Both the position numbers and the translations under genes were made by a program. The notes beneath the pieces are model-generated. The model ran no database searches. It saw only the letters and a list, made by a program, of their open reading frames with translations, and was not told where the DNA came from. 64,000 nt of DNA. It comes from Rhododendron vialii. Its lineage: Eukaryota > Streptophyta > Magnoliopsida > Ericales > Ericaceae. Positions 1-64,000 of this stretch are shown in pieces. Position 1 is the stretch's first letter; the number at the start of each line of letters is the position of its first letter. The DNA lies in the NCBI RefSeq assembly GCF_030253575.1, contig NC_080557.1:44530501-44594500 (forward strand), given 5' to 3'.

Positions 1-1197
1 TTAGACTTTTTCGGACTTCCTTCTGTTGCAACTAATGATGGAACTCCCGTTAGCCCCCTTTTTTTCTTTTCTTTTTTTCAATGAGGGTATCCAAGGCTTT
101 TGCTTCGATTAGTTTTCCGGTTCTACGACCGAACTAGATATCAAATTTTTTTTCCCATCAGAAACTTGTTTCAGGAAGTCCAATACCACTGGCAAGATTT
201 AGTCACAATATAATGGAAGGAGCAACAACCGCTATCACACACTGGCATAGCACACCGGAAATTGAGTTGGAGATGGGTGAAATTCTAGGGTGAGAGTACG
301 AACCCCCTAAAATGGGATATGAAATTTTTACAGTGGCTGTTCATGGCTGTTCACGGACTCGATGTACCTATTGTTTCTTTTTTAGGGTCTGCTAAAATCA
401 AAGTAAGTAAAGCATAAATGGAATCTACAACTCTCAATGGATTGGAGGATCGTGTTGTGAACATCCAGACCGTTGATTGCCGAGATCAATGGTCTGGATT
501 GCCGAACGGTTGGACGGTTGAGATTACGGATAGCACCGTGCAATCCAAACCGTTGATTGCAGAGATCAACGGTTTGGATGTGCACAGCACCGTGCGCACA
601 ACACGCCCCGGTATGCAAAAGTCCTAACTATAAAAGGGAAGGATACAGTCTACACTGTGAGGGGAGAGAAAAAAACAACAAAAAAGAGGTCTTATTTAGC
701 GCCCTCGTTCCATCACTCGGGTCGACGATGTTATTGCCAGACGGCCCAGATCTGATGCCACTGCGGCCGGTGATGAAAGAAAGTGGCTAGATGAGTCCAG
801 GACCGGCTTTGGACATAGGCCCACCAAGAATTACAAAGTTTCCAAATGGCGGAGTATATGAAAGAGATATGAAATATTAAATATGTCGAGCATCTAGCTA
901 ATAGGCTACTGTGGTACGGTGTTAAGATACGCTCATTTAATCCACAAGGTCATGCGTTCGAGACTTGCTTAATAAACTTTTTTGGGCTGACGGATTTGAA
1001 CTTTGTTCGAAAAAACTTGTTCCAAAATGAAAGTACCGAATTGAATTCGCGACATCAGGCACCAGAGGTAATAATCGTTGTGCCATTGAACCACAATGAG
1101 ATTTTGCATCTTATGTCGAAAAACAAATATATATAGACAAATACAAGAGGTCCCATTTTCAAACCTCGCTTTGAGCCTTCAAAAACTCAAAACTAAG
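1..1197. other. Gene-free AT-rich stretch
   Basis: I see no coding gene here. The part from about 410 to 620 contains several related inverted and direct copies of a short motif around 'agatcaacggtttggatgtg', probably a decayed MITE. Around 930-980 there is a short sequence ending in 'cgttcgagactt' that resembles a Pol III B box, but it is too degraded to call. Confidence 0.5.
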
Positions 1198-1441
1198 GTG
1201 CCGTTCCGGTTTCTAAGAAAAATAACTTTAAGAAAAATAAGGTAATTACAAAGTTAAAAATTATATATTTACGCAAATAATTTTCCTACCAATATGGATC
1301 TTGTTTGATAGATCTCATTGAGATCTTTTAAATGGTGCAAAAAAAAAATTGAAAATTCATTTTTTATTCTTGTTATATTTGAATTTGAAATTACCTTCTT
1401 TTTGAAAAAGAAGATTTTAAAAGAAAGCGGAACGGGATCTA
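1198..1441. mobile_element. MITE, family C copy 1
   Basis: A roughly 240-bp element with inverted ends ('gccgttccggttt' on the left, 'gcggaacgggatc' on the right) and an AT-rich core that contains 'tatggatcttgtttgatag'. The same end motif and core type recur at 7161-7395 and 62591-62825, so this is a dispersed family. It has no coding capacity. No target-site duplication was identified. Confidence 0.55.
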
Positions 1442-1814
1442 AGCCAGGATAAGGTGGAGATGGTATCCCCACCCACCACCACCAGCCAGCCGAAAACGAT
1501 TCTGTCCTACAACACAACTCATTTGAGCCCTACCAGGATTCCTTGTGTATTTGATCACTTGATTTTAAAACTGTACAAGCCTCTTGCTTTAACAGTATTT
1601 TCATCGAATTATACTATATATATATATATAGTAGTACTACAATGACTCCGACACCAACTCAATCATAGTATACAAAGACCATCCTACCTAAAATCACATG
1701 ACCAACATCATTAATTACTATACAAGCCTTGGACATAATAGAGCATGTCCCTATCAATGCTCCATTACTCCCCCATAATACAACAAGTCAACCAAAAATA
1801 TATAGGGTCAGTGT

Positions 1815-1985
1815 GCTCTAGCTCAAATGGCATTTCCTGGTCTTCCCCGTGTGGAAGGCCAGAGATCGAGCCTCGTCGTGGGCATTTGGAATTCGGGAAT
1901 ATGGGTAGCCTATGAAATCCATTGTGAACGGTCTAACTTTTTATTAACCCACGCTGATGTATATAATATTGAAAAAACAAAAACA
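1815..1985 (+). mobile_element. Candidate tRNA-derived SINE
   Basis: The 5' part has an A-box-like 'tagctcaaatggc' followed about 50 bp later by a B-box-like 'gagatcgagcctc', as in tRNA-derived plant SINEs. The 3' side runs into an A-rich tail ('gaaaaaacaaaaacaaaata'). I did not find a clear target-site duplication, so this stays a candidate. A decayed tRNA-like sequence is the alternative. Confidence 0.4.
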
Positions 1986-2372
1986 AAATAAATAGGGTAA
2001 TGATTTTCATACTCTCTTTTTTGATAAATGCATTCGATTTTTTGTTCTTTAGTGAAACTTTTATATGTGATTTTTACGCTGAAAGACAAGAAGTGGGTGT
2101 GGCAAAGGATTGGGCAGATCCTTAGCTATAACTTTGCAAGTTGTATTGTTGTTTGCTTATTTCACTTTGGTATTACACTATTAATATATGATTCTGGTTT
2201 TTCCTCGTTTGTAAGAAGAGAGAGTGTGGAAACCATTTTGTAATAGATGTGTTATTGAAAGAATCTAATGAACGATTGCTATTGTATGGACACGCATAAA
2301 CAACCAATACGGCAAATCATTTCTCAATCTCTTTTTTGATAAATGCATTTCTTCTTTTGTTCTTTGGTGGAA

Positions 2373-4724
2373 TTAAAATTCTTTACACCGCCGGTGTAAA
2401 CATTTGTTTCCTCCCAATTAATTATATTGCGCCACATTGTCATGTTTTATTGATTGGGACCACTGTTTTGTAACATGGCGCAATGTAATTGACTAGGAAT
2501 TGTCCGTGCCTTCAAATCGGTATTCAACTCATATTCAATTTTGAAGGCCAAGGCCCCATTCGCAAAATTCATACTACGCAAACAAAAAGCAATAGCTCAA
2601 GTATATTCACCGGTTAACTTGAATTAGCACATAAACAAACTAACAAATTAATAGTTGTAGCGCCTGTACCTGAAGGCACTTATCGCCAGCCATTTAAATT
2701 TACAACCAATTCGACCACACCACAAATTACGGATCATAACTGGCAAAACCAACTGTAATCACAAAATCCACTTTAAACTTAATGATAATATAGCAGCATC
2801 TAGCTTTTATTCATCAAGTTTTCTAAAATCAAGAAAAGGTTAAACATAATCAGCCTTTCAATTGAATATAAAAATATAATTCCACTTCTACTAAAACATT
2901 GATAACAAAGTTGTAGATTTTCTATGCCGATGCAACCTGTCAAAAAAAATAAAAAACCCGATGGTGCTTAATTCAGTTCATATACCATTTCAATCATCTA
3001 GCAAGAAAATTTAATGTCATACAACCTGTCAAAAAATGAAGTAAACAACGGCAAACCATGACATACTGGTTTTTACATGGTACTCGCTAAATAGAGACCT
3101 CAGTTTGATTCAAAATCATCCACTATAAAAATGTAATTCCACTTCTCTTGAATCATTGATAACAAAGTTATAAAACTTTCTAAGTTTCAAGCTCTAACCA
3201 ACTCGGTATCTATTACTGGTTACTGGTTAGCCAATGCAACCTATCAAAAAAACATACGGTGTTTCATTTCATATCTGTATAACATTGGCATGTGTGATTA
3301 TTTCTTTTAGAACATCATAGTCAACTTTTGCCGAAGTTGTTTTGCAGAAAAGTTATCATGTTTATTTTCCTTTTCGTTTTCATATGTTGCTTTAGTTTTA
3401 TAAGGACTTAGTATTGGCTCAACTTATTTGATTAGCATATCACAAAGCTAGAAGTAGAGTAGAGGCAACAAATCATGGTAAACGATTATAGAAATTTGTA
3501 GAAGAGAACATGGTCATGGTTTAAATTATTGATGTGTGATCATTATTCAAACAACATAGATTTAAAAAAAAAAAAAAAAAAAAAAACAAAGTGTTCGAAG
3601 AATCATACCGCTTGAATGGCATTTTCTTTTCCCCTGTCTGTGGATGTCACCTCCTCTTTTCCCTTGCACTTTCCTCTAGGTTTTTCTTTTAGAAAGATAA
3701 AAATATATAAGGAGAATAGGAATAAAGTTACTCAATGAGGTGAACACATATGTAAGAAGAATAGGAATAGAGTTGTTCGGTGAGTTTACCTTCACCACAC
3801 GTATGTCATTTGAGGGTCCATCACGGATAACAATACTCACGTTCCGTGCTCGACGCAACTGAAATTTAAATAGTATAAAAAGATGCAAGAAAATTGTAAA
3901 GAAAAAAAAACATGCAAAAAAAAGAGAAATGAAGGATTTATTGTAGTTTGGCTCAAGATATCACAAACTGTCCTATTTCGAAGAATTAGTAACCTATTCG
4001 GAGGGAGCACATGGGTTGGAGATCATAAAGATGCCTATCTAAAAGATTAAAAAGGGACTTACATGGACAGAATTCATAATGTCATCCATGATAAATCTCT
4101 TCAAATTAGCAAGTCTGAAATAAAAGACATGAAAGTATAATCAACCAAGGTTACAATGCATAAATCCGATAGTCTTGGATTTTCCAAACAAAATGCGTGC
4201 CTGGAGGAGATATTAAAAAAGAACACATAAGAACATAGCGTATTCGCAAAAGAGAGCCAAAATGGTAAAAAAAGAATTTCCAGCATTGTATTTTCCTACC
4301 CAATCAACGGCAATTTCATTACCTCCATTATAGCATGTCAATCAACGGCAATTTTCATTACCAAATTTCCAACCCAATCAACGGCAATTTCATTACCTCC
4401 ATTATATAATGTCAATCAACTTTAATTTCATTATCAAAATTCTTCCCTTATAAATCAGTCATTATATTGTTCACCCAATCAAGTCTTTATAGTCCATAAC
4501 TAAATATAATGTCCACTCAATCATTATCAAATATTCGTTCATAACCAAAAAACATTGACCATATTGAGCAACTCAACGGCCATGATTTATGCAGAAAATG
4601 TGTGTTAAATCAAACGGTTAAGATTTATGGAGGACAAATATGTGGGCCACCACACCGTCGCTATTTGTATTATAGATTTGGATGAAACAGATGTTTACAC
4701 TGGCGGTGTGGAGAATTTATTCTC
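2373..4724. mobile_element. 2.35-kb inverted-repeat insertion with preserved empty site
   Basis: The ends are inverted copies of each other: left 'acaccgccggtgtaaaca', right 'tgtttacactggcggtgt'. The flanks (2180-2372 and 4725-4840) align in order with one continuous sequence at about 5385-5700, which reads straight through as 'gtggaacttttattgtg'. That paralogous segment is the uninterrupted site. The interior is AT-rich, holds a duplicated 'caatcaacggcaatttcatt' motif (4301 and 4375), and has no recognisable transposase. It is a non-autonomous or decayed DNA element; the superfamily is not assigned. Confidence 0.6.
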
Positions 4725-7160
4725 AACTTCTATTGTGACTTGTACTAACTGAGGTTTTAAAATTGATAAAAAAAAAGTTACAAAATTATTTATGAAAAAT
4801 GATTATTATTAGTAACTAGTGTGATGTGATGTCAAGACCGTTCGATTAACTTTTTGCAGTGACGACAGACAGATTTTTTTTTATTATTTTGCTCGGCAAC
4901 GACCGATAGATTTTGATACTTGCAAAATGACCGGCGTGCATCACTAAATGAAGCCGCAATGAGGTTTTTTCCCCCTTACATGAGAGGATCATTTCTCATA
5001 TTCAAGTACAAGGATTGCATTAATTATTAAAACTGAAAGACAACGATTGAATTGTAATATATTTCTTTAACTGTAAAAAAATCTCAGATTACTAGAATTG
5101 AAAGACCCAAACGAGGCCTTAATTGTCATGTTTTTGAAAGAAGTTGATTGAAGTTGAAGGGCCGGGAGAGAATACAAACATGAGTGACTTATATTCTCTG
5201 CACAGAGCCAGCAGGATATATATGTAAATCTCAGGATGGTGACTTGTGAAATTATTAATAGGAAAATAATATTAGCATTTCAAAAATTGATGCAGACACT
5301 TTAAAATCAGTCTAATCCCAAAGCCACTTTTCTTTGTTCGTTGGAGTGCCTCCATTAATTTTTGAAGCGCCAATATCATTTTCCTTATTAATATATAATT
5401 CTAATTTTTCCTCATTTATTCATAAAAAGAGAGAGTGCGAAAACCATTTCCTAATAAATATGTCATTGAAAGAATCTAATGAATGATTGCTAATGCATGG
5501 ACGAGCATAAACAGTCAATACTGCAAATCATTTCTCACTCTCTTTTTCGATAAATGCATTTCATTTTTTCGTTCTTTAGTGGAACTTTTATTGTGAGACT
5601 TGCACCAACCGAGGTTTTAAAATTGATACAAAAAAGTTACAAAATTATTAATGAAAAATGATTATTATTAGTAACTGGTGCGATGTGAATCATCTGATGT
5701 CAGGATTAACTCAGCAGTGTAACATGCACTAAACCCTACTTTACTAATCTCGAATGATGTCGACCACGTTACATTTGCCCCTAAATTATTGCCACCCATG
5801 CAAGACAAAATAGGGTATTATAATTATACTGCCCATTATTGCCCTTTTCATTTCAACTCTTTTTTTACTTCTCCAATTGCGCCCTTTTCATTTCACTAAT
5901 GACTGAACTTTTGAATATGGCTCAGTGAAACTGGACCCGCAGGGTTTGAAAATACCCAATAAATTACTATATATCTTTAGTATCACAAAAAAGCAAGATT
6001 ATTGGGATCATATGCTCATCCAAATTCTTGATTCCGAATGAAAAATTAAAAGATTGGATCAATCACTTATACATATTGAATTGAGCTGATTCTTTTGCGG
6101 GGCCACTCAAAAAATTATTTTAAAAATTATTGAACAGCCCGAATTATCTGTGCAGGATCCGTAGTGGACTTCGTGTGCCGTTTATGCACCGTCGGTGCCT
6201 TTATCATTTTATGACCGAATGCTTTTGAAAATAGTTTCGAGAAGCGATATTATACAATAGTCTGAGAGTACAATCATGTGGTATTCCGAACCATTTTACA
6301 ACCACGCATTTATGTGAAATCCACCATTAAATATATAAACTCCATAATCAACATGTAATTGTAAAATGATCGAAATACCATGTAGCGATACTCTTTGATT
6401 ATTGAATACTGTAATTTGCTCCTTAGAGAAACTGGACCCGGAAGATTTGACAATACCCAATAAAATATTATCGGTGGCACAAAAGGCAAAGACCATTGGG
6501 ATCCCATCCGGAATGCGAATATGCAAGGCTTTAAAAGTACTCTTAAAAAAAATTAGTACTCTTAAATCAGTTTTGCTAATTTCCGCCCACTAAACGGAGA
6601 ATAATATACACACATTTTCAAATAAGTTCAGATATCAATGTATATTTCATTGATATTAATACATTTTCAAAAATATAAATATACCTTTCGGATATCAATG
6701 CATTTTTTTACCTATTATCCTATCAATTTGGACGGATTTTAGAATAATCCCTCTTAAATTGTCTAAAGAAGGCATATTGTCCCAAATCCCAAGAGGGGAC
6801 AAAACATTTAAAGTGCCCTAGATTTTCTAACAAGGTTGTTGAAAATGCCCACCAGCTACGTCCTATTTTGGCCACTTCTATCAACTGCTACTAGTAATTA
6901 ACACATAAAAGCCACATAGGTACATTGTATTTGTTCCTTAAAATATTGTCGGTGGACTTAATAGGAACATGCCCTAGCACTAAAGTCAAGTTGTAGTAAA
7001 AGGTAAAAGTCATCATCACCGGGTCTACCAAGCGACCCCTTCCGATGCACTCCCGGGTATAGGGCACCTCGGTGTGCCCGATCGATATTTTATCGTCAGT
7101 GATAGGAACTGTTCAGTTCGTAGAAATTGTAGGACATTATACGTGAGACAAAAATTAAAA
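4725..7160. other. Gene-free AT-rich stretch with duplicated segments
   Basis: I see no gene. 5385-5700 is the direct duplicate of the sequence flanking the 2.35-kb insertion. 6050-6130 carries a motif ('tgagctgattcttttgcggg') that recurs in imperfect form near 27455, 30429, 39380 and 63370 and marks a dispersed repeat family. Confidence 0.5.
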
Positions 7161-7395
7161 GCCCGTTCCAGAACACCTTTTTAAAAAATAAGTATTTATT
7201 TTACATTTTCAAACTCAAAAATAATGTAAATAAAAAATAACTTTTAAATTTTTTTTGCATCGTATTAAAGATCTCAATGAAATCTTTCAAACAAGATCCA
7301 TATTGCATATTTTTAGATTTCAATAAACTCATCGTTTTTTAGCTTGAAATTATCTTCTTAAAAAATAAGTACTTATTTTGCGTTCCGAAACGCGG
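7161..7395. mobile_element. MITE, family C copy 2
   Basis: Inverted ends run from 'gcccgttccagaacacc' to 'gcgttccgaaacgcggcc', both followed inward by 'aaaaaataagtacttattt'-type sequence. It is closely similar over its length to 62591-62825 and more distantly to 1198-1441. It is non-coding. Confidence 0.65.
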
Positions 7396-7422
7396 CCTAA
7401 GTTAATCAGACAGTGATATAAA

Positions 7423-7426
<4 letters not shown>

Positions 7427-7458
<32 letters not shown>
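7427..7458. repeat. (TA)n microsatellite
   Basis: A run of TG/TA dinucleotides (gtgtgtgta followed by about 12 TA units). Confidence 0.9.
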
Positions 7459-7468
<10 letters not shown>

Positions 7469-8239
7469 ATAATTACAATGAACATTTTTTTTTATATCTA
7501 CTGTTGTCTAACTAGGGCTAATGATATCCTATCAATCCAGTCTGATACAAAATGATACACTAAGCATACTCTGTGTAAACTGAACGATTCAGATCATGAT
7601 GACAAAAATTTTAATTAACACAACGACGCACCCTACAATTCGATAGTGCATTGTCTCAGTGTCTGTGTAGATAAAATAGGAAAATTTTAAAATCAGCCAA
7701 TTGAGTTGACAATAATGAATGTGTGAATGTGTATTAAAGGGTATAAAAAATACACATAAATATAAATTTTTCTTATCTTTTAATGTGCTTATACTGGATT
7801 GACAATAACAAGACCAGTTAAAATATAGTGTGTGGGGCTTGCTTCTGCTCTAAGATAGTACTATTACGTGACAGTCATATTGGTCTACTGAGCGATTATT
7901 GTGCCCTTGGGACACTGCAACCGCGAAGTCAATATCGATTGACTATTCAACTCTTGCAACGTATCGCTGGCGATCATTCATCCTTCCAAAAAATGACTTC
8001 ACTGGGTTTAAATCACATGCCTATAATTGTTCCGGCAGTTTTCATAAAAAAAAAAAAATTGTCCCGGCCAATTTACTCGTATATCGATTAATTCTGAAAT
8101 TTTAAAGTTAAGGCAGACAAACCTTTTGTAGTTTTGCTTCCGTTCGGATAATTTTCTCCACTTTGTTCTTGTTTTCTCTCCCTCTTTCTTTTCCTCTCTC
8201 CTTCCTCGCTGCAAGGTCGCTTCCGATGAACGGAATAAC

Positions 8240-10560
8240 TTGGAAATAATGGGTTCTTTCGATCTGGTGTTTCGAATATATTCTTTTCAAAATAAAGGTG
8301 TTTATATCAGACACTTAATAATATTCGATCGAGCCATTATTTTGCAAATTTGTTTTACTCGATAGGCTCTATAAAATAAATGTTTCTAATCAATCGAAAT
8401 GAAAACCGGAGCGGATCCCACCCGGCGGGGCAGCAAGCACCCCGAATCCGTTCACTTTTCCTCCTGAAAAAGGAAGCTAATGAGAATGGTCCCAACTGCA
8501 TTGCGGAACAATCTACTGCCAGGGGGCATGTAATTAATTTTTGACCGTGTGATTCAACCCACCACCACCAAAACAGAATCTCATAGCTGGAAACAGCACT
8601 ACTGTACTTTTGTCCCTCCCATCCCACAAATTTTTACCGTCAATCCCATTTATATCCATAAATTGCTTTTCCCACCCCCGACACAACCCCCATGGGTTCA
8701 ATGCTGAAAGTCCGAAATACCCTTCCCTTTTAACTAGTACTATTTTATTTTTATTTAATTTCTTAATTTTTTTATCTTATTTATTTAATTCATTTATTTT
8801 TCTCTTTTTCTTTATATATATATTTTTCTCTTTTATTTATTGAATATTTTTTTATATTTTTTCTCTTTTATTTATTCGAAATACCCTTCCCTTTTAACTA
8901 AATTCTTTTTTAATTTAATTTCTTAAATTTTTTATCTTATTTATTTAATATTGTTCATGTAATTTCATTTCTTATTTATTTCCTTGTTTATCTATTTATC
9001 TATTTCTTTTTTTTTCTTCAACCTCACTATTATAATGTGTGCGTCGATGAGAAAATTGACATGTCTCGGGACTTGATCGGACATCGTCGATAATTTTGGG
9101 CAGTCTAAAATGTGCTCGGGAAAATTACAGTACTGCAAAGATCAGTTCATTTAATCACCAAATTTGGGAAGCCGAAATGCTGATCTATTAATAAATGTGG
9201 CCTATTATTAGTTCAAAAAAAAAAAGACCTTAGAGAGGAGGGGAACTATGCCACCATTTGGTTTAAACTTGACACAACATACTTACACTTCATACTTGGA
9301 GTGTGAACAAAGGACAAAAAAAAAATGAAATGAAAAACGTGGAAGAGGCTGGAAAAGAGTCAACTCTTCGGTTATTCACAATGCTATAATTAAAAATTTA
9401 TAACCAAAAGTTGTCACATCAGTTTATGATTATTCATTTAAGAATTTTATAAGGTTAGCAATGTAGATATCTACAATGGCATAATCAAAATTGACTAACC
9501 AAAACTTATCACATCAATACATCATATTTTCAAACTACAAAAACGTAAAAACTGTGAATAGTAGAAGATAATATTTCTAAAAATAGTTTTCAAACTAATA
9601 AAAACTATTTACTGAAAATAGAAAATAATTTTTGAAACCTTTTTTTTGGAAAAAAAACATTTTGTTTTTTTAAAAAATACAAAATTTTGGTAAAAAAATT
9701 TTATTTTGAAAATATTGTTCGAAAAGAAAGAGAGAAAAAAAGGAAAAGAGATAGAACATTAAATATTTTTGTATAATGATTGTTGTATTTGATTGAGAAT
9801 ACGTAGGATCTATTAAATTTGATTAGTGTCAAAATGTTGCTAATTTTGGTTATCCAAAGTTCAAAATTTGATTATTTCTAAAGAGATTGGTAAGTTTGAT
9901 TATAGTATTGTGAGCCATATTTTGCAATAACATTGTCAACTTTAAAAATTTTTTACTTTTGATTATAGCATTGTGGATAATCTTAGGTGTTCTCTTGATG
10001 CCACCTCTTGTTTTTGTTTCCACCTCTTAGGTGTGCTTTTGAAAATAAAAAAAAATGTTAAGACTGGTTAATGTTGTAGTTATACATATTCGTTAATTTT
10101 TTTTTTTTATAAATTTTTGAAAGTAGAGAAGATATGTTAGCTTGAGCTCGAAGAATTAGTCTGAAAAATGGTATTATGGTGGTTATTAAAAATTCTGCTA
10201 ATTTAAAAGGTGCCAAATTAAAATTAAATATGTAATTAAATATAAAGATATGAAATTAAGTAAATAAATAAAAAAATAATTTAGGGAGGGGGTATTTCGG
10301 ACTGTGGGGGTTGGGGGTGGTGGTGGTGGTGTCAGCAGGGGCGAAAAGCAGTGCTCCTATCCGGACTTGGGAGGCTGCTCCGCTCCGGTTTCGTTCTGAC
10401 GATCGGAAACATTCACTTTATAGAGCCCGTCAAGTTGAACAAATATATAAAAAAATTAGCTTAATCAGATATCATTAAGTGCCTAATAAAAACCTATTTG
10501 TCTTGAAAAAAAGGATCCGAAACACTAGATCAAATCTACTAGAACCCATTATTGGAAAAT
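8240..10560. repeat. Large imperfect inverted repeat upstream of the formin gene
   Basis: 8240-8440 is an inverted, diverged copy of 10375-10560. Shared motifs include 'aataatgggttct', 'gtgtttcg', 'ggctctataaa' and 'aaaccggagcgga'. The inverted match resumes at 8671-8720 against 10280-10330 ('cccccgacacaacccccat' and 'gtccgaaatacccttccc' against their complements). The core between is AT-rich and holds the element at 9370-9982. No coding sequence is visible. It could be one long-TIR transposon or two inverted members of one family. Confidence 0.5.
9370..9982. mobile_element. MITE-like element, family D copy 1
   Basis: The terminal inverted repeats are 'gttattcacaatgctataat' and the complement of 'attatagcattgtggataat'. 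Internal sub-terminal repeats ('aatggcataatcaaaattg') are also inverted. The same family with the same ends is at 42256-42950. It is non-coding, and no clear target-site duplication was found. Confidence 0.65.
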
Positions 10561-10690
10561 TATATATGTTTCGATCAGGAATTTAAAAATATCCGATCAA
10601 ACTGATTTTTTGCATACTTGTTCAACTCAATGAACTCTACGAAGTGAACGTTTTCGATTGTCAGAGAAAGACCGGAGCGAAGCCCCCTCG
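10378..10690. mobile_element. Foldback MITE in the formin 5' region
   Basis: The left arm 'ctccgctccggtttcgttct' is inverted at the right end ('agaaagaccggagcgaag'). The arms continue inward for about 80 bp ('tagagcccgtcaagttgaac' against 'gttcaactcaatgaactcta'). It lies about 400 bp before the formin start codon, next to the likely transcription start. Confidence 0.55.
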
Positions 10691-10803
10691 GCTGGGACAG
10701 CACGCTGCTGTCCCTTGAAGGGACAACAGCCCCCCAAGTCCTTCATATCCAATGATTCCACAATCCACGGCTCCATTTTTCCTTCTGTTTCAACCTCTTT
10801 TCA

Positions 10804-10805
<2 letters not shown>

Positions 10806-10840
<35 letters not shown>

Positions 10841-10900
10841 GTTTCAACCTCATGTCAGTTCACACTCTCCCCCACCATTCACTCTCTCTCTCTCTGCCTT
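10806..10900 (+). repeat. CT-rich microsatellite in formin leader or promoter
   Basis: About 15 CT units followed by further CT-rich runs up to 11050. Pyrimidine patches like this are common around plant transcription starts, so this probably marks the formin core promoter and 5' leader. No TATA box was identified with confidence. Confidence 0.6.
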
Positions 10901-11068
10901 ACACACACACTGACAGTGTGACACACATGCAACCCTCCATCTCTCCTCACTCCAATGTGTGAATACTGAAAACAGTCCCCACAACACCCACCAGGCCACC
11001 ACCGCCACTTACATTTACTCCCCACTCTCTCCCCCTACTCTCTCTCTAAAAACCCCCATCACACCACA

Positions 11069-14000
11069 ATGCCCACCTCCCCATTCTCCCTCATCCTCTT
11101 CCTAATCTTATCCTTCACACCCCTCCTCCCCTCAACCTCCGCCGCAACCGCCCGCAACCGCCGCACCCTCCACCAACCCTTTTTCCCCTCCGCCCCCCCA
11201 ACCCCACCCCCTTCCCCTCCACCCCCACTTCCACCTAAATACCCTTTCTCTTCCACTAATACCACTAGTACCCCCACCACCAACCCTCCCTTTTTCCCTT
11301 CCGTACCGTCCCCTCCTTCCCCGCCCTCCCCCGCCTCCTTCGCCTCCTTCCCCGCCAACATCTCCTCCCTCATCCTCCCTCACTCCCCCTCCTCCCCGAA
11401 ACCCCTCTCCTCCAAGCTTGTCACCGTCGCCGCCGTCCTCACCTCCTCCGCCGCCATCGTCACCGCAGTCAGCGTCTTCCTCTACCTCCGCCGCCGCAGC
11501 ACGCGGCGTAACCCCCCCGACGACAAGTCTATCGTCTCGGACGTCAGCAATGCGAACGCGCTGCGTGTCGTTAGTCGCGTGCTTCCGAAGCAGCAGAGAC
11601 GATCGCCGCCTCCGAACAATAACAGCTCCGAGTTTCTCTACCTCGGCAACATTGCCACCTCCCGCGGCGGCGCCATCGGCGGCGGAGACGGAGACGCGAG
11701 CCTGAGGAAATTGGACTCGCCGGAGCTACGCCCGCTGCCGCCGCTTCGCCAGCAGAGTACTTCGAAGCAGAATTTCGCCAATGCTTCAGACGTGGCCTCC
11801 GAAGACGAGGAGTTTTACTCCCCGAGAGGATCCTCCGGCGGCCGCGAGAGCTCTGTCGAAACCGGATCCGCCTCCGTGGGACCGTTTGCGGCCGCCGTAG
11901 CGGCAGAGAATAATCACGTGGTCACGTGTAGGAGTGTGTCGAGTAATTCTTCTATGTATTCCTCGTCGAATTCGGGGTCCCCTGTAAGTACTTCTCCGCC
12001 AGTAAGCTTGAGTCCAATGAAATCATCGCCTGTCACGACCCCAATGAACGATTTGAAGAGTTCCCCGTCCGTTTCGCCGCCTTCTTCGTCGTCGCCGGAC
12101 AGGGGTTCGGAGAAAAGCCTGGTTTCGTCACCCGGGATAACGTACGATGTAGTGGTCCTGGAGGCGGCGAGGATCAGCCCCGTTCGTAATAAGGTTAATT
12201 CTCTGTCCCCGTCGCTGTCTCCTTCTTTATTATCGTCGCCAGAGAGGCCTGTGGAGAAAAACCATGATGTTTTGTTAACTAGAACGCCCAGCGTTTCGAA
12301 TCACAATGTGGCGTCTCTAGTGAGAACTAGTAGCGGTGATGTGGATCGATTGGATCATGAGAAGAATCCGGGGATCCCGTTACTATCATTATCCTCCCCG
12401 GAAAGAGATTTGGAGAAAACCCATGATTTGTCACCAAGAATATTCAATGTTTCGGTTGTTAATGTTGAGTCTCCTGTGAGAAGTAGTAGTGCTGTTGCTT
12501 TGGATCAATTTGGTAGTAAGAAGAATTCTCGATCCCCATCAGTGTCATCATCACCAAGAATATCCAATGTTTCGAATCGTAATGTTGAGTCTCCAGGTGC
12601 TGTTGCTTTGGATCAATTTGGTAGTAAGAAGAATTCTCGATCCCCATCAGTGTCATCATCACCAAGAATATCCAATGTTTCGAATCGTAATGTTGAGTCT
12701 CCAGTGAGAAGTAGGAGAACTAGCTTTGATCAGTTGAGTAATAAGAAGAGTTCTCGATCTCCATCGCTATCTTCATTGTCGTCGTCCTCCCCGGAGAGAG
12801 CAAATGTAATGTCGTATGCTGGGAATCTGAATGTGGAGTATTCGGGTAGGACTAGTAGTGGTAATTTGAAGGGATTGGCAAATAAGAATTCTCGATCCCC
12901 GTCGGTATCTTCATTGTCATCCTCTCCAGAAAGTCATTTGGAGAAAACCCAGGATTCGTTGTCTGGAGTTTCACATGTTTTGAACACGAAAGTGGGGTCT
13001 CCGGCTAGATTGGGCAATGCTATACCACCGGAGCTACCACGGCCACGAAGACATTGGGAAATTCCAGTTTCCCCTGATTCTTCACCTTTGGAGAAAAGCC
13101 ATGATTCATCACCTAGAATGTCCAATGTTGTGAGTCAAAATTTGGAGGAATTGGCTTATCAGAAGCATTCTCGATCATCCTCACGGTCTTCTTTATCCTC
13201 ACCTCAAAGGCCTTTGGAGAAAATCCGAGAATCATCAACAAGGATTTCGAATGTTTCGAGTCCAAATGAGGGATCTCCGGCCAGAACAGGCAAGTTTACT
13301 CCGCCACCACCTCCACCACCACCGCCGCCTCCGCCACCGCTACCGCCATCACGGAAACAATGGGAAGTTCCAGTTTCCACCCAGTCTGTTCCTCCGCCAG
13401 TTTTGAAACCACCAGTTTTGGTAACAGCTCCGAGACTTGTTAATATTCCTACTCCGACATTGATATCTCCCATTGAATTGCCTCCCACTTCAGAAAATGC
13501 TGAGGAGGATGAGGAGACTGAAAAACCCAAGTTGAAGCCACTGCACTGGGATAAAGTCAGAGCAAGCTCCGATCGTGAGATGGTTTGGGATCACCTAAAT
13601 TCAAGCTCGTTTAGGTATGAAATCAACTTGAACTTGATCTTTTTTGGTTGTCATACAAATACATTAGTAATTTTTGCTTCCTTTGTTTTTAAAGCTGAAT
13701 AAAAATGAGTTCTTGATTGCAGATTGAATGAGGAGATGATTGAAACATTATTTGTTGTGAATAAACCGAGCTCAAATCATAAAGAAGCAACACGACGTTA
13801 TGTTCTTCCCTCACCAAGTCAGGAGAATAGGGTGCTTGATCCGAAGAAGGCACAGAACATTGCAATTGCACTAAGAGCACTGAATGTAACAATAGAGGAA
13901 GTTTGTGAAGCCCTTTCGGAAGGTAGTTTAGCTTTCTCTGTAACAAGCTATGTTCTTGTTTCAATAGTTGGTGAGAAAAATGAACATCAATGTTTCGTGG

Positions 14001-16775
14001 TACTGGTAGCTCCTATTACCTGCATCCTTGATCATCCAGCTTGAATAACCGAACTATGCAATTCTTTGTAGCTTTTGGTCTCAGCATCTCATCAAATGAG
14101 CATCTCTGTGCTAGATTGCCATGTGCTCCACTAGATAGGTTTATTGCAAAGCATGTTAAACTATTTAATATTTTTGCTTTTTTGATGTGTTGTGCAGACT
14201 GTAGTACTCTACTGATTTTGGCATGACTAACTGGAAATCCTTTATCTTCTCTACGAATGGCCATTTGCCTACTTTTAGCCCTTTGTATGTTCTTAATCTA
14301 TGGTGTTTCCGGCTTATTGGCATGTTGTACGTATTGCTGACACAATGATTAATGTTTTCTTGGCCCCGTATAGCCATTAATTAGTGTCAGGGAGCATAAA
14401 TGTGAAAGCTGTTGCAAAAGAAGTGGCTTTGCAGATTATGTGAATAAAAGCAGTCTTAAACAGAGAGAATCGGTATGCGAAATGATCTGCTTCTAGTGAA
14501 GTCAACCAGAAGGCTTTTTAGTTCACCCTTGCCCCCCAATTCTTTGATATTTGATTATCTCCGTATATGAAGTCCTATAATTTCAAAAAAATATATAAAC
14601 AAAATGCTCAATGATGTCCAAGAAATGTGGTGTGTAATCGTGGATATTGCGCATAGTTTGAGGATGGATTTCATTGGAGTGCACTATATCAGAGGATTTG
14701 AGTGCAGCTTTGCAGTGAGCTCCATGCTTGTTTCAGTTACCATTTGTTCTGCAAATATTTCATTACACTTCTCATGGACTTGGTATATTTCTTGTTGCTG
14801 GTTCTATCAAAAGTAGCCGAGCCTTTTTCTATTCTTTTTTCAAAGAAGTTCAGAATACTAACACTTTATGTTAGAGCTTGGCCATGTAATTAGTGTGGTT
14901 TGCATACTGAAGTTTTCCTCTCTACCTTTTTTGCACCTTGATATGTACAGGTAATGTTGATGCTCTTGGAACTGAGCTTCTTGAAAGTTTGCTAAAGATG
15001 GCTCCAACTAAGGAGGAAGAATATAGACTGAGAGAGTACAAGGATGATTCGCCTTTCAAACTTGGACCTGCTGAGAAATTTCTGAAGGCAGTGCTTGATG
15101 TACCTTGTGCATTTAAAAGGGCAGATGCAATGCTTTACATAGCTAATTTTGAGTCTGAGGTTGACTACCTCAAAAAGTCATTTGAGACCCTAGAGGTAAA
15201 TCTCTCACTTCAGCATTAGTCTTTTTAGCTGCTGTTATGTGATTTACATTCAATTAGGATGGTTACTTGGATCGTGGCATGTCTGCCCTCCATTTATTTA
15301 CAATCAATCATTTTAACATTAGATTCTGGCCTCTGTTGCTGCATTTTCATGTACTTTTTCTTTGCTTAAATTCCTTTCCTGCTAAGTAAATCATCCCTTC
15401 TGCATAATTTTCTTGCATGTGTGGTTGAGATATTCATTTCCCTTTGTTAATCAACAAATGGTAGATTAGGTTGCTGGGTTTTCAAGGTAAGTGTCTGGGC
15501 AACCAAATAGGTCCATTCCTGGTAGAGCAATCATATGTATGAATGGACCGAATGATACAATAGGCAGGACTGTAATAAACAAGAACAGATTGCTGGTTTG
15601 TTTTGGGGAAAAGGAAATAAGAGTGAGCCATTTTAAACAAATCCCTGTTGTTTATGGTCTGAGATCTGACCAAAAACATTAAAGCCCAAAGGAAGCAAGA
15701 AATTTTTGACAAGATTTCTGATTTAGGTACTCCAACTTAAATTTGTTTTCGAAATGAGATTTGTATTACGAAAACCTGATGATAGACTTGGTGAACTGAC
15801 CATACTTTTTATCAAGTGTTTTTTACCAAGTGATAGTGCTCCATCACTTGCAGAAAGATTAAGGTTTGTTGCTAGGTGAATCCAAGTTGTTGCATTGCTT
15901 CTCCCCATAGTTCGTAGATAACACTTCAACTTAGTGTTCAGGTTTTTTTCTCTCTCTCTCCAAATTCACAGGTAGCATGTGAAGAACTGAGGAGCAGCAG
16001 GATGTTTTTGAAGCTTCTAGAAGCTGTGCTAAAAACTGGTAACCGTATGAATGTTGGAACAAACCGCGGTGATGCCCATGCATTCAAGCTGGACACGCTT
16101 CTCAAGCTTGTTGATGTAAAAGGTGCCGACGGGAAAACCACACTCTTGCATTTTGTCGTACAAGAAATTATCAGAAGTGAAGGAGCTCGTCTTTCTAGTG
16201 GAGATCGAAACCCTAGTTCCTCAATCAACGACGATGCCAAGTGCAGAAAGCTTGGCCTACAAGTTGTTTCTGCTCTCAGTTCAGAGCTGAAAAACGTCAA
16301 GAAATCTGCTGCCATGGATTCAGAGGTGCTCAGTAGCGATGTACTGAAACTTTCTAAAGGACTTGGAAACATTGCAGAAACTGTACGATTAAATGAAGAA
16401 ATGGGATCGGAAGAAAGCACCCAGAAATTCTCAGAGTCGATGACGAGGTTTGTGAAAATGGCAGAGGAGGAGATTATAAGGATTCAGGCCCAAGAGAGTG
16501 TGTCTCTTTCACTAGTGAAGGAGATAACTGAATATTTCCACGGAAATTCAGCCAAGGAAGAAGCTCATCCGTTTAGGATTTTCACTGTAGTGAGGGATTT
16601 CCTAACGATTCTCGATAGGGTTTGCAAGGAAGTTGGGATGATCAATGAGCGGACTATAGTCAGTTCCGCCCATAAATTCCCAGTTCCAGTCAATCCGATG
16701 ATGCAGCCTCTTACTAGCGGATTCCAGGGAAGGCGGCCGTACGGTTTCTCCGACGATGAAAGTTCCTCTCCTTAG
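11069..16775 (+). CDS. FH1: Class I formin, FH1-like, four exons
   Basis: Predicted actin-nucleating formin anchored in the plasma membrane. Exons: 11069-13614, 13723-13922, 14951-15195 and 15972-16775, all with GT-AG borders. The frame is continuous for 1264 aa. Residues 1-25 form a signal peptide. Residues 36-90 are a Pro/Ser-rich extracellular part resembling cell-wall extensins. About 117-140 is a transmembrane helix followed by an Arg-rich stop-transfer. A long Ser-rich cytoplasmic spacer follows, then an FH1 polyproline tract (about 745-760, 13 consecutive Pro) and a complete FH2 domain from '[13 protein letters not shown]' (about 823) to about 1225, including '[11 protein letters not shown]' and '[20 protein letters not shown]'. 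The FH2 closely resembles Arabidopsis FH1 (from memory). The start ATG is the first in frame with the signal peptide. The spacer carries an exact 36-residue tandem duplication. The symbol is by similarity. Confidence 0.93.
12489..12704 (+). repeat. Exact 108-bp in-frame tandem duplication inside formin exon 1
   Basis: 12489-12596 and 12597-12704 are the same 108 bases repeated head to tail (by eye, no differences). This adds 36 residues ('[20 protein letters not shown]' and on) to the disordered Ser-rich spacer without a frameshift. Weaker relatives of the motif ('KKxSRSPSxSS') recur at about 12745 and 12890, so the spacer seems to have grown by repeat expansion. Confidence 0.93.
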
Positions 16776-18963
16776 TAATATGTCTCACATCAAGTAACAT
16801 TTTTGTTGCCTTCCGCCAAAAAGTGTAATCCATGGCTTGGCTGGTAGTTCTTGAACCTTTTTTTCTTCTTCTGTATTTATATATAGACCCATGTAAAAGA
16901 TTGTGAAATTGTTTCATCATATAGATATAAACATATATATATAGAGAGAGAGGTTTAGAAGAATAATGCAATCCAGTTGGGATTATATAATATATGGTTC
17001 TGTAAAAAGTTTGGGATGGAATAGAAAGTTGCTGGTAGCTCTCAGTGTGTACATTGTTTGTTTTCTCTTCCCCTTTCTGTTCTCTTTCTGCAGGATCAGA
17101 TTTATGCCAACAGATTCTTGGCATGGTGAGAATTTGTGATGCTCTTCACGTGTAATTTCCCTTTGTCAGATGCTTTCTGCTTTAAGTTCTACATATGAGA
17201 TTTATTAAATCTAAAACAAAAACAGACAATTTTTGTGCACATAGGGCTGAAGATGAGAAAACACAAAACCATTAAAACAAGGTCCTCTTGGTGTAGTTGT
17301 TGAGGGTGATTTAAGTTTCCTTGTTAAGAAGGGCTGTAGGGATATTCTTTTCGAGAAAATATCTCAAGCATTGTGAAAAAATATTAGACTGTTCGGGACA
17401 GTTACTAGAAAGGAGTCCTACCCTTCTTTTCCTTATGGTTTTACCCCCTCAATTGTCTTGAAAAAGGTGTAACCTTCAATTGTCTTTTGACAAATTGTAC
17501 CTAAAGATGATAACAAACTACTCCATTAAAGAAAAGAAACAGTACCCATAATTATATATCAAAGGCTATATTATGGTATAGTGAAATTAACATCATAGAT
17601 TGTCTGGGTCCACTATAATAATTGTTGCCTTTAACTTTAGGGACTGTTGGTTTTGCAAAAAGGCCATGATACTGTGGAAGGAAGGTGGAAACTACTCACT
17701 CCTCCACCATAAACGAGGCTTAAGATTCGTCCCATAAAGAAAGTGAAATGATAAAAGGTAAAAAAAAAAAAAGCCTTGGACAGCAAATTGAATAAAGGGG
17801 TAAAATAGAGATTTGCTCAAGGGTCTGTCTCTGTTTCTCTCTCTACAATTTGGTGCGAGATTTCTATGTCCATATTCTTCTTCTTCTTTTTCTGAAAAGC
17901 TATGTCTATATTCTAAATTGCTTTAAAAACACCTCTTTTTTTTAGGAACAGAAACAAATACATAGTTAAGATCAAAGTGAATCGGATACCAATTACAAGG
18001 CTCAAAAAGGCCAAACAAAAATACAACCAAAACAACAAAAGCTGCAAAAATCAGCAACATTTCAAATGGGTCACGTACAGAATTGAGTTTGAGAAACATA
18101 TTTGCATGCTTGTATATGCAACAGTTTGCCTGTTGGGGTGAAGTGCTAGAGAGTATCTTTTACTAATTGCCAACAAAACACAGAAAACAAAATTAAAAAG
18201 ATTGTTTTCTGGAAAATTATTATACACGAAAAAATGTTTTGCACTATAAAATATTTTACGTCGAAGTAAATGGAGCCTTAATGTCCACAAAATTGCAGAA
18301 ATATGATACCAATGTTTTAAACTTCGGTATCAAAAAATTAACACACTGACCGCACTGGTATCATAAAGCCAACGGAACAACGTACTTTTTTCCATTGAAA
18401 ATAAATGAAGCCTATTATATTGAACCACCGCTATAGTATCGGACAATAAAGTACGTTGGCGTACAATAAAACTCTCCAGAGAGAAGACGCCTCCATGCAA
18501 GGAGGAGAAAGCAACCACAAAGGTTAGACCACAAACCTCCACGCAGGATGTATTATTACAAGAAAAACACAAAACAAAACCTCCACACAGGGACGAAAGA
18601 AGTTACTAACAAAAAGGAAAAAAACGGCTCTCTCCATGTCTCTAGCCTTAAGAGCTCCACCAAGCCGTCTTGATCTTCGTAAAAAGTAGCCTCCACCACA
18701 GGTATAGATCGGACTTTACTTGGTCGGGGTGGTTGTGCAGCGTGGGCGCAACATGCACCATCGCGGTCAATAGCATCAGACTACAGCCATAGAAGAAATC
18801 TGAGAACAGTTACGAGCAAATGGTGACTGGTTTTGCGGAGAAAGGACAGAGGTGAGGGGAAGAGCAGAAGGGTAAGGGGAGGGAACTTCGCAGGAACAAC
18901 ATTCAGAACAAAATTTAAACCCAATTTAACGTAGCATACCAGCTGTTTATTGTACTACTTCAT
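16776..18963. other. Intergenic region between convergent formin and thioesterase genes
   Basis: The formin 3' UTR probably covers the first few hundred bases. From about 16990 onward the sequence ('ggttctgtaaaaagtttggg', then 'ctcaattgtcttgaaaaagg' at 17450) is repeated at about 31500-31680, downstream of the second thioesterase gene. It therefore belongs to the duplicated unit. 18340-18900 has no counterpart there and may be an inserted retroelement fragment. No gene is recognised. Confidence 0.5.
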
Positions 18964-21900
18964 CTAAACCCTATAACAACCAGCCTTCTTGCTTTCTCTC
19001 TTTGGGGAACGGCTCACCATCTGTTTGTGCTCCAGAATCCTTCGTGCTTCCTCCTCTGTAGCTGGAACCACCTTCCGAATCTTCAATCCGTTGTTCTGTG
19101 CCTTTGCCACCGGGCAAACAGTGAATGTGAAATAGAATTTATTCGATAGCTGCTCAAAAAGTGCATGCACAAAAGACGGAGGTTATGTGAAAAGGAAACT
19201 TTCCGTTCCGATAAAGATGACACTATTACATTATTTGGGTAACTATAAGTATCAATGATAGTTTGACCTGTAAAAGTAAGAATGAAATTGGGAAACGATA
19301 CTTATCCATTCGCTATTGCTGGAACATACCTCACTAGACCTGAGCTCGGGCCTTGTAACATGAGCAACAACCTCAACATTAATCAGAGGCTGATCTGTAT
19401 TCTCGAATTCAGTGAACAAGACGCACGATTTGAAACGCAAGAAATCACCAACATCCACCTGTCTCGACAAGAAATGTATGATTTTACAACATATATGCAG
19501 CAAAGGTTGCTCTTAAATGTGGAGAGTACCCTATGTCTCAGAACGACAGCTAATGCTCATCTAAACTGCATAAGATTCATGGCACCGGTAATAATTTTAT
19601 CTGAAGGAATTGGCAACACAACCACAACTTCGTTCATGAGAACCTTGAGAAGAAACACACAAGGCTAGTATTCTACTGTGCAGCCCTCCTTCATCATTTC
19701 GATATATTTGCCATACTTGTAAACTCCTCCCCCGCCTCCTCCCCCCCCCCCCCCCCCCCCTTGTTCCAAAAGGATAGAGGGTGATAACGTCAAGTCCTCT
19801 ATACATGTTTTTACGATTAGCATGTGACAAAGGAAGGTGGAAATGCCAAAGAAATGGTTATGACATGCCTTCACTTTCAGAATTAGTATTTTCCAACAAT
19901 AGTGAACTAAGACCAAAGATTAGTAATGCATGTTTTGACAATTTGCTTATGACATGGATATAAATCTTAACAATTAACTTCTGAATATATATATTTTTTA
20001 ATTAGTTGTCTTTCTAAAGGCCTGCGGCATTACCTCTAGCCACTACATCCAAAATCCAGTCTGAGGGAGCAGTACAAAAAGAAAGGTTGATAATTCATAC
20101 TCACAGGTCTTAAGAAATCAACATGATCAACCTCTAGAAAGCATGGCATCATCCCAGCAAAAGCATAAGCTGTTGAGAAAGCCAATTCAAAAGCTCGGTG
20201 CATCAAAAACCCTCCAAAGATGCGACAGTGGAGGTTTCTCTGTTGTGGCTGGCAAATCAAAGAGTTCTCAAGGCGTGTATCCCTAAGAAGGATGGTGTCT
20301 CTATCTGCCAAGGCAGGAATGTCACAGAACATGCGTCCCTCGGCCAATAAAGCTTCGAGTCTGTTTACTTCTCCATTCTCAATCTCCTTCCTGTCATTAA
20401 CGTTCTTCTGTTTTCTCAATTCCTGTCTTGCTTCTGCTTCTTCGCAAAGCAACTTCTCTCGTTCAGTTTCTGGAAAGAGTCGGTTCACTGGAGCAGCTTT
20501 CCCTGTCTTAGAATCACGGGCAACGAATATGAAATTGGCTGTGAGAGCTATTGGTTCCGAAGCATCAGACTTCCCTGCAGAATAAATTTAAGGGTATTAT
20601 TGTATAGCTGTCTTCAATTTAACTCAAAAAACAAACAATAGTTCTGAAATTGAAGGAAATGTTTAAAGACATGACATGCATATCGAAATGATTGATGAAG
20701 GATTGTTTGGGCGAAATAGTTGCTTGAGGTGATGTAGCAGGCTTTAAAAAACTAGAAATTATGATCAACAAACATGCAAGAGAATACAGAGAGTCTGATA
20801 TAAGTAATTAAGGAGAGCCGAAAGAGTTTCTAACCAAAATTGGCTCAAATATGAAGTCCAAATTGAGAACTATCTTTCTGCTAACTAAAAATTCAACTGA
20901 TCCGACATCTGCGACCTTGACATGTGTCATCTTCAAATGCCAAGACTCTTGGTGACAAAAATAAAGATGGCTTGAGAAAGGATTCGTGCATGTGACTCCA
21001 ATTGGCTGGAACAGAAGGCTTGGTTTGGTTGTTTACTTAAAAGAAGTAATCCACATCTATCACAGATCATAATGTGGGCAATAGCACTGACGGCTGACCA
21101 TTATTCCACCAGTCTGCAAATCAAGGGTAAGATATTTGCGTCTGGGGTCTTGGCAGTCCATATATGCATACAAACCAAAACAAACGATGTCAAGGGAAAT
21201 CAATGAGAAGCGTCATACTAGCACGACTGATCTGATAGACCAGATGATCTTATTTTAACAACTCAGGTCCCACAAATTGTCCCCTAGATATCCTCTGGTA
21301 TAGTGAGTTCTTACAAGATTCTAGATTTGGCTGTGACTGAGTCTTTATAACCGAATAATGTAGAACATAAGTTGGCAAGGGAGTAAAACGTGTGAAGCAA
21401 CATTTAAGCTTCCAAAAACTGAAACTTCAGCTAGCTTTCTGAAAATGGGATAATACAATCAAGTTTATTGTTTTGCCTTTGTGTATGTCAAAAACTTTTT
21501 GACAGTCATATATTTGTGGGTAAGATAGAAATATATCCTTTCATTTAGGTTTATCGTCATAGACATAAAAACTGCCGTGGAACTGAAACTGTCATGACAT
21601 TCTGTACTGTAATGCTGGTATCAACTTATAGCACTTGGTGAGACCAAACATTGAACCCATTCTTTATTTCAAGAAATCATAATATATCCGGAAGCAGGCT
21701 CAGTATAATGTAAAATGTAAATGTTTGAAAGGCTGTTACGTTTTTTGAAAGACAGCTAGCTCTAGGAAAATACCAAATGTGGGCTGAGTGACTTCCAGTT
21801 GAATCTCTATTGACGACCGTCCAACCCATATAACTGCGCCACCCATTTTGAGATCAACAGCAACACTGAGTGCCTTTTTCAGCACCATCTTATCCACAGC

Positions 21901-24900
21901 AGCAGTGACCAACAAGAGTGGCCTTGTCAAGCTATCTTCATCAGAACAGTGCTACTCCACAAACAAACGGGTATTTAACTAAAGTGCAGGCAGAATGCAG
22001 GTAGCAACAATTCTAATTTACTACGGAGAATTTCTTCGAACTGCATAAGCTATAAATTGATTCAAACAAATATATACTTTCTTAAATATAAACCGACTAG
22101 AAGATTCTCATTTGAGCTGATGTACTTAAGTGAGTTCATATCGACAGTTAGTTCAACTTCATCCAACACAATGGATGATGGCAATCATTTTATGAAGTTC
22201 GCTATTCAAAAGTCTGAAACCTGCATACAACTCTTGATCATGGGTTCCATTGTAAATTTTCCTCTATGGAGTACAGTTCACACAGTTGGCTACAATCAAC
22301 CCACCAAAAAGGAAACATACACTCTGTTTGTTTCAGGCAGAAATCTTTTCTGGGAGATCAGTTTTCGTGGAAAATATTTGGTGAAACAGAAAACAATAGT
22401 CAATGGAATACATTTTCCATGGTCAACGAAAAATCAATTAATTTTTGGTGGAAAACGTTTTCAATTTTTTTAGGGTGGAAAACATTTTCCAGATCATCAC
22501 TACCATGGTACCACCACACCACTACCGATGAAGACCAAAATAACCAAAATACCCCTATATCGTAAAAATGACAAAATATCATACACGTAAAATCGTCAAA
22601 ATACAATTTCACATGCAAAATGACCAAAATTGCTTCATCTATAAAATGACCAAACTACCCCAAATGCCCTTAAGATTTAAAATAACCAAAATACGCCCAG
22701 ACATACAAAATGACCAGAAAATTAGTACAATCATTACATATACGAAATGACCAAAATACCGATGTTATATATTGTAATGTGATCAAAATACCCTTTCACG
22801 CACAAAACAACCAAAATACTCCTGCATGTAAAATGATCAATATACGATTTCACAAACCAATTACCAAAATAACTATATCTACAAAATGACCAAAACACCA
22901 CTGTAACTCTTACGTTGTAAAATGACCACAATACTCCTATATGAACAAAATGAAATAACACCATGACAACCTTTACGTTGTAAAATTACCAATATCTGTA
23001 TAATGACCAATATACCCCTTACACAATAAAGTGACCAAAACACCCTTTTATCCGCAAAACGACCCAAATATCCCTCCATGTAAGATTGTACCCGCGCGTG
23101 GTGGATTCACAATCCACTGCCTTGATACACTTGGCTACATCCACCCCTACCCCCACATAGGTTTAAGTCTCTATCTACAATGAGATCCTTAATGATCTCA
23201 TTTGAATGTAAACGAACATTTGGGTGATGTTATTATATACTCCCTCTGTCCTGATTTGTTTGTCGCCCTTTTGACTTATGCATGTCCCAAATTGACTGTC
23301 CAATTTCAAAATCAATGGATCAGATTGTGTAAATTTTCAAATCAATGGATAAGATTTGGTTTCCTTAATAAGTTGAAAATCCAAGATTGGACAAACAAAT
23401 CGGGACTGGAGGGAGTAAGTGGTGAGGCACAGAGCGTTGTGCAAATTCACATGTATAAACAATTGCTCATAACCTAGCATAAGACATTGTCTATTTTGAC
23501 CCAGAATAAGACCGACAATCTATTGTCTAATAATTGAGAAACATGTTACACATTGTGAGTACATGGCAGTATGGCACCAAGTTCGAAGGATTGGGGGGGG
23601 GGGGGGCGGGGCCTAAGGCGACCTTAGGGAAGGTTATCACAGCTAAAGGAAAACCCAATCTTGAGGTCGACTGCAAATGCTTGGGTTAGAGATAGGGCCC
23701 AAGTCACTTGGGGACTGAAGGAGGACAGTGAAATGGAGGTTTGAACTCAAGGAATCGTCTTAAGGTCCGAACTCTGAACTCCCCGAGTTAGACACCCTTA
23801 GAGAGAGGCATATTTACTGATCGAAGGTCAACCTTCATCGAGATTCGTATCATACCTACCCACTGAAACCTAGGACTTAATAGTCAGCCCTTACCTACTA
23901 GGGGTGTTATTCGGTCAGTTCGGTTCGGTTCGGGGTGGATTTGCCGCACCCCGATCGGGTTCGGGGTATATAATCCGGAGACCGATCCCGACCGGTATTA
24001 ATTTCGGTTCGGTTTGGTTCGGGGTGAGTTCAGTTCAGTCCGGGATTTTCGGGGCGTTCGGTCCACCCGAAATGGGCCTTAGTTGGGCCATTTGGGCCGT
24101 TTTTAAAAACTAACAATAGATTACGGGCTATGTTTGGACCATTTTTTCACCCATATTTTGGCCATTTTCACATGTTTCTCACCCATATTTGGGCAATTTT
24201 CAACCTTAAGTCAATCACCTATGTTTGGGCCATTTTTTCACATTTGGGCCATCGTAATTTGTACCTGTTTTTTTTTTTTTTCCAAAAACCAATTGAAAAA
24301 AAAAAAAACATACAACAAGTATGCTCAAACAATTACAACTTTTACAAGTACTCTTCCACCTTCTTCTTCTTTTTTCAATCGATTGGAAATATTTTCTACA
24401 CTAGTGTATATAACTTGGAGGAGTTAAAGTAATTTAGAACAAAGAGAGTAATCGATTGGAAAATTTTGCAAAAACGTAAATAAATCAAGCAATGAAATTC
24501 CAAAAAAAAAAAAGTAAGAGCCAAAAGTTAACCATTCAAAACAATAAGAGCCAGAAGATTAAAACAATTTATAAAAATATATATAATATATATGGTTCGG
24601 TCCGCATTCGGTATAGATTTCTAGAAAACCGAGACCGAACCGACCTAGGTTCGGTTCGGCTCGGTCCACCCCGAACTGGAAAAAAACTCCCTTGGACCGA
24701 CCGAAGACCGAACCGATCAGTCGGTTTTTTGGGTCTTTTTCGGTCCGGTCGGATTCGTAACAGCCCTATTACCTACCACCAGACACTCATGTGGACCCCA
24801 AGGTTGCATGATACAAAGCCTCACATATCACAGACTTCTGATCAATAGGGCCTCAGGCATAGGGCCTAGACCTCGCATGGATGATCTTTACCAGTGTTCT

Positions 24901-25882
24901 AAAATAAGGAATTGATCGGCTGATTAATCGCTGGCAGAGCCTAGTCGATTACGTCCGACTAACGATTAATTGCCGATTAATCTCTCGAAGGTGGCTGACT
25001 GCCGACTAGCCATAGGCATTGACCCTCAGTGTGGCATCCATTTGGGGTCTGCCACATATGCTTCATCCTGCCATCTATCAGGGTCTCCCTTAGACCTTCG
25101 GTTTATTTCACACAAGTTACCGAACTAGGTTCCCCACATTACCGATTATTTCCAGTCACAATGCACACAACAAACTAATGGAGTATACGAGCCGAAATTC
25201 AAGGAATCCATAATCTTGATCGGTCACATTATCACTAACTCAATTGAACTAAGTAAACCCACAACCAGAACCACAGGCAAACAACAAATAACCACGAAGC
25301 AATCAATTGAGTTCAGAAAACATAATTGCGCACGCAAACCACCCCCCCACCACACCCCACACCCCCACCCCCCCCCCCCCCCAAAAGGCGAGAGATTGAA
25401 GACAATACCTTGAATGCGATGGTGCTGGCAAGGGCATCAAGGTCTTCAAGCAATTTCCCCATCCTGACCTCATTCCAAGGATCCCTATACTGCTCTCTCA
25501 ATATATAATCAGTTGAGAAATTATACAGGATCGTAGTTCGGCTGTGAAACGGAGTCCTGGTTCGCAACTGGCTCTGTGGAGGGGCATCATCGTTAGGGGA
25601 ATAGAGTCTGTCGAAGATTCTAGACCTGGCTTCCCACAAGGCATACGTCACGGGCGAATGGTACATTCCGGGCCACAGGCTGAGTGGCTTCCGGGCCTCA
25701 TCTTCAGACCGAGGCGAATCCTCGAAAGGGGAAGTGAATGTGGAGCCAACGGGGATGGTAACCGACAGGCCAGAACAGCCATTGAAATCCAAACAGCCAT
25801 TGGAATGCGAACCGCCGTTGGTATATGAACCGCCGTTGGTATACGAACCACCGTTGGAATACGAACCGCCACTGGAAGCCAT
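18964..25882 (-). CDS. Acyl-CoA thioesterase (ACOT9-like, double hotdog), copy 1
   Basis: Predicted hydrolase of acyl-CoA thioesters, in mitochondrion or plastid by family. Exons in transcript order: 25882-25409, 21951-21774, 20574-20105, 19458-19330, 19149-18964. All borders are GT-AG and the frame is open for 478 aa. It is a full-length match to the plant family with 'SLWPGMYHSPVTYALWEARS', 'AVIWVGRSSIEIQLEV', 'ANFIFVARDSKTGKAAPVNR' and the second hotdog helix 'FGGFLMHRAFELAFSTAYAF'. Odd points: Cys replaces Gly in the 'HGRIFGG' motif (codon 20225-20227). 'KKPI' reads 'KKAL'. The C-terminus is replaced by a Lys/Arg-rich tail, and the N-terminus carries a repeated Gly-Ser-Tyr-Thr-Asn-Gly unit. 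Intron 1 is 3.5 kb, swollen by transposons. AATAAA lies about 13 nt after the stop. It may be expressed or drifting. Confidence 0.88.
19733..19760. repeat. Homopolymer C tract in intron 4 of thioesterase copy 1
   Basis: About 18-20 consecutive C on the plus strand preceded by CCTCC units. The length may be unreliable in the assembly. Confidence 0.85.
22495..23090. repeat. Degenerate minisatellite in intron 1 of thioesterase copy 1
   Basis: Roughly 20 imperfect units built on 'aaaatgaccaaaatacccct' with spacing of about 25-35 bp. It is absent from intron 1 of copy 2, so it arrived or expanded after the gene duplication. The preceding 22330-22490 has short inverted motifs ('gtggaaaacattttcca') and is probably part of the same insertion. 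Confidence 0.8.
23238..23417. mobile_element. Stowaway/Mariner-type MITE in intron 1 of thioesterase copy 1
   Basis: 180 bp bounded by 'tactccctctgtcctgattt' and 'aaatcgggactggagggagta', the well-known CTCCCTCCGTCC terminal repeat with TA at both outer ends. It is non-coding and absent from the paralogous intron. Confidence 0.85.
23592..23610. repeat. G tract
   Basis: Fourteen G then CGGGG on the plus strand, inside intron 1 of thioesterase copy 1. Confidence 0.85.
23899..24768. mobile_element. Non-autonomous hAT element with 8-bp target duplication
   Basis: 870 bp starting 'taggggtgtta' and ending 'taacagcccta' (inverted, one mismatch). It is flanked by exact 8-bp repeats 'ttacctac' at 23891-23898 and 24769-24776. 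Sub-terminal 'ttcggttcgg' repeats on the left and complementary 'ccgaaccg' repeats on the right are typical of this group. It has no transposase. It lies in intron 1 of thioesterase copy 1 and is missing from copy 2. Confidence 0.92.
25330..25383. repeat. C-rich tract just inside intron 1 of thioesterase copy 1 (G-run in the transcript)
   Basis: The plus strand has CCACCCC units followed by about 16 consecutive C. In the minus-strand transcript this is a long G tract that begins about 25 nt after the exon-1 splice donor at 25408. The paralogue lacks it. Confidence 0.88.
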
Positions 25883-26296
25883 GGGAATTCCGGGCAGTTT
25901 TTGAAATGGGTTTTCACAGGGAATTCGATGGGTCTTCTCCTTGAGGATTGAAAAGGGTTTTTAATGGGGGGGCGTCTTGCGAGGTGATTCGAGAAGTGGG
26001 TTCGTGATGTCATTGATGGATATTCGTCGGAGCGAATTGGGTTCATGAGGTGGGTTTGAATTGGTAAAGAATCAAACAATGCATAGAAAAATACCATAAA
26101 CAGTTGTAGAGGGGATTGTTTTCTTCTTGGTTTGAACGCAGAGCCTATCAATGGAGGTCAATTGGGGATTTTGTTGCTGTATTCATGGAGTTTCTCACGT
26201 ACCTGCAGGGGGGCGCCGTTGACGGTGGAAAGTCTTGCAGGATTACGCATGCTATCGAGCAGTGTCATTTTAGATTTCGAATCAACATTTTTTTTG

Positions 26297-27091
26297 GGTT
26301 AATTACTTGTTGCCCCCTTTATCTATACACATTTTTCACTTTAACCCTCTGACTATAAAACGCTACGACCTACCCTCTTTATCTTCCAATTCCTAACACA
26401 TAAGGCTGGCCATTAACAAAAGATATGGCAGAGCCACTGCCCTTACATTCATTCATACTTAGGGGTTGTTCGTCTAAATAAGCTACTTGGCTTATTTTTT
26501 TTATTATTATTCAATTTTTTTCACATTTGTTAGTTTTTCATCTATTTTTGGGAATTATTGCTTTGTCATGACGAGAGCAATCTAAAAAGTAAAAAATTAC
26601 GATCGAAACTTAATTTTTTTTGAATAAAGTCAAAAATAAGCCAATTTTTTAGTCTATATTTAAAAAAAATTGGATTTCGATCGTAGTTTTTTACCTTTTA
26701 GTTTCTTCTTGTCATGAAGATGTAATAATCCCAAAAAAATTGACAAAAAATTAACAAATGCGAAAAAAATTTGAATAAGTACAAAAAAATAAGCCAAGTG
26801 ACTTATTCAGCCGAACAAACCCTGAAAACAAAACAGTTAACTAAGTTTGGCATAATCAATTACATCCAGGAGAATTCAGAATTCATCAAAAGATAAGGCC
26901 ACAAGCCTTAGTGAACTACGTCCAACTTGTCAAGTTTCCAGCAAAGTATGGCAGAGCCACTGCCTTTACATTCATCCATACTTAAACAAAATAGTTAACT
27001 AAGTTTGGAATCCCAGACTAACGGCGGCCTTATGTGTTAGGAATTGGAAGATAAACGTGTATAGATAAAGGGGGCAACAAGTAATTAACCC
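26297..27091. mobile_element. MITE with 35-bp terminal inverted repeats, itself carrying a nested MITE
   Basis: The left end 'ggttaattacttgttgcccc' and its continuation to 'tatctatacac' are exactly inverted at 27057-27091. Inside, a segment beginning 'tatggcagagccactgcc' occurs twice in the same direction (about 26426 and 26949). The first copy is interrupted by the nested element at 26461-26822. It lies upstream of thioesterase copy 1. Confidence 0.85.
26461..26822. mobile_element. Nested MITE, hAT-like ends
   Basis: The inverted ends are 'ggggttgttcgtctaaataa' and the complement of 'ttattcagccgaacaaaccc', followed inward by 'gctacttggcttatttttt'. The undisturbed partner sequence at about 26980 ('catacttaaacaaaatag') shows the pre-insertion site. 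Confidence 0.82.
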
Positions 27092-27500
27092 TTTTTTCTG
27101 TTTTTTGTTTTTTTGATCCGCACATTTGTTTTTTGTTTGAACAAGATTTTCGAATCATCTGTGTTGTTGGTAAAAAATACTCCCTATTACTATTTATCTA
27201 AACACGTCATTTGGGTGAGTACTGTTATATGTGTACATATGCAATGTACATATGGGTTTTGTAAGGTCCATTTTGGATCCCATAAAGATGATTCGAACCG
27301 CCTATTATTTTTCAAATGTAATTCTTTATGGAGCCCTGTAAAAAATCAATTTTACCCGATATCGCTAAGGTTTTTTTTATATTTGTAGCAGCAAAACTGA
27401 GCAGTTCAGGAGTTTCGCCCCCCACAAATTCAGAAAAAATTCTTATCAATATTGGATTGAGCTGATTTTTTCAAGGCTCTATAAAAAAATGTTTTAAAAA

Positions 27501-27740
27501 TACTCCATCCGTCCCAATTTTCTTGTCTAAGTTCTATTCTAATTGAATAAAAAAATTAGTTATATCTTTAAATTGGTAATAAATTTTATATCTAATATGG
27601 ATCTTGTTTGATAGATCTCGATTTTTTCTATAATGCAATGTTTTCAAAATCACCTAAAACATTATAAATTACAAGATATAATCATTTGAAAAGTAGCACG
27701 AACTCTCAAAAGGAACAATTAAATTGGGACAAAGATAGTA
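27501..27740. mobile_element. Stowaway-type MITE, copy in one orientation
   Basis: Bounded by 'tactccatccgtcccaattt' and 'aaattgggacaaagatagta', with TA at the edges. Its core ('ttaaattggtaataaatttt') is the complement of the core of the element at 47204-47445, so the two are members of one family in opposite orientation. Confidence 0.8.
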
Positions 27741-30335
27741 ATAAACAGTTTGAATCATTTTTTGAGGAACCCGAGACTGACCCCACAAAACTCATATGTA
27801 CATATAGCTTTATTGTCATTTGGGTTGAGGATCGTGTGTTCGAGCATTGTCATTTCGGATTTCGTGTCGGTTCAAAATAGTACATGTTTATTTAAAACAA
27901 AAAGCACGTCGTATATTTTGACGATCGCGTGTACGCGTAGTGTCATTAAAGATTTCGAATCATTTCGCGTTTACCTCTTAATTTAAATGGGTGTGGTGTT
28001 GCATGCTGACGAACGATGCATGTACACGATCAAATGTACATCGATTCAAACATTTTATCTCGAAAATAATGATAGGACAGCAAAGTTGTTTAAAGAGTCC
28101 TATCGTCACTAAGATGCGCTCTAACGTTGTTTAAATGGGTGTTGCATGCTAACGTTGTTTTCAATACCATCATAATCCCGTGAACTAACGACCACGTATA
28201 GTTGAGCTCATTCTGTTTTTAATTTCCAGGGTTGCGGAGACGGACAGCAAGTAAGACCAAAGTTTTCAGGAAACAATAAAAAAAATTCTTTTGAAATAGC
28301 AAATCTCCAAATATTTGCCGCTAAGATAGGAATTTGGCTGCATGCAAAGGGGCGTTTAGCCAACGGTATCAAAAGTGCACTTTAGGTGCTAGAAGAATGG
28401 TGATCGAGAGGGGCGAATCTACCCTAGCCTTCTCTAACAAAATATTGATTTTCGCTACGGGGAAAAAAAAAAATTTTGAATTTGGCCTACAGAAGACCCC
28501 GAGGAATTTTTCGTATTTTTAAAAGGATGTCTATTTCAATATTGAAATGATAGTACATATAACGTTTTCTAATATGCTACTGTACTAAACAAACCTATGG
28601 GACGGCAAGACCCAGAGTTATAATTTTGAGTGTACTGAGACAAAAAGATAAATAAAAAATTCAATAAAAAAGTGTTTTTTTTTTCCAATATTATATATAT
28701 ACATCAGTGGGGGATTAGCGGGAGAGTTAGTTAATTAATCGCTTCCACCATCGTCCATGCATTTGTAGGACGAGATAATAATGTTCACAAAGTTAAGCTA
28801 TAATTTGATTATCAATATCCATGCATTTGTGGAGATCAATATTTATATACAGAAAACAAAACATTACCGTGAGATCTGATGTAAGATTTATTGGAACATG
28901 ATTCATATTTCTAGCAACAGTACTGTATCAAAGTAAGCTGGTGGACGGTTCTGGAATTGGCTCCATGGGATTAATCGAGGGAGGGCACCTGAGTTATAAA
29001 AATAATAATATTACATCAAAGACTTAAGTCCATAAATAGATAAGATTGGCCGCTTTGTTTTTTTGCCAACATTGTATGCATCGGGGAGTTTGAGGGCAAT
29101 CAATAGGTTAACTACCAAAGCGGATTCGACGTTCTCTTCGTGGACTAGAGCCCTAGACCTCCTCTTTGGAAGCCAAATGGTACTACCAGATGGGTTAAGA
29201 ACCACATCTAGACTGGCCACATTATGCATGCAGATCACTTAGTACATAAATGAATAACGGGACAGAAATCCAAATGTAAAACCAACAGGGGAAAGTCTTC
29301 AATACACACCCCTATAAGGTGTGTACCATATGCACCTATTGTGTGGTTCATATTGTGCCACCTCATAAAAAATTACTTGTAGGACCGGTCATTCATAACA
29401 TTTTATTTCATATCGTAACTTTTATTTTAAAAATTCGTAACTTTTCATCAATATGATTCGTAACTTTTTAGCAATAGATTCGTAACATTTTTGGAATCAT
29501 AACATTTTAGTATGTTTTAATGAGGGTGCATATGATACACGCCCAAAAAGGAGTGTGTATTGTAGCACTTCCCAACCAACAGAAACATTATCAAAAAGAC
29601 AAAACAAATTAGCCAAATTTCCTATGGTTTTATGAAACGGTTAAATACCATCGGGTTTTGAGTACCGTTGAGAGATAGAAGATTTTGAAACCATCATTTT
29701 AGTTTTTAATCAATACAAAGAGTTAAGCAAGTTGATTAATTAAGACTAATAGGAAAGCTCGAGTTTGTCAAGATCCACATCAAGCTGACGAAATAGGATT
29801 TCTCAACAACATTCAAAAGGAATAGAGAATAATTAAGATTGTACTACTAGCTAGCTAGGAACTAATCTAGATATTTATTTTTAAATTGCATCAACCTATC
29901 AACCTAACGTACTTCAAAATAAATATTAGTATCTGAGATCAGCCACCTAATAATAGCTCGAAATGTGAAAGATTGATTGATCGAACATATGTAAAAAGAC
30001 TATTGGGCGAGATAATAAAGACAAATAGGATGACTTAACTCACTACCACATAGCTCAAACCTGAATAAAACTTGTATGGTACTAAAGGTGACTAAAGAAA
30101 AGAGGGACAAATTCGCCGACCAAAGCTAATTAGCAATATTGAAAATAATCATAATATAAAAGTGCCTATTAATGCTTTCGGTTTTCTAGTATCTAACAGT
30201 GCTCTCTGATAGCAACTTTGTCACGACTCAAATCCGGGATTAAAATCTGTGCATGATCGGTAGTATATCTCACTACCAGACTTCCAAAAAACAATGCGGA
30301 AGAAATATCTTAAAAATATCAAAAATTCTAACAAC

Positions 30336-30556
30336 AGAGACGATTTGCAGAGAACCACGCAGAGAAAAACGCGTTTGGCCCAGTTTCGCCCTTACGAATC
30401 CAAAAGTAATACTTACCGATATCCACTGGACCTGATTTTTTACAGGGCTCCATAAAATAATATTCAAAAATTTATGGATATTTTTCTAGATTTTTTCGGG
30501 ACCCGAAATGGGGCTAAACGCGTTTGTCTCTGCGTAGTTCTCTGTAAATTGTCTCT
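30336..30556. mobile_element. MITE, family E copy 1
   Basis: Terminal inverted repeats of about 50 bp: 'agagacgatttgcagagaac' against 'gttctctgtaaattgtctct', continuing with 'cgcgtttggccc'-like sequence. The core has 'gattttttacagggctccat'. It is related to 63263-63496. Confidence 0.78.
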
Positions 30557-31479
30557 ACGAATAGCAGGACCATAAAAATATCCACCAAAGCTTCTATTAG
30601 CGAAATTGAATGACAAATGTCAAATAATCCAAAACACAATTTGTACATCCCACGGATGCCCATGTGAGTAAAATGACAAACAAAAAGTCTTCCCACATAG
30701 ATTTTGTGCACATCGATTGTATACAGATCACAGTGTGGGACTCACTTCAAAATTTACATGTACGATCTGAGCCGTTCATTAAATTTAGAATTCGAAGGCA
30801 CTCTCGAAAAATATCAGCTCAATCCGATACCAATAGGTGTTTGATCAAATTATTTAACTTTTTAGGATCCTGAGATCTAAATGAAAAGATAGATGATTGG
30901 ATCGAGCAAATATTTTAGTGAGACCTATAGGAGTTGATTTTTAGTGGGAGCTCTCGAAAAAATATTTTAACTTTAATGAACGACTCAAATTATTGTTTGG
31001 GGACCTGAGACCGGAGACGGGTCACACCGTGATCTGTGCACAATTGTTGTGCACAAAATCTGTGTGGGTAGCATCTCCGAAAATACGCAAAGGATATTCG
31101 GCTCGAGACTGCAACACTAACTCCTCCTCAATCAAGATTGCCGGAAATGTTAAACCGCATCAGGTGAAAATTTTGAATACCATTTTTATACGTTTGCAAA
31201 TAGCGCGAATGGATTGACCCCAAGGAGTCAATTTAAGAACTACGCTGCTCGTAGTAATGAACGATTTGTATGAATTGATCCCAAACGAGTTGTTAGTGCT
31301 GTGATGTTTTGAACTTGGATACAAGTCATTTTGGCTCATTGCATCATGTTTTTGGACAGACAATTGTTTCAATTGATTTGAGGTATCAGTAAAATGCATA
31401 CAAAAACCACAGAGGCTTCATTGTCATTTCCTAAACATGGAGGAAGTATCCATCATCAAGGAAAACTTCAAGGGGTGTC

Positions 31480-32186
31480 GATGAAATTTGCCCTATGATT
31501 TCTATGGTTCGGCAAAAAGCTTAGGATGGAACAGATTTTTTTTCTATTTTCTATCTGCTTTTAGCCTCTCAATTGTCTTGAAAAAGTTGAGACCTTTAAT
31601 TTATCATTGACATACATACTTGTATCATGAACATAAGATGATAACAATCTATTAAACCCAAAAATCAGTATCCACAAAAATATACAGTATATTTGAAAGG
31701 CTCTCTTCTGCTGATCTGCTCCAGTGAATTGAGAATCTGTAGAAATTTGGGATCCGGGGACGCTGCCAAGCGGGTGCAGGGTGTATCCGAACCGTCCATA
31801 AAGTGTTTTCAGCGGTCTGGATTAGAAAACAAATTCTTCCAGAGAAGAGTTAAACTCTTCCTTGGAAGAGTTTGTTTTAAATCTGGACTATTAATTGCTG
31901 AGATGGATGGTCTGGATGCGCTCGGTAGGTACCAATAATGATCAGAAGACAAGTTTGTTGTATTTTTATAACAATAATGATCCATGGAGAAAACAGGAAG
32001 ATATGCATTATGGGAACACAGCAGTATCATAGATATCCAACTCTTTTTCTCTAGTATCAGATAATTAGCCCAATGATCTCAATGTCTCATTGGTCATTTT
32101 AGGCCAGGGGAACAACATCTAACCACAAAACCCCGTTTAACTTGCCTTCCTGCAGTCTAAGGTCCTGTTTGATCAAAAGGGTTTGC
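31480..32186. other. 3' flank of thioesterase copy 2 with a foldback
   Basis: 31500-31690 aligns with 16990-17560 downstream of copy 1. At 31775-31920 there is a foldback with 'agagttaaactcttccttgg' near its centre and 'aaccgtcc' against 'ggatggt' arms, probably a MITE. No gene is present. Confidence 0.5.
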
Positions 32187-35100
32187 TTATTTCTTCATAT
32201 TTTTGTCTACCTGCAACGACTCCAAATCCATGCGCTCTAGAATCCTTCGTGCTTCCTCCTCTGTTGCTGGAACCACCTTCCGAATCCTAAATCCGTTCTT
32301 CGTTGCCTTTGCCTCTGGGCGGACGGTGAAGGTGAAGTAGAATTTATTAGATACCTGCTCAAAAAGTGCATGCACAAAGACACAGGTTATAAAATAGGCA
32401 ACATCCCATCACAATACGAACGTCACTTGTACATTATTTCGGTAACTAGACGATTCAATGAAAAGTTAAAATGAAATTGTGAAACGGTAGTTTATCCATT
32501 TGCTATTGCTGGAACATACCTCACTAGACCTGAGTTCAGGCCTTGTAACATGAGCAACGACCTCAACATTAATCAGAGGCCGGTCTGTAGTCTCGAATTC
32601 GGTGTACAAGATGCACGATTTGAAACGAAGGAAATCACCAACATCCACCTGTCTCACCAACAATATACGACTTTATATGAATGCAGCAGTTGCTCTTTAA
32701 ATGTAGAGAACGACAGCTAATGCTCATCTAAATTGCGTAAGATTCATGGCACATTTAATGCTTTGATTGCAACACGACAGCCTTGTTCATGACAAGAAAC
32801 ACATATGACCAGCATTCTAATGAGAAGCCCTCTGTCATCCATTTGTCAAATATGCCTAACTTGTAAACTCCTCTCACCCCTCTTCCCTACTAGCAGCCAA
32901 TGTTGGTAAATACCGAAGGATAGGAGGTGGTAACGTCCAGTCGTCGTTTCAAACTTTTACAATTAGCTCGTGAGTCATGACAAAGGAAGGTGGCGATGCC
33001 AAAGAAATGGTTATGACATGCAATTTGCTTTTGGAATTACAAAATTGCGATAATGGCAAACTAAATCCATAGATTAATTACATCTCTTATGACAATTTGC
33101 TTGTGACATGGATATACTTTTTAAAATAGCTTTTGACAACTTCTGAAATTCTTGTCATTTTGAAAAACTGCACCATTTACCTTTTAGAAACTGCATAAAA
33201 AATCAAGGGAGTAGTTAAAAACAAAGGTTGAGAATTCATACTCACAGGTCTTAAGAAATCAACATGATCAACTTCTAGAAAGCATGGCATCATGCCAGCA
33301 AAAGCATAAGCCGTTGAGAAAGCCAATTCAAAAGCTCGGTGCATCAAAAACCCTCCGAAGATGCGACCATGGATGTTTCTCTGTTGTGGCTGGCAAATCA
33401 AAGAGTGCTCAAGACGTGTATCCCTAAGAAGGATGGTGTCTCTATCTGCTAAGGCAGGCATGTCACAGAAAATGCGTCCCTCAGCCAATAAAGCCTCGAG
33501 TCTGTTTACCTCCCCATTCTCAATCTCCTTCCTGTAGTTACCTCTCTTCCCTTTCCTCAGCTCATGTCTTGCTTCAGCTTCTTCGCAAAGCAACTTCTCT
33601 CGTTCAGTTTCTGGAGCGAGTCGGTTCACTGGAGCAGCTTTCCCAGTCTTAGAGTCACGGGCAACGAATATGAAATTGGCCGTGAGAGCTACTGGTTCCG
33701 AAGCATCAGAGCACTCTGCAAAAAAATTAAGGGTAATATAGTACAGCAGTCTTCAATTTAACTCACAAGGTCAACAATAACTCTACAATTGAAGGAAATG
33801 TTTAAAGACATCGAATGCAAATAGAAATGATTGATAAAGGATTGTCCGCACGACATAGTTGCTTGAGGTAGTGTAGTATGTGTTAAAAAAAGAAGAAAAA
33901 TTATGATCGACAAACGTGCAAGAGAATGCAATGAATACCATATATGTACTTAAGGAAAGCCGAAAGAGTTTCTAACCAAAATTAGCTCAAATATGAGTAA
34001 AATTTGGGAACTATCTTCCTGCTAACTTTAAAAATCCGACAGATGTGACATCTGTGGCCTTGACACGTGTCATCTTCAAATGCCATGACTCTAGCTGACG
34101 AAAATAAAGATGGCTGTCTCAAAGCACGCAAGAAAGGATCCATCTATGTGACCCCAATTGGCTGGAACACAAGGCTTGGTTTGGTTGTTTACCTAAACAA
34201 GTATTCCTACATAATCCGTATCTCTCAAAGATCATAATGTGTGAAATAACTGACAACATTCTGCAACTTCAGGTAGAGATCAAGATGGTTCATATGGATT
34301 GAAAATCAAGGTTAAGGTATTTAAAAACCAACAAAATGAGAACTGACAAGTTAAGAGAAGATTTGCATCCAGGGTTTTGGAAGTCTACATAAGCATACAA
34401 ACCAAAATAAACGATGCCACGGGAAAACTATCCGAAGCGTCATACTAACACAACTGAACTGAAGGCAACCAAGAAACTGATCAGCAATAGTTTTGTCTCA
34501 TGATGGACCACATGATCTTATTGTTACAACAAATCAATCCAACAAATTGCCGTAGTTATCTTCTGGCATGGTGAGTTCTTAAGAGATTGTCGATTCCGCG
34601 TTGTCCACATCTCTTAATGGATGTATATCATAAAACATAAGTTGGCAAGGGAGTCAAAAAGTAATGTGACATTTAATTTTCAAAGAAGTGCAACTTCAGC
34701 TATCTTTCTGAAAATGTCGTGACACATTTAAGTTTATGGTTTATCCTTTGTGTCCTGACTGTTGTGTGTGTGTGTGTGTGTATATGGGGGCACGATACAA
34801 ATATATTCTTCATTTGGGTTAAGGATCATAAGACATAAACAAACCTGCCATTGAACTGAAAACTGTCAAGGCATTCTGGACTCTGTGCTGGTATCAACTT
34901 ATAGCAGTTGATCAATATTAGACTATGCATTGAACCTATTCTTTATTTTAAGAAACCGTAAGGGATGTGGAAGCAGGTTAATATAAACCTTTGAAAGGCT
35001 GCTAAATTTTTCCAAAGACAGTTAATTCTAGGTAATATACCATTTGTGGGCTGAGTCACTTCCAGTTGAATCTCAATTGAAGACCGCCCAACCCATATAA

Positions 35101-36542
35101 CTGCACCAACCATTTTCAGATCAACATCAACGCTGATTGGCTTCTTCAGCACCATCTTGTCCACAGCAGCAGTGACCAGCAAGAGTGGCCTTGTCATGCT
35201 ATCTTCATCCGAACAGTGCTACTCCACAAACAAACAGGTAAGTTACCGAAAGGAAGGCAGAATGCAGGTAGCAGCAAATCTAATTCAAACAACTACGAAC
35301 TAAGTTAAAGGTCAAATGATCATAAGAATCTCAGACAGTAGTTCACTTCACCCAAAAAAAATGGATGCTGCCAATCATTTCATGAAGTGAGTTCTTCAAG
35401 TATTCAAAACTGGAATATATCTCTCGATCATTGGTTCCAATTTGTAATTTCCATTTATGGCTTAAAAATTGTTTCACACAGTGTATTACGATTAACAGGT
35501 CAAAAAGGAAGCTTAGGCAATTGTTATTGCACATATATGACTATCAAGTATCAACAGACAGCCAATTGCTCAAAAACCCAAAACAAGACACATTGTCAAT
35601 TTTAACCCAGAATACAGCACATAGTCTGTCATCTGATCACTCGCTAAGATGTCACACAATGTCAAAACAGGTTCCTTGCATTACCCATTTCTTCCAATCA
35701 AAATGCACACAATAGAAAAAGTAACATTGAGCCCAAATGCAAGGACTCTCCTTGACCTTGTAACTCAATTGAACTAAGTAGGGCTGCAAACGAACAAAGC
35801 TGTTCACGAGAACTCAAGCCTTGGCTCGTTACACGCTCAGCTCAGCTCGGCTCGGCTCCACTCAACTTTTTTATTGACGAGTCAAGCTCAAACTCAAGTT
35901 TGAAGCTCATTTAGTGAACAAGCTGAGTAGTCGCTTGGCTCGTTTAGTAACCAAACGAAGCTTGAACAGCTAGACACTAAATGAGTCAAGCTCGAGCTCG
36001 ATTATTGGGGCTCGACTTGAGCTCTAGCTAGACTAGTTTTGAACGAGCCGAGCTTGAACATGTCGAAGTAAACCCACAAGCACAGGCAAACATCAAATAT
36101 CCGTGCAGCAATCAATTGAGTTTCTAAAGGCAACCAAAAATTCCCAAAAACCCGAATAAATTGAGGACCATACCTTGACTGAGATGGTGCCAGCAAGGGC
36201 ATCAAGATCTTCAAGCAATTTCCCAATTCTGACCTCATTCCACGGATCCCTATACTGCTCTCTCAACACATAATCAGTCGAGAAATTATACAGAATCGTA
36301 GTTCTGCTCTGCGACGGAGTCCTCGTCAGCAATTGACTCTGTGGAGGGGCATCCACATTTGGGTCGAGCAGTCTTTCGAAGATTCTAGACCTAGCTTCCC
36401 ACAAAGCATTGGTCACGGGCGAATGGTACATCCCGGGCCACAGGCTCAGTGGCTTCCGGGCCGGATCCTCGGGCCGTGGGGAGTCCTCGAAAGGAGAAGT
36501 GAAAGTGGAAGCAACAGGAATGAAGGAGGAATTGGAATCCAT
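32187..36542 (-). CDS. Acyl-CoA thioesterase (ACOT9-like, double hotdog), copy 2
   Basis: Paralogue of the gene at 18964-25882. Exons in transcript order: 36542-36174, 35218-35041, 33715-33246, 32648-32520, 32354-32187. All are GT-AG, and internal exons 2, 3 and 4 have exactly the same lengths as in copy 1 (178, 470 and 129 nt). The product is 437 aa. It keeps the family residues that copy 1 has lost: 'HGRIFGGFLMHRAFELAFST', 'VLKKPISVDVDLK' and a C-terminus 'ARRILERMDLES'. It is therefore the better candidate for the conserved thioesterase function. The start chosen is the ATG of 'MDSNSSFIPV'. An in-frame upstream ATG at 36599 lies in a tandem repeat and is less likely. Intron 1 is 955 nt and contains one hAT-type insertion. 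Confidence 0.9.
34765..34784. repeat. (GT)n microsatellite
   Basis: A short TG run in intron 2 of thioesterase copy 2. Confidence 0.75.
35781..36062. mobile_element. hAT-type MITE in intron 1 of thioesterase copy 2
   Basis: About 280 bp starting 'gggctgcaaacgaac' with many 'agctcg/gagcct' sub-terminal repeats. The paralogous intron in copy 1 reads 'ttgaactaagtaaaccc' without interruption (about 25245-25262). The site here is 'ttgaactaagta', element, 'tcgaagtaaaccc', so this is an insertion. The putative 8-bp target repeats 'actaagta' and 'tcgaagta' match at 6 of 8 positions. Confidence 0.82.
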
Positions 36543-36548
36543 GGAAAT

Positions 36549-36775
36549 CTTGGGCAGTTCTCGAAATGGGTCTTGATGATTCAAAAGGGTTCTGCTCAAT
36601 TTTCTTGGGCAGTTCTCGAAATGGGTCTTGATGATTCAAAAGGGTTCTGCTCAATTTTCTTGGGCAGTTCTCGAAATGGGTCTTGATGATTGAAAAGGGT
36701 TTCTCTCAATTTTCTTGGGCAGTTCTTGAAATGGGTTTTTCTCAAAATTTTCAGCCAAATAATGGGTCTTGATGA
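36549..36775 (-). repeat. 55-bp tandem repeat in the 5' leader of thioesterase copy 2
   Basis: Units start at 36549, 36604, 36659 and 36714 (spacing 55 bp; the last is degraded). Because 55 is not a multiple of three, each unit shifts the reading frame. Each intact unit contributes similar short upstream reading frames on the minus strand just before the start codon at 36542. Confidence 0.88.
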
Positions 36776-37009
36776 TTGATTGGAGAACTGGGTTCGAGAT
36801 GTTTTTGATGGATAGGAGGGAATTGGGTTTATATATAAGGTGGGGTTGAATTGGTGGAGGATGGGTGGAGAAGTAGAAGGCAGTTGTGTGGTTTTGAGGT
36901 GGGGAATTGTTTCGTTCTTGGTCCGAACGAAGAGCAAAACATATGATCAATTCAATGGCGGTCAATTGGGATTCTGTTGTTGGATTGGTGGGGTTTTCTT
37001 TCTTCCATA

Positions 37010-38388
37010 ATTATGGGAAGCCACCGTTGACGGTGGAAGGTTGACAGAGACCCTTCTGCTCATCGTCCACGTGTGAAGCCACAAGAATAGAAAAAAATGC
37101 CTCAACTGTTCAACGAAAATCAAAACCGTAATTAAAAGTGGCGGATTTCTTTTTATCTAAACCACAATCAAAATTGCCGGTTACCGCTTCGGTTTAGCTC
37201 GGTTCTTCACCGAAACTGATGGTTAATATTTTCAACCATCCAACTTTAATCAACCAGACGAAAGGAGAAAGGGAAAAAGAAGAAGAACAATGGAAATAAT
37301 AAGATCGGTTCGGATAAGCTTAACATTCTTACTTCAATTTTACTCTTTCAAACACACAATCAAATCCAACGGTAGATCTGAAAGCTTCAAAATTGATTCA
37401 AATTCGACAAGATGTACCGAATAGTAATTTTCTAATCCTTTGAGCATCTCTCTAACGGATGAGAGTCAAATCTCACGGGAAGGCACAACAATTAAAAAAT
37501 GTGCCAATTATTGCTCCAATTTGGCACAAATAATTTTTTTTTAACCCTAACGAGCATCTATAATGGGACTGGGAGAGTCGAATCCTACGTGAAGTCCTGA
37601 CAATAGGAAATTGCGCAGTGATTGTTGCTCCAGTCTTGCCTGCAAATACAAAATCAAATCTAACATGATAATAGCTCTCTAACCTTTTGAGCTTTCAAAA
37701 TAGAAGTTTGTTCGTTAAAAATAGCCATTTGACACTACGGTGGTTGTAGAGGAAGGTTTGTTGATGCCAATTTGAAAGAGTCAAATTGCTGCTTCAAGCC
37801 TTTAAAAATTGGCATCTCAAGATTTGGCATTCATGATTTCTTGTTTTTGTTAAAATGATAATAGCTTCAGACCCAAAAGTTTACAAGAAAACGGAGTACC
37901 TAGAAGTAGCATCCGTACTTAATCAAAGTTACAAAGAATGGTAGCTCTCCCATGTACTATCCTCAATAATCACGTCCACCAACTAATGGAAATACCATTG
38001 TAAAAACTAAAAAAGAAAGGGGAAAAGAAATGCTACAAAATCACGAACCATCCAAATCTGTCATAGATAGAACCATTACGATCACAACCATAAACCATGA
38101 ATCTCCGACAACCTCGACCCACTAACTAGAACCACAACCATGAAGGATGATAAACCAGTGATGAACCACCAACGACCAGGCGTTGGAGACGATGGAGGAG
38201 TGGCGGAGGAGAGGCGTTGGGAGGCTGATGGCTTTGGGAGAAGGACAATGGGAAGTGATGGAGAGAGAAGAAAACTCTAAGATCCGAGAACGAGAGAGGA
38301 AAATTGTCGGTTGAAGTAAAACCCTCTCCCTTCCGCCGCCACACAAGGCCGAAATCTAACAAAATTCAGCCAAACTATTTTTGTTTTG
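37010..38388. other. Gene-free spacer
   Basis: This follows the likely promoter of thioesterase copy 2. I recognise no gene or element with clear ends. Confidence 0.45.
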
Positions 38389-38645
38389 TAGGTTGTACTG
38401 GACTGGATGGCAAAGATTTGGCGCATCAGGACAATTGGGCCAACCATACCTTCTACGTACTCAGACAAGAGACTCCAAGGTGACAATATGGTCTATCCCT
38501 GTTCAAACCAAAAACTGTTCAAACCAAAAACTGATGACTCATGAAGTGCTATGAAATGGAGCGAATTGGCTAGAGTTGGCGAAGACCGCGGTTCGGATAG
38601 AAAACATCGACGAGTTTGGTAAGAGTTTGATTCGTTGTTGAAAAC
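38389..38645 (+). pseudogene. UDP-glycosyltransferase relic A (exon 2 fragment)
   Basis: Begins at a splice-acceptor-like 'tttgtag' and reads like the start of exon 2 of the intact gene at 50161 (Trp-Met-Ala-Lys, 'RIRTIGPTIPSTYS'). It then jumps at about 38560 to the extreme C-terminal part ('aaatggagcgaattggctag', compare 'aagtggaagaagttggctag' in the intact gene). The whole central part of exon 2, including the donor-binding box, is deleted, and frameshifts are present. It is not functional. Confidence 0.78.
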
Positions 38646-39244
38646 AATGGAAATTGATAGTTATTATATTGGTGGATTTTAATTGCCTTTCTTTATATAT
38701 CTGGTGAAATACTTTGAATAACAGAAGTAGTCGAGGTGCGTACAATTAAGCTGGACCCGAACATCCGATTACCAAAAAAGAAATACTCCTAGTAATAGCG
38801 TATAGCGGCCTTCTAGATCTATTTATGTTGTAAATTGTAATATTCTAAGATTCTCAATGTTTCAAGTTTTCTTATTGTTTTCGAGTTGTTCTTGGAGGCT
38901 TTGAGAAGTGAAAAACTATTCAGCCTCTCATGCTATTGCATCGGATAAGGAAATAAAATTCGTTTTCGGAACTTCTTGAAATGGGTACCCGCACGCTTCA
39001 AACCATTCCTCTTCTTCCTAATCCACCCAAAACCAAAATATTTCTTCTTCCTAATCCACCCAAAACCAAAACATTATTTACCCCGCCAAACGAGTGGTAA
39101 GAATCTAAAGAGTCTTTTTTTTTAAAACGGATATCTAGTAAAGACTCTTTAAAGCACTTGCGAATTGGATATGGAGGGAGAAAAGAAATCGGGGGAGACC
39201 ATTTTAAGGGCCCACGCAAATGATCTTAGCTGTTCAATTTGTTT

Positions 39245-39435
39245 AGATTTTTTTTTTTGAAGGTTCCCCTTTAAAAAATCAATTTTAGCCAAATATCAGT
39301 AAGTGTTTGATTCATACGTTCTTTATTTGGTCTCTAATTGTCTGGACCAAAAAAATAACCCACAGATCAAGCACTTACTGATATTCGACGAACTGATTTT
39401 TTATAGGGACCGTTCAAAAAATTATTCTAAACAAA
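39245..39435. mobile_element. Short foldback element
   Basis: 'aaaaaatcaattttagcc' with 'aatatcagtaagtg' is inverted at 39373-39410 ('cacttactgatattcgac', 'gattttttatagggacc'). It belongs to the dispersed motif family seen at 27455, 30430 and 63370. Confidence 0.6.
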
Positions 39436-39671
39436 TTGAAAAGCTCGGAATATTTGTATGGGACCTCGAAATAGACCCCGCACAAGGTATTGTACGCAAA
39501 GTGTTGTATCCATAGCAATTTTGTTACGAAAGATTGTCATTATCCATCTATATTTTTCTTAGCCAAACAAACACGGGTTAACTTCACCTCTGCACAATCC
39601 TCTTCTACCATATGTATCCCCTGCAATTATTTAATGGAATATTTAAATATCCATTCTCTTTATCCATGCCA

Positions 39672-40925
39672 TATAAGAATTCATCCCGCCCTTTTTTGAT
39701 ACTTATGATTTCATCCTTTTAGTGTGTGAATTACCTTTTTTACCCTTTTCACTATGATATACATATATTATGTTATATTGTTTTCCCAATTTAGTGGGAT
39801 TGGATTGGATTGTTTTTCAAATTCAATGGGATTTGGTAAATTTCAATATGATTGATTACTTTTTTTCTATCATAGAATGTATTTGAGGAATCGATATTTT
39901 TAGGAATATAACATGATAAGTTGACCACATCTTTGCATTTTTTCTTCATTCTTCGAGTTGGCCAACGGAATATGGCTAAATTACCATAAAAATATATATA
40001 ACATAACATCTTCAAACCGTTACATGGTTAAATTACCATGACATTACATGGTTAATTACTTATGATTACATCCTAAAATTCTCGGCCTATATAGACAAGA
40101 ATTTTGGGATGTAAATTACTTATGATTTCATCCTCAAATTCTTGGGCTATATGGACAAGAATTTCGGGATGTGAATTACTTATGATTTCATCCTAAAATT
40201 CTTGGCCTATATGGACAAGAATTTTGGGATGTAAATTGCTTATGATTACATCCTAAAATTCTCGGCTTATATGGACAATAATTTCGGGATGTAAATTACT
40301 TATGATTTCATCCTAAAATTCTCGGCCTATATAGACAAGAATTTTGGGATGTAAATTACTTATGATTACATCCTAAAATTCTCGGCCTATATAGACAAGA
40401 ATTTTAGGATGTAAATTACTTATGATTTCATCCTAAAATATACTTATGATTTCATTCTAAAATTCTAAGCCTATATAGACAAGAATTTTGAGATGTAAAT
40501 TACTTATGACTACATCCTAAAATTCTTGGCCTATATAGACAAGGATTTTTGGGATGTAAAATACTTATGATTACATCCTAAAATTCTCGGCCTATATAGA
40601 CAAGAATTTTAAGATGCAAATTACTTATGATTTCATCATAAAATTCTTGGCCTATAATTAACCATGAAATAGTTTCATGGTAAATAGTCCAAATAATTAA
40701 CCATGAAATAATAAAAACGTATAGACATATTTCATGGTAAATGTTACAAATAATTTACCATAAAATCGAAAAGCTTGTATTACATATATGGTTTAAAATA
40801 TATAAATATATACAATTAACAGTACTCAAAGGGCAATATTGGTATTAAAAGTATGAGAATGATGAAATCATAAGTTACTATAAAAGACAGGATGAATTCA
40901 TAAGTGAAGAGGGCAATAAGGACGA
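39672..40925. mobile_element. Foldback element enclosing a 60-bp tandem array
   Basis: The sequence 'agaattcatcccgccc' plus 'acttatgatttcatc' at 39677-39715 is repeated inverted at about 40861-40905 ('gatgaaatcataagt', 'gatgaattcataag'). Everything between, including the tandem array at 40050-40660 and small inverted 'taccatgaaat' motifs, is non-coding. The outer edges are approximate. Confidence 0.6.
40050..40660. repeat. 60-bp tandem array with self-complementary monomers
   Basis: About ten units of 60 bp. Each contains 'catcctaaaattctcggcc' followed by 'tatatagacaagaattttgg', so every monomer is an inverted repeat able to form a hairpin. The spacing is exactly 60 bp for the first seven units. 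Then one unit is partly duplicated near 40440 and the phase shifts. Confidence 0.93.
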
Positions 40926-40950
40926 ATTTTTAAGTCTTTGTTTTGTAGTA

Positions 40951-40982
40951 GGTGGTGGAATCGATGGCAATGGTTCGGCCAT
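40951..40982 (+). pseudogene. UDP-glycosyltransferase relic B, left piece
   Basis: After 'ttttgtagta' the sequence 'ggtggtggaatcgatggcaa' matches the first bases of exon 2 of the intact gene ('gtggtggattggatggcaaa'). It stops at 'ttcggccat', which is repeated where the match resumes at 45352. It is read together with 45352-45800. Confidence 0.65.
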
Positions 40983-42255
40983 AGTGCTACTAAACGAACC
41001 AAACAGCTTGAGTTTGGTTTGAGCTCGATTTTTAACTTGTTCAAATTCGTTTAAAAAAAATATAAGCCAAGCTCAATAATATTATTTTGTTTGTGTGTGA
41101 ATTCAAGCTAAGCTTGAACATATGAGTGTTTGGCTCGATAGTCTCGTGAACAAAAAGATTATTCCATAAATCTATGTTATAAAATAGAGCAATTTTTTTT
41201 AGGATCTTGCTATAAAACGCCCATTGGGCTGTCACTTAAAGGGTAATAAAATAAGCTTTTTAATTGAGAGAAGGGCACGTGGACGTTTAATGAGAAAAGA
41301 TAGTACTATAATTAAGACCTTTTCACCATTGACGTCAGATGATCTGTAAAACTGCTGTCCTTTGTTTTACAGCTTTTTAAACGGTACTGTGCTTCCCTTC
41401 ATCCTTTTTTTTTATGACCGTATTACCCCCTCTTTTAACCTATTTTCACTGCTTTGCTCTCTTCTTTAAATCGTCCATAAGAGGCCCATGTGTTGAAAAG
41501 AAAAAAAAAAAATTTCTCCATTTCTGGTGTCTAATTCATCAATGATGTGTTTGAACTACATCACAAATTTTTTTTCCCACAAAATTGATTATTCATGTTT
41601 AATGATTGTTCAGATAAAAAAAATGTTTAATGATTTTTTATTAATTTATTTAACTTTTTTTTATCATTATTATGTATTTTGACTAGAGATCACAATAATA
41701 TAGAAGTAATAATCTAAAACGTATAAATTCATATAAGATAAATAAAAAGAAAAATACCAATTGTCTTTTTTAAAATTTTCCCATTTTTTTTTAAGACATT
41801 TTAAAAATTTTGGTCATTTTTTACTTTTTCAATTCGCTTACACTTGATTGGCCGATGCTGCAGTGGTGGTGAGCTTTCTGCGCTCATCAGCCTAAAGGCG
41901 GAGGTATATGTGGGATGAGTTGGCTTTGGAAAAAAAATTTATTTTACACTAAAGGTAGTCAATTAGTTACTTATCATTAACTGAATAGCTTGAAATCTCA
42001 CTAAAATAATGAAAAAAAAAGTAGCAACAAAAGAAACAAATAGCTTGGATCATAAAAATAATATTTTAGCGACTTTCATTTAAAGATCACAAGATAGTTG
42101 AATCAAGTTTAAAATTATTCGAACAAAAAATTAAAGCCCAATCTGGTTTTACGATTAACTTTTCTCTTCGTTTGCACTACCAACAATTTGTAACACATAC
42201 TAGTAGTGAACCCAAAGAAGTTAGCCAAGTCAGTATGAGCATAGGAGTTCCTTAG

Positions 42256-42950
42256 AGTATCCATAATGGCATAACCAAAAGTGATAGATTTTTATAAAGT
42301 TAATAATATTGGTGCAAAATAACTTAACAATCTTCTTAAAAATAATCAAATTCTGGATTTTGAATGACCAAAACTTGCAATCTTTTGCCAATAACCAAAT
42401 TTAATGAACCCCTCATTCTCAATCAAATAAACTCATCATTACAAAAAAAGTTCTCTCTTTTCCCTTTTCCCCTCTCTTTTTAATTTTCAACAATGTTTTC
42501 AAAAAAATATTTTACTGAAAAACTATTTAAAAAAAACAATTTTCTGTTTTCCCCCCAAAATTGTTTTTTAATTGTTTTTAAAAAACATTTTTATACAAAA
42601 CAATATTTTTGTATAATAATAATTTTTTCAAACCCTTTTCTTATATAAAAACTATTTTTTCAAAAACCGTAGTAACACAAAAGCTATTTTTTTTCAAAAA
42701 TAAAAAAATTCAAAAACTATTTTCTATTTCTAATAAATAGTTTTTATTAGTCTCAAAACTTCCTATGTTCACAATTTTTAGTTTTTTTTTGTAATTTAAA
42801 AAGGTGACATAGTAAGTTTTTGTTATTCAATTTTGATTATGCCATTATGGACCTCTACATTTTTAACCTTAGTAATCTCTTAAATGAATAATCAAAAGCT
42901 GATGTGGCAACTTTTAATTATTCATTTTTTATTATAGCATTGTGGATACC
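42256..42950. mobile_element. MITE-like element, family D copy 2
   Basis: The ends 'agtatccataatggcataac' and 'attatagcattgtggatacc' are inverted and match those of 9370-9982. The core is T/A-rich with internal inverted runs around 42600. Confidence 0.65.
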
Positions 42951-43619
42951 CAAAGTCTCAGATTTTGATTTTCCTTTCTATTAATTTTTGGAGCCACCTC
43001 ATCCTTAGATACAAGCGTGTGAAATGATTGTGAAAGGAACTATAGAGATTAGTTTGAAGTGCGCGCAAATTGGCCCTGCACACCCTGCATTCCAAAAAGA
43101 AAAAAATACTAGTGAACTCCAATCGAATTGTGTCCCCACTTAGTTAAATCCTAGCTTCACCCCTACATTCACCCCTCAGTCCGTCCTTAGTAGTGGGTTG
43201 GTAATGCCTGGTGGTGAAAGGCAATGGTTTCGGTAATTATGGCTACAACTTTGCTAGTGTCACACCTATTTACATACCCAAATACCAATAAGTATTGCGT
43301 AACGCATACACTAGTATCTCTAATATGTGCAGGACTCAGTACTCATGTGAGTGTAGATGTGTGTTTGATGTGTGTTTGTTAGGCTAATTTTACCAACCAG
43401 TGGCGGTCATGTCCTACGAATGTTGCTTCGGAAAGAAATAGGAAGGCAGATTGGGAGAAAGTGATACGGGTTAATTTTGTCATTTGGCTTGAGAAACTTT
43501 AATTCTGCAGTACAGCTGGAGTTTGAGTTGGAACTTACAGTTAAGAAACGTCAAGTTGATGCGCGTGAAGAACACCCATCACCGACCAGTCCGCCCACAG
43601 GGCTGACTCTAGCATTTGC

Positions 43620-44235
43620 CATTTTTTTATACAAATGAGAACGACATTTATATCAATCAAATTACTCTTCATTAAAATAGTAGCCATGTGATTAGAAAAT
43701 GAACAAAAAAAAAAAACCTAATTATTATTTCAAAAGTGCTACACACATAACGGTTGTGTAAAATACAACACACAACTAATCTCTAGCCGTCCATTGCTGT
43801 AATAAATGGTCAGAATTCGTTCAAACTCTTCCCCATAAAAGTTCAACTTTTTCTTGGAAGGATTTTTTTAAAATCTAAACCGTCCAAATACATCTGGACG
43901 GTCAGAATTATGCACACAACCAACACAACGGTTGCATCTAGCATGTGATTAGAAAAGAAACAAAAATGGAAAACCTAATTATTCTTTCCCAAGTTTCCTT
44001 ACCAAATCTCTCTCTCCTTTTTTTCCATAACATTTGTTTTCCTTCTCTCCAACTTGATAAAGATAGAGACAGAGAGGGAAGACAAATATTACAAAAAAAA
44101 AAGGAAAGAGAGATTTAGTAAGGAAAGCAATAATTAAGTTTTCTTTTTTGTTTCTTTTCTAATCACATGGTTACTATTTTAACGAATAATAATTCGACGG
44201 CGATAAATGTTACTCTCATTTGTATGCGTATCAAT
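43620..44235. mobile_element. Foldback element, family F copy 1, with an insertion
   Basis: Left arm 'aaaatagtagccatgtgatt' with 'acaaatgagaacgacattta'. Right arm 'aatcacatggttactatttt' with 'gataaatgttactctcattt'. The left arm is interrupted at about 43735-43940 by a separate foldback whose ends hold 'acacacataacggttgtgt' and 'acacaacggttgcatc'; the arm sequence resumes with 'catgtgattagaaaag'. Confidence 0.65.
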
Positions 44236-44239
44236 AGAG

Positions 44240-44705
44240 CAATTTTTGTTAAAATAGTAGCCATGTGATTAGAAAAAAATTAAAAAAATAAAACCTAATT
44301 ATTGCTTGCCTTACCAAATCTCTTTATCCTTTTTTTTTTCTGGAGTATAATATTTGCTTTCCCTCTCTATCACTATCTGTTGGGTTACTCTTAGTTAAAA
44401 TAGTAGTCATGTGATTAGAGAATAAACAAAAAAGGAAAACCTAATTATTGCTTTCCTTACCAAATTTCTCTCTCCTTTTTTTGTAACATTTTTCTTCCTC
44501 TTTCTATTTCTCTCAAACTTAATAAAGATAGAGAAAGAGAGGGAGAGCAAATATTACGGAAAAAAAGAGAGAAATAGAGAGCGATTTAGTAAGGAAAGCA
44601 ATAATTATATTTTTTTTTGTTTCTTTTTCTAATCACATGGCTATTATTTTAACAAAAAAAAATTCGATGGCGATAAATGTTGCTCCCATTGGTATGTCTA
44701 GACAT
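44240..44705. mobile_element. Foldback element, family F copies 2 and 3 (nested or partial)
   Basis: 'gttaaaatagtagccatgtg' at 44251 and 'gttaaaatagtagtcatgtg' at 44394 are two left arms. One right arm, 'aatcacatggctattatttt' with 'gataaatgttgctcccatt', closes at about 44695. The stem includes 'ttaccaaatttctctctcc' against 'gagagcgatttagtaagg'. Confidence 0.6.
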
Positions 44706-45351
44706 TTTTAAAGAAAATCACTCTGTTTTATAATACATATTTAAGATAATGTTTTAATGCATGCGGATATTAAAAAAATGAGATTATTATTAGGAGTGCC
44801 TTTAGGCACAAGAAATCCGCTCGTATTACAAATATAGGGGTAAATTTAATAAATGTCCCAAACTATGAGATCTGTATTGGCCTTTCATATGAATATTTTT
44901 ATTTTTACCAGTCTTACAGTACCATTGCATTCAAATAGGAAATATCCTTTGTGAGATATGAAAATTTAAGGGTTTGAGAGTTTTTAATTTAATGAATGTA
45001 GCTAGTAATAGAATTTTATGTTTATAAGTTTTTTTTAATCAAGATTAATGATGCTAGTTCTTCTTTATGACTTTAAATTAGCCTCTTTCATTTGGAACTC
45101 AATGAGTCGAGCTTGAAATCTCAAAATTTTACAAGTTTAAGCTCATGCTCGAAAGCTCGAGATTGGCTTGCATATTCCACAAGCCAAGCCAAGCTTATCA
45201 CGAACACAAAATTTCAAGCTCGGCTCGAGCTTGAATAATTAATCTCAAAAAATTTTAAACTCAAGCCAAGTTTGAATATATAATAAAGAGTTAAGCCAAG
45301 CTTGAGCTAGCAATATTGTGCTTGACTTATTTGACTCGATTAGCACCCCTA

Positions 45352-45800
45352 TTCGGCCATCAAGGGGAATATGGTCTGTCCATGTACAAACCAAAAACTG
45401 CTGATTGCATGAAGTTGCTAGACCAACACCCATATGGGTCAATGGTGTACGTGTTCTTTGGGAATTTCACCGAGGTTTTTTTTTTTTTTTTCTGTCACTT
45501 GATAGATGTCTAGCCTGTTTATGAGAGGATGGAAAAGAGATACCGCTAAGTGACATACATGTGGAGCAAGCCCAAAGGGTATCAACCTGCGAAAATCGAA
45601 CTTTCACCTTCCATGAGGAAGAGGTGATGAAAGTGTCATTGGATTACAAGTCCGTTAGTGGAATTTGACGGAGTTAGGATTTAGTAAATATGGAAAACTA
45701 CAATTGCTACTTCTTGTGGGTGGTTAGGGCAACAGAAGAGGCAAAATTTCCGAAGAAGTTCATGGAAAAATGATATTATTGTTAATCAGGTGGATTTATC
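45352..45800 (+). pseudogene. UDP-glycosyltransferase relic B, main piece
   Basis: 'gaatatggtctgtccatgta' with 'ccaaaaactgctgattgcat' parallels 'gaatatggactcagcctctt' of the intact exon 2. It continues to 'ttctttgggaatttcaccga' (the intact gene has Phe-Gly-Ser-Met-Ala). About 200 bp of unrelated sequence follows a T run. Homology resumes at about 45695 with 'ttcttgtgggtggttagggc' (Phe-Leu-Trp-Val-Val-Arg), then ends. It is clearly broken. Confidence 0.72.
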
Positions 45801-46063
45801 TTCCATGGTTTCATGCATCTATATAATATGGAGCAGCGTTTTTTGAATTCCTTATATTTTGGACTCTTGGATTAGTACACATTTTTTCTACGGCTAGTAG
45901 GGCTAGAAATATTGAGTATTTGGAAAGAAGGAAAACATCTCTCTAATTCCAAAACCGACGGCTCTTCCTCCCATGAACGTTAAATCCTGAGTTTTGGTGA
46001 AATCCCTCTCCTCTCATTTCATAGTATTTTTTTTTCTTCCCATAGGACTTTATAGATTATTGC
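45801..46063. other. Spacer, no gene seen
   Basis: Unassigned AT-rich sequence between the UGT relic and the hAT element. Confidence 0.4.
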
Positions 46064-46846
46064 CTATGAAGCACGGATACTCCGAAACTAGTCACGTACG
46101 AGTATCGGATACGCGAGGGATACGGATACGCGCCCGATACGCCCCGATACGTATCAGATACGGCAAATAAGTATCGTGCATTTAAATTAAATATTTTTTA
46201 TTTCGGATACGCGAGGGATACGTGGGGGATACGACAGGATACGTCTAGGATACGACAGGGGTTAAAATGAATTTTTTTAAAGAATCAAGTACAAATTAAA
46301 AGGGAAAAATTGTAATAATAGCATCACTAAAAATATAAAACTTAGGAAATTATGCACATCAATAGATCATTCCATGAACCGGTCGATATTTTCCTACCTT
46401 AGATCGCTTGAACCTTTGATCACAAGGTTCTCTCTCTGTTTTACTGGTGTGAGTTTCTATTGTTTACATTATATAATAAATTATATCTAATACATACACT
46501 GGTACATAGATATATGTGTATATATATGAAGTATATTATATGCATACCGATAAGTCTATTGCCTACTAACCTGTATTTTTTTTCCTTTTTTACAAAATTC
46601 TAATCTTTTGAATGATAAGTTCCTACTCTTTTGAAGTTGACATGTACTTCATGCTTAGCAATTCAACTACTCTTTTATTTCTCATGACTTCACTTTTATG
46701 CCTAGGGAGACTAATAATTATAAAAATGTATAATTTATACAGCCGTATCCCCGAAATATCCGTATCTTATTTTTTTAAGTTTTGACGTATCGCCGTATCC
46801 GTATCGTGTCATATCTGTATCACGTATCCGTATCTGTGCTTCATAG
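46064..46846. mobile_element. Non-autonomous hAT element rich in GATACG repeats
   Basis: 783 bp with 17-bp inverted ends 'ctatgaagcacggatac' and 'gtatctgtgcttcatag' (one mismatch). It is flanked by the exact 8-bp repeat 'attattgc' at 46056-46063 and 46847-46854. The left sub-terminal part is packed with 'ggatacg'-type units and the right with complementary 'cgtatcc' units. It is non-coding. Confidence 0.94.
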
Positions 46847-47203
46847 ATTATTGCAGAAGAAACACTCAAATTTGTTCACCAATGTTTGATTTCAATATTG
46901 ATTTCTGTCTTTCACTAGCTAGGTTGATCAGTAGACAGTAGGGGTTAGATGAGAGAGAAAAGGTACGATTGATTTGGTGGTGTGTGGATGTTGAAATTTT
47001 GGTTTTCATGTTGGGTATCAAAACAATATATGTGCTGATTTTTCATGGGCGCGCTCGGGTTTTTATTTTTATAAATTTTTTGAATGGCTCGGATAATTTG
47101 TATGGAGCCCGGAGTGGGCCCCACGTGGCCGTCGGTGGCTCTCTTCGGTTTCTCTAGAGTTCTTGCTCACAAATACATCATCTTTAATTCAAAAAATAAG
47201 TAC

Positions 47204-47445
47204 TACTCCCTCCGTCTGGATTAATTAATAGTCTTTTTTGAGAGTTCGTATCATTTTTCAATCGATTATATTTTGTAATTTATAAAATTTTATGTGATTT
47301 TGAAAACATTGTTTATAGAACTAATTCAGATCTATCAAACAAGATTCATGTTGGATATAAAATTTATTACCAATTTAAAAATATAACTCATTTTTTATCC
47401 GATTAAAATAGAACGAGGGACTATTAAATCTGGACGGAATGAATA
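47204..47445. mobile_element. Stowaway-type MITE, opposite orientation copy
   Basis: Bounded by 'tactccctccgtctgg' and 'ctggacggaatgaata' with TA edges. The core is complementary to 27501-27740. It ends about 360 bp upstream of the intact UGT start codon, so it sits in the promoter region. Confidence 0.82.
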
Positions 47446-47756
47446 CTTATTTTTTCTTAGGAAGACGGGGCTTACCCAAATGCAATTTTTTAATTCATAA
47501 CAAAACCCACAAAAAAAAAAAGGAAAAAAATAATCGACAAAACCATCCCCATCAAGACGGATTCAAAGCGGGATGGGTCGGATTCAATTGTCATCGCTTA
47601 CGTGCACGGATGACGACAAATCTCATGACCACATGCCTCGTTGGCTTTGCGCCAAAATTTGTTAATATACGTATGTCCAACTCCTCTCTCTTTTGCGGAT
47701 CAAAAAAAACAAAACTCCTCTCTCTATCTTCAGCTGAGCTTCTTCAACCAAAAAAA

Positions 47757-47768
47757 CCATAAATAGTA
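47757..47768 (+). promoter_or_regulatory. Possible TATA box of the UGT gene
   Basis: 'ccataaatagta' lies about 45 bp before the start codon at 47809. The position implies a short leader of about 20 nt. Inferred from motif and distance only. Confidence 0.35.
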
Positions 47769-47808
47769 CTAGTCACTGAGCTCTGCAAACAGAAAACCAG
47801 AAAAGAAA

Positions 47809-50800
47809 ATGGCAGAAAATGGAAACAAACCATACAAAGCCCATGTCCTAGTCCTCCCATTCCCAGCCCAAGGCCACATAAACCCCATGCTCCAGTTCTG
47901 CAAGCGCCTGGCTTCCAAAGGCCTCAAGACCACCTTTGTCAACACCCTCTTCATCTCCTCCAACACTCAACCCTCCGCCTCCTCCCTCATCTCCACCGCC
48001 ATCATCTCCGACGGCTACGACGAGTGCGGCTTTGCCGGAGTGGGTGACACCGGATCCTACCTGGCCAGGTTCCGCTCCGTCGGATCCGAGACCCTCTCGG
48101 ATCTGATCAAGAAGCTGGACGGGCAGGACCCGCGGGTGGACGGGCTGATTTACGACCCGTTCCTCCCGTGGGCCCTGGACGTGGCCAGGGAGTTTGGGCT
48201 TGTCGGGGCCGCGTTTTGTACGCAGTCTTGTACCGTGAGCAATGTTTATTACCACGTGCGTAAGGGGATTCTTAAGCTCCCGTTTGAGGAAGGGAAGGCT
48301 ATTTTGGTCCCGGGGTTGCCGCCGCTCGAGCGGTCGGAGGCGCCGTCGTTTGTTGGTGACTACGGGTCGTACCCGGCGCTTTGTGATATGCTTGTGAATC
48401 AGTTTTCGAACATTGATAAGGCGGATTGGGTGCTTTTTAATACTTTCTACGATCTAGAGGAAGAGGTACTTTTATGTCACTATGTAGCTAGTATAATGAA
48501 CCATCAAAACAACTTAGCAAAAAATCAAAAGAAATAGGCTCTGTAATCTCTATTCACCGCCTGGATTTAAATATCGGCCTCTACGTTCAGTTTTTCGGTT
48601 ATCCGATACTATTACTGTGGGTTTCTGGTTTGATTTGTAGGGCTAGGGCGGTCCCCTGGTTAGCTCTGGGTGCTCCGTTCGCCTTCCTCCGAGCGACCTG
48701 CAAGAAGTCGTCAGGGCGTCCAGCGCAACGACCCTCCAACGATCGTCTAGAAAGAATAAGGAGAGAGTACTGTTCACTAGAAGCGGGGTGCCTTGCTAGG
48801 GTTTAGTCTCCTCCTTTATATAGGACCTCCTGACTTGCTCACCAAGCAAGCACGTGCTCGGCACGTTCGGTAACCGTCGAATAAGACGGTTACCAAGCAC
48901 GAGCTGGCTCTAATGATTATGCTCGCCATGTGATGTAACTTCCTCGGCCTATGTCATGTCATGACGTACGTGACCAGACGGTTAAGTGCACATAGACGTG
49001 ATTAATGGTGTTTGAGCGATCAAGCTGATCAGAGCGATCTGTCTGCACCAGGAGGATCTTGTCTGCTTGTCGAGACCGAGCAGACTTGACCGAGCCATAC
49101 GGCCCAGTTATGGTTTGAGCCAATTATTTGGGCCACTACAGTTACACCCCGTTATATTGTTGCTACCAAAAAATCACACCTCTAATTCTATTGGCCGATT
49201 CCCTCTATGTATCGCTTCGTAGCCAATTTCTTGCCCGCTTCATGGCTGCGGTAGCCACTATGTGACCGGTACAACTAGCTTTAGGTGCTCTGACGCCAAA
49301 AAATTATTTTAAAAAATTCGCGATCCCTAAATCCAATTCAGAAATGCTATGGACAAAGAAAATTTATCCCGAAACTATTCCGAAAAAATCAACTAAAGGT
49401 TGAGATTCACTTTGATGTGTGTGATACAATCATCAAAGTGATTCTCAACCATTAATTGCTGTTTTCGAGATATTTTCGAAATAATTTTTTTTTGTACCTA
49501 GCATTTTCCAACCCAATTTCCGCTATGCATCAGTCGATACTCCCTTGACCGGTACATCAGTCGATACTCCCTTTAATTACCGCTACACTGCTACGACGCG
49601 GTCAGCTATTTGCTTTTTAAAATCTTGGTTCACTTACTTTTGTGCTATTATTAGAAAATAACGTTAGCGGTTGTACATAGGAGTATAGGACCGCCGTTCC
49701 AGACACATCTACATCTACAGCTGTCGCATTAGACCATTATTCAATTCAAAATATTATTTTCAGGTTTTAGAAACGATGTGCTGTAATATTAATATAATGT
49801 TCTTAACAAGTTGTTTCAGCATGGCTAAGAATCTTTTGTACGGAGTATAAACTTTTATCGGTTTGGTTATTGTCAGCCCATTGAGTTGACGATAATTACA
49901 CTAGAAAACAAGAAAAATACGTAATTCTGTGTACTTTTTGTATCTTTTAATACACATGCACACATTTATTATTGTCAGCCTATTGGGCTGATTTTAAATT
50001 TTTTTAACTTTTATACACTTGATATAACATGTAACCCAATATCGTGGCTCCTAATCTCAAAAATGTCATTTTAGTTTTTCTTTAATTTAAAAATAAGAGT
50101 CATAAATCATTTTAATCTTAACTTAATGGAATCTCAATCAAAATATTTATGGTATCTTAGGTGGTGGATTGGATGGCAAAACAATGGAGAATGATCAGGA
50201 CAATAGGCCCAACGATTCCATCAATGTACCTGGACAAGCAACTCCCAGATGACAGAGAATATGGACTCAGCCTCTTCAAGCCAAAATCCACCGAGTGCAT
50301 GAACTGGCTCAACACAAAGCCAGCCAACTCTGTCATCTACATCTCCTTCGGAAGCATGGCAGAACTCGAAACAGAACAATTCGAAGAAATAGCATGGGGC
50401 CTAGAAGTAACCGACTACTCCTTCCTGTGGGTGGTCAGGGACTCCGAGCGATCTAAGCTCCCCGAGAAGCTCGTGGATTTGGCGCGCGGGGAGAAAGGCT
50501 TGCTGGTGACGTGGAGCCCGCAGCTCGAGGTCCTGGCCCACGAGTCGGTCGGGTGCTTTGTGACTCACTGCGGGTTCAACTCCGTCCTCGAGACGTTGAG
50601 TTTGGGCGTGCCGGTGGTGGCGGTGCCCCAGTGGACCGACCAGCGGACGAATGCGAAGTATGTGGAGGAGGTGTGGGGGGTGGGGGTTAGGGCTGGGAAG
50701 GATGAGAGGGGGATTGTGAGGAGAGAGGTGTTGGGGGAATGCATAAGGGAGGTGATGGAAGGAGAGAGTGCGGAAGCGATTAAGAGGAATGCGGTCAAGT

Positions 50801-50892
50801 GGAAGAAGTTGGCTAGAGAGGCGGTTGGCGCGGGCGGGAGTTCGGACAAGAATATCGATGAATTTGTTGCCGAATTGATGAGTAAATCCTAG
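47809..50892 (+). CDS. UDP-glycosyltransferase, UGT74-like, two exons
   Basis: Predicted cytosolic family 1 enzyme that transfers a sugar from a UDP-sugar to a small acceptor. Related UGT74 enzymes act on carboxyl or thiohydroximate acceptors such as salicylate or auxins. Exons are 47809-48465 and 50161-50892 with a phase-0 GT-AG intron of 1695 nt; the protein is 462 aa, normal for the family. Residues seen: catalytic His23 in 'FPAQGHINPM' and probable Asp116 in 'IYDPFLPWA'. The donor box runs from Trp337 to Gln380 with 'WSPQLEVLAHESVGCFVTHC' and 'PQWTDQ'. Odd: position 22 of the box is Phe358 (codon 50575-50577), where plant enzymes almost always have Trp, and the next residues read Ser-Val-Leu-Glu. 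The rest is intact. The intron contains a probable solo LTR. Two broken relatives lie upstream in the same orientation. The acceptor cannot be read from sequence. Confidence 0.92.
48636..49140 (-). mobile_element. Probable solo LTR in the UGT intron
   Basis: On the minus strand it begins 'tgtagtggccc' and ends 'gccctaca' (TG...CA). A TATA motif ('ctatataaaggagg') sits near the middle, followed by 'ctaaaccctagc', the usual order of an LTR promoter. It is about 505 bp and much richer in G+C than the surrounding intron. I found no matching 5-bp target repeats and no internal retrotransposon region, so it is called from its ends and composition. Confidence 0.6.
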
Positions 50893-50974
50893 ATGTTTTG
50901 TGGAGTAGTAAATTACTGTTCTCAAATTCCAAGGAAGCACGATTCTTAGAAATCTCTTTTGTGTATTAGGATTC

Positions 50975-51082
50975 GTATGTATTGGTGGTTTTTAGTACTT
51001 CAATAAAATGTAATGTTTGAAGAACTTAGTATGTATTGGTGGTTTTTAGTACTTCAATAAAATGTAATCTTTGAAGAACTTA
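50975..51082 (+). repeat. 54-bp tandem duplication in UGT 3' UTR with two AATAAA signals
   Basis: The unit starting 'gtatgtattggtggttttta' at 50975 is repeated at 51029. Each copy contains 'caataaaatgtaat', so the poly(A) signal is doubled. Confidence 0.9.
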
Positions 51083-51306
51083 ATAATCGTCATCCTAAGA
51101 GGATATAATGTTATTTTTAGCAATATCTTATTCTAAATGACACAAACAAATGTATTCAACGATGATTATTATATACGACCTTAGTTTTTGTCTCGACGTA
51201 AAATAATGTTGGCTGACGAATAGAATTTGATGTTCAAAAACCCAACGTGAAAATCTTGCGTCCGTTGCGTCCCTTACGCGAAACGCGTCTGGTTTATATT
51301 TTGAAA

Positions 51307-51717
51307 CAGAAAGTCTACAGTTACCGATCGGGAAATCCCGATCGGAATCCTGACGCCCCGCCGGGCACTCTCCGGCCACTGGATGGCCGATCCGATCCGT
51401 CCAATAATTCTAAAAAAAAAAACGAGTGGGCTTTTAAAAGAATAAATGGCATCCGACTTGTGTAAGTGGCCGATCCAAGCACTCCTTTTTTGGCCGATCC
51501 AAACACTCCGTTTTTGGCCGATCCAAACACAAAAATAGAGTGCTTGGATCGGCCACTTATACATGTCGGATGCCGTTTATTCTCGCGTTAAGCCCACTCG
51601 GTTTTTTTTTTTAGAATTATTGGACGGATCGGATCGGCCATCCGGTGGCCGGAGAGTGCCCGGCGGGGCGTCGGGATTCCGATCGAGATTTCCCGATCGA
51701 TAACTGTAGACTTACTC
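51307..51717. mobile_element. MULE-type foldback element with 9-bp target duplication
   Basis: 411 bp made of two inverted arms of roughly 170 bp: left 'aagtctacagttaccgatcg', right 'cgatcgataactgtagactt'. It is flanked by the exact 9-bp repeat 'attttgaaa' at 51298-51306 and 51718-51726. The centre has three copies of 'tggccgatccaa'. It is non-coding. The 9-bp duplication with long arms fits Mutator-like elements. Confidence 0.9.
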
Positions 51718-51892
51718 ATTTTGAAAAGCCGAAAATCAAGGCCAAATTCCTATGCTAATTAATGGAAGCTGGAAACAGGAGTCCAAAAGTCTCCCATCTA
51801 GTAGTAATATTCTTTAACGACGTGACACATGAGTAAGACCATGAAATTTTATTGAAAACTTGCAACTTGGACTCTGTTTTTTGAGAGAAATT

Positions 51893-52103
51893 TTTCAGTG
51901 CCGGGTGGGCACGGGCCACGTGGTGCCGTGCACGTATTTCAACCGTTCAAACGTGTTTTGGACGGTCCAAATTTGTTTGGGCTTGAGGAGTGTTTTGGTA
52001 ATTTTACACTAAAAAATTACCCAAACAGATTTAGACCGTCTAAAACACGTTTGGACGACCAAGATTGTACTCGGCACCAAGTGACCCGTGCCCACCCGGC
52101 ACC
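51893..52103. mobile_element. MITE with GC-rich inverted ends
   Basis: Ends 'tcagtgccgggtgggcacgg' and 'ccgtgcccacccggcaccga' are inverted. The next motif, 'aaacgtgttttggacggtcc', is inverted as 'gaccgtctaaaacacgttt'. The loop is short. Confidence 0.85.
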
Positions 52104-53001
52104 GAAAAACTTCTCGTTTTTTAAACTTATACTATTTGGCAGCTGGGTGATACTACAAATTTGAGATTGCATGCCTACTCTCACTCAACCTTACTATATC
52201 CTACCTCTTCTTAAGAAGATCAGGTTTGGGGTGAATTTCGTTTGACATTTTGGCCAATTTGGACAATTGTGCCCCTCAATTGGACAGCAACAAAGCCAGA
52301 GGTTGAGGGTAATTGAGTCTATTCACTCTCTTCTATTTTGGTAATTAGGAGTTCGTTGGGTGGCAATTGAGAATGTGGCCTGGCCTTACACGTGGTTCAC
52401 ATGCGTCCAATTTCTTCCTCCACTTTACTTCTCCTCCCCGACTAAAGTACCAGCGCCATTCTTCTCTTTCCTCCTCTCTCTCTCTCCACCAGCAATCAGA
52501 CGACTAAGAATCTCACCAGCACATCTCACAGAAACCCTTCATCTCCAAGCGCCACGAATGGCCTCCTAGCCGGAGAAGAAGACTAATCCACTGCCATGGC
52601 CGCTTTCAAGCCATGGAGTACAGTGCAAATGCATGTGCAGGACCTCGATCGTGATGCATCGTGATGCAAAATGATTGGAAATCCGAACGCAATTAGGTCT
52701 TCATCATCTGGTTTATTTTTCTATATTCGTTTGATATATCTCATATCCCCCTGATTTTGCTTTACATTTGATAGATCTCCAATATACCCCTTGTTTGCCC
52801 GATTTGCATGTCTTTGTTAGTGTTAATTTTCTGGGTTTGACTTCCCCTATCTCATCACTCCCTGTTAGTCCAAATTTGAGGGTAAAGCCAGTTCCGGTGC
52901 ATTGTTCTTAATATTGATACTGCTATTGATATGTGATGACCAATTGTCACTGTTGTTTGGTATGACGATTTTGATGGGTTTTCTTTTCAAAAATGTTTCA
53001 G

Positions 53002-53076
53002 TTACGTGAAAGAAGATCTTCCCCCACATTTGGATTCTACTTCTGAACCGCCTCCCCTCTTTGATGGAACTACTCA
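53002..53076 (+). pseudogene. Lambda-class glutathione transferase exon fragment
   Basis: After a good splice acceptor ('aatgtttcag') the frame reads 'YVKEDLPPHLDSTSEPPPLF' then Asp-Gly-Thr-Thr, followed by a GT donor. This matches the N-terminal part of plant GSTL/IN2-1-type proteins, just before their active-site Cys-Pro-Phe/Tyr-Ala-Gln segment. That segment and the rest of the enzyme are missing nearby. It is a captured fragment, not a gene. Confidence 0.75.
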
Positions 53077-53262
53077 GTATACCCTTCCTTCCTTTCTCTT
53101 TGATTTAGATACATACGAATTCATATAGGCAATCCCATTTTATGGGCATAATAAAGTTTGGTTTGATTGTCACTGTTGTAGGAGCAGGTGTCTCATGATT
53201 GTAGTTGTGAACTGTAGAGCTACTTGTCATAATTTTTTAAAGCATTCTTATTTGTTGTTATG

Positions 53263-54047
53263 CACGAAATCAGAAGGCTCGATCTCAAAGTTGTGGTTGC
53301 TGGAATCTGTAAAACAATTGATAATGACATTCCGGTACTTTTTATGGCAGCCATAAACATGATGGTTTATGCTACAGAATATCAAATCCAATCCCAATTT
53401 GTTTGCTTAACTTTTGTTTGTTTACTACAGGTAATTGACAAGGCCTTTGGCTTTGATATCCCGTTGAGGAGGCTCAATGTGCCATAAATGCAGCACACAT
53501 TGAATCTGATAGTATTGAAAATGGAATTGGCCTTGTGAAGTTAATGGGTTGCTACAGTGGTAAGTTTACAGTAAAGGCCTTTTCTCCAAGTAGGCTGATT
53601 TCTTGAATTTTTACTCTGCGCCTTAGTCCTAAGATCCCTGAATTGATAGTTGGCTTCGAATGCTACGTCGTGGGAATCAAAGATTGCTTCATGACTGGAT
53701 GAAATGGTGGTGTTGCGTATGCTATCATGTTTTTCTGCATTTTTCCCTTATGTTCTTGGTTTTTGGATTGAAGAGGAAATCATTGCTGACCTGTTTTGCT
53801 AATTCATAACAATTATCTTGGTTCTACTATTTATATTTGACTTTGGCGTGACAGGGTATATTGCAATGTATGCTACTCTAGCCAGCCGAGATGTTGACTG
53901 TTGCTTGATTCCGGAGTCACCCTTTTATCTCAAAGGACCAGGTGGACTTTTTGACTACATAGAGAAAAGACATAAGGAAGACAGACACATGGTTATTGTC
54001 ATAGCCGATGGTACAGGACAACAAATTAAGGGAGTTGGAAGCATACA
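53263..54047 (+). pseudogene. ATP-dependent 6-phosphofructokinase fragment, frameshifted
   Basis: Three consecutive exons with introns preserved: 53263-53334 ('LKVVVAGICKTIDNDIP'; the family has Gly-Ile-Pro-Lys), 53431-53559 (Val-Ile-Asp-Lys-Ala-Phe-Gly-Phe-Asp, later '[15 protein letters not shown]') and 53855-54047 ('[20 protein letters not shown]'). In the second exon a one-base deletion near 53460 shifts the frame to a stop. The conserved Arg of 'MGRYSG' is Cys. The N-terminal ATP-binding half and the C-terminus are absent. Retained introns show that the copy was made at the DNA level. It is non-functional. Confidence 0.88.
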
Positions 54048-54482
54048 GTATGCATAATTTCTGACTAATTGGTAGTCTTACATTTTGCTGAAACATCAAC
54101 TCAGGTGTATCAATTTGAGGTATCATTCCCTTCTATCCCCAATCTTTGCAAGTTTATCATTTTTCGTTTACAATGTTCCTTGCATTATTTATATACATAT
54201 GTTCTTTATGGTAACTTGGCTGCTATAATTATGAACAGTTAGCTTCTTCAAGGTTCTTATGGTTTTTATTAAGTGTCGACAGTCACTAAAGACAATAATA
54301 CTACCCCAAAAATGCATGCGAAGGCTTAAAACGTCTATGGTGGTTTTGGCAATATCTTATTATTTGGTACTTCAGGGCTTGAAGAGTTGAAGCAGCTTTA
54401 AATTAGAGATCCAAATCTTAAAGAGGTCAAGTTACGACTCCAAAAAAAGATGCTTTTTGCACTACAATTATTATTTTAGTGC

Positions 54483-54644
54483 ACACTCAGTTTGTTTCAA
54501 ATAGGATAGTTCATTATCCATGTGTTTGTTCAACATGAGGTTGGTTTTATGAGCATTTGGTGTACACTCAGTTTGTTTCAAATGGGATAGTCCATTATCC
54601 ATGTGTTTGTTCAACATGAGGTTGGTTTTATGAGCATTTGGTAT
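54483..54644. repeat. 81-bp tandem duplication
   Basis: The unit starting 'acactcagtttgtttcaaat' at 54483 is repeated at 54564 with a few substitutions. It lies inside the proposed Helitron. Confidence 0.9.
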
Positions 54645-54939
54645 ATGCAAGTTTCCTATGTTTAAGCCTTCAAAAAGAAGACAACTAGAGAGTCAAGTGT
54701 AGCTGTATGAAAATTTCATATTGGAACTTAGAAACTTTTATGGTGAAAATTTCATTTGGTGTATGCAAGATTCCTCGCAATATTACATGCTTCTATTGGC
54801 ACATTTACTAAGTGATAAAATCCTACATCAAACTTCTGCAGCCTATATTTGCAAAAAAATTCAACATTTGCAAAAAAATTCAACACCGTTCAATTCAACG
54901 GGCATGATGGACGTGCTTTGCACGTCGCGATGTACCTAG

Positions 54940-56720
54940 TAGAATTTCAAGATTTACAAATGTTCGTATACATACACAGACCAGATATTGTATAATGGCC
55001 GATTCATCTCTAAAAAGCATAACAATCGATTGTGATTAGCTTATTTGGCTACCCTTTTATACTTCCAAATGGGAGGTCAAGAGGTCGATCTTTGCCGGAA
55101 ACAAAAAAGATATTTAATATTGTTTCTTCCCATGGATGCTTTTTTTTTTTTTTTCACTTTTAATTGTCTTTTAATGAGGCTATTAATTGGGTCTAGTGTG
55201 GTACTTGTGAAAACTAGAGGTATAAATGTAATAAACTCATTCGGCTCTCTATCCGCGCTTCTTCAGCGTGATCTTTTTCGTTGAACTAAACGCCGTTTGG
55301 TTCAATTCGGGATTCGCAAATTGAAAGATCAAGACTAACGAGTATCGTATAATGATCTGCGTACAAATGTATTCCGAGAGTGGACTGTGAGGCCAACCCT
55401 TGTAAATCAAAACTTGTAGATGCAAAAACGCGGCTCCTAATTGAAATTCATGGATAAATCCTTCTTTGCACCTCCACATTTTCGCACGCAACTCACTATT
55501 TACCGTTCACTCTCTAATTGTGCTAGTCGATCTTTTACACTTTTCCATCGGTGCCGATGACTACCTTCTTTACTATACATCGATCTTCCAGTTAATCGAT
55601 GACCGGGGGGGGTGCCGTTAACGGATCTCACAGGAAGAGGCAGCTTGACTTACAAATTGCATGAGAAAACATGAACCCAGCGTCTGAAACAAAGAAGCAA
55701 AGCACTTCTGATGCTTTAAAGAAAAGGAAGGGCGGAAAAAAATACATGATGTTTCATTCGCGAAAGAGAAACTATTTATGGTTCTAAGGTAGTTTCGGAG
55801 GAAAGTTAGGTAAGTTATTGACCATGCTACTATGCTAGTAACTAGCTATGCATGCAAACTCTAGATCTCACTTTCGACAGATAAAAGCCAAAATTTCCGT
55901 TTCTTTTCTTTCCCGGTTCACGAATTTGAGCAGCATGTAATAACGTTACGATGCATCCATCCTATGCGAACTCCTTAGTGTTAGGTTACCCATAATAGTC
56001 TCAGAAGCTTAAACTGCTCGAAAATGGGCCAAACAATGTAAACAAAGAGAACAAACACCCTCCAGTAAGTACAAACTCTGCCTACCATGTGGAGGTGCAA
56101 ACATGAATACATACACAAAAGCATAGTGCAAACAGCGAAGAAGAATCTGAAAAGGTAACAAACACAGACTCAGATACTTGAACCGCATGCCTCTCTAAAA
56201 TCAAATATCAACAGCCGTGTTTGGTCACCAAATTGATTTAAGAGCTAACTATGAGGAAATGAGCTCAATGATGTTTATCGAGCTATCTAACACTCGAAAT
56301 TCCTGGATAGGTGATAAAACATGGAACAGCAGTTAAAAAAAGCAACTGTCCAATTGTTGTTCCGAGTTAGACATGTCATTGATGCTTCATACAATATGCA
56401 CACATGCATAGCAGTACTAACGACACCAACGATAGTAGCAACAGCCAGGGACACACTAACCCTCAAATCAAAGATGAAACTGGTAACTGGAAATGAAATT
56501 ATGAAAGATTTAATCAAGAAAACTGTACCTGTCAAAAATGGTATAGCCATATGATCAGATATAATTGAGTGTTAGAGAGCACCTTTCGAAGGATATAAAT
56601 GAAGAAAAACCGTACCTGTGAAAAATGGTATAACCATATATGATCTAATATAATTGAGTACTAGAGCAGCTTTCTCCAAAATTGAAGAGTCAATATCAAC
56701 AATGAAACAAGCAAGCTATA
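54940..56720. other. Gene-free spacer downstream of the BIR1-like gene
   Basis: No gene is recognised. A tandem pair of about 87 bp ('gtacctgtcaaaaatggtat' at 56525 and a similar unit at 56612) lies at 56516-56670, close to the 3' end of the kinase gene. Confidence 0.5.
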
Positions 56721-56726
56721 AACATT

Positions 56727-56733
56727 TTTATTT
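56727..56733 (-). terminator. Likely poly(A) signal of the BIR1-like gene
   Basis: The minus strand reads 'tttaaataaaaatg' about 75 nt after the stop codon. The AATAAA hexamer is exact. Confidence 0.5.
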
Positions 56734-56803
56734 AAACAACACCAACAACAGATAATTACACATAATTTATATCATCTTTCACCATTCACCTACCCATACC
56801 ACC

Positions 56804-59716
56804 TTAATGGCTCTCTATTACTTCTCGGGCAACAATAAGCTCTTCTAGATAATCAGCATTACTAGTGTCTGATGCCATCAAAATATCGTCATCCATTGAG
56901 AAATGGTACCGCTCACCTATAGCTCTAAGAAGCTGGTACACCTCAAACATAGTTGGCCTCTCCTTGGCAGCCGGAATTACACAGCTACACGCAACTTTAA
57001 GAAACTGGAAAAGCTCACCATCGTAACCCTTTCCAGTCAAAGTATTATCAATGGAATCTTGAAGCTTACCGTTGCTGGAAAGTTGTGTAATCCATTCCAC
57101 TAAGTTTCCCTTGAAGCTTTCTGGGGCTTTGGCCACAAATGTAGGCCTCTCACCAGTCACCAGTTCAAGAAGCACAACCCCAAAGCTGTAAACATCACCT
57201 TTTGGAGTGGCCAAAAGAGTTCGTGCATACTCAGGAGCCACATAACCCAAATCACCAAACTCCCCATTTACGAAAGTACTCAAGTGAGTGTCAACTGGGT
57301 TCATGAGCCTAGCAAGTCCGAAATCAGATATCTTGGGCTCATAATCCGCATCCAATAGAATGCATTTGGAACTTACATTTCGATGAATTATACGGGGATT
57401 ACAACTATGATGAAGCCAAGCAAACCCTTTGGCTGCCCCTATCCCAATTTTGAGCCTCAAAGGCCAGTCCAATGATTTGTCGCCTTCGTTCACAAGCTGT
57501 AGCCGATCATGGAGGGTACCATTTGGCATGAACTTATAAACCAAAAGCCTCTCTTTCTTAGCCACACAAAAGCCTAACAGGGGAACCAGGTTACGGTGCT
57601 TCACGTTTCCTAGAGTGGCCATTTCGGATGCAAATTCTTTCTCAGAGTGCTGAGTATCCTGCAACCTCTTCACCATGAGCGACGTCCCATCTTCAAGCGT
57701 TGCCTTGTACACTGTTCCTGTTCTTCCTGTCCCAATAATGTAGTCTTTGCTGAAGCTGTTAGTAGCCTTCATGAGATCACTTAGTCTCATTTTCAAAACC
57801 GACTTCTCAAACATGGAAAGCTGCATATTAAAACACTATTCAATACAGTATACCTTAATTTTTTGTTACAGCCAATACGGAAGTAGAAAACAAAATGGAG
57901 GTCCTAAGAAGCACAGACATGGACCCAAAAAATGACAAATACATGGGACACGGAAACTAGAAAACATGCGCGAGCGTGCAGCCACACATATAGTTCTTTT
58001 TCAAATCAACATTGAATCCAGAAGCAACCAAAAAGTAGTATGGTAGTGTTCGGTTGCCATTTCATTTTTAGTTTTAGTTTAGATTTTAATCATTACCCTA
58101 TTTCTTTATCCAATTATTACCCTATTTATCCAATTATTACTTTCTCATCTCTTTCTATCTCTCTCCAATCATTACCCCTCTCTTCAATCATTACCCTATT
58201 TCTCTCTCGACCCACTACCAAAACTAAACTAAATTAAACTCACAACCCCCCATTATAATTTTCACTTCTTGGCTTTTGCTATTTAGTTACTATGCGAGGA
58301 TTTTATCACTTTGAAGTTTGAACCTTTTCTACTTTTTGGCTATTGTTTTCTAAACATTATGATTGGATCCAAAGACGTTCAGTCTGGGTATAAAAGTTGG
58401 TTAGTTTGTTGAATTAAATGATACTCCAGAGGGTCAATCCTCCTCCTGGAGTGACTTCGGTCTGAGACTGACTTATATTGCAGGAATAGATTGATTGTCA
58501 AAAGGCCCCTGAAGAAAGTCTCCTGGGTAGGAGATCCATTTAAAGAAAAGAATTTCTCTCTTTAATGGACTTCCTTGAAGGACGGATAGAGCATGATTTT
58601 GGATTGGATTATGTTCTAGTGTTTGTTAGGAGTTAGGACCCCTAAGATTTAAAATTATAAATCGACCCATGTCATGCCTCCGCTCGTACTAAACTTAATA
58701 CATGCATGTCTCCAAGCATGTCCCCGGTGAGATCCTTGCTTAACAGGGAATAAAATTCATTGGACACGCCACACGGCATGTCTGTCCCCGTATTTCCAGC
58801 CTACAAAGTGTCAGTAAGTTACAAAATATAGCTATACATTAAACCAACTTACCTTAATGGCTTTGGCTCCCTTTAGACTCTTTGCCCATTTATTTCCATC
58901 AGGGTCATCTTCCTTCTTCTTTCTAGACACCCTGCGCATATAGAAGAACATAGCAATAGCCACACCTAATGCCGCAATAGTGACCCCACCAACAGCGGCT
59001 CCCACAAGGACTCCAGAGTGAGGTTTCTTCGACACACCCTGGCAATTGGTCAAGGGCTTACCACATAGACCTGCATTATTCGCGTAGTTCTCAGCTTGAA
59101 TGGAAAAGTTGAAATTGGGAACTGGTCCACTCAAAAGATTGTTTGCTGCACTGAATGACTTGAGCCGACTAAGGAGGGCAAGCTCCAAAGGAATTTGACC
59201 ACTCAACTTATTGCTGTCGAGTTTAAGGACATTAAGATAAGTACAATTCGCCATGTCCTTAGGGATCTCTCCCGAAAAATTGTTGGAGGAGAGATCAAGA
59301 GTCGTCACATATGGGAGTATTTTTGAAAAGTCCGATGGAATAGTTCCATAGAACTTGTTGCTGGAGAGGTCTAGGCCTGTGAGGGCTGAACAATTTTGAA
59401 GGCCGCGTGGAAATTCACCCTTGAGCTCCATGTCAGAAAGTCGAATATTTAAGACCTTGCTCTCTTCGGGGTGCCAGCAGTCAATCCCAGTGAATTTGCA
59501 GATGAAGCCCTCCGTGACATTGTTGAAATCCCATGAGCTTAAATAATTGAAGGGGTCTTCCAAGGAAGCTTTCAGAGCCTTCAAGCAATTTATATCACTC
59601 TCAAGACCATAGCTGAAGCTACTAGTCAGCATCAACCAGATAAAAGTATATATAAGAACAGTCAGAGCTCCGGTATTGACTGATATCTTCATGAAGAAAA
59701 CCATCATATGCTCCAC
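56804..59716 (-). CDS. BIR1: BIR1-like LRR receptor pseudokinase, two exons
   Basis: Predicted plasma-membrane receptor-like protein. Arabidopsis BIR proteins bind BAK1 and hold back immune and cell-death signalling. Exons 59716-58853 and 57820-56804 with a phase-0 GT-AG intron (1032 nt); 626 aa, close to Arabidopsis BIR1 (about 620). Residues 1-37 are a signal peptide with clustered Met, so the true start could be Met1, 4, 5 or 9. An LRR N-cap ('[20 protein letters not shown]') and about five LRRs follow ('[20 protein letters not shown]'). Then come a transmembrane segment ('[20 protein letters not shown]') and a kinase-like domain. The Gly-rich loop is '[11 protein letters not shown]', the Lys is in 'LMVKRL' and 'DFGLA' is kept. 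The catalytic HRD is His-Arg-Asn ('[14 protein letters not shown]'), so the catalytic Asp is missing, as I recall for Arabidopsis BIR1. The symbol is by similarity and gene order. Confidence 0.93.
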
Positions 59717-60711
59717 TTAGACTCTAATTGCTAGCCCACATATCCTTAGCAGTCATAATATCATAACCTGATACAAAGTTGAAATTACAACCGAGGTCAA
59801 AATAGCATCCCACATGCAAGTCTGGGTACAAAATGAGATTCAAAGTTCCAAACCACCAAGACCAACACAACCATAGCACGCGTATGTAGCAAATGAAATC
59901 TGTTTGGCATATACAAAAGAAAAACCAATTGTATTCTCGGTTGCGAGAAGGTTTTCGTTGGGGTAGGGTGCTTTCTTTGCTAGTTTGCTTGGATTGGCTG
60001 GGGGTGGAATTAGTTAGAATAGGAATCGGAAGTCCTAACAGAAACAACACCACTAATGAACCTGCTAACACTTAAAAGTAACATGTACGAAAAGATGCTG
60101 GTATTCAAATCAAGAAGTTTTGAAAGCTGAGAGAATATGAGGAAGAAGCATCGTTAACTCTATTTAGCATGTTACTCAGAATCTAAAAACTCTCATGTGC
60201 TAAAATGACAAATATAGAGCAGAAAGAGCAGAATAACATTTACAACTAACTAACCGGAAAAAAGTCATGAAAGTGATACAAAGACTGAGACAAGAAAGCA
60301 CACAAGCAAATCCGAACTAAAGAGAATTATGAAAATCAATCAGATCGTCGGAATTTGCAGAGTTTACTCAATTTTTATCACCGTTATCATATACTCAGAC
60401 AGCTCAAAAAGGAAAAACTCGTAATTATCAAAGAATTAACACAAACCCACCTGAGAAATCACAAACCCACCTGAGAAATCACAAACCCCTAAATCACACA
60501 ATTCCAAGAACCCTTACTGGGTTTTCGAATCAACGAAAAGAAATCACTGTTTCCACCGATTAAATGAAGAGGTCTCTGATCATAAATTCATAATCCCCAA
60601 ACCAGCAAAATAACCCACATAGAAACCCAAGTTTTTCACAAAATCCAGATACAGAATTGCAAAGACCAATAGATTACAGTAGTATAAACCAAGTCCAAGT
60701 AAAATCTGAAC

Positions 60712-60757
<46 letters not shown>

Positions 60758-60835
60758 TTACTGTGTGTGAGATTGGGATCTTGCGGGTTCCAATTGAGAG
60801 GCGATGAAGTGGGTGTATATCAATTATGGAGGAGG
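59717..60835 (-). promoter_or_regulatory. 5' leader and promoter region of the BIR1-like gene
   Basis: About 1.1 kb upstream of the start codon without other genes. The (GA)n run at 60715-60752 reads (CT)n on the gene strand, typical of plant leaders, and suggests transcription starts near 60750-60850 with a 5' UTR intron. That intron is inferred only. Confidence 0.35.
60715..60752. repeat. (GA)n microsatellite
   Basis: About 18 GA units on the plus strand. Confidence 0.92.
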
Positions 60836-61048
60836 CAGAAGAGGGAGAGAGTGCCGTCCGGGTCAAAGAAGGAATGCCCCATCCATCTTCTATTTTCCCT
60901 TTTCTCCCTGAGCGACGACTAGACTGCCAAAAGGGCGCAACGACTGGAGTGCTTGACTCGCTGTTTTGCGCTGAGAAAACAGTACAAACGAATGTGAATT
61001 TACGACTTCACACCCTACAAATTTCCTTTGTTCTCGTCTCATTCACAC

Positions 61049-61854
61049 GGACGCGGGGGCTCTGCTGCCCGGGGGGCGCAGCAGCCCCTACCCACTCTCT
61101 TTAAACGGCACCGTTTCTATTAAATAAAAAATCTCAACCACCAATTTGCAATCCTATGGAGCAGAAACGTGATTATGAGAGCTTTAGAGACAAAATTTGA
61201 TTATGTCTCTTTAGAATAATATGATCAGAATAGTAAGATCTTCACACCCGTTCAAACAAATTAAAAATTGGACCACTTAATTTTTTAACCATATTTTTTA
61301 ATATATAAACGGTCTAAAAAAATTATTGCTCAAATTTTCACTCCGATTGAATCGGTACAAAGATCTTGTTATTCTTGTCATATTATTCTAAAGGGTCATA
61401 ATTTATTTTTATCTCTAGGGCTCTCATAATCACACTTATGCTCCATAGGATCCTAATAAAGAATATATACTTAATATGAGAGCCATAAAGATAAAAATGA
61501 ATTACGACCCTTTAGAATAATATGATAAGAATAACAAGATCTTTGTATAGATTCAATCGGAGTGAAAATTTGAGCAATAATTTTTTTAGACCGTTTATAT
61601 ATTAAAAAATATGGTTAAAAAATTAAGTGGTCCAATTTTTAATTTGTTTGAACGGGTGTGAAGATCTTACTATTCTGATCATATTATTCTAAAGAGACAT
61701 AATCAAATTTTGTCCCTAAAGCTCTCATAATCACGTTTCTGCTCCTTAGGATTGCAAATTGGTGGTTGAAATTTTTTATTTAATAGAAACGGTGCCGTTT
61801 AAAGAGAGTGGGTAGGGGCTGCTGCGCCCCCCGGGCAGCAGAGCCCCCGCGTCC
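61049..61854. mobile_element. 806-bp near-perfect foldback element with 9-bp target duplication
   Basis: The two arms of roughly 390 bp mirror each other almost base for base, from 'ggacgcgggggctctgctgc' at the left edge to 'gcagcagagcccccgcgtcc' at the right edge, with only a short loop around 61440-61470. It is flanked by the exact 9-bp repeat 'cattcacac' (61040-61048 and 61855-61863), which fits a Mutator-like foldback. The outer about 45 bp are very GC-rich and the rest AT-rich. It has no coding capacity. It sits a few hundred bases upstream of the probable BIR1 transcription start. Confidence 0.95.
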
Positions 61855-62234
61855 CATTCACACTTGTTCACGCTATGATTAATTTATGCAAACATAATTT
61901 TTGAATTTTATCTTTATTCAATTTCTTTTTTGCATTTGTTAGTTTTAAGTCAAATTTTTATGTGATATGTGTTCGTTTTAACGAGAGAAATCAGAAAAAT
62001 ATAAAAATTATAACTTTTACACAAATATTTTAAGAAATATCTAAGAAAAAGTACAAAAACTGAGTGTGACATAAAACTAATAAACGCAAAAAAAAAAATT
62101 GAATAAGAACAAAACCAAAAGGTTGTAGTTCATAAGTTAATCATTAGCATGAACGGGGCCGCCCAAAATGTAACATCCTTGTTAAGAGAAAAACTTTTTA
62201 ACGGCGGAGACGGAAATAATTATTTACAGAACCA

Positions 62235-62360
62235 ATCACGACTGTCCAAAAGTGTTTTAAACGGTCTGAATGTTAATAAAAAAATTTCAGGGAAGAATAA
62301 AACTTTTCTCCAAAAAAAGTTTTATTAAAATTCGGACCTTTCAAAACATTTTTGGACAAT
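62235..62360. mobile_element. Short foldback element
   Basis: 'gtccaaaagtgttttaaacg' is inverted as 'tttcaaaacatttttggac'. The inner 'aataaaacttttctcc' faces 'aaaaaaagttttatt'. Confidence 0.65.
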
Positions 62361-62590
62361 CACAAATGATTGCTACCTTAAATAACTTATTTACGACGGA
62401 ACCGTGAATATATTTCTCCCTATTGCGGTATTGCCCATGCTAATTGATCCTATGAAGAGATTTTTTCTTGAATGAACACCATACTTTCATTTCCCACGCG
62501 TTTTTCTACGTGGCCAAAAATCCACTATCCTTTGGACGACTCACCCTGTGAGGTATACCCTGGAGTTCTTTGCTACCAATCGTCAATGTT

Positions 62591-62825
62591 AGAACTCGTT
62601 TCAGAACATATTTTTAAAAAATAAGTACTAGTTTCATATTTTTAAACTCAAAAATAATGTAAATAAAAAATAACTTTTCAATTTTTTTGCACCGTATTAA
62701 AAATCTAAAAATTTTCAAACAAGATCCATATTACATATTTTTATATTTCAAAAAGCCCATCATTTTTGAGTTTGAAATTATCTTCTTAAAAAATAAGTAT
62801 TTATTTGGCGTTCGGAAACGGGGCC
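62591..62825. mobile_element. MITE, family C copy 3
   Basis: Ends 'gaactcgtttcagaacat' and 'gcgttcggaaacggggcc' are inverted. The core is nearly the same as 7161-7395. Confidence 0.68.
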
Positions 62826-63262
62826 TTTCGACATTGCTAAGTATTAAGTACTGTAAATCGAAAAAAAAAGAGAGTACTAAGTAAATAAATGAAGTGGGTC
62901 TTTTTTCCGGTTTTATAACTCAAGGTGTACGTGCCAATTTACGTCCATATGGGAAACCAATCACACCATCTACTAGCGGAGGCGGTGACGGGTTAGAATT
63001 AGAAAGGTGAGCTGACAAATGAAGATATACGGAGTAGTTGAAAGCGGACAAGGTTCCCATGAGGAGACCTGGCTAATAAAGACATTTGTGGATTTAACAA
63101 GGTAGTCAACCGTGGTAATTGAGGCCGAACGGTACGCCTAATTGGGCATGGAAAGTACAAAAGTCCTTGTTTGGCCTTCACTAGTTTTGTGTTCTGCCCA
63201 TTGGGCTAACTCAAATTGTCTGAAATGCAACACCATTTATTTGACAAATGAGACTATTCACA

Positions 63263-63496
63263 AGGAAGATTTGCAGAGAATTACGTAAAGAAAAACTCGT
63301 TTGAACTCATTTTGGGTATCACAAAAATTTAGAAAAATGTACATAAATTTTTGAATATTATTTTATGGGGTTCTGTAAAAAATTAGCTTCAACGGACATC
63401 GATAAGTATTATTTTTAGATTCATATGGGCAAATTGTAGGACCCGGAATGGATTCAAACACATTTTTCCTTGCGTGGTTCCCTGCAAATCTTCCTT
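63263..63496. mobile_element. MITE, family E copy 2
   Basis: Ends 'aggaagatttgcagagaatt' and 'ccctgcaaatcttcct' are inverted. The core contains 'tatggggttctgtaaaaaat', as at 30336-30556. Confidence 0.75.
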
Positions 63497-63589
63497 CCGA
63501 TTAGAATTTTCATTTGATGAAACTAGAAATTCGATGTCGTTATTGTTTGGAGATTTAGGTCCCATTTGATAACGGTGATAGATGGATAA

Positions 63590-63945
63590 GATTCGTAAGG
63601 AGATGAGATTAAGATTGGGATTGGTAATAAGAAATGATTGATAATGAGTATGTTTGTTTGGGATGAGATTCGATGATGGGATTATTAATATTATGTTTGT
63701 TTGAAACGGGATTAGATGATGGGATTTGATTGATAGAAGATATTGATAATGAGGAGAGGATGTGATGAGATTATCAATACCATCTCCAAGATGGTATTAG
63801 CAATACCCTCAAATTGGGGGATTAGCAATCCCACCGGATTGATAGTCCGGACCTTTTTTGGGAAACCAAATAAAGTATTGATAATACCCCCACTCTACCA
63901 ATCCAATCCCAACCCCTTAGAGGTTTATCAAACGGGGCCTTAGTA
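63590..63945. mobile_element. Candidate MITE near the window end
   Basis: Inverted edges are 'ggtcccatttgataacgg' (about 63550) and 'tatcaaacggggcctta' (about 63927). The inner part is full of 'gggattgg/gatgagatt' repeats on the left and complementary 'ccaatcccaacccc' on the right. Confidence 0.5.
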
Positions 63946-64000
63946 TATGAACACGTAAGTGTCAATCGAAGGAATGAGAACCTTACACCAATAGTAGCCC

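Follow-up and report, generated by a model that had tools for sequence, protein, structure and literature searches.

How did pieces of two unrelated genes, a lambda glutathione transferase (GSTL) and an ATP-phosphofructokinase (PFK), come to lie joined on one strand at 52199-54939 of the window, the whole 64-kb stretch of plant DNA analysed here (C1:44530501-44594500)? The initial annotation proposed a Helitron-like element that had captured both fragments. The locus is a non-autonomous Helitron of 2741 bp on the + strand, a genuine rolling-circle transposon flanked by A (52198) and T (54940). Its termini recur in many copies with unrelated flanks, its interior is a mosaic with mapped borders, donor-type gene loci are present elsewhere in the genome, and the PFK piece has a non-gene tail in common with other Helitrons.

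The 3′ end consists of a hairpin at 54910-54926 (GACGTGC-TTT-GCACGTC, a 7-bp stem with a 3-nt loop), a 9-nt spacer and CTAG at 54936-54939, with T as the next base. End criteria for Helitrons are given in passages of PMC2267711 and PMC2575219, and structural criteria with their false positive rates in part of PMC6591975; a GC-rich hairpin 10-15 nt ahead of the 3′ end is present in the element, the stem finishing 13 nt from the terminus. By structure alone such an end is only moderately unusual. When the 64 kb were shuffled 200 times with dinucleotides preserved, loose criteria recovered at least one hairpin and CTAG-type end in 15.5% of the shuffles, which makes structure weak evidence in isolation; narrower criteria, chosen after the site had been seen, give 1.5% of 200 shuffles. 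The 3′ end is settled because copies across the genome share it. In the genome of the window itself (532,647,506 bases or 532.6 Mb, 13 contigs), a 106-base query of the 3′ end matches at least 40 other places, the best 40 of 90 candidates having been scored. In 21 of the 40 listed matches the last matching base is the T that follows CTAG (query 101), and 39 of them end at query 99-106, from two bases before to five after this T.

Alignment of 21 such ends, the window and 20 fetched copies, places the border precisely. For each copy the border was set at a CTRR-like position near the expected one, CTAG being preferred and the following T playing no role in the choice. Pairwise identity is 86% over the last 40 bp and 32% over outside bases 2-40, so that within this genome the likeness stops at 54939. 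A lack of other copies with this 3′ end, named initially as a refuting outcome, is contradicted by the 40 matches. The first base outside is T in 21/21 copies, the terminal four bases are CTAG in 18, CTAA in two and TTAG in one, and 19 of the 21 retain no fewer than six of the seven stem pairs. The hairpin and CTAG-T end proposed initially is thereby confirmed both by the sequence and by the copies.

The 5′ end had been guessed at 52199, and this base proves to be exact. The element starts TCCTACCTCT, and approximately its first 85 bp (52199-52283) are common to the subfamily. In a search with 52110-52330 (best 40 of 46 candidates scored), 34 of the 42 other matches listed start at 52191-52199. 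The 5′ ends of the 20 fetched copies were sought in the 6 kb upstream of each and were picked by TCCTACC near a BLAST start, 12 of the 20 being set aside; in the remaining eight TCCTACC begins at the counterpart of 52199, and identity outside is 29%. Both ends are thus present in nine copies including the window, and the base preceding them is A in 8/9 (7/8 without the window). A list built on 34 of 43 5′ rows and 41 3′ matches, window included, gives 17 same-strand pairs of 5′ and 3′ ends less than 25 kb apart among the matches listed. A 5′ TC and a 3′ CTRR are therefore termini common to independent copies, which insert between A (before 8/9) and T (after 21/21). Alignment of copies, suggested at the outset as a way to fix the 5′ terminus and to find empty AT sites, achieved the first; of an empty site there was no sign, the two flanks of the element, brought together, matching only themselves in the genome.

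The interior of the Helitron is a patchwork of a leader, the GSTL fragment, a filler, the PFK fragment and a third segment. The CT-rich leader at 52199-52840 (+) is common to three elements at 84-89% identity (C6:26.82 Mb, C2:34.84 Mb and C5:11.44 Mb) and is therefore Helitron subfamily sequence and not a GSTL promoter. It is followed by the GSTL fragment (52865-53167, +), which comprises the end of intron 1, exon 2 and the start of intron 2; the part at 52865-52883 was assigned by eye, and about 30 bp of the C5 gene are absent after 52883. The partial exon claimed at 53002-53076 is upheld: its 28-residue peptide gives phmmer matches to the lambda glutathione transferase chains 4pqh (E 1.8e-5) and 4pqi (E 1.1e-4), with no match in Pfam or NCBIfam. 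Only exon 2 is recognised in the element, no GSTL promoter or first exon being discernible.

Searches for the parental genes, as initially suggested, yielded a donor-type locus for each fragment. For GSTL this lies at C5 36.29 Mb, where 52884-53167 (284 bp) aligns at 92.8% identity; in this partial comparison exon 2 of the locus is open and exon 3 is present as well, with more GSTL-like stretches 10-55 kb off. The same 284 bp are also about 92% like three places on C2. These hold approximately 900 bp of the GSTL gene and, 0.9 kb farther, a Helitron 3′ end 76% like that of the window, and so appear to be a further element that carries a longer stretch of GSTL. With gap columns excluded, 11 sites favour C2, 12 favour C5 and seven unite C2 and C5 against the window. 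The C2 places (L049, L050 and L051, at C2:10.91, 10.82 and 10.74 Mb) are near-identical Helitron-like copies spaced by about 84 kb, two of them 100% identical over 3284 bp; this repetition is either a large segment duplicated recently or a product of the assembly.

A 22-bp filler (53168-53189, +) separates the GSTL and PFK pieces. The start of the filler and the two bases that precede it (53166-53179) duplicate a 14-bp stretch of GSTL intron found at 52943-52956. None of 2263 control positions reaches 14 nt, the longest repeat being 12, in a control that leaves out tandem repeats and both repeat sites; without this filtering 91/1000 reach 14 nt. The repeat at the junction suggests that the joint may have been made by template switching or filler-forming repair.

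The PFK fragment (53190-54020, +) is 831 bp of an ATP-phosphofructokinase gene with its introns kept. Exon A runs to 53334, exon B covers 53431-53559 and exon C begins at 53855, and the introns at 53335-53430 and 53560-53854 are bounded by GT...AG. Partial exons in the same orientation as the GSTL exon, with introns retained and with both genes truncated, had been described from the start and stand; the extent then given for PFK, 53263-54047, gives way to that of the homology to the gene. A single ATP-PFK model is matched by three stretches in succession (positions 200-226, 229-261 and 261-318), each falling under its whole-protein cut-off, as expected of fragments; two of these stretches match Pfam PFK as well, again under cut-off. 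At C3:32.67 Mb lies the donor-type locus, which matches the fragment and shows six collinear stretches against a second PFK locus on C7, in a comparison that covered parts of both. A retrocopy is ruled out by the retained introns.

Besides the gene, three places on C7, C3 and C8 match 53190-54104 at 87-89%. These are copies of one 7.2-kb element (L039, L040 and L041), 92-96% alike over long blocks, which starts TCCATCCTCC and ends with a hairpin and CTAG followed by T. Among the matches listed for the 3′ end (best 40 of 51 candidates), 25/39 others stop at query 95-96, query 95 being the T after CTAG, and 35/39 at 94-100; for the 5′ end (best 40 of 101), 29 of 45 others begin at query 15-24. 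Since each end recurs elsewhere in the genome, the 7.2-kb elements are Helitrons of a second subfamily, the 5′ end of which differs from that of the window subfamily while the 3′ end is partly similar. They hold more of the PFK gene upstream, so that the window piece is a subset.

What ties the PFK piece to the second subfamily is an 84-bp tail (54021-54104, +) adjoining it. It is 90-92.5% identical to sequence beside the PFK piece of the three second-subfamily Helitrons, compared with 29% to the gene, and occurs nowhere else in the genome among the first-look candidates, all of which were scored (12/12 and 11/11). Up to 54020 the window is 89.3% like the gene and 88.0-90.2% like the second-subfamily copies, and in 798 gap-free columns 38 sites unite the window with the Helitrons, 29 the window with the gene and 36 the Helitrons with the gene. 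These near-equal distances argue against close descent from any present copy and call for a lost intermediate; the case for a common source consequently depends on the tail and not on overall identity. The PFK pieces of the window and of the 7.2-kb Helitrons probably go back to one source, and a transfer between Helitrons may have been involved.

The near-equal distances would also be accounted for if the donor to both subfamilies had been a third PFK copy, rearranged and already bearing the tail. No such locus was found in this genome, where the tail matches the three Helitrons only among the candidates scored, which makes this origin possible but rather unlikely. A direct and independent capture from the gene, with the likeness to the second subfamily reflecting the same donor, is disfavoured and quite improbable. 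It would fit the equal resemblance up to 54020, the 29 sites at which the window agrees with the gene against all three Helitrons, and the splice acceptor ahead of exon B, which is intact as in the gene; it leaves unexplained why window and Helitrons have the same tail after the same break inside an exon, a tail that is missing at the gene locus. The original claim of gene capture holds as regards donor-type loci on C3 and C5. Direct capture of PFK is improbable; since the piece and its non-gene tail are common to Helitrons of another subfamily, this capture may have been indirect.

Other cargo is also common to the two subfamilies. At two loci with the window-subfamily 3′ end, L018 and L027 (no 5′ end was located for L027), about 0.5 and 1.6 kb of other interior sequence are 89-90% like the second subfamily. 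Conversely, a stretch carried by second-subfamily elements (3358-3502 of the C7 element) resembles 3′ subterminal sequence in some elements of the window subfamily, and exchange may therefore have run both ways. A wider proposal, finely balanced and leaning slightly towards doubt, is that subfamilies with different 5′ ends trade interior cargo, Helitrons acting as a relay in which later captures are made from Helitrons and not from genes. With the common tail, the spread of gene fragments between Helitrons can be tested directly, and the sharing by L018 and L027 makes the relay question testable genome-wide.

Downstream of the tail, 54105-54281 gives two weak matches only (78-79% over about 75-80 bp). 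The third shared or captured segment (54282-54822, +), an addition to the initial two-fragment picture, is also found in pieces at C4:26.67, C9:13.69 and C3:1.07 Mb with 80-92% identity. On C9, 2.5 kb separate the copy from a window-subfamily 3′ end that follows it downstream on the same strand. One frame of the segment has no match in Pfam or PDB, and no gene of origin was identified. An 81-bp tandem duplication within it (54475-54642) appears private to the window, because both query pieces map to overlapping bases at the other three places.

With a probability of about 0.9, the whole is explained by a Helitron that would have moved by rolling-circle copying from its 5′ TC end, with a stop at the hairpin and CTAG, and that would have inserted between A and T. 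Its interior would have been put together in steps, other DNA being added during copying or the repair of breaks: a leader as in sister elements, the lambda GST fragment, the ATP-PFK fragment and the third segment. The PFK source would be common with the 7.2-kb Helitrons and would most simply be an ancestor of those elements. Rep/helicase proteins supplied by other Helitrons would mobilise the element in trans; such mobility is one of three steps, with the direction of transfer and the repair mechanism, that we infer. The genome has 95 Helitron Rep stretches, and one of these, with one stop codon, lies by its coordinates between same-strand window-subfamily ends 17.8 kb apart on C2. None of the 95 falls inside a 16.4-kb end pair on C6, and ten open stretches of six sister elements have no Pfam match at E 0.01.

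Judged from the reading frames, we conclude that the GSTL and PFK fragments would be passengers, because the PFK frame is broken and GSTL is recognised by exon 2 alone. A chimeric GSTL-PFK gene under selection, to which the common orientation and the preserved PFK intron borders might point, is very improbable: the leader belongs to the Helitron subfamily, a recognisable GSTL promoter and first exon are missing, exon B is one base shorter than in the gene, and two residues read from the alignment are altered relative to the gene, C standing in place of P ahead of KTIDND and in place of R within MGR. Chimeric transcripts are described for maize in part of PMC4528327, and a co-transcribed GSTL-PFK RNA, which had been envisaged here, could be made but is a candidate only. 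As a whole unit, a Pack-MULE (a class with a 9-bp target duplication), another inverted-repeat transposon or a plain filler or segmental duplication is refuted, even though plain break repair would also fit the GSTL/PFK filler, since Helitron-type ends are common to dozens of places and long terminal inverted repeats are missing, as first noted, with none at the ends or flanks above the shuffled level (21/50 shuffles equal the best match).

The element fits known Helitron gene capture and goes little beyond it, namely in the non-gene border common to two subfamilies. Maize gene-capturing non-autonomous Helitrons, in the sections of PMC3288121 that treat stepwise capture, likewise have TC...hairpin...CTAG ends between A and T, several unrelated gene fragments and short shared termini with fragmentary internal homology. 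Unlike the maize elements described there, the window has one piece common to two subfamilies with different 5′ ends; its ends do not fit the maize HelA/HelB patterns, which find neither of them. The filler-DNA model, which explains insect Hel1 elements in the relevant passages of PMC6544945, offers a similar stepwise internal acquisition with short junction signatures. It differs from the present case in that the window filler duplicates part of the captured fragment next to it and in that the host is a plant. In Helraiser/Helibat the hairpin is treated as a terminator (passages of PMC4778049); unlike there, the interior pieces of the window would not be explained by 3′ read-through alone. 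No paper was found uniting Helitron, Ericales and 'gene fragment', and the sole match for Helitron, phosphofructokinase, glutathione and captured was, from the part retrieved, a mite genome survey. The phrase 'between Helitron families' is absent from the excerpts of the matches listed, and transfer from Helitron to Helitron is not claimed here as unreported. Gene shuffling of this sort is instructive and mostly known; the present map describes a plant Helitron at the base level, with most interior pieces and borders traceable in one genome.

Around the element, 49000-58000 holds no Rfam match at gathering score, and there was no match in the plasmid collection. The genes of the window are plant-like and include a formin, a UDP-glycosyltransferase and an LRR receptor kinase. 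The UDP-glycosyltransferase gene (47809-50892) apparently has two exons, and the best solved relative of its first part is UGT74F2. Diverged duplicates at 19026-21091/32231-34254 and 25395-25757/36160-36522 are gene-like and 79-85% identical; by eye their frames recall acyl-CoA thioesterases, with no match in Pfam (four frames), NCBIfam (three) or PDB (one). Two fold-back (palindromic) MITE-like repeats lie just upstream of the Helitron (51308-51716 and 51885-52115), and a further fold-back of about 800 bp, 95% like its own reverse complement, is found at 61049-61854. A satellite-like array occupies 40051-40656, its copies offset by multiples of approximately 60 bp.
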